Origin: Bacteroidia bacterium
GTDB taxonomy: Bacteria; Bacteroidota; Bacteroidia; Flavobacteriales; Schleiferiaceae
Length of the DNA: 64,000 nucleotides
Reading direction: 5' to 3'
NCBI GenBank assembly: GCA_030424545.1
Contig: JAUHWL010000002.1
Location: forward strand, 62,001-126,000
A model generated the notes under the pieces. That model worked only from the letters and a program-made list of their open reading frames with translations, was not told the DNA's origin and did not search any database. Below are positions 1-64,000 of the stretch, in pieces (the stretch's first letter is position 1; each line of letters begins with the position of its first letter). Both the position numbers and the translations under genes were made by a program.

Positions 1-305
1 ACAGCTTCTTTGTTTAATTCTTTAAGCACTTTTAGTCTATCAACACCATGAACTAAACTTACAAAAGGCGCAAAGTATTTTATCTTGTTGGTTTGCACGT
101 GGCCAATCATGTGCCACTGAATGTCTTTGGGTAAACGCTCGGCCTTGGCGGCTAAATCTTGCACTTTGTTTTCGCCAAAAATGCGCTGTCCGGCATTGTA
201 GGCTTCTAGTATGGCCTCGTCTGGTTTTGTTTTAGAAACGGCAACAAGGGTAACTTCTTTCGGTATTTCTGCCTGAAGCGCTGCCAAATTTTCTACAATG
301 CTCAT
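1..305 (-). CDS. yggS: YggS/PLPBP-family pyridoxal-phosphate-binding protein, N-terminal part (runs off the window)
   Basis: The first 101 codons can be read on the minus strand from an ATG at 305, and the gene continues beyond base 1. The N-terminus carries the family signature V-A-V-S-K-T-K-P, in which Lys25 would form the Schiff base with pyridoxal 5'-phosphate. It is followed by a F-G-E-N-K-V-Q-D segment and W-H-M-I-G-H-V-Q-T-N-K, both hallmarks of the alanine-racemase-like TIM-barrel fold. The family has no established catalytic role; it handles PLP homeostasis in the cytoplasm. The start lies one base after the stop of the upstream DUF1015 gene, so the two are probably co-transcribed. 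The C-terminal half is not visible. Confidence 0.93.
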   Translation of the reverse strand, partial: MSIVENLAALQAEIPKEVTLVAVSKTKPDEAILEAYNAGQRIFGENKVQDLAAKAERLPKDIQWHMIGHVQTNKIKYFAPFVSLVHGVDRLKVLKELNKEA

Positions 306-306
306 G

Positions 307-1536
307 TTAATCTTTAAAGTTGTAAATGGTTAATCCGCTGCGCAATTTGGGTTCTATGTACGTGCTTTTTGGGGGCATCACTTTATCTTCGTCTGCCACA
401 CGTTTTAATTGTTCTACCGAGATAGGATAGAGGCCAAAACCAACTTTATACTTGCCGCTATCTACGGCTTTTTTTAGGGTTTCTGGCCCTGTATTGCCGG
501 GAGAAAAATCGATGCGCGAATCTGTTTTTAAATCTTTTATGCCCAAAACAGGGTCTAAAAGCAGTGCCGATAAAATATTACAATCTAAACTTTCTACGGC
601 ATCTTCTGGGTTGTGGCTACCCGGTTTATTAAATAGAGCGTACCATTTTCCACCAACGTACATGCTCATTTCGTGCATGCTTTCTGGTTTATAAAGTTCA
701 ACTTCTTTTTCGCGCACAAAAAAGTTTTCGGTAAGCTTTTGCAAAAACTCTTCGGTGGTCATACCGTTTAAATCTTTCACCAATCTGTCAAACCCGTGTA
801 TGCGTATGGTAGATTCTGAAAGAAAATAGGCCATAAAATAATTCTGCGTATCATCCTCTTGATCCGAGGCAAATTTATCTGCCAACCTTACCGAGCTTGC
901 GCAGCGGTGGTGGCCATCGGCAATGTATACTTTATCTACTTTGGCAAAAGATTCTTCAAACGCCTTTACGTCTTCTTCGTCTGTTACGGGCCACATTAAA
1001 TGCAACACTTTATCGGTAGATGTAAACTCATATTCGGCACGTTCTTTCATGTATTTGCTTTTAATTTCGGCAACCTTAGAAAGGGGGCGATGCATCAACA
1101 AAACAGGTTCGGCATTAAAACCGGTTTCGTGCAAATAATTGGTAAACATTTCTTCGCGATGGGTAAGGGTGTTTTCGTGCAGTTTAATTCGGCCTTCTCG
1201 ATAGTCGTTTACCGATACAGCTCCAATTAGCCCAGTAAATACATGGTTTTCGGCCTGCTGCTGGTAGATGTAAAACGCAGGCTTTTCTTCATCAATAAAA
1301 TAGCCCAGGTTTTTAAAATGTTTAAAATGATGTTTTACTTTTTTAAAGCGCTCAGTGCCTTCGCTTCTCACTTTTTCTTTGTATTCTGGATTTATTACAT
1401 GCAAAAATGTAAACGGATTTTTATCCAATTTGTCTATAAGCTCTTCTTCGCTATAACTTACATAAGAGCGCGAGGCTAATAAATAAGCTTTATCTCTGGT
1501 AGGGCGAGTAGCCTTAAACGGTTTAATTTTAATCAT
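307..1536 (-). CDS. DUF1015 family protein
   Basis: A 409-residue soluble protein with no signal peptide or membrane segment. It opens with an I-K-P-F-K-A-T-R-P motif and contains Y-I-A-D-G-H-H-R-C-A-S-S near residue 205-216, the conserved DUF1015 core. The family's reaction is not established. From general knowledge of Bacteroidota genomes, DUF1015 commonly sits directly after serC-serA, which suggests a link to serine or phosphoserine metabolism; that is inference. Here a divergently oriented T9SS gene separates it from serA. It runs into yggS with a 1-base gap. A TACATTTG -7 element lies about 20 bases upstream of the ATG. Confidence 0.9.
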   Translation of the reverse strand: MIKIKPFKATRPTRDKAYLLASRSYVSYSEEELIDKLDKNPFTFLHVINPEYKEKVRSEGTERFKKVKHHFKHFKNLGYFIDEEKPAFYIYQQQAENHVFTGLIGAVSVNDYREGRIKLHENTLTHREEMFTNYLHETGFNAEPVLLMHRPLSKVAEIKSKYMKERAEYEFTSTDKVLHLMWPVTDEEDVKAFEESFAKVDKVYIADGHHRCASSVRLADKFASDQEDDTQNYFMAYFLSESTIRIHGFDRLVKDLNGMTTEEFLQKLTENFFVREKEVELYKPESMHEMSMYVGGKWYALFNKPGSHNPEDAVESLDCNILSALLLDPVLGIKDLKTDSRIDFSPGNTGPETLKKAVDSGKYKVGFGLYPISVEQLKRVADEDKVMPPKSTYIEPKLRSGLTIYNFKD

Positions 1537-1556
1537 GAAATAAATTTTTAAAGCGG

Positions 1557-1564
1557 CAAATGTA
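1557..1564 (-). promoter_or_regulatory. Candidate -7 element of the DUF1015-yggS promoter
   Basis: TACATTTG on the minus strand matches the Bacteroidota -7 consensus TAnnTTTG and lies 21 bases upstream of the DUF1015 ATG. I do not see a TTG at the expected 19-base distance, so only half of the promoter is supported. Confidence 0.5.
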
Positions 1565-1681
1565 CGTGCAAATGTTTTTGTTGTGGAGACTTTTCCACCT
1601 TATTGCGGCCAACTTTTATTCTCTGTTAAATATATATCAGAGGCCATTATTAATGAATGAACCAACCTTTTTTGAAAGTTT

Positions 1682-1689
1682 TACATTTG
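1682..1689 (+). promoter_or_regulatory. Candidate -7 element that decides the start of the following T9SS gene
   Basis: TACATTTG on the plus strand lies 15 bases upstream of the ATG at 1705. The reading frame could be extended back to an ATG at 1657, but then the promoter would lie inside the gene and the signal peptide would not be N-terminal. The motif therefore supports 1705 as the start. No clear -33 TTG is seen at the standard spacing. Confidence 0.5.
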
Positions 1690-1704
1690 AAAAAACACAA
1701 AGAC

Positions 1705-2859
1705 ATGAAAAGGAATTTGCTTGGTTTTTTATTTTGCCTTTTGGGCAGTACGCTATTTGGACAGGCGGTTATTCAAAGCGGAGATATTTTTTACCCACTT
1801 ACACCAGACACGGCAAAGGGTATTGAGGTTGCAACAGCGGGGTTGATGGCTCCAACAATAGGTGCAAATCAAACGTGGAATTATTCGGCAATTTCTGGAA
1901 ACAAGGCCAAAGATTTCAGTTTAAAAACGCCAAATACCAACCCAAACTTTCCCAATGCTACGGGGATGCTAAACACGCAAATTTACCTTGGGCCGATTTT
2001 GATTTCTGGAACAAAAGAGTATTTCTTGAATTCGGGCTCTGGTTTTTACTACCAAGGGCTGCAAACAATTAATGCCAACTACAATATTGCGGCCCTAACA
2101 GGAGGTACAGGAGATATCTTAACTACCATTGCCTCGAATAATAACTTTGGGAAAACCGTTGCGCGTTACCAATTGCCTTTAACCAGTACTACGCAATGGA
2201 CCAATAACTACCACACTGATATGGATTTTGCCATTACCGTTGGGTCTGTAGGTTTGGTGAATGCGCCAGGCCAATTAAAAAGGTATTATACAGAAAGTTA
2301 TGAAGTTGTTGGGTGGGGCAGTGTTGTTCTGCCAAGTAATTTGGGCACGCATAATGGGCTTTTATTAAAAACAAATGTTACGTTGGTAGATAGTTTGTTT
2401 TTGAATGGTCTTCCGGCAAACCCTATATTATTAGCGGGCTTAGGGTTAACACAAGGTTTTGTTACAGAATTTGCTTTCTATGATATTTTCATTCGCGGAT
2501 TAAATAGATCGGCCATACAATTTGAAATGGACCCAACGTTTACCAATGTTTATACGCTAAATTATTGCAGCACACCTGCGGTAAATGTAGGAATAGATGA
2601 GGTTGTGCAGATTGCAACGGTTGCTTACCCAAACCCGAGTAACAATGGGTATTTTACATGGGCGTTTTACAAACCCAACGCGAAAGAGTGGCAGGTAGAA
2701 ATCATAGATGTTTTGGGCAGAACGCATTTACAAGAAGTAGTAAAATCTAGCGGAGATGTTGCCTTAAACTTACGGTTGCCAAATGTACCAGGTACTTATT
2801 TATGTGTGCTAAAGAATGAACTAGGCGAAATAGTAGCCAAAGAAAAAGTTGTTTTTTAG
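1705..2859 (+). CDS. Secreted protein with C-terminal T9SS type A sorting domain
   Basis: A 384-residue protein beginning with a classical signal peptide (M-K-R-N-L-L-G-F-L-F-C-L-L-G-S-T-L-F-G-Q-A). The last ~80 residues form a type IX secretion sorting domain: a Y-P-N-P-S-N-N-G motif, a V-E-I-I-D-V-L-G-R strand, then L-P-N-V-P-G-T-Y-L-C-V-L and a basic, hydrophobic end K-V-V-F. The middle is rich in Asn, Thr and Gly, probably beta-structured, and matches no family I recognise. The likely route is Sec export followed by T9SS translocation and surface anchoring or release. It is a lone plus-strand gene between serA and DUF1015 and ends 24 bases before a bidirectional terminator. Confidence 0.85.
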   Translation: MKRNLLGFLFCLLGSTLFGQAVIQSGDIFYPLTPDTAKGIEVATAGLMAPTIGANQTWNYSAISGNKAKDFSLKTPNTNPNFPNATGMLNTQIYLGPILISGTKEYFLNSGSGFYYQGLQTINANYNIAALTGGTGDILTTIASNNNFGKTVARYQLPLTSTTQWTNNYHTDMDFAITVGSVGLVNAPGQLKRYYTESYEVVGWGSVVLPSNLGTHNGLLLKTNVTLVDSLFLNGLPANPILLAGLGLTQGFVTEFAFYDIFIRGLNRSAIQFEMDPTFTNVYTLNYCSTPAVNVGIDEVVQIATVAYPNPSNNGYFTWAFYKPNAKEWQVEIIDVLGRTHLQEVVKSSGDVALNLRLPNVPGTYLCVLKNELGEIVAKEKVVF

Positions 2860-2883
2860 TTACTACACAAGCATATAAAAACA

Positions 2884-2912
2884 AAAAAACCGCGACAATA
2901 GCGCGGTTTTTT
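2884..2912. terminator. Bidirectional intrinsic terminator between the T9SS gene and serA
   Basis: Five G/C pairs (CCGCG/CGCGG) around a 7-base loop are flanked by six A and six T, so the hairpin works as a rho-independent terminator on both strands. It sits between two convergent genes: the T9SS gene (plus) and serA (minus). Confidence 0.88.
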
Positions 2913-2931
2913 AATGCGTATAAAAAAATGA

Positions 2932-3885
2932 TTAGGCCATTTTGTTGGCTATTTCATTTATTAAATCAGATAATTCTGTTCCAATTCTATCTTGTGCCTC
3001 TAGGGTAGCAGCACCAATATGTGGCGTTAAGCTAACATGCGGATTCATTAAAACCGTAATGGCTGGAGCTGGTTCTCCAACAAAAACATCCAAACCAGCA
3101 TATTTTATTTTACCTGAGTTTAAGGCTTCAATTAAATCTTCTTCTACAACTACACCACCACGAGCCGTGTTTATAATTCCGGCTCCGTCTTTCATCATTT
3201 CAATTTCTTTTTTACCAATAAGTTTTCCTCCTGGAATGTGTGGGGTAATAAAATCAGATTGTTTTAAAACATCATTTAATGGTAAGTTTTGTACGGGGAT
3301 ATCTACTTTTTGTCCGCCAAAAAACTCTAACGACAACGAAGATACAGTTGCAACAGGATCATGGTAAACAACGTGCATGCCAACACCTAAAGCAAGTTTA
3401 GCTACGGCCTGGCCAATTCTACCGAAACCAATTACACCCAAAGTTTTGCCTTTAAGCTCAATACCGTTGGCGTAATTTTTCTTTAATTTTTTAAAGTTGC
3501 TATCGCCTTCAAGCGGCATTTGTCTGTTGCTATCGTGCATAAAACGAACCATGCCGTACATGTGTGCCATTACCAATTCGGCTACACTTTGGCTGCTAGC
3601 AGCAGGCGTGTTTATTACGTGTCTGCCTTGTTCGCGTGCATATTCAACATCTATGTTATCCATACCAACGCCTCCTCTACCAATAATTTTAAGGTTTGGG
3701 CAAGCATCTATTAAATCTTTGCGTACCGTGGTTGCGCTGCGTACAAGTAAAACATCTACATTGTTTTTGTTGATGTAATCTATCAATTTGTCTTGTGCTA
3801 CTGTAATCTCCAGCAGTTCGTGTCCGGTTGCTGTTAAAGCTTCTTTACCAGAAGCAGAAATTCCATCGTTTGCGAGTACTTTCAT
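2932..3885 (-). CDS. serA: D-3-phosphoglycerate dehydrogenase (short form)
   Basis: Oxidises 3-phosphoglycerate to 3-phosphohydroxypyruvate with NAD, the first step of serine synthesis. The 317 residues contain the substrate-domain motif G-R-G-G-V-G-M-D-N-I, the nucleotide-binding loop G-V-I-G-F-G-R-I-G-Q, the N-T-A-R-G-G-V-V segment with the catalytic arginine, and a late G-L-D-V-F-x-x-E-P plus S-L-T-P-H-I-G-A with the catalytic His. It lacks the C-terminal ACT regulatory domain of longer forms, so serine feedback through that domain is not expected. It lies 72 bases after serC in the same direction, so a serC-serA operon is likely. Confidence 0.95.
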   Translation of the reverse strand: MKVLANDGISASGKEALTATGHELLEITVAQDKLIDYINKNNVDVLLVRSATTVRKDLIDACPNLKIIGRGGVGMDNIDVEYAREQGRHVINTPAASSQSVAELVMAHMYGMVRFMHDSNRQMPLEGDSNFKKLKKNYANGIELKGKTLGVIGFGRIGQAVAKLALGVGMHVVYHDPVATVSSLSLEFFGGQKVDIPVQNLPLNDVLKQSDFITPHIPGGKLIGKKEIEMMKDGAGIINTARGGVVVEEDLIEALNSGKIKYAGLDVFVGEPAPAITVLMNPHVSLTPHIGAATLEAQDRIGTELSDLINEIANKMA

Positions 3886-3927
3886 TTTTTTAAATTATGT
3901 GTTAAGTGTTATAAGTTATTTGGTCGG

Positions 3928-3955
3928 GTTCAACCTTGAACCTTCAACGTTGAAC
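3928..3955. repeat. Short intergenic inverted repeat with GTTGAAGGTTCAA core
   Basis: GTTCAAC and GTTGAAC form a perfect 7-bp inverted pair around a spacer. The 13-mer GTTGAAGGTTCAA (read on the minus strand, 3936-3948) recurs exactly at 7588-7600. It lies in the serC-serA gap. The function is unknown; it may be a small interspersed repeat or an mRNA-processing hairpin. Confidence 0.6.
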
Positions 3956-3957
3956 TT

Positions 3958-5022
3958 TTAACCTTTTCCCAATTCTTTCATTACATCTACCAACACTTGT
4001 ACGCTGCTTAATGGCAAGGCGTTGTATATACTAGCGCGATATCCACCAACGCTTCTGTGGCCGTTTATGCCGCTAATGCCGGCAGCTTTCCACATGGCGT
4101 CAAATTTTTCTTTTTTGCTTTCGTCTGTAAGTAAAAAGGTAGGATTCATGTTGCTGCGGTCTTCTACAGCGGCAGAACCTTTAAATAGAGGGTTTCTGTC
4201 AATTTCGTTGTATAATAAATCGGCTTTGGCTTGATTTACTTTTTCTATTGCGGCAACTCCACCATTTTCTTTTAACCAGCGCAGGTTTAGCATAGAAACG
4301 TAAACGGCAAACACAGGCGGAGTGTTAAACATCGATTCTTTTTTAATGTGTGTTTCGTAGTTTAACATGGTAGGTATTTTTCTACCCGAGTTGTTAAGAA
4401 AAGAATCTTTAACAATGGCCAATGTAGCTCCTGCAGGTCCCATGTTTTTTTGTGCGCCAGCATAAATCACGTCAAAATCGGCAACGTTTATGGTGCGGCT
4501 AAAAATATCAGAACTCATATCGCAAATTACGGGTACAGGGCTTTTTGGGAAAGCTTTCATTTGTGTACCAAAAATGGTGTTGTTGCTTGTGCAGTGAAAA
4601 TAATCTGCATCCGCGGGTATTTCATATCCTTTGGGGATGTAGGAAAAGTTTTTGTCTTCAGATGAAGCAGCAATAATTGTTTCGCCAAACAATTCTGATT
4701 CTTTACGTGCATTGGTGGCCCAAGTACCTGTTTCTAGGTAAACTGATTTTCCGCCTTCTTTTAAAAAGTTGAAAGGAACCATACAAAACTGCAAGCTAGC
4801 TCCACCTTGTAAAAAAACTACAGAATAACCTGCGGGTACGTTTAACAATTCTTTTACCAAAGCAACGGCTTCGTCCATAACGGCAACAAAGCTTTTGTCG
4901 CGATGCGATATTTCGATAAGAGATAAGTCTAAATTGTCAAAATTGGTAACAGCAGCTGCGGCTTGTTGAAGTACAGGTTGCGGAAGAATACATGGTCCGG
5001 CTGAGAAATTGTGCTTTTTCAT
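3958..5022 (-). CDS. serC: Phosphoserine aminotransferase
   Basis: Class V PLP aminotransferase that makes phosphoserine from phosphohydroxypyruvate and glutamate. Starting at the ATG at 5022 (a TTG one codon upstream is less likely) it has 354 residues and opens with the diagnostic N-F-S-A-G-P-C-I-L-P. F-L-Q-G-G-A-S-L-Q-F binds the phosphate, and V-I-Y-A-G-A-Q-K-N-M-G-P-A-G carries the PLP-binding lysine near residue 193. H-R-S-V-G-G-Y-R-A-S-I-Y-N-A near the C-terminus is typical of SerC. It is the first gene of the serC-serA unit, with a TACTTTTG -7 element 30 bases upstream. Confidence 0.95.
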   Translation of the reverse strand: MKKHNFSAGPCILPQPVLQQAAAAVTNFDNLDLSLIEISHRDKSFVAVMDEAVALVKELLNVPAGYSVVFLQGGASLQFCMVPFNFLKEGGKSVYLETGTWATNARKESELFGETIIAASSEDKNFSYIPKGYEIPADADYFHCTSNNTIFGTQMKAFPKSPVPVICDMSSDIFSRTINVADFDVIYAGAQKNMGPAGATLAIVKDSFLNNSGRKIPTMLNYETHIKKESMFNTPPVFAVYVSMLNLRWLKENGGVAAIEKVNQAKADLLYNEIDRNPLFKGSAAVEDRSNMNPTFLLTDESKKEKFDAMWKAAGISGINGHRSVGGYRASIYNALPLSSVQVLVDVMKELGKG

Positions 5023-5051
5023 CAATAATTAGATTATTCATTTTTGAGCGT

Positions 5052-5059
5052 CAAAAGTA
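5052..5059 (-). promoter_or_regulatory. Candidate -7 element of the serC-serA promoter
   Basis: TACTTTTG on the minus strand fits TAnnTTTG and lies 29 bases upstream of the serC ATG, which would give a short leader. No TTG is visible 19 bases further upstream, so the -33 half is unsupported. Confidence 0.5.
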
Positions 5060-5136
5060 GCAAAAAGGAGGGGCTAAAAAAGGCCGATATTCAATTCTAT
5101 AATTTCTTGATGATGTATGTACCAATAGCCGTGAAA

Positions 5137-6012
5137 TTATTTTTTTGGCAAGCCTTTTTGTGTGGGTTTTTGCGGAGTTGGCTTAACATCATTGTTGACA
5201 ATGATTTCGTCTTTAAGCTCCCATTTTCCTTTTTTCCAGTAGAGTGCATGATAGCTAAAATCTGGGCCATACATATTCCATTTTTCAGTCATTGAATAGT
5301 CTGGTACTGCCAAATGATCCATAACAATTTCTTTATTTACATACCTCACAGTAGCTACAGCTTTGGGGTTGTATCTAAAAATTAAACGATATGGACGTTT
5401 TTTATATTTAATACCGTTTACAACAGGTGTGTTAAATATGTGCGCCCCAAAACGCAATTTGTTCATATTGTCTGAAGCCAATACTTCTACAATTTTTTGG
5501 TTGTAGGTTTTTGTATTTGGTCGATAACCTAATAGCGAATAGTAGGTTTTGCGTTTGTATTTGGTTTCAATAATGTCATAGTAAATGGCACCATACCAAT
5601 TTTCTGGTTTGATTAAGAGGTATTCTGCCCATTCTTTATCGGCACCGCCATCAATTAATCTAATAACGCGTAAGCCATTTTTGTCATTTAAAACTAATCG
5701 TCCAAAAAAGGCAAAACTCCCGTCAGATTGTGGAACGCTCCAGGTGTATATCCTGAATGATTTATCGGGAGCATGTAATTTACTTAGGTTTTGCACTCTT
5801 TCAAAGGGGAAGTTATACGCTTCTTCTGTACCAATAATCTGATCTAAAATGAGCGTGAACGTATCCTGTGCTGCCATGCGCATTTCTTGCGTTTTTTGCA
5901 CAATAGAGTTGTGGCCAAGGCGAGCTAATTCTCTTTCGGCACTGGGGATGTGCGTTTGCGCAAGGGCAATTGTGCTAAAGAAGGTAAAAAAGAAGGAAAC
6001 AAGAATTTTCAT
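5137..6012 (-). CDS. Exported hypothetical protein, 291 residues
   Basis: I do not recognise a named family. The N-terminus (M-K-I-L-V-S-F-F-F-T-F-F-S-T-I-A-L-A-Q) is a clear signal peptide, so the protein goes to the periplasm or beyond. The mature part is about 270 residues with many aromatic residues and alternating hydrophobic strands. It has a repeated F-R-I-Y-T-W / Y-S-L-L-G-Y-R-P style and ends in a Lys/Pro-rich tail (P-T-P-Q-K-P-T-Q-K-G-L-P-K-K). There is no T9SS sorting domain and no lipobox cysteine. Its 3' end lies 115 bases from the serC start, on the same strand. A TACATTTG at 6119-6126 (minus) could be its promoter; that would place the ferredoxin terminator hairpin in its leader. 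Confidence 0.8.
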   Translation of the reverse strand: MKILVSFFFTFFSTIALAQTHIPSAERELARLGHNSIVQKTQEMRMAAQDTFTLILDQIIGTEEAYNFPFERVQNLSKLHAPDKSFRIYTWSVPQSDGSFAFFGRLVLNDKNGLRVIRLIDGGADKEWAEYLLIKPENWYGAIYYDIIETKYKRKTYYSLLGYRPNTKTYNQKIVEVLASDNMNKLRFGAHIFNTPVVNGIKYKKRPYRLIFRYNPKAVATVRYVNKEIVMDHLAVPDYSMTEKWNMYGPDFSYHALYWKKGKWELKDEIIVNNDVKPTPQKPTQKGLPKK

Positions 6013-6055
6013 GATTACCTAACGATTGATTCTGTGTTTACGTGCATTGTAGAAC

Positions 6056-6081
6056 AAAAAAAACCACGCTTTAAGCGTGGT
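6056..6081 (-). terminator. Intrinsic terminator downstream of the ferredoxin gene
   Basis: Read on the minus strand, ACCACGC and GCGTGGT form a 7-bp stem with a 5-base loop followed by a run of T. It lies about 55 bases after the ferredoxin stop. A second weak hairpin (CTCAC/GTGAG, 6084-6103) lies between the two. Confidence 0.75.
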
Positions 6082-6135
6082 CCTCACGTTGCAAGCTGTG
6101 AGTGGTTTTGTTTAATTTCAAATGTAATTTAAAAT

Positions 6136-6483
6136 TTACAAATGCATAAATTCTTTTTTGGCATTTAATTGCTCTGTTGTTTCTACGTGATCTTCGTCAG
6201 GTACGCAGCAATCTACGGGGCAAACCTCTGCACATTGTGGTTCTTCATGAAAACCGTGGCACTCTGTACATTTATCTGTTACAATAAAATAAACATCATA
6301 GTCTACAGGTTCTTGTGCCGCGTCTGCATCATATTCGTTGCCTGTGGGAGTTACTATTTTGCCAGTTACATCGGTTCCATCGCTAAAACGCCACTCCATT
6401 GCGCCTTCGTAAATGGCGTTATTAGGGCATTCCGGCTCACATGCACCGCAGTTTATACATTCGTCTGTTATTTTAATTGCCAT
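6136..6483 (-). CDS. 4Fe-4S dicluster ferredoxin
   Basis: A 115-residue cytoplasmic electron carrier. From the ATG at 6483 it begins M-A-I-K-I-T-D-E and has a first cluster motif at Cys9, 12, 15 and 19 (CxxCxxCxxxCP). A second motif in the C-terminal half (C-T-E-C, a 7-8 residue insertion, then C-x-x-x-C-P-V-x-C-C) is of the longer, Bacteroidota-type spacing. A longer frame reaching back to 6639 would start inside the divergent acyl-CoA reductase gene and is not needed. It is divergent from the acyl-CoA reductase across 53 bases, and a pairing with that redox enzyme is plausible. The specific redox partner is unknown. Confidence 0.93.
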   Translation of the reverse strand: MAIKITDECINCGACEPECPNNAIYEGAMEWRFSDGTDVTGKIVTPTGNEYDADAAQEPVDYDVYFIVTDKCTECHGFHEEPQCAEVCPVDCCVPDEDHVETTEQLNAKKEFMHL

Positions 6484-6505
6484 GCTGTTGGTGTTTTTAC
6501 TTTTG
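6477..6505 (+). promoter_or_regulatory. Candidate promoter of the acyl-CoA reductase gene
   Basis: TTG at 6477-6479, an 18-base spacer and TACTTTTG at 6498-6505 approximate the Bacteroidota TTG-N19-TAnnTTTG promoter. The leader would be about 25 bases. On the other strand TACATTTG (6519-6512) could serve the ferredoxin gene, so the 53-base gap may hold two divergent promoters. Confidence 0.55.
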
Positions 6506-6536
6506 CGCCCACAAATGTAATATCCAATATCCAAAC

Positions 6537-7586
6537 ATGTTGCACATAAATAACAGAATAAAAGTATTTGTTGAATTAGGTAGATTTTTACACCAATTTG
6601 GCGCAGATGTACGTACAGACCATCATTTAAACAACACATTTTATAATCAAATGGAAAGCGCCATAAACAAGGCGAAATCTAAAAACCAGTGGTTTGCTGC
6701 CCGCAGCATACGGCATGCCTTTGCGGCTTGGGCAAATCTATTAACGCAGCAGAGTTTAAACGAGTGGGTGGTGCAGTATCCTGATTTTAAAGAGCCAAGC
6801 AACCCAAAATCTGTGGCCATTATCATGGCAGGCAATATTCCGTTGGTTGGTTTTCATGATTTTTTATCTGTGCTTTTGTTTGGTCACAAAGTGGTGGCAA
6901 AAATGTCTAGCGATGACGATTGTATTTTTCCGGTTATTAAAGATATTTTAATAGAATTAGATCCAGCATTTAAATCTAAAATAGAATTTACAGATCGCGT
7001 AGTAAATCCAGATGCAGTTATTGCTACTGGCAGCAATAATTCGGCACGCTATTTTGAAACCTACTTTGGCAAATACCCCAACATTATTCGAAAAAACAGA
7101 ACTTCTGTTGCCGTAATTGCGGGTAACGAAAGCAAAGAAGAACTGGTACAATTGGGCGATGATATTTTTGAATATTACGGTTTGGGTTGCAGAAATGTTT
7201 CTAAAATTTACGTGCCTAGTGGGTACGATTTAAATCTCATCTTTTCGGCCATTGTAAATCAGGCATATGTTGCTCAAAACAGCAAATACGCTAATAATTA
7301 CGATTATTACCGAGCTATTTTTATGCTAAATAAGGTGCCGTTTTTAGAGAATGGTTTTGCTATTTTTAGGGAGGAAGACGAATTACACGCGCCTATTTCG
7401 GTTGTACATTATGCTTACTATGATGATAAAGCAGCACTGCTAAAACAATTTGAAACGCAAGAAAACGAGTTGCAATGTGTGGTTGGAAAGGAAGCAGGTA
7501 TGATTGCTTTTGGCCAAACACAACAGCCAGCACTTCACGATTATGCTGATGGTGTAGATACGGTGGCGTTTTTGTTGAAAATTTAA
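6537..7586 (+). CDS. LuxC-like acyl-CoA reductase
   Basis: A 349-residue protein of the LuxC/acyl-CoA reductase family (aldehyde-dehydrogenase fold). It would reduce an acyl-CoA or acyl-thioester to the aldehyde with NAD(P)H. Visible landmarks are I-I-M-A-G-N-I-P-L-V-G-F-H-D and the G-S-N-N-S-A-R-Y-F cofactor loop. Cys218 lies in Y-Y-G-L-G-C-R-N-V-S, the position expected for the catalytic nucleophile. The start at 6537 was chosen because earlier codons of the same frame would lie inside the ferredoxin gene on the other strand. No luxD or luxE lies nearby; the neighbours are ferredoxin and serC. The physiological substrate cannot be told from sequence. Confidence 0.85.
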   Translation: MLHINNRIKVFVELGRFLHQFGADVRTDHHLNNTFYNQMESAINKAKSKNQWFAARSIRHAFAAWANLLTQQSLNEWVVQYPDFKEPSNPKSVAIIMAGNIPLVGFHDFLSVLLFGHKVVAKMSSDDDCIFPVIKDILIELDPAFKSKIEFTDRVVNPDAVIATGSNNSARYFETYFGKYPNIIRKNRTSVAVIAGNESKEELVQLGDDIFEYYGLGCRNVSKIYVPSGYDLNLIFSAIVNQAYVAQNSKYANNYDYYRAIFMLNKVPFLENGFAIFREEDELHAPISVVHYAYYDDKAALLKQFETQENELQCVVGKEAGMIAFGQTQQPALHDYADGVDTVAFLLKI

Positions 7587-7587
7587 A

Positions 7588-7600
7588 GTTGAAGGTTCAA
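7588..7600. repeat. Second copy of the 13-mer GTTGAAGGTTCAA
   Basis: This copy is identical to the minus-strand 13-mer at 3936-3948. It lies immediately after the acyl-CoA reductase stop, between convergent genes, and is followed by a related AAGTTGAATT. There is no T-run, so it is not a standard terminator. Confidence 0.6.
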
Positions 7601-7626
7601 AGCTTTAAGTTGAATTCCCTTAACCC

Positions 7627-8505
7627 TTAGAGTAATTCACCTACGTGTTTTTGAATATTTTCTGCAATTTTTTGTGTGGGTAAATCATTTGGGTCATTGC
7701 CAAAAGGGTCTTCAATTTCTTCGGCCACAAGTTCTAAACTGGCAAGTACATAACAAATAAAGGTAACGATGGGTGCCGCATAATAACCTAAGCTAAAAAC
7801 ATAACCCAAAGGCAAAGACAGTACATAAAACAAAATAAATTTTTTGATAAAAGAACTGTATGAAAAAGGAATTGGTGTATTGCGTATACGTTCACAAGCG
7901 CCACAAATATCTGTAAAGCTAGATAGTTCGCCATTGATTATAATAAACTGGTCGCCAGAAATTTTACTCTCTTTATATAGTTGTTCTGCCTTACTAATCA
8001 TGCGCTGAGCAACCTGGTTTGGAACATGTTTTTCTAAATCTATTTTGCTTAGTTCTGGGTGGTCTGCCTCATCTAAAGATAACCGCGTTTGTTCGCTTTG
8101 TAAATGTTCTTTTAATGCAAAGGCATATTTGGGAATGCTCTCTTTAAAAAAGGCACGGTTTTCTTCATCGTTTTCAGCAAGCATAACGCTCATTTTAAGG
8201 GCTAGATTTCTGCTGTTGTTTACTAAACTTCCCCAATGTTTTCTTCCTTCCCACCAGCGGTCGTATGCTGTATTTGTTCTAAAAACAAGTAATAAAGAAA
8301 TTACAAAGCTTAACAACCCGTGCATGATGGGGATGTTTTTTACCCAACTTTTCTCATTAAGTTTTAGATACTCTAATTCAAAAAAAGCAATGCCAAGGGT
8401 GTATATTAAAACAAATACAAGCAACGGAGCCAAGCGTATTAACGTGTCGTTTTTAGAAATAAAGAATAAAATTTGCGACCATTGTTTAGGGTTGTATGCT
8501 TTCAT
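7627..8505 (-). CDS. Bestrophin-family (UPF0187/YneE-like) membrane channel
   Basis: A 292-residue integral membrane protein. The hydrophobic segment near residues 23-42 (A-P-L-L-V-F-V-L-I-Y-T-L-G), a second near 65-77, and the signature F-R-T-N-T-A-Y-D-R-W-W-E-G-R-K-x-W-G identify the bacterial bestrophin family. Later P-F-S-Y-S-S-F-I-K-K and a membrane pair are followed by E-I-E-D-P-F-G-N-D-P-N-D-L-P, the conserved C-terminal motif. Family members form pentameric anion or cation channels in the inner membrane. It is a lone gene between convergent acyl-CoA reductase and the dnaJ terminator. No convincing promoter is seen. Confidence 0.88.
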   Translation of the reverse strand: MKAYNPKQWSQILFFISKNDTLIRLAPLLVFVLIYTLGIAFFELEYLKLNEKSWVKNIPIMHGLLSFVISLLLVFRTNTAYDRWWEGRKHWGSLVNNSRNLALKMSVMLAENDEENRAFFKESIPKYAFALKEHLQSEQTRLSLDEADHPELSKIDLEKHVPNQVAQRMISKAEQLYKESKISGDQFIIINGELSSFTDICGACERIRNTPIPFSYSSFIKKFILFYVLSLPLGYVFSLGYYAAPIVTFICYVLASLELVAEEIEDPFGNDPNDLPTQKIAENIQKHVGELL

Positions 8506-8591
8506 TGTATTTATTTAATAATGGTGCAATATAAAAACCTGAATGTTTTTAAAAAGGGTTTATAACAATTGCGGTGATGCATTTCTTAGGT

Positions 8592-8623
8592 AAAAAAAAT
8601 CCCCGCCAATTTTAGCGAGGATT
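8592..8623 (-). terminator. Intrinsic terminator of the grpE-dnaJ unit
   Basis: Read on the minus strand, AATCCTCGC pairs with GCGGGGATT (9 bp with one U-G pair) around an 8-base loop, followed by eight T. It lies 22 bases after the dnaJ stop. Confidence 0.8.
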
Positions 8624-8644
8624 AGTATTGTGGTTGAAAGTTGT

Positions 8645-9778
8645 TTATTGAAACATTTCTTTCATGCGTTCAAAAAAGTTTTTTTCACTTCGCCCAGGTT
8701 GGGGTGCATAATTTTCGTCACTGCGCATAGATTCTAAAAGCGTTTCTTGCTCTTTGCTAAGCTTTTTAGGCGTCCAAACATTTATATGAATAAGTTGGTC
8801 TCCTTTTGCATAACCTTCTATGCTTGGTAAACCTTTGCCTTTCAATCGTAGAATTTTTCCGCTTTGTACACCAGCATCTATTTTAATACGTGCTTTGCCA
8901 GAAACGGTGGGCACTTCAACACTTGTGCCTAGTGCTGCATCTGGGAAGCTTACATACAACTCATAGTGCAAATTTTCTCCATCTCGGCTTAGTTCTGGAT
9001 GCGGAATTTCTTCTATAAGCACCATTAAGTCTCCTGCTGGTCCGCCCATGGGGCCGCTGTTGCCTTTGCCTTGCATGCGCAATTGCATGCCATCTACTAC
9101 TCCGGCCGGAATTTTAACAGAAACAACTTCTTCTTTTTGTGTTAGACCATCGGCACTTACACCGCTGGGTTTGTTGCTAATAACCTTGCCACTACCATGA
9201 CAATTGTGGCAAGTACTTGCCGTACGCATTTGGCCTAAAATAGTATTTGTTACGCGTGCCACTTGACCTTGTCCATTACATACCGGACATGTTTTAGAGG
9301 TAACGCCATCTGCTAAAACTTGTCTGCGCAGTTTTAGTTTTTTCTCTACACCGTTGGCAATTTCTTCTAATGTTAATTTTACTTTAACTCGTAAGTTGCT
9401 GCCACGTGCACTTTGTCCTCCGCGCTGGCCGCCAAAACCACCGCCAAAGCCGCCACCTTGATGCCCGCCAAACACATCGCCAAACATGCTAAAGATGTCG
9501 TCCATATTCATATGGTGTCCGCCACCAAAACCGCCACCTGCATTGGCACCTGGCCCAAATGCTTGATGCCCAAACTGATCGTACTTCTGGCGTTTTTCAG
9601 GGTTGCTTAGAACCTCATAAGCTTCCGCTGCTTCTTTAAATTTATCTTCGGCTTCTTTATCGTTAGGGTTTCTATCAGGATGGTATTTAAGAGCCACCTT
9701 GCGGTATGCTTTTTTTATTTCATCTGCACCAGCTCCTTTGTTTAAACCAAGAACATCGTAAAAATCGCGTTTTGCCAT
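8645..9778 (-). CDS. dnaJ: Chaperone DnaJ (Hsp40), with a reduced zinc-binding region
   Basis: A 377-residue co-chaperone that delivers unfolded substrates to DnaK and stimulates its ATPase. The J-domain (residues 1-70) has the essential H33-P-D, followed by a Gly/Phe-rich linker with many G-G-G-F-G-G repeats (about 75-122) and C-terminal substrate-binding domains. The central region has only two CxxCxGxG motifs (Cys164/167 and Cys190/193), where canonical DnaJ has four. One zinc site, probably the motif II/III site, appears kept and the other lost. It lies 43 bases after grpE in the same direction and is the last gene of that pair. Confidence 0.95.
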
Positions 9779-9821
9779 TTTGAATTTTTTCTATTGGCCA
9801 CAAAGCCAATCATGTATAATT

Positions 9822-10412
9822 TTAATTTTCTTCGAAATGTGCTACAACTACACGGGCATAGCGCAATACTTTATTGCCCAAGTGGTATCCTTTTTCAATT
9901 TCGTCTATCACCTTTCCGCTTTGTTTTTTATCCGTGGTAGGAAGGCGGGTAATGGCCTCCATGGTTTCTACATCAAAGTTTTTACCAATGGCAGAATCCA
10001 TAGGTTTTAAGCCTTTTTGTTTTAGCGTGTCGGTAAGTTTTGCATGAATTAATTCTAATCCTTCTACAACACTTTTGTTCTCTTCAGACTTCTCTGTGTT
10101 TTTTATAGCACGTTCAAAATCATCCACTACGGGTAATAAAGAAAGCATAACGTCTTGGTTGGCAGAGTTCATTAAGTCTAGACGCTCTTTGGCATTTCGT
10201 CTTTTATAATTTTCAAATTCAGCATACAAGCGTAGGTTCTGATCTTTTGCGCTGGCAAGTTCTTCTTTTACCGCTGCAAGTTGGTCTTCTGCAGAAGGTG
10301 TAGTTGCTTCTTCTTGAGGCTGATTTTCAGCTACAACGTTTTCTTCTGTTTCTATTGTCGATTCTTTTTTCACTTTCGAATGATTTTTCGCTTCGTTTTT
10401 ATTTGTTTCCAT
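9822..10412 (-). CDS. grpE: Nucleotide exchange factor GrpE
   Basis: A 196-residue cytoplasmic protein that releases ADP from DnaK. It has an acidic, disordered N-terminus (Glu/Thr/Gln-rich, residues 1-45) and a long coiled-coil helix with R-L-Y-A-E-F-E-N-Y-K-R-R. The C-terminal beta domain carries the family pattern (K-G-Y-x-L-G-N-K-V-L-R-Y-A-R-V-V-V). The ATG at 10412 is preferred over a TTG at 10466 in the same frame. The leader from the candidate promoter would then be about 80 bases. The pair grpE-dnaJ ends in a terminator. Confidence 0.94.
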   Translation of the reverse strand: METNKNEAKNHSKVKKESTIETEENVVAENQPQEEATTPSAEDQLAAVKEELASAKDQNLRLYAEFENYKRRNAKERLDLMNSANQDVMLSLLPVVDDFERAIKNTEKSEENKSVVEGLELIHAKLTDTLKQKGLKPMDSAIGKNFDVETMEAITRLPTTDKKQSGKVIDEIEKGYHLGNKVLRYARVVVAHFEEN

Positions 10413-10499
10413 AACTAAGTAAAAGTCTCTTAGTGAGATGGTTTTATCAAATGTTTTGCCAATCAAAAAATTTCAGACATCATGGCAGATTTCGGCCGG

Positions 10500-10507
10500 C
10501 AAAAGTA
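10500..10507 (-). promoter_or_regulatory. Candidate -7 element of the grpE-dnaJ promoter
   Basis: TACTTTTG on the minus strand, 87 bases upstream of the grpE ATG at 10412 (33 bases upstream of the alternative TTG start at 10466). No TTG lies at the standard -33 distance. Confidence 0.45.
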
Positions 10508-10545
10508 ACAATCTGGCGTAAATGAAACTGCCGTGTTTTTGGCAT

Positions 10546-10579
10546 AAAAAAACCGACTAAATACAGGATTTAGCCGGTT
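10546..10579 (-). terminator. Intrinsic terminator of the thioredoxin-like gene
   Basis: On the minus strand a 12-bp stem (AACCGGCTAAAT / ATTTAGTCGGTT, one G-U pair) with a 5-base loop is followed by seven T. It lies 19 bases after the stop of the TlpA-like gene. Confidence 0.88.
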
Positions 10580-10598
10580 GGTGTTATTTGGTGGATTT

Positions 10599-11183
10599 CT
10601 ATTTTACTTGTAATCCGCTTAGGGTATTTTCTAATGCTTTTCCTTTCAGGTTTTTTGCAATGATAATTCCTTTGCCATCTACCAAGAAGGTAGCAGGTAT
10701 GGCGTTTACATTGTACATTCTAGCTGGTTCGCTTTTCCAGTATTTTAAATCGCTAACATGGTTTTCCCAAACAAGACCATCTTTTTCTATGGCATTTATC
10801 CAAGCTTGTTTGGTTTGGTCTAGGCTTACGCTAAAAACATCAAACCCTTTACCGTTTTTAAAGCGCTTGTCTTTAAACTGATTGTAAGTTTTTACCACGT
10901 TTGGATTTTCTATTCTGCATGGGCGGCACCAACTTGCCCAAAAGTCTATTAAAACAACTTTTCCTTTTAAATCAGAAAGTTTACGCATTTTACCCGTTGG
11001 GTCTTGAAACTCAATATCGGGTGCTTTATCACCAATGTTTAAAACGGCAATTTGATTTGCATTGGCCGCGGCAATGGTGGTTTTTGTTTCTGTTGTTTCT
11101 GTTGTTTCTGGGTTGTTTGCATTCCATCCCAACGCGGCTGTTATCGCAATTGCGGTAATAAATAAGGCTGCTTTAATTTTCAT
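10599..11183 (-). CDS. TlpA-like thiol-disulfide oxidoreductase (exported)
   Basis: A 194-residue protein with a hydrophobic N-terminal export signal (M-K-I-K-A-A-L-F-I-T-A-I-A-I-T-A-A-L-G), then a Thr/Glu-rich spacer and a thioredoxin-fold domain from about residue 48. It has the redox motif W-A-S-W-C-R-P-C-R and the cis-proline loop A-I-P-A-T-F-L-V-D. The fold and W-C-x-x-C with an insert after it are typical of the AhpC/TSA-Redoxin TlpA subfamily, which reduces disulfides in the periplasm. The partner protein is not evident. It lies 12 bases after murA on the same strand and ends at its own terminator. Confidence 0.88.
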   Translation of the reverse strand: MKIKAALFITAIAITAALGWNANNPETTETTETKTTIAAANANQIAVLNIGDKAPDIEFQDPTGKMRKLSDLKGKVVLIDFWASWCRPCRIENPNVVKTYNQFKDKRFKNGKGFDVFSVSLDQTKQAWINAIEKDGLVWENHVSDLKYWKSEPARMYNVNAIPATFLVDGKGIIIAKNLKGKALENTLSGLQVK

Positions 11184-11195
11184 ATGTATTTATTT

Positions 11196-12500
11196 TTAAT
11201 CTATTCTAACAATTTCTGCACCAAGTTCGTTCAAACGTACATCAATATTTTGGTATCCTCTATCAATTTGTTCTATGTTGTGTATGGTGCTTGTGCCTTT
11301 TGCGGCCATAGCGGCAATTAGCAAAGATATTCCGGCACGTATATCTGGCGATGTCATGGTTGTGGCGCGCAGAGGTTTTCTGTCTAGTCCAATTACGGTT
11401 GCACGGTGCGGGTCGCACAGAATAATTTGGGCACCCATATCTATTAGTTTATCTACAAAAAACAAGCGGCTTTCAAACATTTTTTGGTGAATTAGTACGC
11501 TACCACGTGCTTGTGTAGCAATTACCAGAACAATGCTGAGAAGGTCTGGAGTAAAACCAGGCCAAGGTGCATCTGCAATGGTCATAATACTGCCATCAAT
11601 AAAGCTTTCTATATCGTAGTGTTCTTGTTCGGGTACAAAAATGTCATCACCTTGACGCTCTAGTTTAATACCTAAACGTTTAAAAATAAGGGGTATCATG
11701 CCTAGTTCATCATAGGCAACATCTTTTATAATTAATGCAGATTTGGTCATAACCGCCACACCAATGAGAGAGCCTATTTCAATCATATCTGGTAAAACAC
11801 GATGTGTACAACCACCTAGGCTTTTTACACCTTCTATTATGAGCTTGTTGCTGCCAATGCCTTGAATATTGGCGCCCATTCTTACCATCATCTTACAAAT
11901 TTGTTGGATGTATGGTTCGCAGGCAGCATTGTAAATGGTTGTTGTGCCTTTGGCAAGAACGGCTGTCATTAAAATATTTGCTGTGCCAGTTACAGATGCT
12001 TCATCAAGCAACATGTATGTGCCTTTAAGTTCGCTGCCTTCTACGTGGTAAAAACTCTCGTTGGCATCGTAATTAAATTTAGCACCTAGTTTTTCAAACC
12101 CAATAAAGTGCGTGTCTAACCTTCTGCGGCCAATGGCGTCTCCTCCGGGTTTGGGTATGTAGGCTTTGCCAAATCGCGCTAGCAGCGGGCCAACTACCAT
12201 AATGCTTCCGCGCAACGAAGCTCCTTTTTCTTTAAAGGCTTTAGATTGTAGGTATTTCAGATTAATTTCATCTGCCTGAAAAGTGTATTCTCCAGGTGCG
12301 TTTTTTCTGATTTTTACGCCTAAATCTTCAAGAATATCTATGAGTTTATTTACATCTCTAATGTTGGGTATGTTAGAGATGGTAACTTTTTCTGGGGTTA
12401 GCAGTACGGCACATAAAATTTGTAATGCCTCGTTTTTGGCGCCTTGCGGAGTAATGCTGCCACTTAGTTTTTTTCCTCCTGTAATTTTAAATGTTGCCAT
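11196..12500 (-). CDS. murA: UDP-N-acetylglucosamine 1-carboxyvinyltransferase, with Asp in place of the catalytic-loop Cys
   Basis: A 434-residue EPSP-synthase-fold enzyme that transfers enolpyruvate from PEP to UDP-GlcNAc, the first committed step of peptidoglycan synthesis. Lys22 in G-A-K-N-E-A is the expected active-site lysine, and the tail has the usual R-G-Y-Q-N-I-D-V-R-L pattern. In the mobile loop the motif reads P-G-G-D-A-I-G-R-R-R-L-D, so the residue that is Cys115 in E. coli MurA is Asp121 here (codon 12138-12140). Established work on Mycobacterium, Chlamydia and Borrelia MurA shows that Asp at this position keeps activity but prevents covalent inactivation by fosfomycin. DUF4290 lies immediately upstream, 15 bases away. 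Confidence 0.96.
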   Translation of the reverse strand: MATFKITGGKKLSGSITPQGAKNEALQILCAVLLTPEKVTISNIPNIRDVNKLIDILEDLGVKIRKNAPGEYTFQADEINLKYLQSKAFKEKGASLRGSIMVVGPLLARFGKAYIPKPGGDAIGRRRLDTHFIGFEKLGAKFNYDANESFYHVEGSELKGTYMLLDEASVTGTANILMTAVLAKGTTTIYNAACEPYIQQICKMMVRMGANIQGIGSNKLIIEGVKSLGGCTHRVLPDMIEIGSLIGVAVMTKSALIIKDVAYDELGMIPLIFKRLGIKLERQGDDIFVPEQEHYDIESFIDGSIMTIADAPWPGFTPDLLSIVLVIATQARGSVLIHQKMFESRLFFVDKLIDMGAQIILCDPHRATVIGLDRKPLRATTMTSPDIRAGISLLIAAMAAKGTSTIHNIEQIDRGYQNIDVRLNELGAEIVRID

Positions 12501-12515
12501 GTATGTTAAGAGCGT

Positions 12516-13139
12516 TTACTTTTTATACTTTTTGCGTTGGTTGTTTTTCTTACCGTTGTTTTTGCGATTACGTTGATTAGAAACGCCCTGACCTTTGAAT
12601 TGATTGTGGCTTAGTAGTTCAACGCCCGAAAGTTTTATTTTTCCGTCTGAAATTAGGGCGAGTTCTTTAAAGATTATATCGTCTTGTACGGTGTCTTTGT
12701 TCCAAAGAATGTAGCTTTTCTTCATTTGGTTGGCGATGGAAATCTTCAAGCCTTCTTTTAGTTCGCCTTCTTCCATGTTTTGCACGTAGGCTACCATTTT
12801 TCTAATGATTGCCCCGTAATGCCTAAACCGTCTGCTTTTTTCGGGGTAAGTAACACGCTCGGGTTTTTCTTCAAAAGTTTGTGGCGTGGGTATAGGGTAG
12901 GGGCTTTCTACATCTAATGTAAAGTTGCTTAGAATAAACAAATGATCCCAAAGTTTATGTTTAAAATCGGGCACATCTCTAAGATGCGGGTTTAAATTAC
13001 CCATTACATCAATTATAGATTTTGCCACTTTGTTGCGCTTTTCGCGGTCTTCTATGCTCATGCAATAGTTAACCATGTTGTGCACATTACGGCCGTATTC
13101 TGGTATTTTAAGCTGTGGCCGGTCTGTATTATATTCCAT
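12516..13139 (-). CDS. DUF4290 family protein
   Basis: A 207-residue soluble protein starting M-E-Y-N-T-D-R-P-Q-L-K-I-P-E-Y-G-R-N, the signature of DUF4290. The family occurs in Bacteroidota and is usually encoded next to murA, as here. The middle is helical and charged. The last ~25 residues are extremely basic and Asn/Gln/Lys-rich (R-N-R-K-N-N-G-K-K-N-N-Q-R-K-K), suggesting RNA or anionic-surface binding, though this is inference. No reaction is known. It probably heads a DUF4290-murA-thioredoxin transcription unit; 87 bases separate it from the helicase gene. Confidence 0.88.
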   Translation of the reverse strand: MEYNTDRPQLKIPEYGRNVHNMVNYCMSIEDREKRNKVAKSIIDVMGNLNPHLRDVPDFKHKLWDHLFILSNFTLDVESPYPIPTPQTFEEKPERVTYPEKSRRFRHYGAIIRKMVAYVQNMEEGELKEGLKISIANQMKKSYILWNKDTVQDDIIFKELALISDGKIKLSGVELLSHNQFKGQGVSNQRNRKNNGKKNNQRKKYKK

Positions 13140-13226
13140 TTTTTAAATGCTTGAATCGCTTGTATTTAAAAGAGATAAAAAGTTCTTCAATATTAAGCAA
13201 ACCTATTATTTCTTTTCATTATTTAT

Positions 13227-15539
13227 TTAGTTGCTCATAATTCTCAGTTTGGCAAACTTCATTAAAAGTTTTTTATCTCCGGCATTTTCAAAAGTTATGG
13301 TGGCTTTTTGGTCTGCACCAGTGCCCTCTACTTCTTTTACTTCGCCTATGCCAAACCGGTCGTGAATTACACGCATACCTGGGTTAAGGTTTAAAATATC
13401 TTCTTGATTGTTTTTGGATGCCGTAGCGTTTAATGACACTAAATTTTTGCGGCTACTAAAGCCGGGTTTTGGTGTTGGCTTTGCAGGTTTTTTACCCCAA
13501 GTAGTTGTTTTTGCAGGAGTGCCAAATGCTCTGGTTAGTTCTTCAGGACTCTTTAAAAATGGCGAGAACTCGGGCACTTGTATGTCTAAATGTTGTTCGT
13601 CTATTTCATTTAAAAATCTGCTGGGTTCGCAGTCGTTTACTTTGCCCCAACGGTATCTAGAGTGCGCATAGGTTAAAAAGGCTCTTTTTTCTGCGCGAGT
13701 TAGTGCAACGTAAAACAATCGTCTTTCTTCTTCTAAATCGGCACGGCTGCCAACCGTCATCATGCTGGGGAATAAATTCTCTTCCATGCCGCCAATAAAA
13801 ACATAAGGGAACTCCAGCCCTTTGGCCAAGTGTATGGTCATCATGGCCACTTTGTTGCTTTCCATGGGGTCATCCTTATCGGCATCTGTAAGCAATGCAA
13901 TGTCTTGAATATAAGCGGCAAGCGATGTGTTTCCTTCGTCTAATTGTTCTTGCTGTTCGGTAAAATCTTTTAAACCGTTTAGCAATTCTTGCACGTTTTC
14001 TACACGGCTAACACCTTCGGGCGTTTTGTCTTCGCCCAAAAATCGAATGAGTCCTGTAGTTTTTGCTGCATGTTCTGCCACGGCAAAAGCGGGTTCTTTT
14101 TCAGCCATCACACGGTAGCTGTTAATCATGGTGCAAAAATCTAGAATGCGTTGTTGCGTAGGCTTGTTAATACCAGTGTTGTAAAAGGCTATGTTTTCGG
14201 CAATTTCAAAAATGCTTTTATCATGTTCTCCTGCAGCTATGCTAAGTTTAGCTACAGTAGTTTCGCCAATGCCGCGTGCCGGAAAATTAATAACCCGTCT
14301 AAATGCTTCTTCGTCTTTGGGGTTTATGGCCAAACGTAGGTACGCCAAAAAGTCTTTTATTTCTTTGCGCTGATAAAAACTCAGGCCGCCATAAATTCTA
14401 TAAGGTATGTTTCTTCTGCGCAGACTGTCTTCAAAACTGCGGCTTTGTGCATTGGTTCTGTATAAAATGCAAAAATCAGAATACTGTGCGGTTTCGTTGC
14501 GGTGTGTTTCAAAAATGGTTTGTGCTACAAAGTTGGCTTCGTCTGTATCAGAAATGGCTTTGTGCACTACAATTTTTTCACCTTCAGGGTTTGCCGTCCA
14601 AACGTTTTTTTCTAGCTGATCTTTGTTTTTGGCAATGATGCTGTTGGCGGCTTGTACAATATGTTTTGAGCTGCGGTAGTTTTGCTCCAACTTATAAATG
14701 CCGGCATCGGCATAATCTTTTTTAAAGTTGAGGATGTTGCGGATGTTGGCTCCACGAAACGCATAAATACTCTGCGCATCATCACCCACTACACACAAGT
14801 TTTCGTATTTGCTGGCCAGCGCCTTTACAATAAGGTATTGGCTGTGGTTGGTATCTTGGTACTCATCTACCAAAATGTATTTAAAACGCTCTTGGTATTT
14901 GGCCAATACTTCGGGGAATTTGTACAAAAGCTCATTTGTTTTTAGCAACAAATCGTCAAAGTCCATGGCGCCCCCACGAAAACAACGCTCGCAATAGGCG
15001 GCATAAATTTGGCCGAGTTGCGGCATGCGCGCAGCCTCATCTGCAGCAATCATTTCTGGAGAATTAAAATAGACCTTCGGGGTGATAAGGTTGTTTTTTA
15101 ATGAAGAAATTTTTCCAGCAACTGCCTTTGTCTTATAAATGTCTTTGTCCAGCTGTTTTTCTTTTACAATCTGCGCCACCACTTTTCGGGCGTCTTCGGC
15201 ATCATAAATAGTAAAATTGCTGGGGTAGCCCAAGCGTGAACCTTCTATGCGCAAGATGCGTGCAAAAATGGAGTGGAAGGTGCCCATCCACAAATTTTTG
15301 GTTTCGCTTTCTCCTACCAATTTGCCAATTCGCTCACGCATTTCTTTGGCGGCTTTGTTGGTAAAAGTTAGAGAAAGGATGTTAAAAGCATCTACGCCTT
15401 GATTCATTAAATGCGCAATTCGGTATGTAAGCACGCGGGTTTTGCCAGATCCAGCTCCAGCAATAACCATACTAGGGCCTTTGGCATGCAACACAGCTTC
15501 GCGTTGCTCAGGATTAAGCGCGTTAAGAATTTCGTTCAA
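13227..15539 (-). CDS. UvrD/PcrA/Rep-family 3'-5' DNA helicase
   Basis: A 770-residue superfamily 1A helicase. Motif I A-G-A-G-S-G-K-T-R (about residues 28-36), motif Ia T-F-T-N-K-A-A-K-E-M, Walker B L-V-D-E-Y-Q-D-T-N, motif III G-D-D-A-Q-S-I-Y-A-F-R-G-A and motif VI L-F-Y-V-A-L-T-R-A are all visible. The C-terminal ~55 residues (G-M-R-V-I-H-D-R-F-G-I-G-E-V) form the Tudor-like domain of PcrA/UvrD, which contacts RNA polymerase. It would act in repair and replication-transcription conflict. The only start that fits the family N-terminus is a TTG at 15539. A near-consensus TACTTTCG lies about 20 bases upstream. Confidence 0.93.
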   Translation of the reverse strand: MNEILNALNPEQREAVLHAKGPSMVIAGAGSGKTRVLTYRIAHLMNQGVDAFNILSLTFTNKAAKEMRERIGKLVGESETKNLWMGTFHSIFARILRIEGSRLGYPSNFTIYDAEDARKVVAQIVKEKQLDKDIYKTKAVAGKISSLKNNLITPKVYFNSPEMIAADEAARMPQLGQIYAAYCERCFRGGAMDFDDLLLKTNELLYKFPEVLAKYQERFKYILVDEYQDTNHSQYLIVKALASKYENLCVVGDDAQSIYAFRGANIRNILNFKKDYADAGIYKLEQNYRSSKHIVQAANSIIAKNKDQLEKNVWTANPEGEKIVVHKAISDTDEANFVAQTIFETHRNETAQYSDFCILYRTNAQSRSFEDSLRRRNIPYRIYGGLSFYQRKEIKDFLAYLRLAINPKDEEAFRRVINFPARGIGETTVAKLSIAAGEHDKSIFEIAENIAFYNTGINKPTQQRILDFCTMINSYRVMAEKEPAFAVAEHAAKTTGLIRFLGEDKTPEGVSRVENVQELLNGLKDFTEQQEQLDEGNTSLAAYIQDIALLTDADKDDPMESNKVAMMTIHLAKGLEFPYVFIGGMEENLFPSMMTVGSRADLEEERRLFYVALTRAEKRAFLTYAHSRYRWGKVNDCEPSRFLNEIDEQHLDIQVPEFSPFLKSPEELTRAFGTPAKTTTWGKKPAKPTPKPGFSSRKNLVSLNATASKNNQEDILNLNPGMRVIHDRFGIGEVKEVEGTGADQKATITFENAGDKKLLMKFAKLRIMSN

Positions 15540-15827
15540 AATAAAAAGTGTTGTAAGATTGCGAAAGTAGAGAAGTGAACTAGAAAATTTGCCCTCGTGG
15601 TAAAAATTTATTCCACATACATATATAATATAGGTATCGGTATTTTTTTCTTCTGGATATATTAAAATAAACCTTAGCTAAAGTGGCAACTGAAATATGT
15701 ATTATTGCTTTATGAAAGGACTGCTTTAAAAAGAAATGTCTAGCCTGATCAGATAGCCGTCAACCTCGAAGGTGAATCGCGTTTCAGTCATCAACAAATC
15801 TTCTTCAAAATCAATTTATTACACCCC
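15540..15827. other. Intergenic region between the helicase gene and the ribosomal superoperon promoter
   Basis: About 290 bases without a gene. The first part is A/T-rich, with a near-consensus minus-strand -7 (TACTTTCG, about 15561-15568) that may drive the helicase gene. A patch at about 15738-15792 is richer in G/C and holds a small ACCT/AGGT hairpin and a TGATCA palindrome. I cannot match it to a tRNA or a known RNA, and I find no open frame of useful length in it. Confidence 0.4.
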
Positions 15828-15857
15828 TTGTGTAACTAGATATTTCTTCTACATTTG
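15828..15857 (+). promoter_or_regulatory. Promoter of the str-S10-spc-alpha superoperon
   Basis: TTG (15828-15830), exactly 19 bases, then TACATTTG (15850-15857): a full match to the Bacteroidota housekeeping promoter (-33 TTG, -7 TAnnTTTG). Transcription would start near 15863, giving a leader of about 55 bases before rpsL. Confidence 0.85.
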
Positions 15858-15860
15858 CAG

Positions 15861-15877
15861 ACCCTAAAAACTAGGGT
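15861..15877 (+). promoter_or_regulatory. 5'-end hairpin of the rpsL leader
   Basis: ACCCTA and TAGGGT form a 6-bp stem with a 5-base loop located at the predicted transcription start. It would cap the 5' end of the mRNA and could protect it from decay. No ribosomal-protein binding site can be recognised. Confidence 0.4.
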
Positions 15878-15916
15878 TAAATAAAATAGAATTAACTAAT
15901 AATCAAAGAGTAGAGT

Positions 15917-16297
15917 ATGCCAACTATTCAACAGCTTGTTCGCAAGGGAAGAAACAAGATCCAAAAGAAAAGCAAATCAATTGCTTTGGACTCTTGCCCG
16001 CAGCGCAGAGGGGTTTGTACGCGTGTTTATACAACCACGCCTAAGAAGCCAAACTCGGCTATGCGAAAGGTCGCCAAAGTGCGCCTAACGAATCAGGTTG
16101 AAGTAATCGCCTACATAGGTGGTGAAGGACACAATCTTCAAGAGCACAGTATTGTTCTTGTACGCGGTGGTCGTGTAAAAGACCTTCCGGGAGTTAGATA
16201 CCACATTGTACGTGGTGCATTAGATACGGCCGGTGTAGAAGGTCGTGGACAACGCAGATCTAAGTACGGAACCAAACGTCCAAAAGCTAAAAAGTAA
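15917..16297 (+). CDS. rpsL: 30S ribosomal protein S12
   Basis: 126 residues, at the decoding centre of the small subunit. The P-K-K-P-N-S-A loop has Lys43, and R-V-K-D-L-P-G has Lys88, the two positions whose substitution gives streptomycin resistance; both are wild type. Asp89 is the usual beta-methylthiolation site. It is the first gene of the superoperon, followed by rpsG after 22 bases. There is no Shine-Dalgarno sequence before the ATG, only an A-rich leader. Confidence 0.98.
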
Positions 16298-16319
16298 CAA
16301 TTAACCGCATTAACAGAAG

Positions 16320-16790
16320 ATGAGAAAAGAAAGAGCAAAAAAGCGCCCTCTACTTCCAGATCCAAGGTTTAACGACCAGTTGGTTACACGTTTTGTAAAC
16401 AACCTTATGTTGGATGGTAAGAAAAGCATCGCTTATAAGATATTCTATGATGCAATAGATATTGTATCTGAAAAGACTGAAGAAGGGAACGGATTAGAAC
16501 TTTGGAAAGAAGCGTTAACTAACGTTATGCCTCACGTAGAAGTACGTAGTCGTAGAGTTGGTGGAGCTAACTTCCAGATTCCACGTCAAATTCGCCCAGA
16601 CCGCAAAGTAACCATGGCCATGAAATGGTTGATTTTGTTTGCACGCAAGCGCAACGAAAAATCTATGGCAGCAAAATTAGCTGGCGAAATTATGGCAGCT
16701 GCTAAAGAAGAAGGTGCTGCAGTGAAAAAACGTACAGATACACACAGAATGGCAGAAGCCAACAAGGCATTCTCTCATTTCCGCTTTTAA
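16320..16790 (+). CDS. rpsG: 30S ribosomal protein S7
   Basis: 156 residues, the normal length. It binds the 3' major domain of 16S rRNA and contacts E-site tRNA. The start M-R-K-E-R-A-K-K-R, the [16 protein letters not shown] segment and the ending [14 protein letters not shown] are characteristic. In E. coli S7 represses its own operon; no equivalent leader structure is obvious here. Confidence 0.98.
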
Positions 16791-16821
16791 TTAATCTTAG
16801 AATAGAAAGCTAAAAGTAATC

Positions 16822-18954
16822 ATGGCAAAAAGAGATTTAAAATACACACGCAACATTGGTATTATGGCACACATTGATGCCGGTAAAACAACTACCTCTG
16901 AGCGTATATTATACTACACTGGTGTAAGTCATAAAATAGGTGAGGTACACGATGGTGCTGCAACTATGGATTGGATGGAGCAAGAGCAAGAGCGCGGAAT
17001 TACAATTACTTCTGCTGCAACTACTTGTTTTTGGAAATACCCAACCAAAAATGGTGAGCCTATGGATAGCACCAAAGAGTATAAAATTAACATTATCGAT
17101 ACACCTGGTCACGTAGATTTTACCGTAGAGGTAGAGCGTAGTTTACGTGTTCTTGATGGTGCTGTTGCTTTGTTTTGTGCCGTTGGTGGTGTAGAACCAC
17201 AGAGTGAAACGGTATGGCGCCAGGCAGATAAGTACAAAGTGCCTCGTTTAGGTTTTGTTAATAAAATGGACCGTGCAGGTGCTGATTTCTTCAGCGTTGT
17301 TAAGCAAGTACAAGATCGTTTACACGGTAACCCAATGCCTTTGCAAGTGCCAATTGGTGCCGAAGCAGATTTTAAAGGTGTTGTTGATTTAATTGACAAG
17401 AAAGCTATTGTTTGGGATGACTCTACGCAAGGTATGACGTATACTGAGATAGAAATTCCAGCAGAATTGGTTGATGTTGTTGATGAGTGGAGAGAAAAAC
17501 TAATTGAGTCTGTTGCCGAGTATGATGACAACTTGATGGAGAAATTCTTTGAAGATCCAGATACAATTACACGTGAAGAGTTAATGGCTGCAATACGCAA
17601 AGCTGTTATCGATATGAAAATCACTCCAATGATGTGTGGTTCTGCCTTTAAAAACAAAGGTGTTCAAACCATGTTGGATGCTGTTATGGAGTTTTTACCA
17701 TCGCCAATGGATATTGAGGCGATTGCAGGTATAAACCCAGATACAGATAAAGAAGAATTACGCAGACCAACTACAGAAGATCCGTTTGCAGCCTTAGCAT
17801 TTAAAATTGCAACCGATCCTTTCGTAGGACGCTTGTGTTTCTTTAGAGCTTACTCTGGTGTTTTGCCAGCAGGATCTTATGTTAAGAACATGCGTACTGG
17901 AAAAAAAGAGAGAATCTCTCGTATTTTCCAAATGCACTCTAACAAACAAAACCCTATCGATGCTTTAGAAGCAGGAGATATTGGAGCAGGTGTTGGATTT
18001 AAAGATATCCGTACAGGAGATACATTAACTGACGAGAAACACCCAATTGTTTTGGAATCTATGAGTTTCCCAGAGCCAGTAATTGGTGTTGCAGTAGAGC
18101 CAAAATCTCAAGCAGATATGGATAAAATGGGAACAGCTTTAGCCAAATTGGCCGAAGAAGACCCTACGTTTAGAGTTAATACTGACGAGTCTACCGGTCA
18201 AACAATTATTTCAGGTATGGGTGAGCTTCACTTAGAAATTATTGTAGATCGTTTAAAAAGAGAATTCAAGGTAGAATGTAACCAAGGAGCTCCTCAAGTA
18301 CAGTACAAAGAAGCTATAACAGAAGCTATAGATCACCGCGAAGTTTACAAGAAACAAACAGGTGGTCGTGGTAAGTTTGCTGATATTGTTGTAAAAATTG
18401 AGCCTTGCGAGAATGAAGAATTTACAGGTCTTGAATTTGTGAATCTAATTAAAGGTGGTAACGTGCCTAGAGAGTACATTCCTTCTGTAGAAAAAGGATT
18501 TAAAGAAGCTATGATAAACGGTCCATTGGCTGGTTATAACGTAGACTCTTTAAAAGTTACAATCTCAGACGGATCTTTCCACCCTGTAGATTCTGATCAA
18601 CTTTCTTTTGAGCTAGCCGCTAAGTTAGCATGGAGACATGCAGCTAAGAAAGCTAACCCAGTAATATTAGAACCAGTTATGAAGTTGGAGGTTGTAACTC
18701 CAGACGAATACATGGGAGATATTGTAGGAGACTTAAACAAACGTAGAGGTCTTGTACAGGGTATGGATGCACGTAATGGTGCACAAGTAATTAAGGCAAA
18801 CGTGCCGTTATCAGAAATGTTTGGTTATGTAACATCATTGCGTACTATATCTTCAGGTAGAGCATCAAGCTCAATGGAGTTTAGCCACTATGCGCAAACA
18901 CCAACAGCTATTCAAGAAACGGTAATTGCCAAATCAAAAGGAGAACTTGTTTAA
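16822..18954 (+). CDS. fusA: Translation elongation factor G
   Basis: 710-residue GTPase that drives tRNA-mRNA translocation. The G1 loop A-H-I-D-A-G-K-T-T (residues 16-24), switch [10 protein letters not shown] and N-K-M-D are all intact. Domain IV (G-G-R-G-K-F-A-D) and domain V (M-E-V-V-T-P-type segment with G-D-L-N-K-R-R-G) follow. It is the third gene of the str cluster; tuf does not follow, and rpsJ begins 13 bases downstream. Confidence 0.98.
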
Positions 18955-18967
18955 ATAGAAATCTGAA

Positions 18968-19273
18968 ATGAGTCAGAAAATAAGAATTAAATTAAAGTCG
19001 TACGATCACAATCTAGTAGATAAATCTGCAGAGAAAATCGTAAAGACAGTGAAGAGTGCTGGAGCAGTAGTAAACGGGCCAATTCCGTTACCTACCAACA
19101 AGCGTATATATACAGTACTCCGCTCACCACACGTAAATAAAAAGAGTAGAGAGCAATTTGAATTAAGCAACTACAAACGTTTGCTTGATATTTATAGCTC
19201 GTCTTCTAAAACGATAGACGCCTTAATGAAGTTAGAACTTCCTTCTGGTGTAGAAGTAGAAATCAAAGTTTAA
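18968..19273 (+). CDS. rpsJ: 30S ribosomal protein S10 (NusE)
   Basis: 101 residues. The [12 protein letters not shown] start, G-P-I-P-L-P-T and [17 protein letters not shown] are the family pattern. It assembles into the 30S head and, as NusE, joins NusB in antitermination. It opens the S10 part of the superoperon and is fused to the str part without a separate terminator or promoter that I can see. Confidence 0.98.
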
Positions 19274-19297
19274 TTAATCTATAATACTTGATACATA

Positions 19298-19927
19298 ATG
19301 CCAGGACTAATTGGTAAAAAAATCGGTATGACCAGCATTTTCACCCCTGATGGCAAGAATCAACCTTGCACAGTGTTAGAGGTTGGACCTTGCGTAGTAA
19401 CGCAAATAAAATCTGAAGATGTCGATGGTTACAACGCTGTTCAAATTGGATGGGGTGAAAAAGGCGAGAAGCATGCCACCAAATCAGAAATTGGACACGC
19501 GAAAAAAGCAGGTACTACACCTAAAAGAAAAACAATCGAATTCAGAAACGACCTCGAACATCAAATGAATGCAGGCGATGTTTTAACGGTAGAGATGTTT
19601 GAAGAAGGAGAATATGTTGATGTTGTAGGAACCTCTAAAGGAAAAGGATTTCAGGGCGTAGTTAAACGTCATGGATTTGGTGGTGTAGGGCAGGCAACGC
19701 ATGGCCAGCACAACCGTCTTCGTGCTCCTGGTTCAATTGGTGCAGGTTCAGATCCAAGCCGTGTATTTAAAGGAATGCGAATGGCAGGCCGCATGGGTGG
19801 AGAACGTGTAACCGTAGAAAACCTTATCGTTTTAAAGAAAGACGTAGAAAAGAATTTGCTTATTATAAAAGGTTCTGTACCTGGAGCAAAAAATTCAACC
19901 GTAATTATTGAGAAATTATGGAATTAA
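19298..19927 (+). CDS. rplC: 50S ribosomal protein L3
   Basis: 209 residues. It begins [11 protein letters not shown] and has the [13 protein letters not shown] central loop that reaches toward the peptidyl-transferase centre. An early assembly protein of 23S rRNA. Its last 10 bases overlap the start of rplD in another frame, so the two are translationally coupled. Confidence 0.98.
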
Positions 19928-20544
19928 AAGTATTAAACGTAGAGGGTAAAGAAACTGGAAGAACAGTTTCTTTAAGCGATGCCGTGTTTGGTATTGACCC
20001 TAGTGAACATGCAATTTATTTAGACGTAAAGCAATACTTGGCCAACGGACGTCAAGGAACGCACAAATCTAAAGAGCGCGCAGAAGTTTCTAGAACAACG
20101 AAAAAGCATCACCGCCAAAAAGGTACTGGTGGAGCTCGTGCAGGTTCAATGAAAAGTCCATTGCAAAAAGGTGGTGGAACTGTTTTTGGCCCTCGTCCTA
20201 GAGATTACAGCTTTAAATTAAATAAAAAGTTAAAACAACTTGCACGTAGGTCAGCTTTAAGCTTAAAGGCTAAGAGTGAGTCGATTATGGTGATTGAAAA
20301 CCCTGTAATGGAAGCTCCAAAGACCAGCGAATACAGCAAAATGCTAACTTCTTTAGGGATAATTGATAAAAAATCTTTAATAGTGCTTGATGATAGTAAT
20401 ATTAATGTATATTTGTCATCCCGTAATTTAAAGGGGTCTAAAGTTATAAAAGCTTCAGAATTAAACACTTACACTATTATGAATGTAAAAAGTGTAGTTT
20501 TAACTGAGGCTTCAGTAGAGAAAATAGAACAATTGTTAAGCTAA
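19918..20544 (+). CDS. rplD: 50S ribosomal protein L4
   Basis: 208 residues. The long basic loop ([16 protein letters not shown], followed by [13 protein letters not shown]) lines the exit tunnel. In Proteobacteria L4 represses the S10 operon; no matching leader hairpin is recognisable here. The ATG lies inside the last codons of rplC. Confidence 0.97.
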
Positions 20545-20553
20545 AAACGCGTC

Positions 20554-20844
20554 ATGGATATTCTGATCAGGCCAATTATAACAGAAAAAGCAACTGCAGC
20601 AAGTGAAGACTTTAACTGCTATGTTTTTGAAGTTGATAAACGTGCCAACAAAGTACAGATCAAAAAAGCCATTGAAAGTTTTTACGGAGTAAACATTGAT
20701 AGTGTAAGAACTATGATTGTTGCCGCCAAAAAAAGCATGCGTCAAACAAAGGCTGGAATGATTGAAGGAAAGAAAAAATCTTACAAGAAAGCAATAGTTC
20801 AAGTAAGAAGTGGTGAAGTTATAGACCTATACAGCAATATTTAA
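20554..20844 (+). CDS. rplW: 50S ribosomal protein L23
   Basis: 96 residues, beginning [13 protein letters not shown], with the conserved [10 protein letters not shown] segment and V-N-I-D-S-V-R-T. It sits at the tunnel exit and is the docking site of trigger factor and SRP. It starts 9 bases after rplD and is followed by rplB after 5 bases. Confidence 0.97.
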
Positions 20845-20849
20845 AAGCA

Positions 20850-21674
20850 ATGGGTGTAAGAAAATTAAAACCAATGACTCCAGGGCAACGATTTAAAGTT
20901 GTCAATGATTTTGTAGCGGTAACTGCTGCAAAACCAGAAAAGAGCTTGGTAGTAGGTAAATCTAGAAGTGGTGGTAGAAACAACTCTGGCCGCATGACTA
21001 TGCGTTATGTTGGTGGAGGTCATAAAAAAGCATACCGCGTAATAGATTTTAAGAGAGACAAGCATGGTATTCCTGCAATTGTAAAAAGTATAGAATACGA
21101 TCCGAACCGTACGGCATTTATAGCATTGTTGTTTTATGCAGACGGAGAAAAGCGTTACATAGTCGCGCCAAATGGCTTGCAAGTTGGGCAAACAATTGTT
21201 TCCGGAAAAGATGCCGCTCCTGAAGTAGGAAATGCACTATTCCTTAGCGATTTACCAATGGGAACGGTAATTTCTTGTATAGAAATGCGTCCAGGGCAAG
21301 GAGCTATAATGGCAAGAAGCGCTGGTACTTTTGCACAAATAGTTGCACGTGAAGGAAAATATGCAACCATTAAAATGCCATCTGGAGAAATTAGAATGAT
21401 TTTAGTAACCTGTTTGGCTACTATAGGAGTTGTTTCAAATTCAGATCACGCACTACAAGTTAGCGGAAAAGCTGGTAGAAGCCGTTGGTTAGGCAGAAGA
21501 CCAAGAGTACGTGGTGTAGCAATGAACCCGGTTGATCACCCCATGGGTGGTGGTGAAGGTCGTGCTTCGGGAGGACACCCAAGATCTCGTAACAGTATTC
21601 CTAGCAAGGGTTATAAAACTCGTGATAAGAAGAAGGCATCGAATAAGTATATTGTTGAAAGACGTAAGAAATAA
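20850..21674 (+). CDS. rplB: 50S ribosomal protein L2
   Basis: 274 residues. Contains [18 protein letters not shown] and the strictly conserved C-terminal [11 protein letters not shown], whose histidine is close to the peptidyl-transferase centre. It bridges the subunits and is essential for their association. Basic C-terminal tail as usual. Confidence 0.98.
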
Positions 21675-21686
21675 GGATTTTATATT

Positions 21687-21968
21687 ATGGCACGTTCACT
21701 AAAAAAGGGACCTTATATCCACTACAAGCTTGACAAAAAAGTTATGGCTAATGTAGATTCTGGAAAGAAGTCTGTAATAAAGACCTGGTCTCGTGCTTCA
21801 ATGATTTCGCCTGATTTTGTAGGGCAAACTATTGCAGTGCATAATGGAAAAACCTTTATTCCAGTATATGTTACAGAAAACATGGTAGGGCATAAGCTTG
21901 GAGAATTTTCTCCAACGCGTACATACCGAGGTCATGGAGGAAATAGAAAAGATAAAGGTAAACGCTAA
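21687..21968 (+). CDS. rpsS: 30S ribosomal protein S19
   Basis: 93 residues, [11 protein letters not shown], with [13 protein letters not shown] and the ending [12 protein letters not shown]. It forms the head of the 30S subunit with S13. It is followed after 10 bases by rplV. Confidence 0.98.
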
Positions 21969-21978
21969 TTAAAGAATA

Positions 21979-22401
21979 ATGGGTGCTAGAAAGAGACTAA
22001 GAGCAGAGCAGATGAAGGAGGCCCGCAAAAACGTAGCTATGGCTATGTTGCGCAACTGTCCAACATCTCCGCGTAAAATGCGACTCGTAGCAGATCAGAT
22101 TAGAGGAATTGAAATTCAAAAGGCATTGTTTATATTAGAAAACAGCCCGAAAGATGCTTCAATCCGATTAGAAAAGTTAGTTCGCTCTGCGTTGGCAAAT
22201 TGGCAACAAAAGAATGAAGGCGAGCGTGTAGAAGATGCAAACTTGATTGTTGAAGAAATTCAAGTTGATAGCGCACGCATGTTAAAAAGAATTCAACCCG
22301 CACCACAAGGTCGCGCACACAGAATTCGTAAGCGTTCTAACCACGTTACAGTTGTGTTAGGTAGTAAAGAAGCGGTAGAAGAAAATAAATCTGCGGAATA
22401 A
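21979..22401 (+). CDS. rplV: 50S ribosomal protein L22
   Basis: 140 residues. The [14 protein letters not shown] motif and the tunnel-lining beta-hairpin ([16 protein letters not shown]) are present. It is longer than the 110-residue E. coli protein because of N- and C-terminal extensions; the C-terminus is acidic ([10 protein letters not shown]). Three bases separate it from rpsC. Confidence 0.97.
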
Positions 22402-22404
22402 GAT

Positions 22405-23136
22405 ATGGGACAAAAGACCAATCCGATAGGTAATAGATTAGGCTACATCCGTGGCTGGGAATCACAGTGGTTCGGTGGCCGTAATTACGGTGACAAAATT
22501 GCTGAGGACGCTAAAATCAGAAAGTATTTGTACGCACGTCTTGCAAAAGCAAGTGTATCTAGAATTATTATAGAGCGTACTTTAAAACTGGTTACTATCA
22601 CAATAACAACTGCTCGCCCGGGTATCATCATTGGTAAAGGCGGTCAGGAAGTTGATAAGCTAAAAGAAGAGTTAAAGAAAATCACCAACAAGGAGGTTCA
22701 AATTAACATCTTTGAGATTAAGAGACCAGAGATGGATGCTAAATTGGTTGCAGATAGCATTGCTCGTCAAATTGAAGGAAGAATTTCTTACAGACGCGCA
22801 ATAAAGATGGCAATTCAAGCATCTATGAGAATGGGAGCTGAAGGAATTAAAGTGCAAATAAGCGGACGTTTGAATGGTGCAGAAATGGCACGTTCAGAAA
22901 TGTACAAAGAAGGACGTACTCCTTTGCACACATTCCGTGCAGATATAGATTACCACTTATCAGAAGCACACACAACATATGGCCGTTTGGGCGTAAAAGT
23001 GTGGATTATGAAAGGTGAAGTTTATGGCAAGCGCGATTTATCAAACCTTTTAGGTTCTGGAAAGAAAACATCAACCGGAGGCGGACGTCAAGGTGGTGGA
23101 CCAAGAGGTGACAATAAAAGAGGAAAAAGAAAGTAA
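22405..23136 (+). CDS. rpsC: 30S ribosomal protein S3
   Basis: 243 residues. Begins [12 protein letters not shown]. It contains a type II KH domain with [11 protein letters not shown] and the C-terminal domain with [11 protein letters not shown]. It lines the mRNA entry channel. The C-terminal tail (about 25 residues) is Gly/Lys/Arg-rich. Confidence 0.98.
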
Positions 23137-23161
23137 GTTCAACGTATTAAATTTTTAGGCG

Positions 23162-23581
23162 ATGTTACAGCCAAAAAAGACAAAACATAGAAAAATGTTC
23201 AAAGGCCGGATGAAGGGCGACTCGCAACGCGGGCACACCTTGGCTTTTGGTTCATATGGTATTAAGACGTTGGAGTGCCAATGGTTAACTGGTCGTCAAA
23301 TTGAGGCAGCACGTATTGCTGCAACACGTTACATGAAACGTGAAGGTCAATTGTGGATCCGTGTCTTTCCAGACAAGCCAATTACCAAAAAGCCTGCGGA
23401 AGTACGTATGGGTAAAGGTAAAGGTGCAGTAGAATATTGGGCTGCGGTAATTAAGCCAGGTCGTATTTTATTCGAAATGGAAGGCGTGCCTTACGAAGTT
23501 GCCAAAGAAGCACTTCGATTAGCAGCTCAAAAGTTACCAGTGAAAACAAAATTTGTGATCAGACGCGATTTAGCGGCTTAA
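23162..23581 (+). CDS. rplP: 50S ribosomal protein L16
   Basis: 139 residues. Starts [16 protein letters not shown], with [12 protein letters not shown] near residue 80. It organises the A-site region of 23S rRNA and is a late assembly protein. Confidence 0.98.
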
Positions 23582-23594
23582 TCTTGACAGTGAT

Positions 23595-23798
23595 ATGAAA
23601 GCATCAGAGACAAGAGAGTTAACAACTCAAGAATTACAAGATAAATTGGTAGAAGAAAAATCCAACTTGTCTAAGTTGCGCTTAACACATACAGTTTCGC
23701 AGCTTGAAAATCCGTTAAAATTGCGCGATGCACGTAAAGATGTTGCCCGCATAAAAACGGAATTGCGTAGAAGAATAATAGAAGGAGATACAAAATAA
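23595..23798 (+). CDS. rpmC: 50S ribosomal protein L29
   Basis: 67 residues, two helices. The N-terminal M-K-A-S-E-T-R-E-L-T-T-Q-E-L and the C-terminal D-V-A-R-I-K-T-E-L-R-R-R are typical. It lies near the tunnel exit, next to L23. Confidence 0.96.
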   Translation: MKASETRELTTQELQDKLVEEKSNLSKLRLTHTVSQLENPLKLRDARKDVARIKTELRRRIIEGDTK

Positions 23799-23816
23799 CC
23801 TCATTACCTGAAAGAA

Positions 23817-24077
23817 ATGGAAATTAAGAGGAACTTACGTAAAGAACGTGTCGGTGTAATTACGAGCAGCAAAATGGATAAAACCGTTGTTGTATCTGTA
23901 GAGCGTAAAGTAAAACACCCTAAGTATGGCAAGTTCGTAAAGTTTACCAAAAAGTTTCATGCTCATGACGAAGAGAATTATTGCAACGCTGGAGACACCG
24001 TACGCATCATGGAAATTCGCCCATTGAGCAAGACGAAAAAGTGGAGAGTGGTAGAAATAATTGAAAGAGCTAAATAG
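23817..24077 (+). CDS. rpsQ: 30S ribosomal protein S17
   Basis: 86 residues. An OB fold with [19 protein letters not shown] and [10 protein letters not shown] primary 16S rRNA binder; the length is normal for the family. Confidence 0.97.
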
Positions 24078-24080
24078 ATC

Positions 24081-24449
24081 ATGTTACAGCAAGAATCTAG
24101 ATTAAAAGTAGCAGACAACACCGGAGCAAAAGAAGTTTTGGTAATCCGTGTGTTAGGTGGTACAAAAAGACGTTATGCTTCTATTGGCGACAAAATTGTT
24201 GTTACTGTTAAAGAATCAACACCCTCTGGAAGTGTAAAAAAAGGTCAAGTATCTACTGCAGTAGTTGTAAGAACTAAAAAGGAAATAAGAAGACCAGACG
24301 GTTCTTATATCCGATTTGATGATAACGCGTGTGTATTATTAAACCCAACTGGCGAAATGCGTGGAACCCGTGTGTTTGGCCCAGTGGCGAGAGAATTACG
24401 TGATAAACAATTTATGAAAATTGTATCACTCGCACCAGAAGTACTATAA
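24081..24449 (+). CDS. rplN: 50S ribosomal protein L14
   Basis: 122 residues, [17 protein letters not shown], with [12 protein letters not shown] near the end. It forms inter-subunit contacts and is the binding site of the silencing factor RsfS. It begins 3 bases after rpsQ. Confidence 0.98.
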
Positions 24450-24471
24450 ACAGAGTAAAGAATTTGCACCA

Positions 24472-24792
24472 ATGGCAAAGTTTCACATTAAAAAAGGCGA
24501 CACCGTAAAAATACTCTCAGGCGAGTCTAAAGGACAAAGCGGCCGAGTAATTCGCATCCTTCCTAAAGCATACCGTGCTGTAGTAGAAGGAGTTAATATG
24601 GTGTACAAACATCAGAAGCCTAGTGCTACAAGTCCTCAAGGCGGTCGCATCCAAATGGAAGCACCTCTACACATCTCTAATTTAATGTTAGTAGATCCTA
24701 AAACAGGAGAAGCAACAAGAATTGGTCGTAGAAAGGATGAGAATGGCAAGTTAGTAAGGTATTCTAAATCAACTGACGAAGTAGTTAAGTAA
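24472..24792 (+). CDS. rplX: 50S ribosomal protein L24
   Basis: 106 residues from the ATG at 24472. The frame is open further upstream, but those codons overlap rplN and lack L24 features. The KOW motif region [21 protein letters not shown] is clear. An assembly initiator of the large subunit. It ends 2 bases before rplE. Confidence 0.96.
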
Positions 24793-24794
24793 AC

Positions 24795-25340
24795 ATGGAA
24801 GCACCTAGATTAAAAACAAAATATTACGAAGAAATCGTTGCAAAACTTACAGAAGAATTTGCATATGATAACGTAATGCAAGTACCAAGGTTAAACAAGA
24901 TATGTTTAAGCCAGGGCTTGGGAGCAGCTGTAGCTGACAAGAAAATGGTAGACAATGCAATTGAAGAAATGACGACAATTGCAGGCCAACGCGCTGTAGC
25001 TACTAAGTCTAAAAAAGACATATCTAATTTTAAACTTCGTAAGGGTATGCCAATTGGTGTGCGTGTTACATTACGCGGTGATAAAATGTATGAATTCTTA
25101 GACAGATTAATTGTTTCAAGTTTGGCAAGAATTCGTGATTTTCGCGGAATTAAGGAAAACGGATTTGACGGAAGAGGAAACTATAACCTTGGAATTACAG
25201 AACAAATCATTTTCCCTGAAATTGATATAGATAAAGTAAGCCGTATTACAGGTATGGATATATCTTTTGTTACCTCGGCAAATACAGATAAGGAAGCAAA
25301 GGCTTTGTTAAAAGAATTTGGTTTGCCCTTTAAAAAATAG
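24795..25340 (+). CDS. rplE: 50S ribosomal protein L5
   Basis: 181 residues. Contains [27 protein letters not shown] and [14 protein letters not shown], all family signatures. It binds 5S rRNA and forms the central protuberance with L18 and L25. Confidence 0.98.
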
Positions 25341-25349
25341 AAGGAAAGC

Positions 25350-25619
25350 ATGGCAAAAGAATCAATGAAGGCCCGCGAGGTCAAAAGAGAAAAGTTAGTA
25401 GCAAAATATGCTGCAAAACGTGATGAGTTAAAAGCGGCAGGAGATTACGAAGCGCTTCAAAGACTTCCGAAAAATGCATCACCAGTGCGTAAGCACAACC
25501 GTTGCAAATTAACAGGTCGTCCTCGTGGATATATGAGACAGTTTGGAATTTCGCGAGTTACCTTCCGTGAAATGGCAAATCAGGGTTTAATACCTGGAGT
25601 GAAAAAAGCAAGTTGGTAA
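25350..25619 (+). CDS. rpsN: 30S ribosomal protein S14 (zinc-free form)
   Basis: 89 residues, the longer C-minus form. It lacks the paired CxxC zinc ribbon of the ~61-residue form and has a single Cys in [12 protein letters not shown]. The ending ([25 protein letters not shown]) is typical. It lies in the normal spc position between rplE and rpsH. Confidence 0.97.
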
Positions 25620-25638
25620 GCAAATTATTAGAATCGAA

Positions 25639-26037
25639 ATGAATACTGATCCTATAGCAGATTACTTAACTCGTGTAAGAAACGCAATGAAAGCGGGACA
25701 CAGAGTTGTTGAAATACCTGCATCTAATATTAAAGTTAACATTACCAAAATCCTTATGGAGCAAGGGTTTGTGTTAAACTACAAAGTAGTAGAAGAAGGT
25801 ACACAAGGAAGTATAAAAATTGCGTTGAAGTATGATCGTACTTCTAAAATACCTGCTATACGCGGTATTCATCGCATAAGCAGACCAGGTTTACGTAAGT
25901 ATAGTGGTTCTGCAACTTTACCTAGAGTTAAAAATGGTTTAGGTGTTGCAATCGTGTCAACCTCTAAAGGTTTAATGACAGATAAAGAAGCACGTAAAGA
26001 AAATATTGGTGGCGAAGTGCTTTGCTTCGTTTATTAA
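25639..26037 (+). CDS. rpsH: 30S ribosomal protein S8
   Basis: 132 residues. Begins T-D-P-I-A-D-Y-L-T-R-V-R-N-A, with the RNA-binding end G-G-E-V-L-C-F-V-Y. It binds helix 21 of 16S rRNA. In E. coli it represses the spc operon by binding near rplE; no matching target was identified here. Confidence 0.98.
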   Translation: MNTDPIADYLTRVRNAMKAGHRVVEIPASNIKVNITKILMEQGFVLNYKVVEEGTQGSIKIALKYDRTSKIPAIRGIHRISRPGLRKYSGSATLPRVKNGLGVAIVSTSKGLMTDKEARKENIGGEVLCFVY

Positions 26038-26049
26038 AAAATAAGTGTT

Positions 26050-26601
26050 ATGTCTCGAATAGGAAAAATGCCTATAAGTATTCCGGCTGGTGTAGAATTT
26101 AAATTCGAAAACCATACGGTTACAGTAAAAGGGAAATTAGGGGAGTTAACGCAAGACATCCATCCAGATATGCAAATTTCTGTTGAAGATGGTGTTCTTA
26201 CGGTAAACCGTCCGTCAGAATCAAAAGCACACCGCGCAATGCATGGTTTGTACCGCTCTTTAATCAACAACATGATTATTGGTGTTTCTGAAGGTTACAA
26301 GAAAGAATTAGAGCTTATTGGTGTAGGTTACAGAGCATCAAATCAAGGTAACATTATTGATCTTTCTTTAGGATACTCTCATAACATAGTAATGGCTGTA
26401 CCAAGCGAAGTGAAAGTAGAAACAGAAATGCAAAAAGGTAAAAATCCTATTGTAAGATTAGTTTCTCATGATAAGCAGTTGGTAGGTATGGTTGCCTCTA
26501 AAATAAAATCAATGCGTAAACCAGAGCCATACAAAGGAAAAGGTGTACGCTTTGTTGGAGAAATAATTAGAAGAAAAGCAGGTAAATCTGCAGGTAAATA
26601 A
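26050..26601 (+). CDS. rplF: 50S ribosomal protein L6
   Basis: 183 residues, two L6 domains. [11 protein letters not shown] at the N-terminus and the C-terminal [14 protein letters not shown] are diagnostic. It sits near the factor-binding site. Confidence 0.98.
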
Positions 26602-26609
26602 GAAGTAAG

Positions 26610-26966
26610 ATGTCATTAACAAAAGCAGAGAGAAGACTACGTATTCGTAGACGTATCAGAAAAACAATTTCTGGCACAGCTTCTACACCACGTCTTTCAG
26701 TATACAGAAGCAATAAAGAAATTTATGCGCAACTTATAGATGATGTAACTGGTGGAACAATTGTTTCAGCAACATCTAGAGAAAAAGATATTGCTTCAGC
26801 AAAAGGTGATAAATCAGAAATGTCTTTTCTGGTAGGAAAATCTTTGGCTGCAAAAGCAAAAGATAAAGGAATTGAAACATGTGCCTTTGATCGTAGCGGG
26901 TATTTATACCATGGTCGCGTTCAACGCCTTGCCGAAGGAGCAAGAGAAGGTGGACTTAAATTTTAA
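26610..26966 (+). CDS. rplR: 50S ribosomal protein L18
   Basis: 118 residues. Arginine-rich N-terminus ([12 protein letters not shown]), [14 protein letters not shown], and the ending [12 protein letters not shown]. It binds 5S rRNA. rpsE follows after 6 bases. Confidence 0.98.
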
Positions 26967-26972
26967 TTGGTG

Positions 26973-27494
26973 ATGAAAGGTATAACCAACATTAAAAAAG
27001 TAAAACCTAGCGGTTTAGATTTAGTAGATCGTTTGGTAAACGTAAACCGTGTAACAAAAGTTACAAAAGGAGGGCGTGCATTTGGGTTTTCTGCTATCGT
27101 TGTAGTAGGAAATGAAAATGGAGTTGCAGGATACGGTTTAGGAAAATCTAAAGATGTTTCTGAAGCGATTTCTAAAGCAGTAGAGGATGCAAAAAAGAAC
27201 CTGTATCGTATACCTCTAGTAAAGAAAACTGTTCCTCACGAAGAATTAGGAAAATTTGGTGGAGCTCGCGTATTTTTGCGCCCCGCTAGTCATGGTACTG
27301 GAGTAATTGCTGGTGGTGCAATGCGTGCAGTTTTAGAAAGCGTTGGAATTCATGATGTACTTGCAAAGAGCAAAGGATCATCAAACCCTCATAACGTGGT
27401 TAAAGCTACATTTCAAGCATTATTGATGATGCGTGATGCCAAAGCTGTTGCAAAACAACGTGGCATTACAGTTGAAAAAGTATTTAACGGATAA
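26973..27494 (+). CDS. rpsE: 30S ribosomal protein S5
   Basis: 173 residues from the ATG at 26973 (TTG and GTG codons just upstream are less likely). The double-stranded-RNA-binding-like N-terminal domain has [20 protein letters not shown], and the C-terminal domain has [11 protein letters not shown]. It helps decoding fidelity at the mRNA entry channel. Confidence 0.97.
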
Positions 27495-27505
27495 TTATTG
27501 TAGCA

Positions 27506-27688
27506 ATGACAAAAGTTATATTAACGCAAGTAAGAAGTGTAATTGGAAGGCCAAAGGGTCAAAGAGATACTTTAATTGCATTAGGTTTGCGCAAAATGAA
27601 TGCGTCTTCCGTAAAAGAAACAAACCCACAAATTTTGGGTATGATTGCCAAGGTAAGTCACCTTGTAAAAGTAGAAGAAGTTAAATAA
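27506..27688 (+). CDS. rpmD: 50S ribosomal protein L30
   Basis: 60 residues. [18 protein letters not shown] is the family motif. It lies between rpsE and rplO as in most bacteria. Confidence 0.96.
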
Positions 27689-27706
27689 GCTAAAAAAAAT
27701 TCCAAA

Positions 27707-28156
27707 ATGGAGTTGAGTAATTTAAAACCTGCAAAAGGTTCTACACATAGTGAAAAACGTATCGGCCGCGGAGAAGGTTCTGGGCATGGTGGTACGTCTA
27801 CTCGCGGGCACAAAGGTGCAAAGTCTCGCTCTGGTTACAGTCGCAAGATCGGTTTTGAAGGCGGTCAAATGCCACTTCAAAGACGTGTTCCTAAATTTGG
27901 ATTTACTAGTCCTAACCGTGTAGAATTTAAAGGAATTAACATAGATGCTTTACAGCAACTTGTTGATGAAAAAAGAGTGAAAGACACAATTACCCATGAA
28001 GACCTAGTGAATAACGGTTTGATAAGTAAGAAAGATCTTGTAAAAATTCTTGGTAGAGGCGAACTAACTGCTAAACTAAATGTTACAGCACATAAATTTA
28101 GTAAAACTGCGGTAGCGGCCATAGAAGCAAAAGGTGGCACGGTAACAACGCTGTAA
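27707..28156 (+). CDS. rplO: 50S ribosomal protein L15
   Basis: 149 residues. A Gly/Arg-rich N-terminal extension ([21 protein letters not shown]) penetrates the 23S rRNA. The C-terminal globular domain ends in A-I-E-A-K-G-G-T-V. It is followed after 10 bases by secY. Confidence 0.98.
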
Positions 28157-28166
28157 GATAAAATTG

Positions 28167-29510
28167 ATGAAGCGATTTATAGATACCCTTAAAAATATTT
28201 GGAGAATTGAAGAGCTCAAGGATAAGATTCTTCTTACCCTAGGTTTACTTTTAATATATCGCGTTGGATCTAACGTTGTATTACCTGGTGTAGACCCAGA
28301 TAGTTTAACAATGCTTCAAAATCAAACAAGCGAAGGCTTGTTAGGAATATTAAATGCATTTACGGGTGGAGCATTTGCAAACGCATCTGTTCTTGCACTT
28401 GGTATTATGCCGTATATCTCTGCTTCAATTATCATCCAACTTTTAGGTATGGCAATACCTAGCATACAAAAAATGCAAAAAGAGGGTGAGAGTGGTCGTA
28501 AGAAGCTAAATCAAATTACAAGATATCTAACAATTTTAATTGCAGCAGCTCAGGCACCTGGTTATATAGCAAACCTTATGTCTCAGCAAGCACAATTAAC
28601 TATGGATCCTGGTGCATTCTGGTTTATTGCTTGGATTGTACTAATTACAGGAACTGTATTTGCCATGTGGTTGGGTGAGCGTATAACAGATAAAGGTATT
28701 GGTAACGGTATATCACTATTAATTATGGTGGGTATCTTGGCCAGACTTCCTCAATCGTTCTTCCAAGAGTTAACTACGCAAATTAGTGCTGCTGGTGGCG
28801 GATGGGTATTATTCATCTTAGAAATTGCTGCCCTGTATCTGGTAACAATGCTGGCTATTGGATTTGCACAAGCCGTTAGAAAAGTGCCTTTGCAATATGC
28901 GAAACGCGCTGCTGGAGGTAGAGTAACAAGTCAACCAATGGCTCGCCAGTATTTACCATTAAAAGTTAATGCTGCCGGTGTAATGCCAATCATCTTTGCA
29001 CAAGCTATTATGTTTATCCCCATTACTTTTTTACAGTATAGCGGGGCAGATGGCGAAAGCGTTAGTTGGGTAGTTACAATATTTGGTAACATACAAGGTA
29101 TTTGGTACAACATAGTATTTGGATTGTTAATTATTCTGTTCACATACTTTTACACGGCCATTCAGGTAAATACAAACAACATTGCAGACGATTTAAAACG
29201 TAGCGGTGGATTTGTACCCGGTGTAAAACCTGGTAAACCAACAGCAGATTATATAGATAGTATATTATCTAAAATTACACTTCCCGGATCTATTTTGCTT
29301 GCAGCTTTGGCAGTATTACCGGCTGTAGCAATGGTAATTGGGATGAACGCACAATGGAGTTATTTCTACGGAGGAACATCATTGTTGATTACTGTAGGTG
29401 TTGTATTGGACACATTACAGCAAATAGAGAGTTACCTACTAGCGCGTCATTATGATGGCTTAATGAAGTCTGGTAGAATAAGTGGAAGATCAACTGTTTC
29501 AGCTTTATAA
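28167..29510 (+). CDS. secY: Preprotein translocase subunit SecY
   Basis: 447 residues from the ATG at 28167 (a TTG one codon earlier is possible). Ten hydrophobic segments, an N-terminal [15 protein letters not shown], a plug-region [22 protein letters not shown] and [10 protein letters not shown] identify the channel of the Sec translocon. The T9SS cargo and outer-membrane proteins in this window would depend on it. Unlike many bacteria, neither adk nor map follows; infA begins 2 bases downstream. Confidence 0.98.
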
Positions 29511-29512
29511 TT

Positions 29513-29728
29513 ATGGCAAAGCAAAACGCAATTGAACAAGATGGAGTAATTACAGAAGCATTAAGTAATGCAATGTTTCGTGTAGAGTTAGAAAATGGTC
29601 ACGTAGTAACGGCCCATATTTCTGGCAAAATGCGAATGAATTACATCAAATTGTTGCCAGGAGATAAAGTGAAATTGGAGATGTCTCCATATGATTTAAG
29701 TAAAGCAAGAATAACTTATCGCTATTAA
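29513..29728 (+). CDS. infA: Translation initiation factor IF-1
   Basis: 71 residues, a single OB fold: [32 protein letters not shown], and [12 protein letters not shown]. It blocks the A site during initiation. It is followed by rpmJ after 12 bases. Confidence 0.97.
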
Positions 29729-29740
29729 TAATTGCTGATT

Positions 29741-29857
29741 ATGAAAATACGTGCATCCATAAAGAAGCGCAGTGTAGATTGCAAGATCGTCCGCAGAAAA
29801 GGACGTTTGTATGTGATTAACAAAAAGAACCCGAAATTTAAGCAACGTCAAGGCTAA
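29741..29857 (+). CDS. rpmJ: 50S ribosomal protein L36 (zinc-ligand-poor form)
   Basis: A 38-residue protein from ATG 29741 to TAA 29857. It begins [10 protein letters not shown] and ends P-K-F-K-Q-R-Q-G. Zinc-binding L36 has C-x-x-C followed by C and H. Here only one Cys (C14) remains, in S-V-D-C-K-I-V, and the later Cys and His are replaced (I-N-K-K-N-P-K-F-K). This is therefore a C-minus L36 that should not bind zinc. It lies between infA and rpsM, the normal position. Confidence 0.95.
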
Positions 29858-29868
29858 AACAATAAATT

Positions 29869-30246
29869 ATGGCAAGGATTGCTGGTATTGACCTTCCGAA
29901 AAACAAACGCGGAGAAATAGGATTAACTTACATCTACGGAGTAGGTAGAAATCGCTCACGCAACATTCTTGAAAAAGCTGGTGTTGATTACAACACTAAA
30001 GTTCAAGACTGGACAGATGAACAATTAACGAGTATTCGCGGGGTGATCTCCGATGAATTCAAAGTTGAAGGTGAACTGCGTTCTGAGGTACAATTAAACA
30101 TCAAACGTTTGATGGATATTGGATCTTACAGAGGTATTCGTCATCGTATTGGTTTACCACTACGCGGACAAAGAACCAAGAACAACTCGCGAACAAGAAA
30201 AGGAAAGAGAAAAACTGTTGCCAACAAAAAGAAGGTAACTAAATAA
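29869..30246 (+). CDS. rpsM: 30S ribosomal protein S13
   Basis: 125 residues. [13 protein letters not shown] at the start, G-V-G-R-N-R-S in the middle and [14 protein letters not shown] at the basic end. It contacts P-site tRNA and forms subunit bridges with L5. Confidence 0.98.
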
Positions 30247-30255
30247 TAATTACGA

Positions 30256-30645
30256 ATGGCAAAGTCAACAAAGCAAGCCAAAAAGCGTAAGGTTATAATT
30301 GAAGCTGTTGGAGAGGCGCATATCAATGCAACTTTCAACAACATTATAATCTCGCTTACCAATCTGCAAGGTCAAGTTATTTCTTGGTCATCAGCTGGTA
30401 AAATGGGTTTTAGAGGCTCAAAAAAGAATACTCCTTATGCAGCCCAAATGGCAGCAGAAGATTGTTCTAAGCCTGCTTCTGAAGCTGGTTTGAAAAAAGT
30501 AAAAGTATACGTGAAAGGACCTGGAAATGGTCGTGAATCTGCAATTCGTTCTTTGCACAATTGTGGCATTGAAGTTACAGAGATTGTAGATATTACACCT
30601 ATTCCTCATAACGGATGTCGTCCTCCAAAACGTAGAAGAGTTTAA
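30256..30645 (+). CDS. rpsK: 30S ribosomal protein S11
   Basis: 129 residues. [31 protein letters not shown] and [12 protein letters not shown] at the end are diagnostic. It forms part of the platform near the Shine-Dalgarno cleft. Confidence 0.98.
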
Positions 30646-30663
30646 TAAATTAGAAGATAAGAA

Positions 30664-31269
30664 ATGGCTAGATATAGAGGTCCAAAAACCAAGATTGCAA
30701 GACGATTTGGTGAGGCTATTTTCGGTCCAGACCGCTCTTTTGAGAAGCGTAATTACGCTCCTGGGCAGCATGGTAATGCACGTAGAAGAGGAAAGAAATC
30801 TGAATACGCTGTTCAGTTAATGGAGAAGCAAAAAGCTAAATATACCTATGGTATTTTAGAACGTCAATTCCGTAAAATGTTTGAAGCTGCTTCTAGTAGC
30901 AAAGGCATTACGGGTGAAGTTCTACTTCAAATTTGTGAAACACGTTTAGACAATGTTGTTTACCGTTTAGGCATTGCGCCAACGCGTAGTGGTGCTCGCC
31001 AATTGGTAAGCCACCGCCACATAACAGTTAACGGAAATGTGGTAAACATTCCTTCGTATGCTGTTCGCGCTGGTGATGTAATAGCCGTTCGTGAAAAATC
31101 TAGAACAATGGAAGTTATTACTAGCTCATTGAATAGATCAAACAAAGGTTTTGAGTGGTTAGAGTGGAACGATTCTACTATGGCAGGTAAATTTTTAGCT
31201 GTACCACAAAGAGAAGCTATTCCAGAAAACATTAAAGAACAATTAATCGTAGAACTTTACTCTAAGTAA
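30664..31269 (+). CDS. rpsD: 30S ribosomal protein S4
   Basis: 201 residues. [25 protein letters not shown] and the S4 RNA-binding domain ([22 protein letters not shown]) are clear. A primary 16S rRNA binder; it has no N-terminal zinc cysteine cluster. In E. coli it is the repressor of the alpha operon. Confidence 0.98.
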
Positions 31270-31300
31270 AACCTACAAACTAATAATTGAATCTATAACT

Positions 31301-32293
31301 ATGGCCATACTAAATTTTCAGAAACCCGATAAAGTGATAATGAATTCTTCGACCGAATCAGAAGGTCAATTCGAATTCAGACCACTAGAACACGGTTTCG
31401 GTTTAACAGTAGGTAATGCTCTTAGAAGAGTTTTGCTTTCGTCTTTAGAAGGGTTTGCAATTACATCTATCCGTATAGAAGGTGTAGAGCATGAGTTTTC
31501 TACCATAAAAGGCGTGGTTGAAGACGTTACAGAAATCATTCTTAATCTTAAACAAGTACGCTTTAAGCGTCAGATTGAAGAGCAAGATTCTGAAACTGTA
31601 AAAATTTCAATTAGCGATCAAGATACCTTAACCGCTGGCGACTTGGGTAGATTTATTTCTGCATTCCAAGTGTTAAACCCAGATTTGGTTATCTGCAACA
31701 TGGATAAGTCTGTGAAAATAGAAATGGAAGTTTCTATTGAAAAAGGACGTGGATATGTACCCGCAGAAGATAACAAGAGACCAGAGTCTCCGCTAGGAAC
31801 CATCTTTGTTGACTCTATTTATACACCAATCAAAAATGTTAAATATAGCATTGAAGATTATCGTGTTGAACAAAGAACGGATTTTGAAAAACTAATTATT
31901 GAGGTTGAAACAGATGGGTCTATCCACCCAAAAGATGCCCTTACAGAAGCAGCAAAAATTCTGATTCACCATTTTATGTTGTTTTCTGACGAGCGTATTG
32001 CTCTTGAAGAAAAAGTTACAGAAGAAGTTGAGACATATGACGAGGAAGTATTACACATGCGTCAGATGTTAAAAACTAAATTAACTGATATGGACTTATC
32101 AGTTAGAGCATTAAACTGCTTAAAAGCCGCAGAAGTAGAAACTCTTGGCGATTTGGTAACCTATACCAAAAACGACCTAATGAAATTCCGCAACTTTGGT
32201 AAAAAGTCTCTTACTGAACTAGAAGAACTTGTTGATATTAAAGGACTGCAGTTTGGTATGGATTTAGGAAAATATAAACTGGACAAGGAGTAA
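31301..32293 (+). CDS. rpoA: RNA polymerase alpha subunit
   Basis: 330 residues. The N-terminal assembly domain ([25 protein letters not shown]) dimerises and recruits beta and beta'. The C-terminal domain contains helix-hairpin-helix segments ([15 protein letters not shown] and [15 protein letters not shown]), which contact UP elements and regulators. It sits in the alpha operon between rpsD and rplQ. Confidence 0.98.
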
Positions 32294-32299
32294 GAAACG

Positions 32300-32848
32300 A
32301 TGAGACACGGAAAAAAGTTTAATCACCTAGGTAGAAAGGCGGCACACCGTAAAGCGATGCTTTCAAATATGGCTGCTTCTCTTATCGAGCACAAACGTAT
32401 TAATACAACCGTTGCAAAGGCGAAGGCATTGCGCGTGTTCGTAGAACCGTTAATTACAAAATCAAAAGATAACACTACTCACAATCGTAGAACAGTGTTT
32501 TCTTATTTGCAAAACAAATATGCGGTTACTGAGCTTTTTGGCGAAGTAGCTGTAAAGGTAGGAGACCGTCCTGGTGGTTATACGCGTATAATTAAAACAG
32601 GTACACGTTTAGGCGATAATGCAGAAATGTGTATGATAGAACTTGTTGATTATAACGAAATCTATAACAACGAGAAAAAAGCTGCCAAGAAAAGCAGAAG
32701 AAGAGGTAGTAAAAAATCTACTGAACCTGCTACAGAAGTTGTTGCTGAAGTGGCTGAAACTAAAAAAGAAGAAGCTCCAAAAGCAGAAACTAAAGAAGTT
32801 GCTGATAAAGCAAATAACAACGAAACAGAAGACAAAACTGGGGCGTAA
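32300..32848 (+). CDS. rplQ: 50S ribosomal protein L17 with a long charged C-terminal tail
   Basis: 182 residues. The first ~120 are a normal L17 ([29 protein letters not shown]). The last ~55 are a Lys/Glu/Ala/Thr-rich, low-complexity extension, with basic [14 protein letters not shown] and then acidic [10 protein letters not shown]. Such tails occur in Bacteroidota L17. Last gene of the superoperon, 22 bases before the terminator. Confidence 0.97.
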
Positions 32849-32870
32849 AATATTTTGTATGATTTAATTA

Positions 32871-32908
32871 AAAAAGGGATAAGACATTGCGTTCTTATCC
32901 CTTTTTTT
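32871..32908 (+). terminator. Terminator of the ribosomal superoperon
   Basis: A 9-bp perfect stem (GGGATAAGA/TCTTATCCC), extended by five A-T pairs, with an 8-base loop and a run of seven T. It closes the transcript that began near 15863. Confidence 0.92.
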
Positions 32909-32916
32909 GCATCTGA

Positions 32917-32924
32917 TAAATTTG
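32917..32924 (+). promoter_or_regulatory. Candidate -7 element of carA, giving a nearly leaderless mRNA
   Basis: TAAATTTG fits TAnnTTTG and ends 5 bases before the carA ATG, so transcription would begin at or next to the start codon. At the standard -33 position there is TTA rather than TTG, partly overlapping the terminator hairpin. Confidence 0.4.
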
Positions 32925-32929
32925 ACTAA

Positions 32930-34033
32930 ATGACAAATCTAAAACCAGCCATTCTGTTGTTAGCAGATGGTACCGTTTTTCATGGCCGCTCTACGGGGTT
33001 AGACGGCACAGCTTGGGGAGAAATATGCTTTAACACCGGTATGACCGGATATCAAGAAATTTTCACAGACCCTAGTTATTTTGGCCAATTAATGGTAGCA
33101 ACAACACCGCATATAGGAAACTATGGTGTGCATCCTGATGAAGTTGAATCTGATGGAATAAAAATAGCAGGTCTTGTCTGTAAAAACTTTAGCCAATACC
33201 AAACGCGCCCATCGGCCCACAAAAGTTTGTTTGAATACTTTCAAGAAAACAATAAGGTAGCCATATCTGATGTGGATACGCGTGCACTTGTAAGACACAT
33301 TCGAGAAAAAGGTGCCATGAACGCCATTATCTCTACGGAAAATACAGATCTTGATTTTCTGAAAAGAGAGTTAGATAAAGCACCAAGCATGGATGGTTTA
33401 GAACTAAGCTCTAAAGTTTGTACGAAAGAAACATTTTTTGCGGGGAACGAAAATGCAGAATTTAAAGTAGCCGCTTTAGATTTAGGAATAAAAAAGAGCA
33501 TTATTAGCTGCTTGGTAGAGCGTGGTTGTTACGTAAAAGTATTTCCATCTCATGCTACTTTTGAAGAAATGAATGCATGGAACCCCGATGGATTTTTCTT
33601 GAGCAATGGCCCTGGAGATCCAGCTGTGATGCAGGACGTGGCAAAAGAAGTAAAGAAAGTAATAGACTCGGATAAACCCGTTTTTGGTATATGCATGGGG
33701 CATCAAATGGTTGCATTGGCTAGCGGTTTAAAAACCTTTAAAATGCATAATGGGCATCGAGGAATTAATCACCCAGTGAAAAATTTGATTACCGGAAATG
33801 GAGAAATAACCTCACAAAACCACGGTTTTGCAGTAACCAAAGAATCTGTAGAAGAAAGTGATTTGGTGGAGTTAACTCACATTCACTTAAATGATAACAC
33901 GGTAGCTGGCATTAGAAGAAAAGATAAAAACTGTTTTTCTGTTCAGTTTCATCCCGAAGCATCTCCTGGGCCGCATGATTCTCGTTACCTATTTGATGAT
34001 TTTATCCAAAACATGAAAACAAATAAAGCGTAA
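32930..34033 (+). CDS. carA: Carbamoyl-phosphate synthase small subunit (glutaminase)
   Basis: 367 residues. It hydrolyses glutamine and channels ammonia to CarB for arginine and pyrimidine synthesis. The N-terminal domain has N-T-G-M-T-G-Y-Q-E-I-F-T-D-P-S-Y. The class I amidotransferase domain has the nucleophile in G-I-C-M-G-H-Q and the His-Glu pair in F-H-P-E-A-S-P-G-P. carB is not in the window. It is followed by eno after 3 bases, so carA-eno-citrate synthase form one unit. Confidence 0.97.
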   Translation: MTNLKPAILLLADGTVFHGRSTGLDGTAWGEICFNTGMTGYQEIFTDPSYFGQLMVATTPHIGNYGVHPDEVESDGIKIAGLVCKNFSQYQTRPSAHKSLFEYFQENNKVAISDVDTRALVRHIREKGAMNAIISTENTDLDFLKRELDKAPSMDGLELSSKVCTKETFFAGNENAEFKVAALDLGIKKSIISCLVERGCYVKVFPSHATFEEMNAWNPDGFFLSNGPGDPAVMQDVAKEVKKVIDSDKPVFGICMGHQMVALASGLKTFKMHNGHRGINHPVKNLITGNGEITSQNHGFAVTKESVEESDLVELTHIHLNDNTVAGIRRKDKNCFSVQFHPEASPGPHDSRYLFDDFIQNMKTNKA

Positions 34034-35326
<1,293 letters not shown>

Positions 35327-35333
35327 TCAGAGC

Positions 35334-36641
35334 ATGTCAAAAATAAAAGCACATTTTGCTACAAAAATAGAACCTGCTGTAAAAGATATTCGAGATTTTT
35401 TAGCCAAGCATGGCGATGAAAAAATGGGCGATATTACAGTATCTCAATTATATGGCGGTATGCGCGGCATGCCTGCGTTAATTTGTGAAACATCAAAATT
35501 AGATGCGGATGAAGGAATTCGTTTCCGTGGATATAGCATTCCCGAATTGCAAGAAAAATTGCCAAGTATGGTGGGCGGGAAAGAGCCTTTGCCAGAAGCT
35601 GTTTTCTATTTAATGTTGATGAATGAAATTCCTGATGACGACCATGTTCGCAGATTAAGCAACAACTGGGCACGCAGAAGTATTGTTCCTCCGCATGTAT
35701 TTAAAGCCATTGATGCGTTGCCAGTTTCTTCGCACCCTATGATTCAGTTTAATGCCGGAATTATGGCGTTGGCTACAGAATCTGAATTTGCACGTGCCTA
35801 TAGAAACGGTATAAACAAAAAAGATTATTGGGATCCTACGTACGAAGATGCGATGAATTTAATTTCTAGACTTCCGCGCGTAGCCGCATATATTTATCGT
35901 AGAAGATACCACAATAACGAGCACATTGAGCCAAATCACGATTTAGATTGGGCTGGAAACTTTGCGCACATGCTAGGTTTTGATAATGCCGAGTTTAAAG
36001 AATTGATGCGCTTGTACATGACCATCCATTGCGATCATGAGGGTGGAAACGTATCGGCACACGCTGTACACTTGGTAGGTTCTACACTAAGCGATGCATA
36101 TTTAAGTTTTGCTGCCGGTATGAATGGTTTGGCCGGTCCGTTGCACGGTTTGGCTAACCAAGAGGTTATTCGTTGGATTCAAGATATGCGCCAAGAGTTA
36201 GGTGGTGGATTGCCAAGCAAAGAAGAAATTGCTGCATACTGTAAGAAAACGTTGGCCGATGGTAAAGTAATTCCAGGATTCGGACATGCCGTATTGCGGA
36301 AAACAGACCCTCGTTACACAGCTCAACGCGAGTTTGCACTTGAGCATATGCCACATGATGATTTATTCTTGATTGTAAGCAGAGTGTATGAAGTTGTACC
36401 AGATATTTTAAAGGCTACTGGGAAAGTGAAAAACCCATGGCCAAACGTTGATGCACATAGCGGTCAATTGCTCATGCATTACGGATTGGTAGAGTACGAA
36501 TTCTACACCGTGTTGTTTGGTGTTTCTCGTGCTTTAGGTACCATGGCAAATTTAATTTGGAATAGAGCCATTGGCGCTCCTTTAGAAAGACCAGGTTCTA
36601 CAACTACAGAACTTTTGAAAGAAAGATTTGCAAAGAAGTAA
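35334..36641 (+). CDS. gltA: Citrate synthase of the eukaryotic (mitochondrial, type I) kind
   Basis: 435 residues. It condenses oxaloacetate and acetyl-CoA to citrate, the entry step of the TCA cycle. The catalytic residues are in G-P-L-H-G-L-A-N-Q-E-V, P-G-F-G-H-A-V-L-R-K-T-D-P-R-Y and N-P-W-P-N-V-D-A-H-S-G. From memory, these and Y-T-V-L-F-G-V-S-R-A-L-G near the end closely match the mitochondrial enzyme. The common ~428-residue bacterial type II form differs in these regions, and the NADH-sensing N-terminal domain of that form is absent. It is the last gene of carA-eno-gltA and is closed by a terminator. The symbol is used for function, not for orthology with E. coli gltA. Confidence 0.93.
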   Translation: MSKIKAHFATKIEPAVKDIRDFLAKHGDEKMGDITVSQLYGGMRGMPALICETSKLDADEGIRFRGYSIPELQEKLPSMVGGKEPLPEAVFYLMLMNEIPDDDHVRRLSNNWARRSIVPPHVFKAIDALPVSSHPMIQFNAGIMALATESEFARAYRNGINKKDYWDPTYEDAMNLISRLPRVAAYIYRRRYHNNEHIEPNHDLDWAGNFAHMLGFDNAEFKELMRLYMTIHCDHEGGNVSAHAVHLVGSTLSDAYLSFAAGMNGLAGPLHGLANQEVIRWIQDMRQELGGGLPSKEEIAAYCKKTLADGKVIPGFGHAVLRKTDPRYTAQREFALEHMPHDDLFLIVSRVYEVVPDILKATGKVKNPWPNVDAHSGQLLMHYGLVEYEFYTVLFGVSRALGTMANLIWNRAIGAPLERPGSTTTELLKERFAKK

Positions 36642-36657
36642 GAAGAGCAGAAACAAG

Positions 36658-36687
36658 AAAAGCCACCTATTTAGGTGGCTTTTTTTT
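36658..36687. terminator. Bidirectional terminator between citrate synthase and the AarF-like gene
   Basis: AAAAGCCACC and GGTGGCTTTT form the stem, with T-runs in both orientations. The minus-strand side overlaps the stop codon of the convergent AarF gene (stop at 36686-36688). Confidence 0.85.
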
Positions 36688-38005
36688 ATGTAGTATATTT
36701 TTGGTAATGATTGATTTGTATTTTCTCAGCTTTTAAATCAAACATTAAATTATATAATCCAAAAAACGTACGGTTTATGTAAATAAAATGTTTGCTACCC
36801 CGATTACCATTTACTTTGCGCAATTCTGTGCTTTTAGAATATCGCTCGCCCATGGCGGCTATCTGTGCAAAAAACTCAGAATCAGAAAAGTTAAATTGTT
36901 CTTGTTGAAAGGGTTTGGTAAATAAACTCAGAAGCTCATGAAACATCTCTTTAAAGAAGATTTTTTCTTTTTCAGAATCATCTTTTCGCAAAATTTCCAA
37001 CGCAAACATTCTTTCTTCAAAGGCCTGAGAATTGTTTAAAATTTCAGGTTGTACTAAATCAAAATAGGGAATATAGAACTCTTCAGGAACTTCTTTCATG
37101 CAACCAAAATCTAATGCAATTAGTTCTATGTTGTCAGATACTAAGAAATTTCCAGGATGGGGGTCGGCTTGTACTTTGCGTAAATGATGAATCTGGAACA
37201 TGTAAAAATTCCACAATGCTTGCCCGAGTTTATTTGCTTTTTCCTGGTCGGTGTTACTTGAGGTAAATTCGGAAAGGTGAATCCCCGTCATCCAATCCAT
37301 GGTGATAATACGTTCTGTAGAAAGCTCCTTGTAGTATTTCGGGATAATAAGATTTGGAATATGTCCGCAAGCCGCGGCAATTTCTTCGCTTTGCTCAACT
37401 TCTAGCAAGTAATTTGTTTCTTCTAAAAGTTTGTTTTCAACCTCTTTAAAATACTTGTCAGAATCTTTGCCTTTTATGTTAAACATGCTCATAGCAATGG
37501 GTTTCACCAAAGCCAAATCGCTAGAAATACTATTTGCAACGCCAGGATATTGAATTTTTACAGCCAAGTCTTTACCATTTTTTTTAGCGCGGTGCACCTG
37601 GCCAATACTTGCAGCGTTTACCGAAACGGAATTAAACTCATCATAAAGTTGTGAAGGCGATTTGCCAAAATAATTCTGAAACGTTTTTAAAACCAGCGGA
37701 GGCGAAAGGGGTGGCACCGAAAACTGAGAAAGCGAAAACTTCTCTACATACGCCTGAGGCAAAAAGCTTTTTTCCATGCTTAGCATTTGGGCAACTTTTA
37801 ACGCGCTTCCCTTTAGGTTTTTAAGACTGTCATAAATGTCTGTTGCATTAGATTCATTCAACTTTTGCTTGGCAGCAGCTTCATCTTTTGTAACCATTTT
37901 ATCCTTGTAGTAGGTTACGTAATTCACGCCAACTTTTGCACCTGTTTGAATCAGTTTACTAGCTCGTTGTATTTTAGATGTAGGTATTTTATCAATCGTT
38001 TTCAT
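36686..38005 (-). CDS. ABC1/AarF/UbiB-family atypical kinase
   Basis: A 439-residue protein of the UbiB/ADCK family. It has a helix with a K-V-A-Q variant of the K-x-G-Q motif (L-K-G-S-A-L-K-V-A-Q-M), the A-S-I-G-Q-V-H-R-A nucleotide loop and the V-K-I-Q-Y-P-G lysine. Further on come E-T-N-Y-L-L-E, the catalytic Q-A-D-P-H-P-G-N-F and the L-D-F-G-C metal motif. Characterised members support isoprenoid-quinone or lipid metabolism; no quinone genes lie nearby. There is no C-terminal membrane helix. Its start abuts the stop of the upstream TetR gene with no gap, so the two are co-transcribed. Confidence 0.88.
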   Translation of the reverse strand: MKTIDKIPTSKIQRASKLIQTGAKVGVNYVTYYKDKMVTKDEAAAKQKLNESNATDIYDSLKNLKGSALKVAQMLSMEKSFLPQAYVEKFSLSQFSVPPLSPPLVLKTFQNYFGKSPSQLYDEFNSVSVNAASIGQVHRAKKNGKDLAVKIQYPGVANSISSDLALVKPIAMSMFNIKGKDSDKYFKEVENKLLEETNYLLEVEQSEEIAAACGHIPNLIIPKYYKELSTERIITMDWMTGIHLSEFTSSNTDQEKANKLGQALWNFYMFQIHHLRKVQADPHPGNFLVSDNIELIALDFGCMKEVPEEFYIPYFDLVQPEILNNSQAFEERMFALEILRKDDSEKEKIFFKEMFHELLSLFTKPFQQEQFNFSDSEFFAQIAAMGERYSKSTELRKVNGNRGSKHFIYINRTFFGLYNLMFDLKAEKIQINHYQKYTT

Positions 38006-38665
38006 CTACATCATTGGTTTTATTTTCTCTTTAAAAAGAAATTTGCCAAAATCTACCAAGCTAGCCAAGGGTGGAGTTTTTATCAAATCAAAACTTGCAT
38101 GAATCGATTTCTCGATAAACAAATCTGTTTTTTCAAAATTGGCCGATTCATCATCCAACCAAAACTTTAGCGTTATTAGCAACTGCCCCCAAGCTGCTTC
38201 GCTAAGTGAGCGCTGTTTTAAGTTTTCTAATAATTCTTGTTTTAAATTGAGTGTTTCGATGTCTAATTCGTCAACATAATTTTTAAAGCTCTCGCGAAGT
38301 AAGGACAAGCTTTTTAATCCATTCAACATGTCTCGGTTTTGCTTCAACACAAAAACTACGTAACTGCGATTGGCTTTTAAAATCTCAAAGAATGTAAAGT
38401 AGAAGCTCAGAAGTTTGTTTTGCGCATCAAATTCGTGATAGGCTTCATCTTTATGAAGTAGCACATTTGTATGCTCAAAAAAGGTCTGAAAAATTTGCTT
38501 TTCTAATGCAGAGAAGGAAGCGTAAAAGTTATAAAAATCAGATTCTTTCATTCCGTTTGCTTCCGCAAATGAAAATACGCTACTTGGTCTTTCATTGGTG
38601 TTAAGCACATAAGACATATAAGCGTCTGTAATGCTTTGAGCTGTAATTGTTTTCTTTTTAGCCAT
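38006..38665 (-). CDS. TetR-family-like transcriptional regulator
   Basis: A 219-residue, largely helical protein. Residues 8-55 (I-T-D-A-Y-M-S-Y-V ... V-F-S-F-A-E-A-N-G-M-K-E-S-D-F-Y-N-F-Y) resemble the TetR DNA-binding domain, with the recognition helix at the D-F-Y-N-F-Y segment. The remainder matches the ligand/dimerisation domain shape with no recognisable ligand signature. It is transcribed with the AarF-like kinase, which it probably controls. A near-perfect inverted repeat 10 bases upstream of its ATG is a candidate operator. The fold assignment is by pattern only. Confidence 0.75.
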   Translation of the reverse strand: MAKKKTITAQSITDAYMSYVLNTNERPSSVFSFAEANGMKESDFYNFYASFSALEKQIFQTFFEHTNVLLHKDEAYHEFDAQNKLLSFYFTFFEILKANRSYVVFVLKQNRDMLNGLKSLSLLRESFKNYVDELDIETLNLKQELLENLKQRSLSEAAWGQLLITLKFWLDDESANFEKTDLFIEKSIHASFDLIKTPPLASLVDFGKFLFKEKIKPMM

Positions 38666-38674
38666 AACTCACAA

Positions 38675-38696
38675 TTGTTTTACGATTGTAGAACAA
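38675..38696. promoter_or_regulatory. Candidate operator of the TetR-AarF unit
   Basis: TTGTTTTAC-N4-GTAGAACAA: two 9-base arms that match at 8 of 9 positions as an inverted repeat, 22 bp in all. It lies 10-31 bases upstream of the TetR ATG. Size, symmetry and position fit an autoregulatory TetR site. Confidence 0.55.
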
Positions 38697-39026
38697 TGAT
38701 TATTGCTTTTAGTTTAGCATAATCAAGCAAATTTTAACTAAATGTAAAATAGATAAGCGTTGAGATTTTAGAGGCTAAACGTATGCTGAAGTTGCTATGA
38801 CTTTAGGCTTTTTCTGTGGTAAAAAAATATCAGATATTATGCTTCGTGCACAGCCACCTCCAATATTTTCTATAGGATGATCTGTTTGTAAAGGACAAAG
38901 TTCGCAATAATGAATTAATGCATTTTTTGTGTGGTAGTTTTAAAAATGCGCGTTTGCTGTTGTGTCTATGTTTATCGTTTAATTGTCTTGGAGCTTTTAA
39001 AAAATAAATTTTAAATTGAAGGCACA
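38697..39026. other. Intergenic region upstream of the TPR-CHAT gene
   Basis: About 330 A/T-rich bases between divergent genes. I see no tRNA, no long repeat, no clear TAnnTTTG promoter and no credible gene. A 65-codon minus-strand frame at 38830-39027 has biased, basic composition and no features. The TPR-CHAT promoter must lie here but may use a non-standard sigma factor. Confidence 0.45.
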
Positions 39027-42000
39027 ATGAGCAATCAGCTGATTATATCACTTTTGTGTTTTATTGTTCCCCTATTGGGCGGAAGCCAAACGAAGAACGA
39101 TGAATTCTGGCAAAAACAAATTGTAAAAAGCCAAAAAATTTATTCAGATTTTAATGATTCATATATAGGTGATTTAGAAAGTAACTTAACTAACTACTGC
39201 AATTCTAGTCAACACAAAGAAGAAACAAGTATTTCCATTGGCATTGTGGCATTAAGTAATAACAATGTTAGGTTGGCTTATATGCGCTTGGGTAATTTAA
39301 TTTCGGAACAAGAACGTTTTATGAACTCATTACGTTCCATTGACGTTTATACAAGCAATTTACTTTGGAAAGCTGAGGCGAACGGTAACAATGAACTTGC
39401 CGTTTCTTTAAAATTGCAACAAGCATTAATTCTCAACTTTTTAGACTCACCAACCGCAGCCATTGATGCGTTAAAAAAAACGGTTGCTTTTGCTTATCAG
39501 CACTTTGGCGACACCAGTTTTATTTCAGCAATGGTGCATTATAACTTGGGGTATGTGCTCTTTGCGCACCAAAATAAACTGTTAAATGTGGGCGGATTTA
39601 GAAATAATATAAAACCGCAAACCATTGCCGCAACGGCAAAAATGGCAGAGGAAAGCATCGATCATTTGCAGCGCGCATTGATAATTTTAAAAGGCATAGA
39701 ACGAGATAAAACGGAAGTTGGAGGACGCATTTTTTTTGTTTTGGGAAATGTGTATCACTTCAGGCAAATGTCTTTGCTGGCCTTAGAAAATTACCAGCAA
39801 GCGGCACAGATTTACCTTCGTTCTAACACCCAATACATAGAGCCCAATTTATTTTACCAAATTGGTAATGCCAGCGAAATGATGGGGTTGTATGACCAAG
39901 CCCTGTATTATTATAAAAGTCTTGCAGATACTGACCAACCTAGCGATATGCTCAATAACAGAATTGGAAATGTGTACTTAAAATTAGGAGATTATGACAG
40001 AGCACTTGATTATTTCAACAGTGCTTTAAATCATTGGAATGCGCATAAAGATAGTGTAACACATTACCAGAAACACATTGCCTCTGGTTATGACAATTTA
40101 GGAATGGTGGCTTTTTATCGCGGTCAATATGCTACGGCAGAAAGCTATTTTATAAAATCTACAAAAATCTGGAGTAATTGGTACGGCCCCTTACATTGGG
40201 ATGTAGCATACGGTTACCAACAAATGGCAAGAGCACAGGCTAAGTTGGGAAATCAAAAAGAGGCGCTTAAAAATTTAGAAAAAGGACTAACAATTAGAAA
40301 GAAGCTGTATGGAAAAAAAGGAGCCGAAATAGCAAGCAGTTATTTTTTCATGGCTGAAATTTATCGCGAAACGAACAATTGTTTACAAGCTGTAGAGTAC
40401 TACAATTTGTCATTAAACGCTGGTCGAGAATTTTGGGCGGATGGCCATCCACAGCTGGCAGGGTGTTATTTTGGTTTGGCGAGTATCGCGCTTCAGAAGG
40501 GTGAATTTAAACAAGCAGAATTGCTTATCTCAGAAGGACTTTTCAAGCAAAAGTATGAGGTGTCGATTGCTGATAAACCTACAGAAGTTCGATTTTATTC
40601 GCCAATAATGGCCTTTCAGTTTTACCAGTTAAAATCAGAATTATTAGAAGAAAAAGCGAAAACCTATAAAGTTAGAAATGCCGCGGTGTATCTAGATTTG
40701 GTAAAACAAGCTTTACAAAGTGTAGAATATGGTGTTGAAATAGAGCGAAAAATTAGAGCAAGTTTTCAAAGTGTTGAGGATAAAATAATTCTAGGAAATA
40801 GTGCTAACCAAATGTATAACAGGGCGGTGCGGTTGGCCGTGCAATTGAATCTTATCAGTAAAAAAGCCAATTACAAGCATCTTGCTTTTCGGTTTTCAGA
40901 AATGCATAGAGCAAGAAGCTTACATGAGGCTTTAGCCTCCATAAATTCTAGAAACAACAGTGGTCTTGTTGATAGTGCAATTGCACAAGAGCGTGGTTTA
41001 CTTGCAAAAATTCGTGTGCTTGAAAATAAAATAGCCGTAATGAATGAAACCACCAATAAAAACGAGCGGGTGGAATTGAGCAACTTGTTGTTTACGTATA
41101 AGCGGGAATATGAAGGTTTAATTGAAAAAATAGAGCAAAACAATCCACAGTATTATCAGCTAAAACATCAAACAAAAATTGCAACAGTTGCCGATATTCA
41201 AAAGCAAATGGCCGCAAAAAATGAAATGTATGTTGCATATTATTTTGATGAAAAACAGCTCTACACGTTTGTTGTAACACCGCAGGATTTTAAAATAAAA
41301 AGCACAATTCTCTTCCCAAATTTTAAAGAGCTTCTGTTGCGCTTTTTGACAAAAATTAACAACAATGATATTGCACTTAATCAGCTACACAATCCTACAG
41401 AAATTAAGCGATTTGCAACGGAATCACATTTTTGGTATAACACTTTGTTGGGTTGGGCGCTAGACAATAATACCAATGAACCCCAGCGTTTAGTAATAGT
41501 AGCAGATAACATTTTAAACCGTTTGCCATTTGAGGTCTTGCTTACATCTAAAGTGCCAGAAAACAAAATGCAATTTCAAAATCTACCGTATTTAATTCTT
41601 AAATATGCTGTGCGCTACGAATATTCTGGGACAATTTATTTACAGACACCATTAAAAATAAAGCCGACTCATCCTAAAATTTACGGAGGTTTTGCACCTA
41701 TCTATTCAAATTCAGAAACCAGAACATTGCGAAGCAAGAGCAAATTTAATGCGCTGCGTGATGAACTTTCTCCCCTTAAATATAACACTACCGAAGTACA
41801 AACAATGGCAGCGCTTTTTGATGGTGATGTGTTTATTGGTGAACGAGCAAATACTCAAAATTTTAAGGCAGAGTTAAACAACTATAAAATTTTGCATTTG
41901 GCCATGCATGCGTTTGTTAACGACACTGTAAACCAACTTTCGGCTTTGTTTTTTAATGATACAAAAAATGCAATTAGCCCAAGTGTTTTATATACCGAAG

Positions 42001-42434
42001 ATATTTATGCCTTGCAAATGGAAACTGATTTGCTTGTGTTAAGTGCATGCAACACAAATGTTGGCGAATTTGTATCTGGAGAAGGAACTATGAGCTTAGC
42101 GCGTGCATTTCGCTATGCCGGATGCCAAAACATTGTGACCAGTTTGTGGCAGGTTGACGATGAAGCTGCTAGCCAATTGATGGAAAGATTTTTTGGCTAC
42201 ATAAAAAAAGGCCATGCCAAAGATGATGCATTGCGACACGCAAAAATTGAGTATCTAAAAGAGGCTAAAAACCCACACCCATTTTATTGGGGGGCATTTG
42301 TGTTGCTAGGGCAGCCAGAGCCGTTGTTCGAAAAACATAGACGCAATAATTGGTGGCTTTTATTGGGGTTGCCAATTATTGTTTTTCTGGGTTTCAAAAG
42401 CATTAAGAAAAATAAACATCATGCTAAAAATTAA
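39027..42434 (+). CDS. Exported, membrane-anchored TPR-CHAT (caspase-like) protease
   Basis: 1135 residues. Residues 1-20 (hydrophobic L-I-I-S-L-L-C-F-I-V-P-L-L-G-G) form a signal peptide. About eight TPR-like helical pairs span residues 165-515 (for example G-D-Y-D-R-A-L-D-Y-F-N-S-A-L). A helical segment at 520-720 leads to a C-terminal CHAT domain at about 720-1100. The catalytic pair is visible: His961 in H-L-A-M-H-A and Cys1008 in L-V-L-S-A-C-N-T. A hydrophobic helix at 1108-1124 and a basic tail (K-K-N-K-H-H-A-K-N) would anchor it in the inner membrane, with TPR and protease in the periplasm. Its 3' end overlaps by 4 bases the convergent TPR membrane protein gene. CHAT proteases are clan CD relatives of caspases; the substrate here is unknown. 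Confidence 0.9.
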   Translation: MSNQLIISLLCFIVPLLGGSQTKNDEFWQKQIVKSQKIYSDFNDSYIGDLESNLTNYCNSSQHKEETSISIGIVALSNNNVRLAYMRLGNLISEQERFMNSLRSIDVYTSNLLWKAEANGNNELAVSLKLQQALILNFLDSPTAAIDALKKTVAFAYQHFGDTSFISAMVHYNLGYVLFAHQNKLLNVGGFRNNIKPQTIAATAKMAEESIDHLQRALIILKGIERDKTEVGGRIFFVLGNVYHFRQMSLLALENYQQAAQIYLRSNTQYIEPNLFYQIGNASEMMGLYDQALYYYKSLADTDQPSDMLNNRIGNVYLKLGDYDRALDYFNSALNHWNAHKDSVTHYQKHIASGYDNLGMVAFYRGQYATAESYFIKSTKIWSNWYGPLHWDVAYGYQQMARAQAKLGNQKEALKNLEKGLTIRKKLYGKKGAEIASSYFFMAEIYRETNNCLQAVEYYNLSLNAGREFWADGHPQLAGCYFGLASIALQKGEFKQAELLISEGLFKQKYEVSIADKPTEVRFYSPIMAFQFYQLKSELLEEKAKTYKVRNAAVYLDLVKQALQSVEYGVEIERKIRASFQSVEDKIILGNSANQMYNRAVRLAVQLNLISKKANYKHLAFRFSEMHRARSLHEALASINSRNNSGLVDSAIAQERGLLAKIRVLENKIAVMNETTNKNERVELSNLLFTYKREYEGLIEKIEQNNPQYYQLKHQTKIATVADIQKQMAAKNEMYVAYYFDEKQLYTFVVTPQDFKIKSTILFPNFKELLLRFLTKINNNDIALNQLHNPTEIKRFATESHFWYNTLLGWALDNNTNEPQRLVIVADNILNRLPFEVLLTSKVPENKMQFQNLPYLILKYAVRYEYSGTIYLQTPLKIKPTHPKIYGGFAPIYSNSETRTLRSKSKFNALRDELSPLKYNTTEVQTMAALFDGDVFIGERANTQNFKAELNNYKILHLAMHAFVNDTVNQLSALFFNDTKNAISPSVLYTEDIYALQMETDLLVLSACNTNVGEFVSGEGTMSLARAFRYAGCQNIVTSLWQVDDEAASQLMERFFGYIKKGHAKDDALRHAKIEYLKEAKNPHPFYWGAFVLLGQPEPLFEKHRRNNWWLLLGLPIIVFLGFKSIKKNKHHAKN

Positions 42435-43174
42435 ATCTTAGCAAGCAGTGGCTGTGCCATTTTGGTATAGTACGGCAATTTTAAATTCACCAATGTTTCT
42501 AAATACTGTGCTGCCTTTTCTTTGTTGCCTAGTTTTAATTCGGTTAAAGCTGCATACCAAATACCATCTGCTTTTCTGGCCGAAACGCCATTGGCTAAAA
42601 TGATAAAATTTTGAAGTGCTAGATTGGGTTTGTCTATTTCCAGTTGGCAGATTCCTAAAAATAATGTGGCATCAGCTTGTTTTATTGGGCCTGCTTGATC
42701 TAAGTATTTTTGCCAGGTAATAACTGCATTTTGGTAATTGCCAGCACTATATTCTTTCACAGCCAATTCCCAAAATTGGTTTTCTGAATCGTTTTTTTCG
42801 TTGCGTAAAGTTTCTAATGTGGCGGGTTTATAATATTCTAAATAAAGATCTTGAGAGGTTGATTTTGATTGAAAATAAAAATACCCAATTGGCAGCATGG
42901 CAACCAATAAAATAATGGCGGCCGCTTTTTGTAGCATTGAAAACTTGAGTGCCGGTGATTTATTTTTGGATTTGTATTGGGCTTTTAATTTCTGTATTAA
43001 TTCTTCTTGGCCAGCATTATCTATGGCTAAAAATAATTGATAATACGCTTTGGCCTGGGCCGCAAAATGTGCGTCTCGGGCGAGCGTTTCTTCAAATGCA
43101 TGCATTTCTTTGGCCGACATGGTTTTGCGGTAATAGGCTCTAATTTGATCTACTTTTTCTTGGCTTAGTTCCAT
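42431..43174 (-). CDS. Single-pass membrane protein with periplasmic TPR domain, candidate anti-sigma factor
   Basis: 247 residues. A cytoplasmic helical part (residues 1-80, including R-A-Y-Y-R-K-T-M-S-A-K-E-M-H-A-F-E) has the size and placing of an anti-sigma domain but no zinc His/Cys motif. One transmembrane helix follows at 81-100 (A-A-A-I-I-L-L-V-A-M-L-P-I-G-Y-F-Y-F). The C-terminal 130-245 contains TPR-like helix pairs (Y-S-A-G-N-Y-Q-N-A-V-I-T-W-Q-K-Y-L, L-G-N-K-E-K-A-A-Q-Y-L). It begins 15 bases after an ECF sigma gene, the standard place for its anti-sigma factor, and ends 4 bases inside the convergent TPR-CHAT gene. The anti-sigma role is inferred from position and topology. Confidence 0.8.
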   Translation of the reverse strand: MELSQEKVDQIRAYYRKTMSAKEMHAFEETLARDAHFAAQAKAYYQLFLAIDNAGQEELIQKLKAQYKSKNKSPALKFSMLQKAAAIILLVAMLPIGYFYFQSKSTSQDLYLEYYKPATLETLRNEKNDSENQFWELAVKEYSAGNYQNAVITWQKYLDQAGPIKQADATLFLGICQLEIDKPNLALQNFIILANGVSARKADGIWYAALTELKLGNKEKAAQYLETLVNLKLPYYTKMAQPLLAKI

Positions 43175-43189
43175 TTTTTATTGCCCAAT

Positions 43190-43768
43190 TTATTTTCGCT
43201 TACCTAGCAAGGTGCGCAAGTTTTGCAAACACAAGAATTTTTTATTTCGAACTTGCCTTGCGTTGCTAAACCCATATTTTTCAATAAGTTCTTCGGTTAA
43301 ATAATCTTGAAAAAGCGCATCGATTAAAAAGTCTTTGCAAAAAGAATCCATTGAACAAAGCATTTTTTTAATGTGTTTAACTTCTTCGGTGTTTATTAAA
43401 TGAGTAAAAAAATTAGTTGATGTGTCTTCTACATCGGGTGCTTTTTCGTTTACTATTCGTGTTGCTTTATATGTCGTGTTTTTCCGGTAGGCGTCTATGC
43501 ATTTGTTTTTTACAATTCTATAAAAGTAGGTACTCAGCTTAGAGTCGCCTTTAAATTGGCCTTGCTTAATCTGATTGATTAACGCTAAAAGCCCGTCTAA
43601 ATAAGCATTTAATACATCTTCTTCATTTTGGTCATATTCATTACTTAATGAAATTACCCAGCCTTTATATTTTTTAAATAGCCAAGTAGTGCATGTCTCG
43701 CCCTTGCGCCCGCCTTGCTTAATGCCGGCTATTAAATCTTTGTCTGTTTGTTTTTTTATCGGATACAT
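43190..43768 (-). CDS. ECF-type RNA polymerase sigma factor (module A)
   Basis: 192 residues from the ATG at 43768 (a TTG four codons earlier is possible). The region-2 helix pattern is L-I-A-G-I-K-Q-G-G, W-L-F-K-K-Y-K-G-W-V and D-S-K-L-S-T-Y-F-Y-R-I-V-K-N-K-C-I-D-A-Y-R-K. Region 4 has L-T-E-E-L-I-E-K-Y-G-F-S-N-A-R-Q-V-R-N-K-K-F-L-C-L-Q-N-L, where A-R-Q-V-R-N-K-K replaces the more usual recognition-helix sequence. There is no extra regulatory domain. The gene is upstream of the TPR membrane protein and divergent from the FG-GAP gene over 127 bases. Confidence 0.9.
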   Translation of the reverse strand: MYPIKKQTDKDLIAGIKQGGRKGETCTTWLFKKYKGWVISLSNEYDQNEEDVLNAYLDGLLALINQIKQGQFKGDSKLSTYFYRIVKNKCIDAYRKNTTYKATRIVNEKAPDVEDTSTNFFTHLINTEEVKHIKKMLCSMDSFCKDFLIDALFQDYLTEELIEKYGFSNARQVRNKKFLCLQNLRTLLGKRK

Positions 43769-43895
43769 TTTCAAATCCAAGGTAGGCGTTTAGTGCTAAA
43801 ATTAAAAGAGCAATAAAGACGCGCATATATTTTTCTCGACACATAGAGTAAGCGCAGCAAAACGCGATGCAATTATTAACCTAAAGTTATTTGTT

Positions 43896-46157
43896 ATGAA
43901 AAATGTATTAGAAATGTACCAAGAAGATTTTCTACAACGAAAAATAGAAAAACACCTTTATACTAAAAATGCGATACGTGACCTTTTGGTTCTAGGAATT
44001 TTATTGCTCTTTGGCATAGTTTCTTTAGCCAACAATAATTCATGTGGAGATATTTATAGTTTTTTTCAAGATGAAGAATATGCTTTGCACCCAGTAGGTA
44101 ACGCGCTTCTGGGCGAGAATCCAGTACAGCGTTTTTCTTTTGAGCTTACTGGAAAAGGGTATGTAATTCATCCCAAAAACACATCACAAAATGCCATAAC
44201 ACTTGATGTAATTGGGATTTATTCTGCCAACGCTAGTTTAAACAATCAATCTATTGCTTTAGAAACGCCTCACCCAAATCAGGCTGTTTACTGGCAGAAT
44301 AATTTTAAAATAGAGTACATAAACAATGCACTGGGGTTGCGCCAAAACTTCATCATAAACCAAAATCAAAACACCAACCAATTGCATGTTTTGCTGATGA
44401 TTTGCGGTGCTACCCCAGTTTTAAAAAACAGCAAAACAATATCGTTGCAAAATGCAAACGGCCAAGAAATTTTAAGCTACGCAGATTTAAATGTTTGGGA
44501 TGCCAACGGAGAAAAACTTGATGCAGCCTTTACTACAAGCGGTCAACAAGTGTACATCAACCTTAAAAACATACAAAGCGCTGCTTATCCAATTACCATA
44601 GACCCTATTAGCACAACTCCTGATTGGCAGGCCGAAATAAATCAAGCAGGTGCCTACTTCGGCCGATCACTTTCTTCTGCAGGTGATGTGAATGGTGATG
44701 GTTTTAACGATGTTATTATAGGTTCATTAAATTTTAGCAACGGCCAAAGCAATGAAGGTGCTGCATTTGTATATCATGGCAGCGGTGTGGGATTATGTGC
44801 TTCACCCAATTGGCAATTTGAGTCTAATTATGCCAATGCCAAATTTGGCTATTATGTAAAAAAAGCTGGTGATGTAAATGGCGATGGTTTTGATGATGTA
44901 ATGGTAAGCGCGGCAGACTATACAAAAGGCCAGAACAGAGAAGGTGCCGTTTATGTATTTTATGGTAGCAGCACAGGGTTAGATACAGCGGTAAGCTGGT
45001 TTGCAGAAGGCAATGTGCCAGACTCAAGGTTTGGCGATCAAATTTCTGCCGCAGGAGATGTTAATAATGATGGCTATGATGACATTGTTATTGGAGCAGT
45101 AGAAAGAGGTGTATATACTGGTGCAGCCTATATGTATCTTGGAAGCAGCACAGGTTTGGGCAATACCCCTGCTTGGCAATTTAATGGAACGCAACAGGGA
45201 GCCGCCTTTGGTACCGGAATTTCTGGTGGTGGAGATATTAACGGAGATGGCTTTGATGACATTGTGGTTGGTGCTTTTTGGTACACTAACGGGCAAGCAA
45301 ACATTGGGCAAGCATATGTGTTTTACGGCAGCGCCACAGGTTTGTCATCATCGGCCAACTTAACTCTTCAAGGCAATACAACAAACATTGGTTTCGGGCA
45401 TCAATCTGCATTTGCAGGTGATGTAAATAGCGATGGATATGATGATCTTCTTATCAGTTCAAACATAGTTTCAGGACAAAATGGAAGGGTGCAGCTATAC
45501 CTCGGAGGAAGCTCAGGTTTAAATACTACGGCAAGTTGGGTTTTAGTAGGAACACAAATTAACGAGGCAATGGGCTACCGTCTAGCTGGGTTGGGCGATG
45601 CGAACAAAGATGGTTTTGATGATATCATTGTTGGTGCTTATCAATATACTAACGGAGAGAGCGAAGAAGGTCGTGCATTGGTTTTTTATGGAAACTCTTT
45701 TGGATTAGATACCGTTGCGGCACGCGAATATGAAAGCAACCAAGCGGAGGCGAATTTTGGATTGGATGTGGCTGGCGCAGGAGATGTAAATGGCGATGGC
45801 TGGGATGATATTTTAGTTGGTGCATCGCGCTATGATAATGGCCAAGCAGATGAAGGAGCAGCTTTTCTTTTCTATGGAAACTCAAGCAATTTTAACGTTC
45901 ATGAAAACAACAATGTAGAGGCATCTATTTATTTCTCAAACCACCAATTACAAATTAACTCTGCCGCCTTAGCCGGAGTAATTGCAAATCTTAGAATTAC
46001 TGACATGGCTGGTCATACGATGTACGATTCGGCCATAACGTTATCTGCCGAGGAGCAATTTGTGGCCTTTCGATTTAATCCAGGCGTTTACGTGGTGCAG
46101 CTTTATAACGTAGAAAAAAACCTGAATCAAGTAATCAAATTGATATGTGTAGAGTAG
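43896..46157 (+). CDS. FG-GAP (integrin-alpha-like) beta-propeller surface protein, probably T9SS-exported
   Basis: 753 residues. An unusually long N-terminus of ~27 residues precedes the hydrophobic signal helix (L-L-V-L-G-I-L-L-L-F-G-I-V-S-L-A). Residues ~45-245 are an Asn/Gln-rich beta domain. Seven FG-GAP blades follow (about 250-660), each with a calcium loop of the D-V-N-G-D-G-F-D-D type followed by V/I-x-G. The last ~75 residues resemble a T9SS sorting domain (I-A-N-L-R-I-T-D-M-A-G-H ... F-N-P-G-V-Y-V-V-Q-L-Y-N). It is probably a surface adhesin or ligand-binding protein needing calcium. It diverges from the ECF sigma gene and precedes the LamG gene by 106 bases. Confidence 0.87.
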   Translation: MKNVLEMYQEDFLQRKIEKHLYTKNAIRDLLVLGILLLFGIVSLANNNSCGDIYSFFQDEEYALHPVGNALLGENPVQRFSFELTGKGYVIHPKNTSQNAITLDVIGIYSANASLNNQSIALETPHPNQAVYWQNNFKIEYINNALGLRQNFIINQNQNTNQLHVLLMICGATPVLKNSKTISLQNANGQEILSYADLNVWDANGEKLDAAFTTSGQQVYINLKNIQSAAYPITIDPISTTPDWQAEINQAGAYFGRSLSSAGDVNGDGFNDVIIGSLNFSNGQSNEGAAFVYHGSGVGLCASPNWQFESNYANAKFGYYVKKAGDVNGDGFDDVMVSAADYTKGQNREGAVYVFYGSSTGLDTAVSWFAEGNVPDSRFGDQISAAGDVNNDGYDDIVIGAVERGVYTGAAYMYLGSSTGLGNTPAWQFNGTQQGAAFGTGISGGGDINGDGFDDIVVGAFWYTNGQANIGQAYVFYGSATGLSSSANLTLQGNTTNIGFGHQSAFAGDVNSDGYDDLLISSNIVSGQNGRVQLYLGGSSGLNTTASWVLVGTQINEAMGYRLAGLGDANKDGFDDIIVGAYQYTNGESEEGRALVFYGNSFGLDTVAAREYESNQAEANFGLDVAGAGDVNGDGWDDILVGASRYDNGQADEGAAFLFYGNSSNFNVHENNNVEASIYFSNHQLQINSAALAGVIANLRITDMAGHTMYDSAITLSAEEQFVAFRFNPGVYVVQLYNVEKNLNQVIKLICVE
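44640..45880 (+). repeat. Seven tandem FG-GAP/VCBS coding repeats
   Basis: The calcium-loop motif D-V-N-G-D-G or a variant occurs seven times at roughly 180-190-base intervals, the first near 44683 and the last near 45783. The repeats differ in sequence, so they are an old protein repeat rather than a recent DNA duplication. Seven copies fit a closed seven-bladed propeller. Confidence 0.85.
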
Positions 46158-46194
46158 CCATGGTTGTTTGCTATTCCTAAAGCGAGATTTAGAA

Positions 46195-46222
46195 TTGGTC
46201 GCAAATAAAACCTTGCGGCCAA
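46195..46222 (+). other. Intergenic hairpin between the FG-GAP and LamG genes
   Basis: TTGGTCGCAA and TTGCGGCCAA form a 10-bp stem (one G-U pair) around an 8-base loop. No T-run follows, so it is not a simple terminator. It could be a processing or stability element that uncouples expression of the two co-directional genes. Confidence 0.5.
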
Positions 46223-46263
46223 CCCTTATCCATAATCAAACAAAATATTTAAATCATAGCGAG

Positions 46264-49200
46264 ATGAAAAAACTACTATACTTATTAATTGCCTTTTTAG
46301 CGCTGGTAACCCATTTGTTGGTTGCACAAAATAGCACTGCTTTGGATTTTGATGGGGTGAATGATTTCGTAGATGTGAATTCCAATTTTACCCATCAAAA
46401 CTTTACGATAGAAATGTGGGTAAATCCAGGAAGCACTCAACTAGAACATGCGGATATTATTGATAATAATCATAATAACTTTCAAAACTGGACGGTTCAG
46501 CAATTTGATAATAATGTAAATGTGTACCGATTTATGGTGTTTAATTCTGGACCTACAATTTGTGTTTTTACGCTAACTGCTGGAGTCTGGCAACATGTTG
46601 CACTTGTAAAATCATCAACTCATTTAGAATGCTACATTAACGGTGCGCTTAGTGTAAGCCAGCCGTTTAGCGGCAAAATAAATTACAATGCGCAACAACT
46701 TAGACTTGGAAGATGGGGAGGTGGAGGCCGATACTGGAGTGGTATGCTTGATGAAGTGCGCATTTGGAATCGCCCTTTGTCACAAACCGAAATACAAAAC
46801 AAAATGACCCAATCATTACAAGGCAATGAAGAAGGCTTGGTGCTTTATTATGATTTTGAAGAAGGTATACCTAACGGAAACAACGCTGGGTTATCACAAG
46901 TTTTTGACAATGCTAGTAATTTCCATGGAACGCCAATGAATATGACTAAAACAGGTGTGAATTCTAATTGGGTAAGCGGATTGCCTTTTAGAAAAGCACC
47001 GTACTCATTTTCTTCATCTTTTTGGGGAATTGCAAGAGAAGGAGGCACTTATAATGAGGGTACCGTTTTTAAAACCGATGCCAACGGAGATAATCTCACC
47101 AAAATATTCGACTTTAACGGTGGTAGCTCAGGGAATGAAATCTATCGGGGTTTGGTACAAGCAAAAGATGGTAACCTGTATGGAACAACTCGGTCTGGCG
47201 GGCAAAATAGTCGAGGTGTGCTTTATGTAATCAACCCATTTTCATTTAGTTATACAAAACTTCATGACTTTGCAAGCTCAAGTGGAAGTTATCCTGAAAA
47301 TACCCTGATAGAAGCAGACAACGGCAAGCTTTATGGGATGACAGTTCAAGGAGGTGCCAATAATAGAGGTGTATTGTTTGAGTATAACCCGTACTCTGAT
47401 ATTTATTTAGTAAAATATCATTTTGGATATGGCAACGGAAATTACCCTAGAGGCGGGCTTATGCAGGCAAGTAACGGAAAGCTTTACGGCTTGGTTACAG
47501 ATGGTGGAGGATATGGCCGGGGTGTGCTGTTTGAATATGATCTTACTACTGATTCGTTTACCAAATTAAACGATTTTAAAATGGTGATAGATGGCAGTTT
47601 TCCGCGTGGTAGATTGGTAGAGGCTTCAAACGGCAATCTTTATGGAATGACGTATAGTGGTGGCAATCCAAACAAAGGAACATTGTTTGAGTATAACATT
47701 GGCAATGCAACATTTACTAAGAAAATAGAATTTAATGGTTCAGGTAACGGAAAAAACCCTTACGAAAGCAAACTTGTAATTGGAGAGAATGGCAAGCTTT
47801 ATGGAATGACTTTAAATGGAGGAACGATGGATGACGGGGTGCTTTTTGAATATGATCCCAGCACAAATACACTCACAAAAAAATACGATTTTGAGGCCAA
47901 TATTTCAGGCAAAAGCCCAACTGGTAGTTTAATGATTGCTAAAAATGGTAAGTTTTATGGTAACTTACAAGATGGGGGAAACAATGGTGAGGGCGCTTTT
48001 TTTGAGTATGATTTAACAACAAACTCTTTAGTTAAAAAACATGATTTTAACACCTTGAACGGAAGTCACCCAAAAGGTGATGTAATTGAATATTGCCCCC
48101 AAAATATTAGCCTAACAGGTAACGGAAATCAAATAGCCAATAACGCCTCTCCAGAATTACACAACAGCACCAATTTTGGAAAACTCTCTGCAGGAGCAAC
48201 ACAAACAAACACGTTTACCATTTCCAATTCGGGCAATGCTCATTTAGATTTAACAGGCTCTCCTTTGGTTGCCACAACAGGGAGTTCTGCATTTACAGTA
48301 GTAAATCAACCTTCCGTTAGTTCCTTAGCACCAGGTGAGTCAACCTCTTTTGATGTGGAGTATAATATAAGTGCAGGCGCAAACGAATTGGCTCAAATTT
48401 GTATTGCTAATAATTCGTTAGAAAATCCCGTTTTTAAATTTGATGTTTCGGGTGCCTCAAATACAGCCATGCATTTTGATGGGGTAGATGATTTTATTTC
48501 TGTATCCAGAACTAACATTAACTCCTTGGGGTTGACCTCACAAGCCACATGGGAATTTTGGTTGAACCCGCATAGCACAGCGGTTAGCCAGAATTTAATA
48601 GATATGTTCAGTTTTTACAATGTAGATGGTATGTACATTCACATGAATTCCGCCAACTTTTTTTATACGCAAAACTCACCAACTTTTAGTTCACAAACTA
48701 TTGCAACTTTACCGATTGCAAACGTATGGACCCATGTTGCGGTGGTTAAAGAGGGAACGAACGTAAAAATTTATTATAACGGAGTATTTCAAACAAGCAA
48801 TTCCAGTCATGCTCAATCAATAATTTCGTCTAACGCAGATTTAGAAATTGGTAGGCAATCCTCAGGTAATTCGTTTACCCAGTATTTTAAAGGTAAACTA
48901 GACGAAGTGCGCATCTGGAACCGTGCTTTGTGCCAAGCCGAAATACAAGGCAGGATAAACAACGCTATACAAGGCAACGAAAATGGTTTAGTAGCTTATT
49001 ATGATTTTGAAGAAGGTGTTCCCAATAATAATAACACAGCGTTAACTCAAGTTATTGACAAAGCAAAAACAAACCATGGCACGCCCAATGGTTTTGCAAA
49101 AAATGGTGGAGCTTCTAATTGGGTACCCGGAAAAGACTTGGTGGGCGATGGATTGGTATCTGGCGCGTTGGCTACTTGGAACGGATCAACTTCAAGCGAC

Positions 49201-50796
49201 TGGAATACGGCCAGCAATTGGACTCCTGGCTTGGTTCCAAGCCAATGTCATGATGTTGTAATTCCACAAACAAGCAACAACCCAACTTTTAGCAACAACC
49301 AAGCGGTAAACAGCATCACCATAGAAACAAATGCTATTTTAACCGTTGGCGCAGGGGGCTGTTTGTGGGTGGGTTCCTCTTTTAAAAATAATGGTGATTT
49401 TATTTTAGAAGCAACCAGCAGCAACTTTGCTCAGTACCAAGGCCCGCAAGTAAAAGGTACGCTTAGCCAAGTTATTGGAGAAGCCGGCTGGCACAACATT
49501 GCATCACCATTTATAGATGCAACATTGGGCGATATCATTTTTAATCAGAATGCTTTTTTGCAGTTTGGTTTATCAGATAAATGTAATATTCAATATTACG
49601 ATGGCGGAGAGCATCAAGCATCGCCACCCAATGCATGGACAAATGCTTGGGGTAGTTGGGTTCCGGCAAGCGGATTAACAGATCCTTTTGACGGCAGCCG
49701 GGCATACAACTTGTTTTTAGACAACCTTTTTGCAGATGCTTTTCCTGTAACCATGACGGTAACTGCTACCATCAGAAATGCCACCAACACGCAACAACTT
49801 AACGGGGCCAATGGTGGTTGGAACATGCTTGGCAACCCCTTCTCTAGTGTAATTGATTGGGAAAAATGGAGCGACAACAGCGCCATAAACAACACCTATT
49901 ATGTGTGGGATGCAGCCACCAATAATTACAATACCTATATGTCCGGGGGCGTTGGCGTTCCCGCTGCAATGACGCAATTCATCGCGCCATACCAAAGCGT
50001 GTTTGTACGCACTAGCAACGGCCAGAACAATAACAGTGGCGATGAACCCGATGTTTTTCAAGACCACATTAGCAGCCGTGCCGACCTGCCTACAGAGTGT
50101 CCAACGGCCATCAACTCGTTTTACAAAAATGAGGTAACGGGCCGCCTTTATCTTCAAGCAAAAACAATAAATGGAAATGGAGCTGATCAACTGGCCATCC
50201 GATTTGGAAATAACTTTAGCGAAGGATTTATGGCTGCTGAAGAAGCTGAAAAATTCTTTAGCCCTGCCAAAGAAGTACCTGCGATTTACACCATTATTGA
50301 AGTGAAGCCTTATGTAATAAGCTCTTTTCCGCAGCCCGATGTTGAGGTACAACACATACCGCTTGGGTTAAAAACCAATGCGAAAAGAATCCAGATACAG
50401 GCATTAGAAATTCCCATTGGCTTAACGGCCATTTTAGAAGATAAAGAGAAAAAAGAGTTTCATAATTTAAAAACTTCGTACACGTTTACATTAAACAGCA
50501 CCTTAACAAACATGCGCTTTATACTGCATGTGGGCGATAAGTTTTTAACAGAAGCCCAGCTTGGCGCCAGCGAAGATTACATTGCATACATTGCTAATGG
50601 CGAGTTGCGCTACGTGTATAGCACTAATCTATTAGGCGGAGAGATGCAGCTTTTAAATATGAGCGGCCAGGTTTTAGCGTACGGAAAGGTAGAAGAAAAC
50701 GGCAGCGTTTCGGTGTCACATTTACCCGTAGGGTTATATATTATTACCGTACAAAACAGCGGCAAGTTTTACAAACAAAAGGTGGTGGTAAAGTAG
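46264..50796 (+). CDS. Giant multidomain T9SS surface protein: LamG, GloVer repeats, choice-of-anchor D, LamG, sorting domain
   Basis: 1510 residues from the ATG at 46264, where a good signal peptide starts (M-K-K-L-L-Y-L-L-I-A-F-L-A-L); the in-frame start at 46168 would hide it. In order: a LamG/concanavalin-type jelly roll (about residues 22-195) and six to seven GloVer-type tandem repeats (about 256-610). Then a choice-of-anchor D/ASPM-like beta domain (about 614-732) and a second LamG copy (about 736-915). A Trp/Asn-rich beta segment (W-N-G-S-T-S-S-D-W-N, from ~975) leads to a type A sorting domain ending in Y-K-Q-K-V-V-V-K. Likely a surface adhesin or glycan-binding protein. It has no recognisable catalytic domain. 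Confidence 0.88.
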   Translation: MKKLLYLLIAFLALVTHLLVAQNSTALDFDGVNDFVDVNSNFTHQNFTIEMWVNPGSTQLEHADIIDNNHNNFQNWTVQQFDNNVNVYRFMVFNSGPTICVFTLTAGVWQHVALVKSSTHLECYINGALSVSQPFSGKINYNAQQLRLGRWGGGGRYWSGMLDEVRIWNRPLSQTEIQNKMTQSLQGNEEGLVLYYDFEEGIPNGNNAGLSQVFDNASNFHGTPMNMTKTGVNSNWVSGLPFRKAPYSFSSSFWGIAREGGTYNEGTVFKTDANGDNLTKIFDFNGGSSGNEIYRGLVQAKDGNLYGTTRSGGQNSRGVLYVINPFSFSYTKLHDFASSSGSYPENTLIEADNGKLYGMTVQGGANNRGVLFEYNPYSDIYLVKYHFGYGNGNYPRGGLMQASNGKLYGLVTDGGGYGRGVLFEYDLTTDSFTKLNDFKMVIDGSFPRGRLVEASNGNLYGMTYSGGNPNKGTLFEYNIGNATFTKKIEFNGSGNGKNPYESKLVIGENGKLYGMTLNGGTMDDGVLFEYDPSTNTLTKKYDFEANISGKSPTGSLMIAKNGKFYGNLQDGGNNGEGAFFEYDLTTNSLVKKHDFNTLNGSHPKGDVIEYCPQNISLTGNGNQIANNASPELHNSTNFGKLSAGATQTNTFTISNSGNAHLDLTGSPLVATTGSSAFTVVNQPSVSSLAPGESTSFDVEYNISAGANELAQICIANNSLENPVFKFDVSGASNTAMHFDGVDDFISVSRTNINSLGLTSQATWEFWLNPHSTAVSQNLIDMFSFYNVDGMYIHMNSANFFYTQNSPTFSSQTIATLPIANVWTHVAVVKEGTNVKIYYNGVFQTSNSSHAQSIISSNADLEIGRQSSGNSFTQYFKGKLDEVRIWNRALCQAEIQGRINNAIQGNENGLVAYYDFEEGVPNNNNTALTQVIDKAKTNHGTPNGFAKNGGASNWVPGKDLVGDGLVSGALATWNGSTSSDWNTASNWTPGLVPSQCHDVVIPQTSNNPTFSNNQAVNSITIETNAILTVGAGGCLWVGSSFKNNGDFILEATSSNFAQYQGPQVKGTLSQVIGEAGWHNIASPFIDATLGDIIFNQNAFLQFGLSDKCNIQYYDGGEHQASPPNAWTNAWGSWVPASGLTDPFDGSRAYNLFLDNLFADAFPVTMTVTATIRNATNTQQLNGANGGWNMLGNPFSSVIDWEKWSDNSAINNTYYVWDAATNNYNTYMSGGVGVPAAMTQFIAPYQSVFVRTSNGQNNNSGDEPDVFQDHISSRADLPTECPTAINSFYKNEVTGRLYLQAKTINGNGADQLAIRFGNNFSEGFMAAEEAEKFFSPAKEVPAIYTIIEVKPYVISSFPQPDVEVQHIPLGLKTNAKRIQIQALEIPIGLTAILEDKEKKEFHNLKTSYTFTLNSTLTNMRFILHVGDKFLTEAQLGASEDYIAYIANGELRYVYSTNLLGGEMQLLNMSGQVLAYGKVEENGSVSVSHLPVGLYIITVQNSGKFYKQKVVVK
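47036..48080 (+). repeat. Tandem GloVer-type coding repeats
   Basis: The pattern L-Y-G-M-T-x-x-G-G-x-x-x-x-G-V-L-F-E-Y recurs near 47170, 47320, 47480, 47635, 47800 and 47950, with a partial first unit near 47040. The period is about 155 bases (51-53 residues). Units are diverged at DNA level. This matches the repeat family known as GloVer (choice-of-anchor tandem repeat), assigned from memory of its consensus. Confidence 0.75.
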
Positions 50797-50823
50797 CCAG
50801 CCGCGAAGCTTTACTATAAAAAT

Positions 50824-50855
50824 TGGCCCTAACGATTAACGTGGGGCCATTTTTA
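50824..50855 (+). terminator. Probable terminator of the FG-GAP/LamG transcript
   Basis: TGGCCC and GGGCCA form a 6-bp G/C-rich stem with a 14-base loop, which can zip further, followed by five T. It lies 28 bases after the LamG stop and just before the convergent outer-membrane protein gene. Confidence 0.6.
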
Positions 50856-50877
50856 TCTTTTATCCTAAAAACCTTTT

Positions 50878-52506
50878 TTACAGACCATAACGAATTCCCA
50901 CACTAAATCCGTAGCCCAAATATTTTTGATTTACAGCTTTGCCTTTTAGAACAGAGTTTAAGGTGTAACGCAACGAGGGGTAAAAGCTAGCTTCAATTCT
51001 TTCAGTTACTTTTAGGCGCACACCGGCTCTAAACATGGTTTGAAATAGTACTTTTTGGTATTGTTCTATGCCTGCCGTAGAAAGTCCATCTGTACGCGCA
51101 TTGATATAACGTTTCTCCGATGTTGCGGTTAAAAAACCTACGGCAAATCCTGCTTGTACATCAAACGTAAATTTTTGAGCAGAAAAACTGCGCCCAAACC
51201 ATAGAGGAACCTCCATATAACTCAATGTTAATTTACCATTGTTCTTGGCCAGTTCAGGGTCTTCTTTTTCAACTTGTACACTGTCCCATTGGGCCGTGTA
51301 AGTGCTATCGTAATCTAGGTTCCAAGTGGTGTCTGTGTCCCAATGGCCATGATATACAGAGTCTATAACCCAGTTAGAATCTACATTGTATGTCCAATTT
51401 TCATGAGTTGTCCAACTACCATTGTCTTGGCCTACGGTAACAAGGAGTGAAGTTGGATATTGCAATACATCTGTAATTTTTGTTTGATATATACCCGAAT
51501 TGAACAACCAGTTTTTATAGCCCAATTGCACGCTTATACCAAAACTTGTCATATTATTAGATGATTCATATTGTGTTCTAAATTCTTCTAAAGCCAGATT
51601 GGAACTAGATAAGAACCTTGTGGTAAACAGATAGGAATATTCTAGACCAACGGCATAGGTAAAATTATCTCGGGTTTTAAAAGGAGTGTAATCGGGTGGA
51701 ATAACTTCTTCTTTGTCATCTAATTTGCTGTGTTCCGTTTTGTCTAAAATGGGATTTACCTCTGGCTCTGTTTTTTCCACAGCTTTATTTTCTGCGGTTT
51801 TACTTTTTGCAAAAGATTCTTCTTTTTCGGCAAGAAGAGCATTTTCTAAATAAGGTAACGCAGAAGTTGCCGTGTTTGCCTCAGAATTCAACGAATTTTT
51901 TTCATGACTATTTTCCTCAGAAACAGTTGTCTCTGGGGCGGTTTCGTTGTCTTTTGTGGCGTTTATTGCTGGAGTTAAACCTGCCAATTCTTGCTCATCA
52001 GCTTCCGGCTCTGCATTACCTTTATTTAGCATAGCATTGGTGTTTTGTTCCGCTGCTATTGGAGTAGAAAAATCTTTATGGTTGTGTTTTGTGGTTGTGT
52101 TTGTATGTGTTGTGGCCTTTGTATTTTTAGTCAAACTCGTTTCTTGATTGGTTTGTTTCGCGTTGCTGTTTGGCAGTAAAGTTGGATTAACTACTAGACT
52201 ATTTGATTCATTTTTGGTAGATTGATTTAATTCTGAATTTGAGGTTTCTTCAATTGCTATAGGTATTTGGTTTTGAAGGTTAATTTGCGTGGTGTTATGC
52301 TGGGCATGAAGCAAAAACAAGAGGGCAGATGTGCCCGCAAGCAAAAAAGCCAAACCAGATAAAGATTCTTTAATAATGCCCACAACAGATGAGGCATTAC
52401 GTTGGTCAAGTAATTTTTCGGCACCCGCCCAGTAGCTATCGTTATACGGAAAATGGCCTTTTGAAGCATTCTCCTTAAACAGTTTGTCAATTTTTTTATC
52501 CTTCAT
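50878..52506 (-). CDS. Protein predicted to span both membranes: anti-sigma-like head, inner-membrane helix, long linker, outer-membrane beta-barrel
   Basis: 542 residues with four zones. Residues 1-45 are a short charged cytoplasmic segment (D-K-L-F-K-E-N-A, Y-W-A-G-A-E-K-L-L). Residues 49-67 are one hydrophobic helix (G-L-A-F-L-L-A-G-T-S-A-L-L-F-L-L). Residues 68-280 are Asn/Thr/Glu/Lys-rich, low complexity and probably unfolded. Residues 281-542 alternate hydrophobic and polar residues as an outer-membrane barrel ending G-F-S-V-G-I-R-Y-G-L. There is no cleavable signal peptide. A Trp/Asp/Thr-rich stretch at 362-412 looks like a long extracellular loop. The ATG overlaps the stop of an ECF sigma gene by one base (TAATG). 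The layout recalls the dual membrane-spanning anti-sigma factors described in Bacteroides; homology is untested. Confidence 0.85.
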   Translation of the reverse strand: MKDKKIDKLFKENASKGHFPYNDSYWAGAEKLLDQRNASSVVGIIKESLSGLAFLLAGTSALLFLLHAQHNTTQINLQNQIPIAIEETSNSELNQSTKNESNSLVVNPTLLPNSNAKQTNQETSLTKNTKATTHTNTTTKHNHKDFSTPIAAEQNTNAMLNKGNAEPEADEQELAGLTPAINATKDNETAPETTVSEENSHEKNSLNSEANTATSALPYLENALLAEKEESFAKSKTAENKAVEKTEPEVNPILDKTEHSKLDDKEEVIPPDYTPFKTRDNFTYAVGLEYSYLFTTRFLSSSNLALEEFRTQYESSNNMTSFGISVQLGYKNWLFNSGIYQTKITDVLQYPTSLLVTVGQDNGSWTTHENWTYNVDSNWVIDSVYHGHWDTDTTWNLDYDSTYTAQWDSVQVEKEDPELAKNNGKLTLSYMEVPLWFGRSFSAQKFTFDVQAGFAVGFLTATSEKRYINARTDGLSTAGIEQYQKVLFQTMFRAGVRLKVTERIEASFYPSLRYTLNSVLKGKAVNQKYLGYGFSVGIRYGL

Positions 52507-53072
52507 TATGCGCCCTTCATAATTACATTTTTTGCAATAATCATTTGTTTTAAAACCTCTCTAGATTTTGCTAAATAGCGTTTAGATGTTCTTTCTGAAA
52601 TGTTTAACTCTTCTGCTATTTGTTTGTGTGTAAAACCATCTATAGCATACAGGTTAAATATGGTTTTCCCAGGTTCATCCAAAGCGTCCATCATTTCTAA
52701 ATAGTCATGATAGGTTAAACCGTTTTCATCGGCATTAATGTCATCGTCTGTATATTTTTCGTTTTCCCATGCATCATCATCTAAAAAAACAATGCTGTTG
52801 TAAATGGTCTTTTTTCTTCTTAGATGATCTAAACATTCGTTAATGGCAATCCTTTTAATCCAGGGAATAAAAGGTTTAGACAAATCGAATTTTTTTAGAT
52901 GTGTAATGGTTTTGTAGAAAGTTTCATTTACCAGAGCAACGGCATCGTCATGGTTTCTTTCATATCTAAAACAAATACTCATTAAAAACTGAAAATATTT
53001 TTCATACAATTCCTTCTGCGCCTTTCGGTCGTTTTTTAAACAATCCTCTAACAGGTTTTTAAGGTTTTGCAT
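52506..53072 (-). CDS. ECF-type RNA polymerase sigma factor (module B)
   Basis: 188 residues. Region 2 shows E-L-Y-E-K-Y-F-Q-F-L-M-S-I-C-F-R-Y, D-A-V-A-L-V-N-E-T-F-Y-K and P-F-I-P-W-I-K-R-I-A-I-N-E-C-L-D-H-L-R-R. Region 4 shows F-N-L-Y-A-I-D-G-F-T-H-K-Q-I-A-E-E-L-N-I-S-E-R-T-S-K-R-Y-L-A-K-S-R, a textbook sigma-70 recognition helix. The linker is acidic (D-D-D-A-W-E-N-E ... D-D-D-I-N-A-D-E). It is translationally coupled to the two-membrane protein by TAATG. A strong hairpin with a U-tract ends at the base before its start codon. Confidence 0.93.
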   Translation of the reverse strand: MQNLKNLLEDCLKNDRKAQKELYEKYFQFLMSICFRYERNHDDAVALVNETFYKTITHLKKFDLSKPFIPWIKRIAINECLDHLRRKKTIYNSIVFLDDDAWENEKYTDDDINADENGLTYHDYLEMMDALDEPGKTIFNLYAIDGFTHKQIAEELNISERTSKRYLAKSREVLKQMIIAKNVIMKGA

Positions 53073-53117
53073 AAAAAAGTATCAACAGGTTAGAGGGTTT
53101 AAGTCTAACCTGTTGAT
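53073..53117 (-). terminator. 14-bp hairpin plus U-tract abutting the module B sigma start codon
   Basis: On the minus strand ATCAACAGGTTAGA and TCTAACCTGTTGAT form a perfect 14-bp stem with a 9-base loop, followed by AC and six T; the next three bases are the sigma ATG. The hairpin starts 10 bases after the PKD gene stop. It reads as a terminator of the PKD transcript. It also acts as a barrier to sigma expression unless read-through or a promoter within the PKD gene supplies the sigma mRNA. Confidence 0.88.
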
Positions 53118-53127
53118 TATTATTTGT

Positions 53128-54609
53128 TTAATTCTGTTTAATAATCTTTATTTGCTTGTTATGGCCATTAGCCAGCACATGTAAGATATACATGCCATTT
53201 GGCAAATCGGCAATAGAAAGTGTTTGCGATATATCTGAGTGATTTACAGCAATAGATTTTACCATGCTACCACTAACATTGTAAAGTGTAATGGTGGTTT
53301 CGCCAGAAATTGATTTGGGCAAAGAAATAGTAAGCTCATCCGATGCAGGATTCGGGTAAACGGCCAATTCATCCAATCCGTTTTCTTCTATACCAATAGA
53401 ATTTATATCATACACATTAAGTGTCCAACCTAAAAGTGCGCCTTTATAAATCAGATTCCCATTTGCGTCTACACCAAGGCTATCGCAGAAAGTGCTAGTA
53501 CAACTTCCTAAAATAGGATCGGCAGCGGTAACAGTTAAACAAACTTGATATACGCCAGGGTTAGCATACGTATGTACGGGGAATTGTGTGTTTGAGGTAT
53601 TTCCATCGCCAAAATCCCAATGAAATGTAACATAAGTTGTTGCGGTATTTCCTGTAACCGATGTGGCATTCCAAACAACCACAGAACCTTGTTGAGAGTT
53701 TACCGTGTCTACAATATAGCTTGCATTACAAATAAGCGGATTTGAATTGTTTGAGGTTGAATCGCAAACAATATCAGAACAAGTGGCGTTTACCCACGCA
53801 TCAAAATGCTCAACACAAATAGCATATGTTCCAGCTTGGGAATAGGTGTGGTTGTAGGCTACGGTTGGTAAGGCAAGAGAATTTACCGTGTCCGAATGGC
53901 CATCACCCCAATAAAATATAAAGTGACCAGGGGTACCTACAGAAACGGGGTAAATTTCTGTGGTTAGCCCAAATGATTGATGAGTAAAACTTGCATCGCA
54001 AGCAGTGCCAGCCGTTACAACAACGATGTTGCAAACAACGGGGCAAGAATCAACTTGTAAGCAATATTGGTAAGTGCCTGGTGCCGCATAGGTATGGATA
54101 GGATTGGGGCCTGTGCCAAAAGTTCCATCACCAAAACTCCAAGTATATGTGCTTGGGTTTAGCGGATTATTTTGATGGGTTGAGCTAAATAAAACGCTTT
54201 GTCCTGTGGCAGTAGTTGTAGCCGAAACCGTGTAGTTACAGTTGGTTCCAGAAGAGCCTGATGTGCATTGGAGATAAAAAGTTCTGTTCCAAGTTAAAGA
54301 CGTGGTATTGCCAGTATAGAGCGTATCAAATAGATACATTTGACAAGAGTCTGTGGTAAACATATACAATGCACCGGCAACACCTGTATAAATAGAGTCT
54401 AAGAAATTACCATTGGCATCTGTATAATACGTGTTGATAATACCTGGGTTTAAAACACTATTGGTAGAGTCTATCACGGTTACAGGGTGGTTAGCCACCG
54501 GTAGTCCGTTAAACCCTAGAACAGTAGCTCCAAATTCAATATAAGTTCCCTGGGCATGCCCCAAAAAAACAAATAGTAATAACGCAATTGTGAGTTTTAG
54601 TTTTTTCAT
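53128..54609 (-). CDS. PKD-repeat protein with T9SS type A sorting domain
   Basis: 493 residues. Signal peptide M-K-K-L-K-L-T-I-A-L-L-L-F-V-F-L-G-H-A-Q. A beta-rich N-terminal domain (to ~135) is followed by three PKD-type immunoglobulin-like domains, recognised by W-S-F-G-D-G / F-Y-W-G-D-G / W-D-F-G-D-G and H-T-Y-x-x-P/A-G-T/V-Y. The last ~85 residues (Y-P-N-P-A-S-D-E-L ... L-P-N-G-M-Y-I-L-H-V-L) are the sorting domain. Frequent Cys pairs suggest disulfides. It is a surface-exposed or released protein. It lies immediately upstream of the ECF/two-membrane pair, from which it is separated by the hairpin terminator. Confidence 0.9.
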   Translation of the reverse strand: MKKLKLTIALLLFVFLGHAQGTYIEFGATVLGFNGLPVANHPVTVIDSTNSVLNPGIINTYYTDANGNFLDSIYTGVAGALYMFTTDSCQMYLFDTLYTGNTTSLTWNRTFYLQCTSGSSGTNCNYTVSATTTATGQSVLFSSTHQNNPLNPSTYTWSFGDGTFGTGPNPIHTYAAPGTYQYCLQVDSCPVVCNIVVVTAGTACDASFTHQSFGLTTEIYPVSVGTPGHFIFYWGDGHSDTVNSLALPTVAYNHTYSQAGTYAICVEHFDAWVNATCSDIVCDSTSNNSNPLICNASYIVDTVNSQQGSVVVWNATSVTGNTATTYVTFHWDFGDGNTSNTQFPVHTYANPGVYQVCLTVTAADPILGSCTSTFCDSLGVDANGNLIYKGALLGWTLNVYDINSIGIEENGLDELAVYPNPASDELTISLPKSISGETTITLYNVSGSMVKSIAVNHSDISQTLSIADLPNGMYILHVLANGHNKQIKIIKQN

Positions 54610-54820
54610 GATGTAGATGTTTTATTAATTTCAATAAAGTTTCGTCACTTGTATTACGTAAGGATTTAAAAATAGTGACAAAACCCTATGAACAATTTTT
54701 TAAATCGCTAAGGCACAGTGGGTATGGATTTTTATTTCGTGCCAAAACGCTTAGAGTTAAAGAAAATAAATAGCAAAGCAACCTTTACTTTTAGTAGATA
54801 AAAAAAGGAATATCTATTTG
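54610..54820. other. Upstream region of the PKD gene and of rpsA
   Basis: A/T-rich and non-coding. It contains a perfect 6-base inverted pair GTCACT (54644-54649) / AGTGAC (54674-54679) with a 24-base spacer, located 35-70 bases upstream of the PKD ATG, possibly a regulator site. No TAnnTTTG is found for the PKD gene, so it may depend on an alternative sigma factor. Confidence 0.35.
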
Positions 54821-54851
54821 TTTGATATTCATAACAATAATACTATTTTTG
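54821..54851 (+). promoter_or_regulatory. Promoter of rpsA
   Basis: TTTG (54821-54824), exactly 19 bases, then TATTTTTG (54844-54851): a full Bacteroidota housekeeping promoter. Transcription would start near 54858, leaving a leader of about 110 bases. Within it an ACCCC-TTTT segment (54854-54860) can pair with AAAAGGGT around 54883-54890. This could be a site for S1 autoregulation, but that is inference. Confidence 0.8.
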
Positions 54852-54969
54852 CACCCCTTTTTTAGCGGATATAAGTAATATAAAAGGGTATTGATAAACA
54901 AACAATTAACAACTCTCAAATTTCATCCGCGTTTTACTAAGATCTAATTGAGATACAAATTTTTACCAT

Positions 54970-57096
54970 ATGTCTGAAGAGACAAATAAAGCGAAAGCTG
55001 AAGAGGTTGTAAAAACCGAAGCAAAAGCGGCTCCTGCTGCTGAAGAAACGAATGTTGAAGAAGTAAAAGCTGAAGCAACAGAAGTAAAAGAAGAAGCTCC
55101 TAAAGCTGTAAAAGAAAAAGCTGCTAAAGCACCTAATGCTAAAAAGGTTAAAATTGAAGAAAGCGATGACGCTGACGAAGATTCTGAGCCAAAAGCAAAA
55201 AAACCTACGGTTAAAAAAACCAAGAAAGCCGCAGCTATATCAGAAGATGTTGAGGATGAAGATGACAGTGATGATGACCCATTAGCTGACGAACCTACAG
55301 ACGGAGACATTCCATTAAATGAACAAGGAGAGTTTGATTGGGAAGCCTATGAGTACGGTTTAAAACCTCAGGCCAATGAAGAGCGCGAAGAAATGACCAA
55401 AATGTATGAAGATACATTAACCAGTTCTGTAGAGCACATGGTAATTCAAGGGGTTGTTGTAAACAAGTCTGATAGAGAAATTATCGTTGACATTAACTCT
55501 AAGTCTGAAGGTGTTGTTTCTTTAAACGAATTTAGATACAATCCAGATTTAAAAATTGGAGATGAAGTTGAAGTTTTAGTTGACAAGCAAGAAGACAAAA
55601 ACGGACAACTAGTTCTTTCTCACCGTAAAGCTCGTTCTATCAAAGCATGGGATAGAGTAAACAATGCCTTCGAAACAGAAGAAATTGTAAACGGTTACGT
55701 AAAATGCCGCACAAAAGGTGGTATGATTGTAGACGTATACGGATTAGAAGCATTCTTACCTGGATCACAAATTGATGTGAAACCTATCCGTGATTATGAC
55801 GTTTACGTTGATAAAACGATGGAATTCAAGATTGTTAAAATCAATCACGAATTTAAAAACGTTGTTGTTTCTCACAAAGCGCTTATTGAAGCCGATCTTG
55901 AAGAGCAAAAACGCGATATTATTTCTAAACTAGAAAAAGGTCAGGTACTAGAAGGTGTTGTTAAAAACATTACTTCTTACGGAGTATTTATTGATCTTGG
56001 TGGTGTTGATGGTCTTGTACACATTACAGACCTTAGCTGGAGCCGCATCAATCACCCAAGCGAAGTAGTTGAATTAGATCAGAAAATAAACGTTTGTATT
56101 ATTGACTTTGATGATCAAAAATCTCGTATACAACTTGGTCTTAAGCAATTAGAACCACATCCGTGGGATAAACTTGCCGAAGGATTAAAAGTTGGAGACA
56201 ACATTAAAGGTAAAGTTGTAGTTCTTGCAGATTACGGTGCGTTTGTAGAAATTCAGCCAGGTATAGAAGGTTTAATACACGTAAGTGAAATGAGCTGGAG
56301 CACACACTTAAGAAGTGCACAAGACTTTATGAAAGTGGGTGATGAAGTTGAAGCTGTTATTTTAACACTAGACCGCGAAGATCGTAAGATGAGCTTAGGT
56401 ATTAAACAACTTACACCAGACCCTTGGACTGACATTACTACAAAATATGCAGTAGGTTCTCAGCACACAGGTATCGTTAGAAACTTTACCAACTTTGGTG
56501 TATTTGTAGAGTTAGAAGAAGGAATTGACGGTTTAACACACATTTCTGATCTTTCTTGGACTAAGAAAATTAAGCACCCATCAGAGTTTACTTCAGTAGG
56601 AGCAAAATTAGATGTAGTTGTTTTAGAAATTGATTTAGACAACCGCAGACTTAGTTTAGGCCACAAACAGTTAGAAGAGAATCCATGGGATAATTACGAA
56701 GCTGTTTTTGAAGTAGGTTCTTTACACGAAGGAAAAGTAACCGAAATCGTAGACAAAGGATGTGATGTTTTGTTTGAAACATTTGGTGTAGAAGGATTCT
56801 GTCCTGCGCGTCACATGATGAAAGATGGCGGTGGAAAATTAGTAAAAGATGATGTTGCTGAATTTAAAGTAATTGAATTCAATAAAGATTCTAAGCGCTT
56901 AATGGTTTCACACACCCAAGTATTTAAAGATGTTGTTGCTGGCGAGAAAAAAGCAGCGAGAGCAAAAGGTGCTGCAGAAGCAAGCAAAACAAATGCTGCA
57001 ATGAAGAAAATGGCCTCTAACGTAGAAAGATCTACATTAGGTGATTTAGACGCATTGTCAGAATTGAAAAAGAAAATGGAAGGCGAAGGAAAATAA
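54970..57096 (+). CDS. rpsA: 30S ribosomal protein S1 with acidic N-terminal extension
   Basis: 708 residues. The first ~130 are a Lys/Glu/Ala/Asp-rich low-complexity extension. Six S1 OB-fold domains then run to about residue 660: two diverged ones (around V-V-N-K-S-D-R-E-I-I-V-D and G-G-M-I-V-D-V-Y-G-L-E-A-F-L-P-G), three canonical ones with G-V-F-I-D-L-G-G / G-A-F-V-E-I / G-V-F-V-E-L-E, and a last diverged one. S1 helps deliver mRNA to the ribosome. That role may be important in a lineage that largely lacks Shine-Dalgarno pairing. It has its own promoter and terminator. Confidence 0.96.
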   Translation: MSEETNKAKAEEVVKTEAKAAPAAEETNVEEVKAEATEVKEEAPKAVKEKAAKAPNAKKVKIEESDDADEDSEPKAKKPTVKKTKKAAAISEDVEDEDDSDDDPLADEPTDGDIPLNEQGEFDWEAYEYGLKPQANEEREEMTKMYEDTLTSSVEHMVIQGVVVNKSDREIIVDINSKSEGVVSLNEFRYNPDLKIGDEVEVLVDKQEDKNGQLVLSHRKARSIKAWDRVNNAFETEEIVNGYVKCRTKGGMIVDVYGLEAFLPGSQIDVKPIRDYDVYVDKTMEFKIVKINHEFKNVVVSHKALIEADLEEQKRDIISKLEKGQVLEGVVKNITSYGVFIDLGGVDGLVHITDLSWSRINHPSEVVELDQKINVCIIDFDDQKSRIQLGLKQLEPHPWDKLAEGLKVGDNIKGKVVVLADYGAFVEIQPGIEGLIHVSEMSWSTHLRSAQDFMKVGDEVEAVILTLDREDRKMSLGIKQLTPDPWTDITTKYAVGSQHTGIVRNFTNFGVFVELEEGIDGLTHISDLSWTKKIKHPSEFTSVGAKLDVVVLEIDLDNRRLSLGHKQLEENPWDNYEAVFEVGSLHEGKVTEIVDKGCDVLFETFGVEGFCPARHMMKDGGGKLVKDDVAEFKVIEFNKDSKRLMVSHTQVFKDVVAGEKKAARAKGAAEASKTNAAMKKMASNVERSTLGDLDALSELKKKMEGEGK

Positions 57097-57122
57097 TCCT
57101 TAGTTTTAATTTACTGATACAG

Positions 57123-57154
57123 CCGGCCTCGCAAAAAGCGAGGCCGGTTTTTTT
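57123..57154 (+). terminator. Terminator of rpsA
   Basis: A perfect 10-bp G/C-rich stem (CCGGCCTCGC/GCGAGGCCGG) with an AAAAA loop and a seven-T tract, 26 bases after the rpsA stop. Confidence 0.95.
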
Positions 57155-57224
57155 ATGCTCAATTCATTTTATTCTTCATCACAACCTATAACTTTTGTTT
57201 CTTCGTACCACAAGATAATTACAC

Positions 57225-58319
57225 ATGAAAATTGCCGAAATAATTGTACAACTCGAAAATTTAGCTCCGCCTATTTACCAAGAAAATTATGATAACAGCG
57301 GTTTGCTGGTGGGCGATAAAAGTGCTGAGGTAAACAAAGTTTTAGTCTGTTTGGATTGTTTAGAGGCTGTTGTAGACGAGGCAATTTCTAAAGGGGCTGG
57401 GCTAATCATTGCGCATCACCCTATAATTTTTGGCGGACTTAAAAAAATTACCGGCAAAAACTACATTGAAAGAATTGTAATAAAAGCCATAAAAAACAAC
57501 ATTGCTATTTACGCTATCCACACCAATTTAGACAATGTGCTAAAAGGCGTAAATAATAAAATAGGCCAAGTTTTAGGGCTTGAAAATCTAAAAATCCTTC
57601 AACCCAAAAAAAGCAATTTATTAAAGTTGGTAACCTATGCGCCAACCACAAATACGCCTGATATTTTAGAAGCACTATTTGCTGCAGGAGCAGGTAATAT
57701 TGGTGCGTATAGCGAGTGCAGTTTTAAAACTTCGGGAACGGGAACTTTTAAGGCAAGTAGCAGCGCAAACCCGCATGTTGGCGAAAAAGAAAAACGACAC
57801 TCAGAAACTGAAGATCGCATAGAAGTTTTAGTGCCAATGCATGCCAAGCAAAGTGTGTTATCTACGCTAAAAAATTCTCACCCTTACGAAGAAGTAGCTT
57901 TTGAATTTTATGCCATAGAAAACGAAAATCAAGAAATTGGTGCTGGAATGATTGGGGAGTTAAAAAGTGAAATGAGAGAGGAAGATTTTCTGCTCTTTAC
58001 AAAAGAAAAATTAAACACCCAGTGCATTAGGCATTCTCCGTACCTAAATAAATCCGTAAAGAAAATTGCCTTTTGCGGAGGTTCGGGTAGTTTTTTATTA
58101 AACCAAGCCATAGCGGCACACGCAGACGTTTTTATTACTGGAGATTTTAAGTATCACGAGTTTTTTGATGCCAACAAGCGCATATTAATTGCGGATGTTG
58201 GACATTATGAAAGTGAGCAGTTTACAATTGATTTAATAGCTGATTATCTGACGGAAAAATTCCCTACTTTTGCCGTCCTTAAAACGGGCGTTAATACAAA
58301 TTCAATAGCATACGTTTAG
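57225..58319 (+). CDS. Nif3-like dinuclear metal centre protein (GTP cyclohydrolase 1 type 2 homologue)
   Basis: 364 residues. The N-terminal D-N-S-G-L-L-V-G-D, the metal motif I-I-A-H-H-P-I-I-F-G-G and Y-A-I-H-T-N-L-D belong to the Nif3 domain. A middle PII/CutA-like insertion (about residues 135-240, with S-H-P-Y-E-E-V-A-F-E-F-Y) is typical of the longer form. C-terminal F-C-G-G-S-G and D-V-F-I-T-G-D-F-K-Y-H complete the second half. Family members form hexameric toroids; the reaction is not established. It is co-transcribed with the coiled-coil protein 2 bases downstream. Confidence 0.92.
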   Translation: MKIAEIIVQLENLAPPIYQENYDNSGLLVGDKSAEVNKVLVCLDCLEAVVDEAISKGAGLIIAHHPIIFGGLKKITGKNYIERIVIKAIKNNIAIYAIHTNLDNVLKGVNNKIGQVLGLENLKILQPKKSNLLKLVTYAPTTNTPDILEALFAAGAGNIGAYSECSFKTSGTGTFKASSSANPHVGEKEKRHSETEDRIEVLVPMHAKQSVLSTLKNSHPYEEVAFEFYAIENENQEIGAGMIGELKSEMREEDFLLFTKEKLNTQCIRHSPYLNKSVKKIAFCGGSGSFLLNQAIAAHADVFITGDFKYHEFFDANKRILIADVGHYESEQFTIDLIADYLTEKFPTFAVLKTGVNTNSIAYV

Positions 58320-58321
58320 AT

Positions 58322-59113
58322 ATGACAAAGGCAAAAACAGCAGAATTAACAGTAGAGGACAAATTGAGAGCGCTTTATGATTTACAAATCATAGACAAGC
58401 GCATAGATGAGATTAGAAGTTTACGTGGAGAACTTCCGTTAGAAGTCGAAGATCTTGAAGATGAGATTGCTGGACTTGAAAAAAGAATGAGCAAGTTGAA
58501 AGATGATGTTGCTGAAATGGAAAAAGAAATTTCTGAGAAGAAATTAGCAACTCAATCTTCTTTAGAGAAAATTGCGAAATACGAAGAGCAGCAAAAAAAT
58601 GTACGGAACAACCGTGAATTTGATGCGATTAGTAAAGAAATAGAATTTCAACAATTAGAAATTGAATTAGCGGAAAAACGCAAAAAAGAATCTTTGGCTA
58701 AAATTGAAAGTAAGAATGAAGTAATTGCTTCTAGCCAAGAAAGAATTACGGAACGCAAAAGCCACTTAGAGTTTAAACGCAACGAACTTGATGGAATCTT
58801 AGCCGAAACGCAAAAAGAAGAAGATGCGCTTATTGCAAAATCTGAAGAATTAAAAGAAACTATAGAAGAGCGTTTGGTAGCTGCATATACTCGCATCCGC
58901 ACAAGCACAAAAAACGGACTAGCTGTAGTTTCTATAGAGCGTGGTGCAAGTGCAGGTTCATTCTTTGTAATTCCTCCGCAGCGTCAATTAGAAATTGCAC
59001 AACGCAAGAAAATTATTATTGATGAGCACTCAGGTCGTATTTTGGTAGACCCAGCATTGGCCGAAGAAGAAGAAGAAAAAATGGCAAGCATGATTGCCGG
59101 TTGGTTGAACTAA
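58322..59113 (+). CDS. Coiled-coil 'C4-type zinc ribbon' family protein lacking all zinc cysteines
   Basis: 263 residues. Residues ~10-190 form a long charged coiled coil (repeated E-K, K-E-I-S-E-K-K). The C-terminal domain V-I-P-P-Q-R-Q-L-E-I-A-Q-R-K-K-I-I-I-x-E-H-x-G-R-I-L-V-D is the family hallmark. Members normally have C-x-x-C before it and C-x-x-C within it. Here the four positions are Ser210, Ser213, Asp234 and Ser237, so the ribbon cannot bind zinc in the usual way. The gene pairs with the Nif3-like gene, as commonly seen in the phylum. The family may bind nucleic acid; its role is unknown. Terminated 22 bases downstream. Confidence 0.88.
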   Translation: MTKAKTAELTVEDKLRALYDLQIIDKRIDEIRSLRGELPLEVEDLEDEIAGLEKRMSKLKDDVAEMEKEISEKKLATQSSLEKIAKYEEQQKNVRNNREFDAISKEIEFQQLEIELAEKRKKESLAKIESKNEVIASSQERITERKSHLEFKRNELDGILAETQKEEDALIAKSEELKETIEERLVAAYTRIRTSTKNGLAVVSIERGASAGSFFVIPPQRQLEIAQRKKIIIDEHSGRILVDPALAEEEEEKMASMIAGWLN

Positions 59114-59135
59114 ATCAACGAAAACATACTTTATT

Positions 59136-59168
59136 AAAAAGGGCTTCAAATTTATGAAGCCCTTTTTT
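59136..59168 (+). terminator. Terminator of the Nif3/coiled-coil unit
   Basis: AAAGGGCTTCA and TGAAGCCCTTT form the stem (G/C core GGGC/GCCC) with a short A/T loop and a six-T tract. Confidence 0.9.
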
Positions 59169-59192
59169 ATGCGTTTGAAAATTACGTTTCTT

Positions 59193-59366
59193 TTAATTTT
59201 TTTTCAGACTTGTTTTATACGCTTTATACCTTGTGTTGAGTGAATGGCTTACTACAACTAGTATGATAAGCTTCCAAGGCGTAAAAAAGGGTTGCACCGA
59301 AAGTAACAAGCCCAATAGTAAAATACTGGCTATTACAGATGAGATAAATGTTTCTTTTGCATTCAT
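59193..59366 (-). CDS. Possible small two-helix membrane protein
   Basis: 57 codons from the ATG at 59366. The translation has two hydrophobic stretches (V-I-A-S-I-L-L-L-G-L-L-L-S-V and L-I-I-L-V-V-V) and a basic C-terminus (R-Y-K-A-Y-K-T-S-L-K-K-N). It would give a hairpin in the inner membrane with the tail in the cytoplasm. The frame is open back to a TTG at 59447 inside the methyltransferase gene, but those codons look unremarkable. No family is recognised, so it could be a chance frame. Confidence 0.4.
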   Translation of the reverse strand: MNAKETFISSVIASILLLGLLLSVQPFFTPWKLIILVVVSHSLNTRYKAYKTSLKKN

Positions 59367-59434
59367 GCCTAAGGTGCTTTTGTTTAGGTTATGTAAATCT
59401 AGCGCAAGTTGCAAAAAATTGCAAGCTGCGATTT

Positions 59435-60205
59435 TTACTTTTCGCAAACGTAGAGTATCTCTCGTTTTGGTAGCGCATACTTGTTAAACTCCTCTTCAGA
59501 AAGCTTTTGAGCATAATCTATGGCGCTAACCTTAAACCCGGCTTTAACCAAGCGTGCAGGATAATCTTGCCCATACATGCGCACATGGTCATACTGCCCA
59601 AACAAACGATGACGCTCTTCGGGGTCTGTTATGGTAGGATCTTCTAAGGTGTTTTCCCAGTCTGGATTTAGCGGAACTTGCATAATGGCCATACCACCCG
59701 GTTTTAATACGCGGTGTATTTCGCGCATAGCTTTTAAATCATCTGGCACATGTTCTAGTACGTGGTTGCAAAAAACAACATCATACGTATTGTCTGCCAA
59801 CGGCATGTCTTGTATGTCTAAACTTAGATCTGCTAGCGGAGAGTTTAAATCGGCCGTTGTATAGTCTAGGTTTTTCATTTTTTTAAATCGCCCATAAAAA
59901 CATTGCTCTGGTGCAACGTGTAGTACTTTTTTTGGGGACGTTAAAAAATCGGTTTCATTTTTTAAGTATAACCAAAGTAGGCGATGACGTTCTAAACTAT
60001 TGGTTCCGGGGCTTAAAGCATTTTCGCGCTGATGCTCGCCATATCCGTACGGAAAAAATTTACGGTAGCCTCGGCCATCTATTGGGTCTACAAACTTATC
60101 TCCTTTAAAAAAAATAGGTGCAACAGCTTGTACGCCATAACTCAGCCTAATTAGTATGGGGCGAGGGATGTTGTTTAGAGCGAATTTGAAAATTTTATTT
60201 ACCAT
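59435..60205 (-). CDS. Class I SAM-dependent methyltransferase
   Basis: 256 residues. The SAM-binding segment V-L-H-V-A-P-E-Q-C-F-Y-G, an acidic residue in L-D-Y-T-T-A-D-L, D-V-V-F-C-N-H-V-L-E-H-V-P-D-D and the L-K-P-G-G-M-A-I-M-Q-V-P-L motif show a Methyltransf_11-type fold. The N-terminus is basic and hydrophobic. The substrate cannot be told; a terminal E-R-H-R-L-F-G-Q-Y-D-H-V-R-M-Y-G motif is common in this group of Bacteroidota methyltransferases. A repeat-bearing gap of 77 bases separates it from map. Confidence 0.88.
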   Translation of the reverse strand: MVNKIFKFALNNIPRPILIRLSYGVQAVAPIFFKGDKFVDPIDGRGYRKFFPYGYGEHQRENALSPGTNSLERHRLLWLYLKNETDFLTSPKKVLHVAPEQCFYGRFKKMKNLDYTTADLNSPLADLSLDIQDMPLADNTYDVVFCNHVLEHVPDDLKAMREIHRVLKPGGMAIMQVPLNPDWENTLEDPTITDPEERHRLFGQYDHVRMYGQDYPARLVKAGFKVSAIDYAQKLSEEEFNKYALPKREILYVCEK

Positions 60206-60212
60206 ACTTAAT

Positions 60213-60280
60213 GTTGAATGTTAAAGGTCCAATGTTAAAAGTTTTTACCAACGTTGTTCTTTCATCATTGAACATTCAAC
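60213..60280. repeat. Intergenic inverted repeat related to the GTTGAA family
   Basis: GTTGAATGTT (60213-60222) and AACATTCAAC (60271-60280) are a perfect 10-bp inverted pair, with GGTCCAATGTTAAAA and CAACGTTG in between. The wording resembles the 13-mer repeats at 3936 and 7588. It fills the gap between map and the methyltransferase gene and has no T-run. Confidence 0.55.
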
Positions 60281-60282
60281 TT

Positions 60283-61062
60283 TTAATCTTTCTTGCTTAG
60301 CGCTTCGTAGATGTAGTCAAATGTAGATAGGATTTCTGGTTTGCCGTCTACAACGGCTACATTATGTTCAAAGTGGGCAGATGGTTTTCCATCGGCAGTA
60401 ACTATGCTCCAGCCATCTTTTAATTGTCTGATGTCGAAAGTGCCTAAATTTACCATGGGTTCTATGGCCAACACTAAACCTTCTTTTATTTTTTTACCCC
60501 GCCCTCTGCGGCCATAATTGGGTACCTGAGGGTCTTCGTGCATTACACGACCTATGCCGTGCCCCACAAGTTCTCTAACCACGCCATATCCATTTTTTTC
60601 GCAATGTTGTTGTATGGCAAAACCAATGTCTTCTATGCGGTTACCTGCGCGGCATTGCTCTATGCCTAGGTACAAACTTTCCTTGGTTACTTGTAGTAGT
60701 CTCTTTATTTCCGGAGCCACTTCGCCAACTTCAAACGTGTAGGCGTGGTCTCCATAAAAACCATTTTTAATGGCTCCACAATCAACCGAAATGATGTCTC
60801 CATCTCGTAAAGGCTCGTCTGTTGGGTAGCCATGAACAACATGTTCATTCCTACTCATGCAAAGTGTATTGGGAAAATCATACAAGCCTAAAAAGCCAGG
60901 AACGGCACCTTGGGAGCGGATGTATTCTTCGGCCATTTTATCTAATGCAAGCGGAGTTACACCAGGTTTTATCTCGGCAGCTAGTATGCCTAATGTTCTA
61001 GAAACGATTTGAGCACTTTCGCGCATCAATTCTATTTCTTCTCTTGTTTTGTATTTAATCAT
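60283..61062 (-). CDS. map: Methionine aminopeptidase type I
   Basis: 259 residues. It removes the initiator methionine from nascent proteins. Metal and substrate residues are visible in H-V-V-H-G-Y-P, I-S-V-D-C-G-A, G-D-H-A-Y-T-F, V-G-H-G-I-G-R-V-M-H-E-D-P and V-L-A-I-E-P-M-V. There is no N-terminal extension. It lies 14 bases after the HAD phosphatase, not between secY and infA as in many bacteria. Confidence 0.97.
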   Translation of the reverse strand: MIKYKTREEIELMRESAQIVSRTLGILAAEIKPGVTPLALDKMAEEYIRSQGAVPGFLGLYDFPNTLCMSRNEHVVHGYPTDEPLRDGDIISVDCGAIKNGFYGDHAYTFEVGEVAPEIKRLLQVTKESLYLGIEQCRAGNRIEDIGFAIQQHCEKNGYGVVRELVGHGIGRVMHEDPQVPNYGRRGRGKKIKEGLVLAIEPMVNLGTFDIRQLKDGWSIVTADGKPSAHFEHNVAVVDGKPEILSTFDYIYEALSKKD

Positions 61063-61076
61063 ATCTGTTATGCTAA

Positions 61077-61505
61077 TTATCGGCCGCCAAAAAGCTTACC
61101 AATAATTCCGTTTCTAGGGCGATCTCTTTTTTCTAGTTTGTTTAAATCTTCTTTTTGTGGGTACAGGTTATGGTATATTTCTCCCCAACCTGGAAATCCA
61201 CCAAAGTTTCTATCATCTATAAAAAGATCTGCGTTTATTTTTCTGCTTACAGATGTATCTCCATCTTTTTCTTCGGGAAAGCTTTTGTTAACGGCATAAA
61301 ATTCAATACCATTATCCTTGCAAAACTGCACAGCTTCTCTTAGTTTTTTACCGTGGCGGTAGGTCCACAAAATTAATCTGTGCCCATCTTTTTGCATTTC
61401 TTTCAGGGTTTGAAATGCAAACATTTTTGGCTTTCCTATTCCGGGATATGCGTCATCTACTAAGGTCCCGTCAAAATCTATAGCAATTATTAAACTCTGT
61501 TGCAT
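61077..61505 (-). CDS. HAD-superfamily phosphatase-like protein, short form
   Basis: 142 residues. Motif I D-F-D-G-T-L-V-D (Asp10/Asp12), a motif II-like L-I-L-W-T-Y-R and motif III L-F-I-D-D-R-N-F-G-G are present. There is no cap domain, as in the small Bacteroidota HAD hydrolases. Substrate unknown. The ATG overlaps the gpmI stop by one base (TAATG), so it is translationally coupled to that glycolytic gene. Confidence 0.87.
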   Translation of the reverse strand: MQQSLIIAIDFDGTLVDDAYPGIGKPKMFAFQTLKEMQKDGHRLILWTYRHGKKLREAVQFCKDNGIEFYAVNKSFPEEKDGDTSVSRKINADLFIDDRNFGGFPGWGEIYHNLYPQKEDLNKLEKRDRPRNGIIGKLFGGR

Positions 61506-63031
61506 TAGCGTATAATTAAAGATGTACCGCTCATTTCTGCGGGTATATTTATATTCATATAATCTAATAATGTAGGGGCAATGTCTCCTAATTTGCCTTC
61601 GGCTAATTTAAGGTGGCTAACGTTATTTCCAATCAGAATGCACGGAACTGGGTTAGTTGTATGCGCTGTGTTTGGGCTGCCATCTTCGTTAAACATAACA
61701 TCAGCATTGCCATGATCGGCCAAAACAATAAAGGCATAATCTTTTTTCAAACCGGCTTCTATAACATCTTTTAGGCAAGTATCTACGGTTTCTACAGCTT
61801 TTACTGCGGCATCAAAAACACCAGTGTGCCCAACCATGTCTGGGTTGGCAAAATTTAGACAAATAAAATCAGGGCTGTTTTTGTTTATTTCGGCCACAAT
61901 TTTATCGCGCACTTTAAAAGCGCTCATTTCTGGTTTTAAATCGTAGGTGGCCACTTTTGGCGATGGGCACATAATTCTGCTTTCGCCTTTAAAAGGCTCT
62001 TCTCTTCCGCCAGAAAAGAAAAATGTTACGTGCGGATATTTTTCAGTTTCTGCAATTCTCACTTGGGTTTTGCCATTTTTTTCAAGCACTTCGCCAAGAG
62101 TGTTTTTTACATTATCTTTTTCAAAAGCAACGTGCACGTTTTTAAACGTCTCGTCATAATTGGTCATGGTTACATAATGTAGTTTTAGCGGATGCATGTT
62201 TTGCTCACTAAAGCTTTTTTGTGTGAGAGCTGTGGTAATTTCACGTCCGCGATCTGTTCTAAAATTAAAGCTAATTACAGCATCGCCATCTTTTATTGTT
62301 GCTACAGGTGTTTCATTTTCTGTAATTAAAATGGGCTCAATAAATTCGTCTGTAATATTGCTTTTATACGAATTTAAAATACCTTTAGATGCAGACTCGA
62401 AGTGAACACCTCGCCCGTTGACCATTAAATCATAGGCTTTTTTAATGCGTTCCCAACGGTTATCTCTATCCATTGCAAAATAGCGACCAACCACGCTGGC
62501 TATTTTCCCAGTGGTTTTTGCCATGTGCTGCTCTAGCTCATTAATAAAAATAATACCGCTTTTTGGGTCGCAATCTCTACCATCTGTAAATACATGCACA
62601 AAAATGTTTGAGAAATTTCTTTGCTTGGCCATGTTTAGTAGGCCTTTTACATGGTCTATATGTGCATGAACGCCACCGTTGCTAACAAGCCCAATAAGAT
62701 GTATGGGTTTGTTGTTTTTCTCAGCATATACAAATGTTTTCTCTAAGGCTTTATTGGCAAATAAACTATTGTTTTCTACCGCAATATTGAGTTTTACCAA
62801 ATCTTGATAAACAACTCTACCTGCACCTAAGTTGGTATGGCCAACTTCGCTATTGCCCATTTGGCCGCTAGGTAGCCCAACATCTCTGCCCGAAGTGCGT
62901 AACGTATTGTTAGGGTAAGTTGCCAAGAGATAATCCATAAAAGGCGTGTTGGCTTGGGAAATTGCGCTTGCGTTTAAGTTTTCGCCAATACCATACCCGT
63001 CTAAAATAATAAGTGCTGCTTTATTGCTCAA
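61505..63031 (-). CDS. gpmI: 2,3-bisphosphoglycerate-independent phosphoglycerate mutase
   Basis: 508 residues, alkaline-phosphatase fold. It interconverts 3- and 2-phosphoglycerate using two Mn ions. L-I-I-L-D-G-Y-G at the start, the phospho-acceptor in M-G-N-S-E-V-G-H-T-N (Ser61), H-I-D-H, F-T-D-G-R-D, D-R-D-N-R-W and the late A-D-H-G-N-A-D motif are intact. The family N-terminus fits only a TTG start at 63031, 20 bases after a TACATTTG. It heads a gpmI-HAD-map cluster. Confidence 0.96.
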   Translation of the reverse strand: MSNKAALIILDGYGIGENLNASAISQANTPFMDYLLATYPNNTLRTSGRDVGLPSGQMGNSEVGHTNLGAGRVVYQDLVKLNIAVENNSLFANKALEKTFVYAEKNNKPIHLIGLVSNGGVHAHIDHVKGLLNMAKQRNFSNIFVHVFTDGRDCDPKSGIIFINELEQHMAKTTGKIASVVGRYFAMDRDNRWERIKKAYDLMVNGRGVHFESASKGILNSYKSNITDEFIEPILITENETPVATIKDGDAVISFNFRTDRGREITTALTQKSFSEQNMHPLKLHYVTMTNYDETFKNVHVAFEKDNVKNTLGEVLEKNGKTQVRIAETEKYPHVTFFFSGGREEPFKGESRIMCPSPKVATYDLKPEMSAFKVRDKIVAEINKNSPDFICLNFANPDMVGHTGVFDAAVKAVETVDTCLKDVIEAGLKKDYAFIVLADHGNADVMFNEDGSPNTAHTTNPVPCILIGNNVSHLKLAEGKLGDIAPTLLDYMNINIPAEMSGTSLIIR

Positions 63032-63050
63032 GAGAAAAAATTTTGGTGGA

Positions 63051-63058
63051 CAAATGTA
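63051..63058 (-). promoter_or_regulatory. Candidate -7 element of gpmI
   Basis: TACATTTG on the minus strand, 19 bases upstream of the TTG start. It supports that unusual start because the leader would be only about 14 bases. No -33 TTG is seen. Confidence 0.5.
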
Positions 63059-63101
63059 GGGTTAAGCAGATGTTTTTTAAAATGTAACTGCTTAAAAATG
63101 A

Positions 63102-63743
63102 TTATCTAGAAGCTTGAATAATATCCACTAAAATGGGTTTTAATCCAGAGAAGAAAAACTCTACGGCAATAACCATTACAATTAGCCCCATTAGCCTAAG
63201 CAATACATTGTTTCCCGTTTCCCCTAAAATATTCATAATCTTAGTTGAGCTAAAAAGTATAAGGTATGTGGCCAGCATAACAAGAACCATGGTAGAAATT
63301 AATACCACCTTTAATTGCCATGTTGTTGAATCTTCCATAAGCACAATAGAGTTGGTAATTGCGCCTGGGCCGCAAATCATGGGTATGGCAAGCGGTGTTA
63401 TAGAAATATCATTTATATAACTATTCTCTTCTCCTTTTGCATGTTTGGTTTTAGACAGTCTTGCTTGTAGCATATCCATGCCCATTAAGAAGAAGATAAC
63501 CCCACCAACCACACGAAAACTATTGACAGAGATACCAAAAAACTTAAATAAGATTTGGCCAGAAAAAGCGAAAATAATCATGGTGATTAAAGCCGCTATG
63601 GTTGCTTTTTTTGCCGTGTAATTTCGTTGCGCGGTAGACAAATCTTTGGTCATTGTCATAAAAATAGGCATGGTGCCAATAGGGTTTATGAGCGAGAAAA
63701 AAGACGCAAACGTGAGCACGAAAAATGAAAAATATTCAGCCAT
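63102..63743 (-). CDS. MarC-family integral membrane protein
   Basis: 213 residues with six hydrophobic segments. N-P-I-G-T-M-P-I-F after the first helix, a later V-G-G-V-I-F-F-L-M-G-M-D-M-L, and T-P-L-A-I-P-M-I-C-G-P-G-A-I in the middle are the family signatures. MarC proteins are inner-membrane proteins of uncertain function, and an antibiotic-resistance role was not upheld. It is a single gene with a TATCTTTG -7 upstream. Confidence 0.92.
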   Translation of the reverse strand: MAEYFSFFVLTFASFFSLINPIGTMPIFMTMTKDLSTAQRNYTAKKATIAALITMIIFAFSGQILFKFFGISVNSFRVVGGVIFFLMGMDMLQARLSKTKHAKGEENSYINDISITPLAIPMICGPGAITNSIVLMEDSTTWQLKVVLISTMVLVMLATYLILFSSTKIMNILGETGNNVLLRLMGLIVMVIAVEFFFSGLKPILVDIIQASR

Positions 63744-63765
63744 AAATCTTGTTGTAAAAAGGGCG

Positions 63766-63773
63766 CAAAGATA
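63766..63773 (-). promoter_or_regulatory. Candidate -7 element of marC
   Basis: TATCTTTG on the minus strand fits TAnnTTTG, 22 bases upstream of the ATG. The -33 half is not recognisable. Confidence 0.45.
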
Positions 63774-63819
63774 AAGTCTTGTTTTCTTACTTGTTGGTTA
63801 ATTATTGCTTTCGGAGGCG

Positions 63820-64000
63820 TTAAAAATCGACCATGACAAAACCGGCAAAACCAAAATAAAACTGGGTATTGGTTTCTTCTCCAAAGGCATTAGCCATGGT
63901 GTAGCTGGGTGTAAAACCATAGTAGCAATTTTTCTTGGCAATGTTGGTTGGCATTTTAAGACGTAAACCGGCTTCTGAGATTAACATAAAACTGTAGCTT
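63820..64000 (-). CDS. C-terminal end of a probable outer-membrane beta-barrel protein (runs off the window)
   Basis: The last 59 codons can be read on the minus strand in the frame starting at 63999, ending in TAA at 63822-63820. They alternate polar and aromatic or hydrophobic residues (S-Y-S-F-M-L-I-S-E-A-G-L-R-L, Y-Y-G-F-T-P-S-Y-T-M-A) and end F-G-F-A-G-F-V-M-V-D-F with a terminal Phe, typical of barrel strands. The rest lies beyond base 64000, so no family can be given. Confidence 0.6.
   Translation of the reverse strand, partial: SYSFMLISEAGLRLKMPTNIAKKNCYYGFTPSYTMANAFGEETNTQFYFGFAGFVMVDF

Follow-up and report, generated by a model that had tools for sequence, protein, structure and literature searches.

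The three-gene locus

The question raised by this locus is how three adjacent genes of a Bacteroidia bacterium (Flavobacteriales; Schleiferiaceae), encoding an ECF sigma factor, a single-pass TPR protein and a TPR-CHAT protein, might work together. Most bacterial TPR-CHAT proteins have no known function. The window analysed is the whole stretch of 64,000 nucleotides (assembly GCA_030424545.1, contig JAUHWL010000002.1, positions 62,001 to 126,000 of the forward strand). The open reading frame calls confirm the three genes within it:

39027..42434, + strand: TPR-CHAT protein, 1135 aa, ATG start; predicted exported, C-terminally anchored site-1 protease, with Pfam matches to CHAT and TPRs
42431..43174, - strand: single-pass TPR protein, 247 aa, directly downstream of the sigma gene; predicted anti-sigma factor and CHAT substrate
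43190..43768, - strand: ECF sigma factor, 192 aa from ATG; an alternative TTG start at 43780 is possible

The gene for the TPR protein lies 15 bases downstream of the sigma gene on the same strand, and is convergent with the CHAT gene, with an overlap of 4 bases. This agrees with the layout described in an earlier, sequence-only reading of this DNA. Among the open reading frames listed around the trio there is no CRISPR, Cas7-11/gRAMP or gasdermin-like gene.

We propose, with a probability of roughly 0.8, that the three genes form a regulated-proteolysis switch, in which the CHAT protein would act as the site-1 protease, cutting the anti-sigma factor after Arg124 and thereby freeing the sigma factor.

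The sigma protein has the sigma2 region (Pfam Sigma70_r2, E about 7.5e-9 to 7.9e-9) and the small size of an ECF sigma factor. Its C-terminal half is present, and has no Pfam match to a sigma4 model.

The TPR-CHAT protein

The features of the large protein are as follows:

39027..39089, + strand: signal-peptide-like hydrophobic N-terminal segment, approximately residues 1-21 (sequence MSNQLIISLLCFIVPLLGGSQ); almost all trio relatives begin in a similar way
39300..40547, + strand: TPR superhelix, approximately residues 92-507; Pfam TPR_12 in five stretches, helices in the model
41475..42314, + strand: CHAT (separase/caspase-like) domain, residues 817-1096; Pfam E=5.8e-51, structure model and fold matches
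41793..41795, + strand: Glu923 in helix alpha1, predicted S1-pocket acid; covariation with the partner site
41907..41909, + strand: catalytic His961; invariant in the CHATs aligned
42048..42050, + strand: catalytic Cys1008; invariant in the CHATs aligned
42159..42161, + strand: Asp1045 at the end of loop L5, predicted S1-pocket acid; covaries with the predicted cut site
42345..42425, + strand: C-terminal transmembrane anchor, residues 1107-1133, with a basic cytoplasmic tail; model helix, hydropathy and relatives

Several Pfam TPR models besides TPR_12 match the protein. The AlphaFold model (pLDDT 80) has a clan CD fold and a C-terminal helix at residues 1107-1133, with residues from about 34 to 92 poorly modelled. 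The fold matches are Csx29, separase and DdvA, the best match in the PDB being Csx29 (8eey, E 4.5e-15). A comparison of the full-length CHAT profile with the PDB was swamped by TPR proteins; it was dropped and redone with the CHAT domain alone. His961 and Cys1008, previously reported as intact, are both present, and are invariant in 45/45 trio CHATs. The protein has both the His-Cys dyad and the fold of the CHAT/clan CD cysteine peptidases, and on the grounds of sequence and model is a predicted peptidase of that clan.

It also looks to be exported and anchored in the inner membrane. The signal-peptide-like N-terminus and the C-terminal transmembrane helix favour, from sequence alone, the earlier reading of the protein as periplasmic. 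The topology calls made here are based on hydrophobicity, on the positive charges beside the anchor (KSIKKNKHHAKN) and on the structure model. Given that the anchor follows directly behind the CHAT domain, the active site would be located near the membrane. Two other CHAT genes in the same genome have no sigma neighbour.

The predicted anti-sigma factor

The TPR protein can be divided into the following parts:

42950..43174, - strand: cytoplasmic anti-sigma-like head, residues 1-75; helical in the model, weak profile match to zinc-type heads
42869..42934, - strand: transmembrane helix, residues 81-102; sequence and AlphaFold model
42803..42805, - strand: Arg124 codon, predicted P1, with the predicted cut between Arg124 and Asn125; conservation in relatives
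42437..42781, - strand: periplasmic TPR ectodomain, residues 132-246; seen in the model, with TPR domains as Foldseek matches

The AlphaFold model (pLDDT 87) has a helical head (residues 5-68), a transmembrane helix (81-102), a loop (115-131) and TPR helices (132-246), which bears out the earlier description of a single-pass protein with a cytoplasmic head and TPRs beyond the membrane. The 247-residue protein itself has no Pfam match at E 0.01, whereas its relatives do match TPR models. A single-sequence search found nothing in the genome contigs; in 60 relatives it gave weak matches in a few genomes, near CHAT genes, which led to the profile searches used here.

The head matches the zinc-type heads of sister trios weakly (hhalign probability 30%, P 5.5e-4). 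One of those zinc-type heads matches zf-HC2 above the cut-off, and 4/31 relatives of the TPR protein touch zf-HC2 at E<0.1. A sigma gene adjoins the match to the head profile in 20/20 fetched loci, and in 29/30 loci of a later set. As is typical of Class I anti-sigma factors, the protein is encoded beside its sigma factor. It is a predicted anti-sigma factor, which would bind sigma by means of its head.

Conservation of the neighbourhood

The trio recurs across the Bacteroidota in several arrangements: convergent, in one operon, divergent or nearby. Among 11 CHAT loci fetched from relatives, five have the complete trio as direct neighbours and three have it as divergent operons. Secreted T9SS-type proteins are encoded next to the trio in relatives. 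The CHAT gene is constant among the trios and the inhibitor ectodomain varies; sister trios have a zinc-type head and a different ectodomain fold, yet retain R-S in the linker. Within one genus, the anti-sigma family is found in 9/9 CHAT-positive and 0/5 CHAT-negative genomes (Fisher 5e-4, with genome G112 counted as positive on a weaker E of 2.6e-14).

An ECF sigma gene lies within 1.3 kb of 40/120 sampled CHAT genes, against a rough expectation of about 2%, derived from the 3-37 sigma genes counted per genome. A sigma gene lies within this distance of 28/59 anchored CHATs and 12/61 unanchored ones (p 0.002). This is an enrichment: the expectation that anchored CHATs always adjoin a sigma gene had to be given up, about half of them having none within 1.3 kb. 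In Flavobacterium relatives the operon that contains CHAT carries a putative sigma promoter, GGTAACAATW-N13-KATRTA, and is probably driven by the sigma factor, which would give positive feedback. Inspection by eye of the upstream stretches in the window itself did not turn up this motif.

A conserved arginine and its covariation with the predicted CHAT pocket

A blind alignment of 31 inhibitors has just two columns that are at least 90% conserved: Ala84, which lies in the membrane helix, and Arg124, 22-23 residues past that helix. Arginine followed by a small residue is found at this site in 47/51 CHAT-linked inhibitors and 3/32 controls (Fisher 8e-15). The conservation of Arg124 gives this single-pass protein a conserved periplasmic site next to the membrane, at which the cut itself is predicted.

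The residue at this site varies together with the CHAT domain. In 105 CHAT/inhibitor pairs, Asp1045 is found with Arg (68 pairs) and Glu1045 with Lys, Gln or Met (37 pairs), with zero exceptions; the Asp1045 pattern was first spotted in four pairs and then tested on the remaining pairs, and two further Lys-site pairs, with Gly or Leu at 1045, lie outside the comparison. Asp1045 is the sole well-populated column of 348 to separate Arg partners from both other classes. A prediction fixed beforehand, that Glu1045 goes with a non-Arg partner, proved right at 12/12 new loci. In two more new loci, L306 and L318, Asp1045 occurs with a Met partner, and the simple rule that Asp1045 means Arg and Glu1045 non-Arg fails for them. 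Glu923 is lost in both, and its inclusion in the rule is a post hoc refinement made after these two loci. Both acids are intact in 68/68 CHATs with an Arg partner and in 0/52 with a Lys, Gln or Met partner; Glu923 taken alone is present in 68/68 and 7/52 respectively. The covariation amounts to about three or four independent changes, and a sign test on the independent pairs (2-3 pairs) cannot reach 0.05 and is uninformative. CHATs that lack a nearby sigma gene likewise conserve Glu923 and Asp1045; the two acids therefore mark specificity for Arg and not for this particular substrate.

Acids in these elements are known from related proteases: in MALT1 the alpha1 and L5 acids Asp365 and Glu500 bind the P1 Arg, as does the alpha1 acid Asp163 in gingipain R (PMC4357240). 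Asp1045 was considered as the equivalent of separase Asp2151, but this was dropped: by the published alignment, which has Csx29 Lys670 at that place, and by a count of residues, the position of Asp2151 comes four residues after Asp1045. We infer that Asp1045 contacts P1; it may instead cap a helix.

Covariation between substrate site and protease, seen in sequences, points to the CHAT protein cutting the neighbouring anti-sigma factor. The core of the earlier proposal, that CHAT cleaves the anti-sigma factor to free sigma, is thus strengthened by conservation and covariation. Its placing of the cut in the TPR ectodomain is not, the predicted site being in the preceding juxtamembrane loop.

It is unlikely that CHAT regulates the anti-sigma factor by binding, with the conserved Arg linker docked in the cleft of CHAT and the signal relayed by contacts between the TPRs. 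Both ectodomains are TPR, and docking would likewise make the Arg covary with two CHAT acids. However, pure binding would not demand a His961/Cys1008 dyad that is invariant in all the CHATs aligned, and in sister trios, which keep both CHAT and the Arg site, another fold replaces the TPR ectodomain. We give still less credence to a general periplasmic site-1 protease that cuts the anti-sigma factor, with CHAT merely belonging to the sigma regulon or having another substrate: the putative promoter in Flavobacterium and the CHAT genes without sigma neighbours would suit it, but the joint change of site residue and CHAT pocket is left unexplained. A defence or cell-death module, like Csx29 or the CHAT proteases acting on bacterial gasdermins, is highly improbable, since, despite the known TPR-CHAT proteases of defence (PMC9729208) and Csx29 as best structural match, this CHAT is by prediction exported and anchored in the membrane, the reading frames listed around the trio include neither a CRISPR nor a gasdermin-like gene, and relatives have secreted T9SS-type proteins encoded nearby.

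A model for the proposed switch

Gene conservation, fold, catalytic dyad and the conserved Arg with its covariation with two acids were computed, and the proteolytic switch that we favour is built on them. The TPR protein would use its N-terminal head to keep the sigma factor at the inner membrane. The TPR-CHAT protein would sit on the periplasmic face, held by its C-terminal helix, and be activated by a signal, possibly through its TPRs. Cys1008 and His961 would then cut the flexible loop between membrane helix and TPR domain, with Glu923 and Asp1045 recognising Arg124 in the S1 pocket. An RseP-type site-2 protease would next act on the remaining membrane stub, and the sigma factor would be released. 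We infer the cleavage, its activating direction, the site-2 step, the signal and the target genes in the bacterium's own genome.

The sequence-only reading had CHAT replacing DegS/RseP-type site-1 cleavage. The covariation argues for the site-1 role; a site-2 cut would probably be required all the same, and a single M50/RseP-type gene is present in the genome (E 1.8e-54), a match that indicates presence only.

Wider significance

In a published survey, recognisable anti-sigma domains lie beside only 6% of Bacteroidetes ECF sigma factors, compared to an average of 32% (PMC7406223). In a group of considerable size, the trio offers an answer both to this shortfall and to the question of what TPR-CHAT proteins do: the divergent TPR proteins likely serve as anti-sigma factors, each with a CHAT protein as its likely dedicated protease, and both the cut site and the residues that set specificity are predicted to the single amino acid. 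We consider it likely, as one joint reading, that periplasmic, separase-like site-1 proteases form a family found throughout the Bacteroidota, every member encoded together with an ECF sigma/anti-sigma pair of its own, and that pocket acids and P1 form a specificity code, in which Glu923 with Asp1045 would specify Arg, Glu1045 would specify Lys, Gln or Met, and loss of Glu923 with Asp1045 kept would specify Met. If true, envelope-to-transcription signalling would have, outside CRISPR, a separase/caspase-like protease acting at site 1, and the code could serve to match further CHAT proteases to their substrates.

Comparison with known systems

The earlier statement that no system with such a layout has been described does not hold, as there are both a cytoplasmic analogue and a transmembrane anti-sigma/CHAT protein. 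The first is Csx29/Csx30/CASP-sigma of type III-E CRISPR (Craspase), where a TPR-CHAT protease likewise cuts an inhibitor of an ECF sigma factor. Csx29 is cytoplasmic and is switched on by Cas7-11 and target RNA, whereas the CHAT of the trio is, judged by its sequence, exported and membrane anchored, with no Cas7-11 or CRISPR gene among the reading frames listed around it. The cleavage site in Csx30 is in a loop around residue 427 (PMC10028731), while the trio has a predicted Arg site; Csx29 has Lys670 in place of separase Asp2151 (PMC9729208).

The second is DdvS/DdvA of Myxococcus (PDB 8rot), again an ECF sigma factor with a transmembrane anti-sigma factor, whose trigger is not known (PMC4374960). 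In 8rot the DdvA chain is entered as a CHAT domain protein, and both the CHAT profile (E 8e-7) and the TPR-CHAT model match it; no description of its CHAT part was found in the literature searched. DdvA combines anti-sigma and TPR-CHAT in one polypeptide, whereas the trio encodes them on opposite strands as two proteins, and the partner of CHAT has a conserved site.

Separase, gingipain R and MALT1 (clan CD, P1 Arg) share with the trio the His/Cys dyad and, as predicted for the trio, the alpha1/L5 acids for the P1 Arg. They differ in that the trio would belong to bacterial envelope signalling, and in that Asp1045 does not align with separase Asp2151. RseA/DegS/RseP resembles the proposed switch in its membrane anti-sigma factor, its periplasmic site-1 cut near the membrane and, probably, its M50 site-2 protease. 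DegS is a PDZ serine protease, whereas the trio has as its site-1 candidate a cysteine protease of the separase-like kind, whose gene adjoins that of its predicted substrate.

Organisation of the locus

The three genes are arranged as the sequence-only reading described, with coordinates, spacing and convergent overlap all borne out:

39027-42434, + strand: CHAT gene, encoding 1135 residues
42431-43174, - strand: gene for a 247-residue single-pass protein (the predicted anti-sigma factor), convergent to the CHAT gene with a 4-base overlap
43190-43768, - strand: ECF sigma gene, 15 bases upstream of the gene for the 247-residue protein

The CHAT protein has, in order from the N-terminus, a hydrophobic N-terminus, a TPR superhelix, the CHAT domain (817-1096), a C-terminal helix (1107-1133) and a basic tail. 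Its model (mean pLDDT 80) comes closest to the structures of Csx29 (8eey), human separase (9hn0) and DdvA (8rot), a transmembrane anti-sigma factor. Modelled as a single chain (mean pLDDT 87), the 247-residue protein has a cytoplasmic helical head, a membrane helix (81-102), a loop at approximately 115-131, and TPR helices from residue 132. The topology of the membrane proteins is that predicted from sequence.

The same genome encodes two further exported TPR-CHAT proteins (L004, L005), which have neither a C-terminal anchor nor a nearby sigma gene. The window also contains a second ECF sigma gene (approximately 52809-53009), downstream of which lies a gene (50878-52506) for a 542-residue single-pass protein of another type, with no adjoining CHAT.

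Conservation of the neighbourhood

The sequence-only reading proposed a search for co-occurrence of the three families across Bacteroidota, and the trio does recur in relatives, in several gene orders. CHAT genes are present in 12 of 60 relatives, and 11 loci from CHAT-carrying relatives were fetched for comparison of gene order. In L011 the full trio forms a single operon in the order sigma, anti-sigma, CHAT, with small overlaps. Four loci (L012, L015, L016, L021) have the full trio arranged convergently as in the window, the 4-base overlap being identical in size in L015, and in a further three (L017, L019, L020) the sigma/anti-sigma pair is divergent to an operon containing CHAT. The trio is absent from two of the 11 (L013, L018), and the L014 locus is truncated by the contig end. 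Phylum-wide, CHAT is found in 127 of 247 genomes, and an ECF sigma gene lies within 1.3 kb of CHAT in 40 of 120 sampled long CHAT ORFs, which were picked among the better-scoring matches. Tandem CHAT copies occur in L087, L120, L240 and L259; those of L087, L240 and L259 are close to one sigma/anti-sigma pair.

Strong matches (E<1e-20) to profile A3, which covers the head, membrane helix and linker of the anti-sigma family, are found in CHAT-positive genomes only, many of which had fed the profile. In genus g21, which includes Flavobacterium profundi, the family is present in all nine CHAT-positive genomes (some being profile seeds, and G112 being included with a weaker E of 2.6e-14), with a comparable match in 0/5 CHAT-negative genomes (p=5e-4). 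The fetched matches to the head profile have an adjoining sigma gene in 20/20 cases, and a CHAT within 10 kb in 10.

A conserved arginine in the linker

In a blind alignment of 31 family proteins, with 12-28% identity to the window's protein, just two columns reach a conservation of at least 90%: Ala84, within the membrane helix, and Arg124, the predicted P1 residue, within the linker. An arginine and then a small residue, between 8 and 45 residues past the membrane helix, are found in 47/51 CHAT-linked proteins vs 3/32 controls. The controls are membrane proteins whose genes lie downstream of other sigma genes, taken from a set of the same genomes; within-sequence shuffles gave 23.5 on average and 32 at most. 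Because the controls are a mixed set, this comparison shows association with CHAT rather than function. The motif is also present in sister trios with a zinc-type anti-sigma head and a different ectodomain, and the linker arginine therefore tracks the CHAT partner, not the TPR fold.

Covariation of the site and the predicted CHAT pocket

The residue matching Arg124 is here called the site. In the first four CHATs with a non-Arg partner (two Lys, two Met), Asp1045 is replaced by Glu. Further loci were fetched after this pattern was noticed. The 105 usable pairs contain no exception: all 68 CHATs with Asp1045 have an Arg partner, and the partners of those with Glu1045 have Lys (31), Gln (3) or Met (3). 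Site letters were taken from the alignment, or read by eye for L261, L278, L280 and L281; L223, L239 and L282 were excluded as cut or unclear. Two CHATs with a Lys site (L210, L248) have Gly or Leu at 1045, and do not enter the D/E comparison.

On a CHAT-domain tree calculated with column 1045 removed, each trait must have changed three times, twice on well-supported branches, and the changes coincide because no pair is mismatched. A naive estimate of branch coincidence is 5e-5 for two changes and 7e-7 for three; the changes are too few for an independent-pairs sign test to reach significance. The advance prediction that Glu1045 CHATs of genus g164 have non-Arg partners held, with Met in 12/12; G374 was named in the same prediction, but its CHAT has no identified partner next to it. 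Of 348 columns scanned, Asp1045 is the sole well-populated one that sets CHATs with Arg partners apart from the Lys/Gln class as well as from the Met class.

In L306 and L318, two other pairs obtained along with those of g164, Asp1045 is paired with Met, and both have lost Glu923, which is retained in 68/68 CHATs with Arg partners. Glu923 and Asp1045 are both intact in 68/68 Arg pairs vs 0/51 non-Arg pairs (31 Lys, 3 Gln, 17 Met, drawn from the tree set plus later loci), this two-residue rule being post hoc, formed after L306 and L318. L021 has an ambiguous site (M|R or R|A) and Leu923, consistent with the Met class. The head/linker profile matches 17-28 times in some genomes (G569, G623), and more specificity classes could exist within this expansion; example sites are L|SSS (L290) and M|G (L294, L311).

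Helix alpha1, together with loops L3 and L5, forms most of the S1 pocket of clan CD proteases; the residues that bind P1 Arg are Asp365 (alpha1) and Glu500 (L5) for MALT1, and Asp163 (alpha1) for gingipain R (PMC4357240). In the CHAT model, Glu923 is in a helix before the His961 strand, and Asp1045 ends the loop after the strand that follows Cys1008. We take these modelled positions to be the alpha1 and L5 places. Asp1045 was also considered as the counterpart of separase Asp2151 and Csx29 Lys670 (PMC9729208), and was rejected because counting puts that position at Ser1049. Since Asp1045 is not aligned with Asp2151, its direct contact with P1 is only presumed.

Proposed mechanism and putative output

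The CHAT is most likely a dedicated site-1 protease of the neighbouring predicted anti-sigma factor. The sequence-only reading had proposed such cleavage, and the conserved trio, fold, catalytic dyad, site and covariation all argue for it; the cleavage itself we infer. The CHAT would cut the anti-sigma factor in response to a presumed signal, a putative M50 step would follow, and the cut would activate sigma. The genome has one M50 gene.

Flavobacterium relatives have a conserved element, GGTAACAATW-N13-KATRTA, ahead of the CHAT operon. Eight genomes contain 17 exact matches to it, 11 of them in the trio locus, the pattern having been derived from some of the sites counted, and this concentration suggests that sigma drives CHAT there. 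The same putative promoter precedes an orthologous exported protein at unlinked sites in two Flavobacterium genomes (L321, L334), a possible regulon member beyond the locus. The Flavobacterium-type locus encodes a small retropepsin-like aspartyl protease (PF13650) directly after CHAT (L019:8145-8582; also L017), together with a 98-residue protein, a 327-residue protein and a PKD/DUF7849 protein.

Next to sigma, both in the window and in related loci, lie genes for large secreted proteins; type IX sorting domains are present in several of these. The proteins are candidates for the regulon, and give no more than a hint of the output of the proposed switch. In the window they are two, divergent from the sigma gene (43896-46157, FG-GAP repeats; 46168-50796, LamG/Por_Secre_tail); at the corresponding place, L011, L015 and L016 have an M43 metalloprotease or subtilase with a T9SS tail.

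Comparison with known systems

The sequence-only reading named no described counterpart of the layout. Searches of the open-access literature found no report of an anti-sigma factor with its own, separately encoded CHAT protease in the envelope, nor any discussion of the CHAT part of DdvA, and earlier mention in ECF classification work is possible; the Csx29 logic and the DdvA fusion are both known. Csx29 cleaves Csx30, an inhibitor of CASP-sigma (PMC10028731). The window's trio shares this logic, but the Csx29 system is cytoplasmic and RNA-activated. DdvA combines anti-sigma factor and CHAT within one chain, whereas in the window's trio they are two separate proteins.
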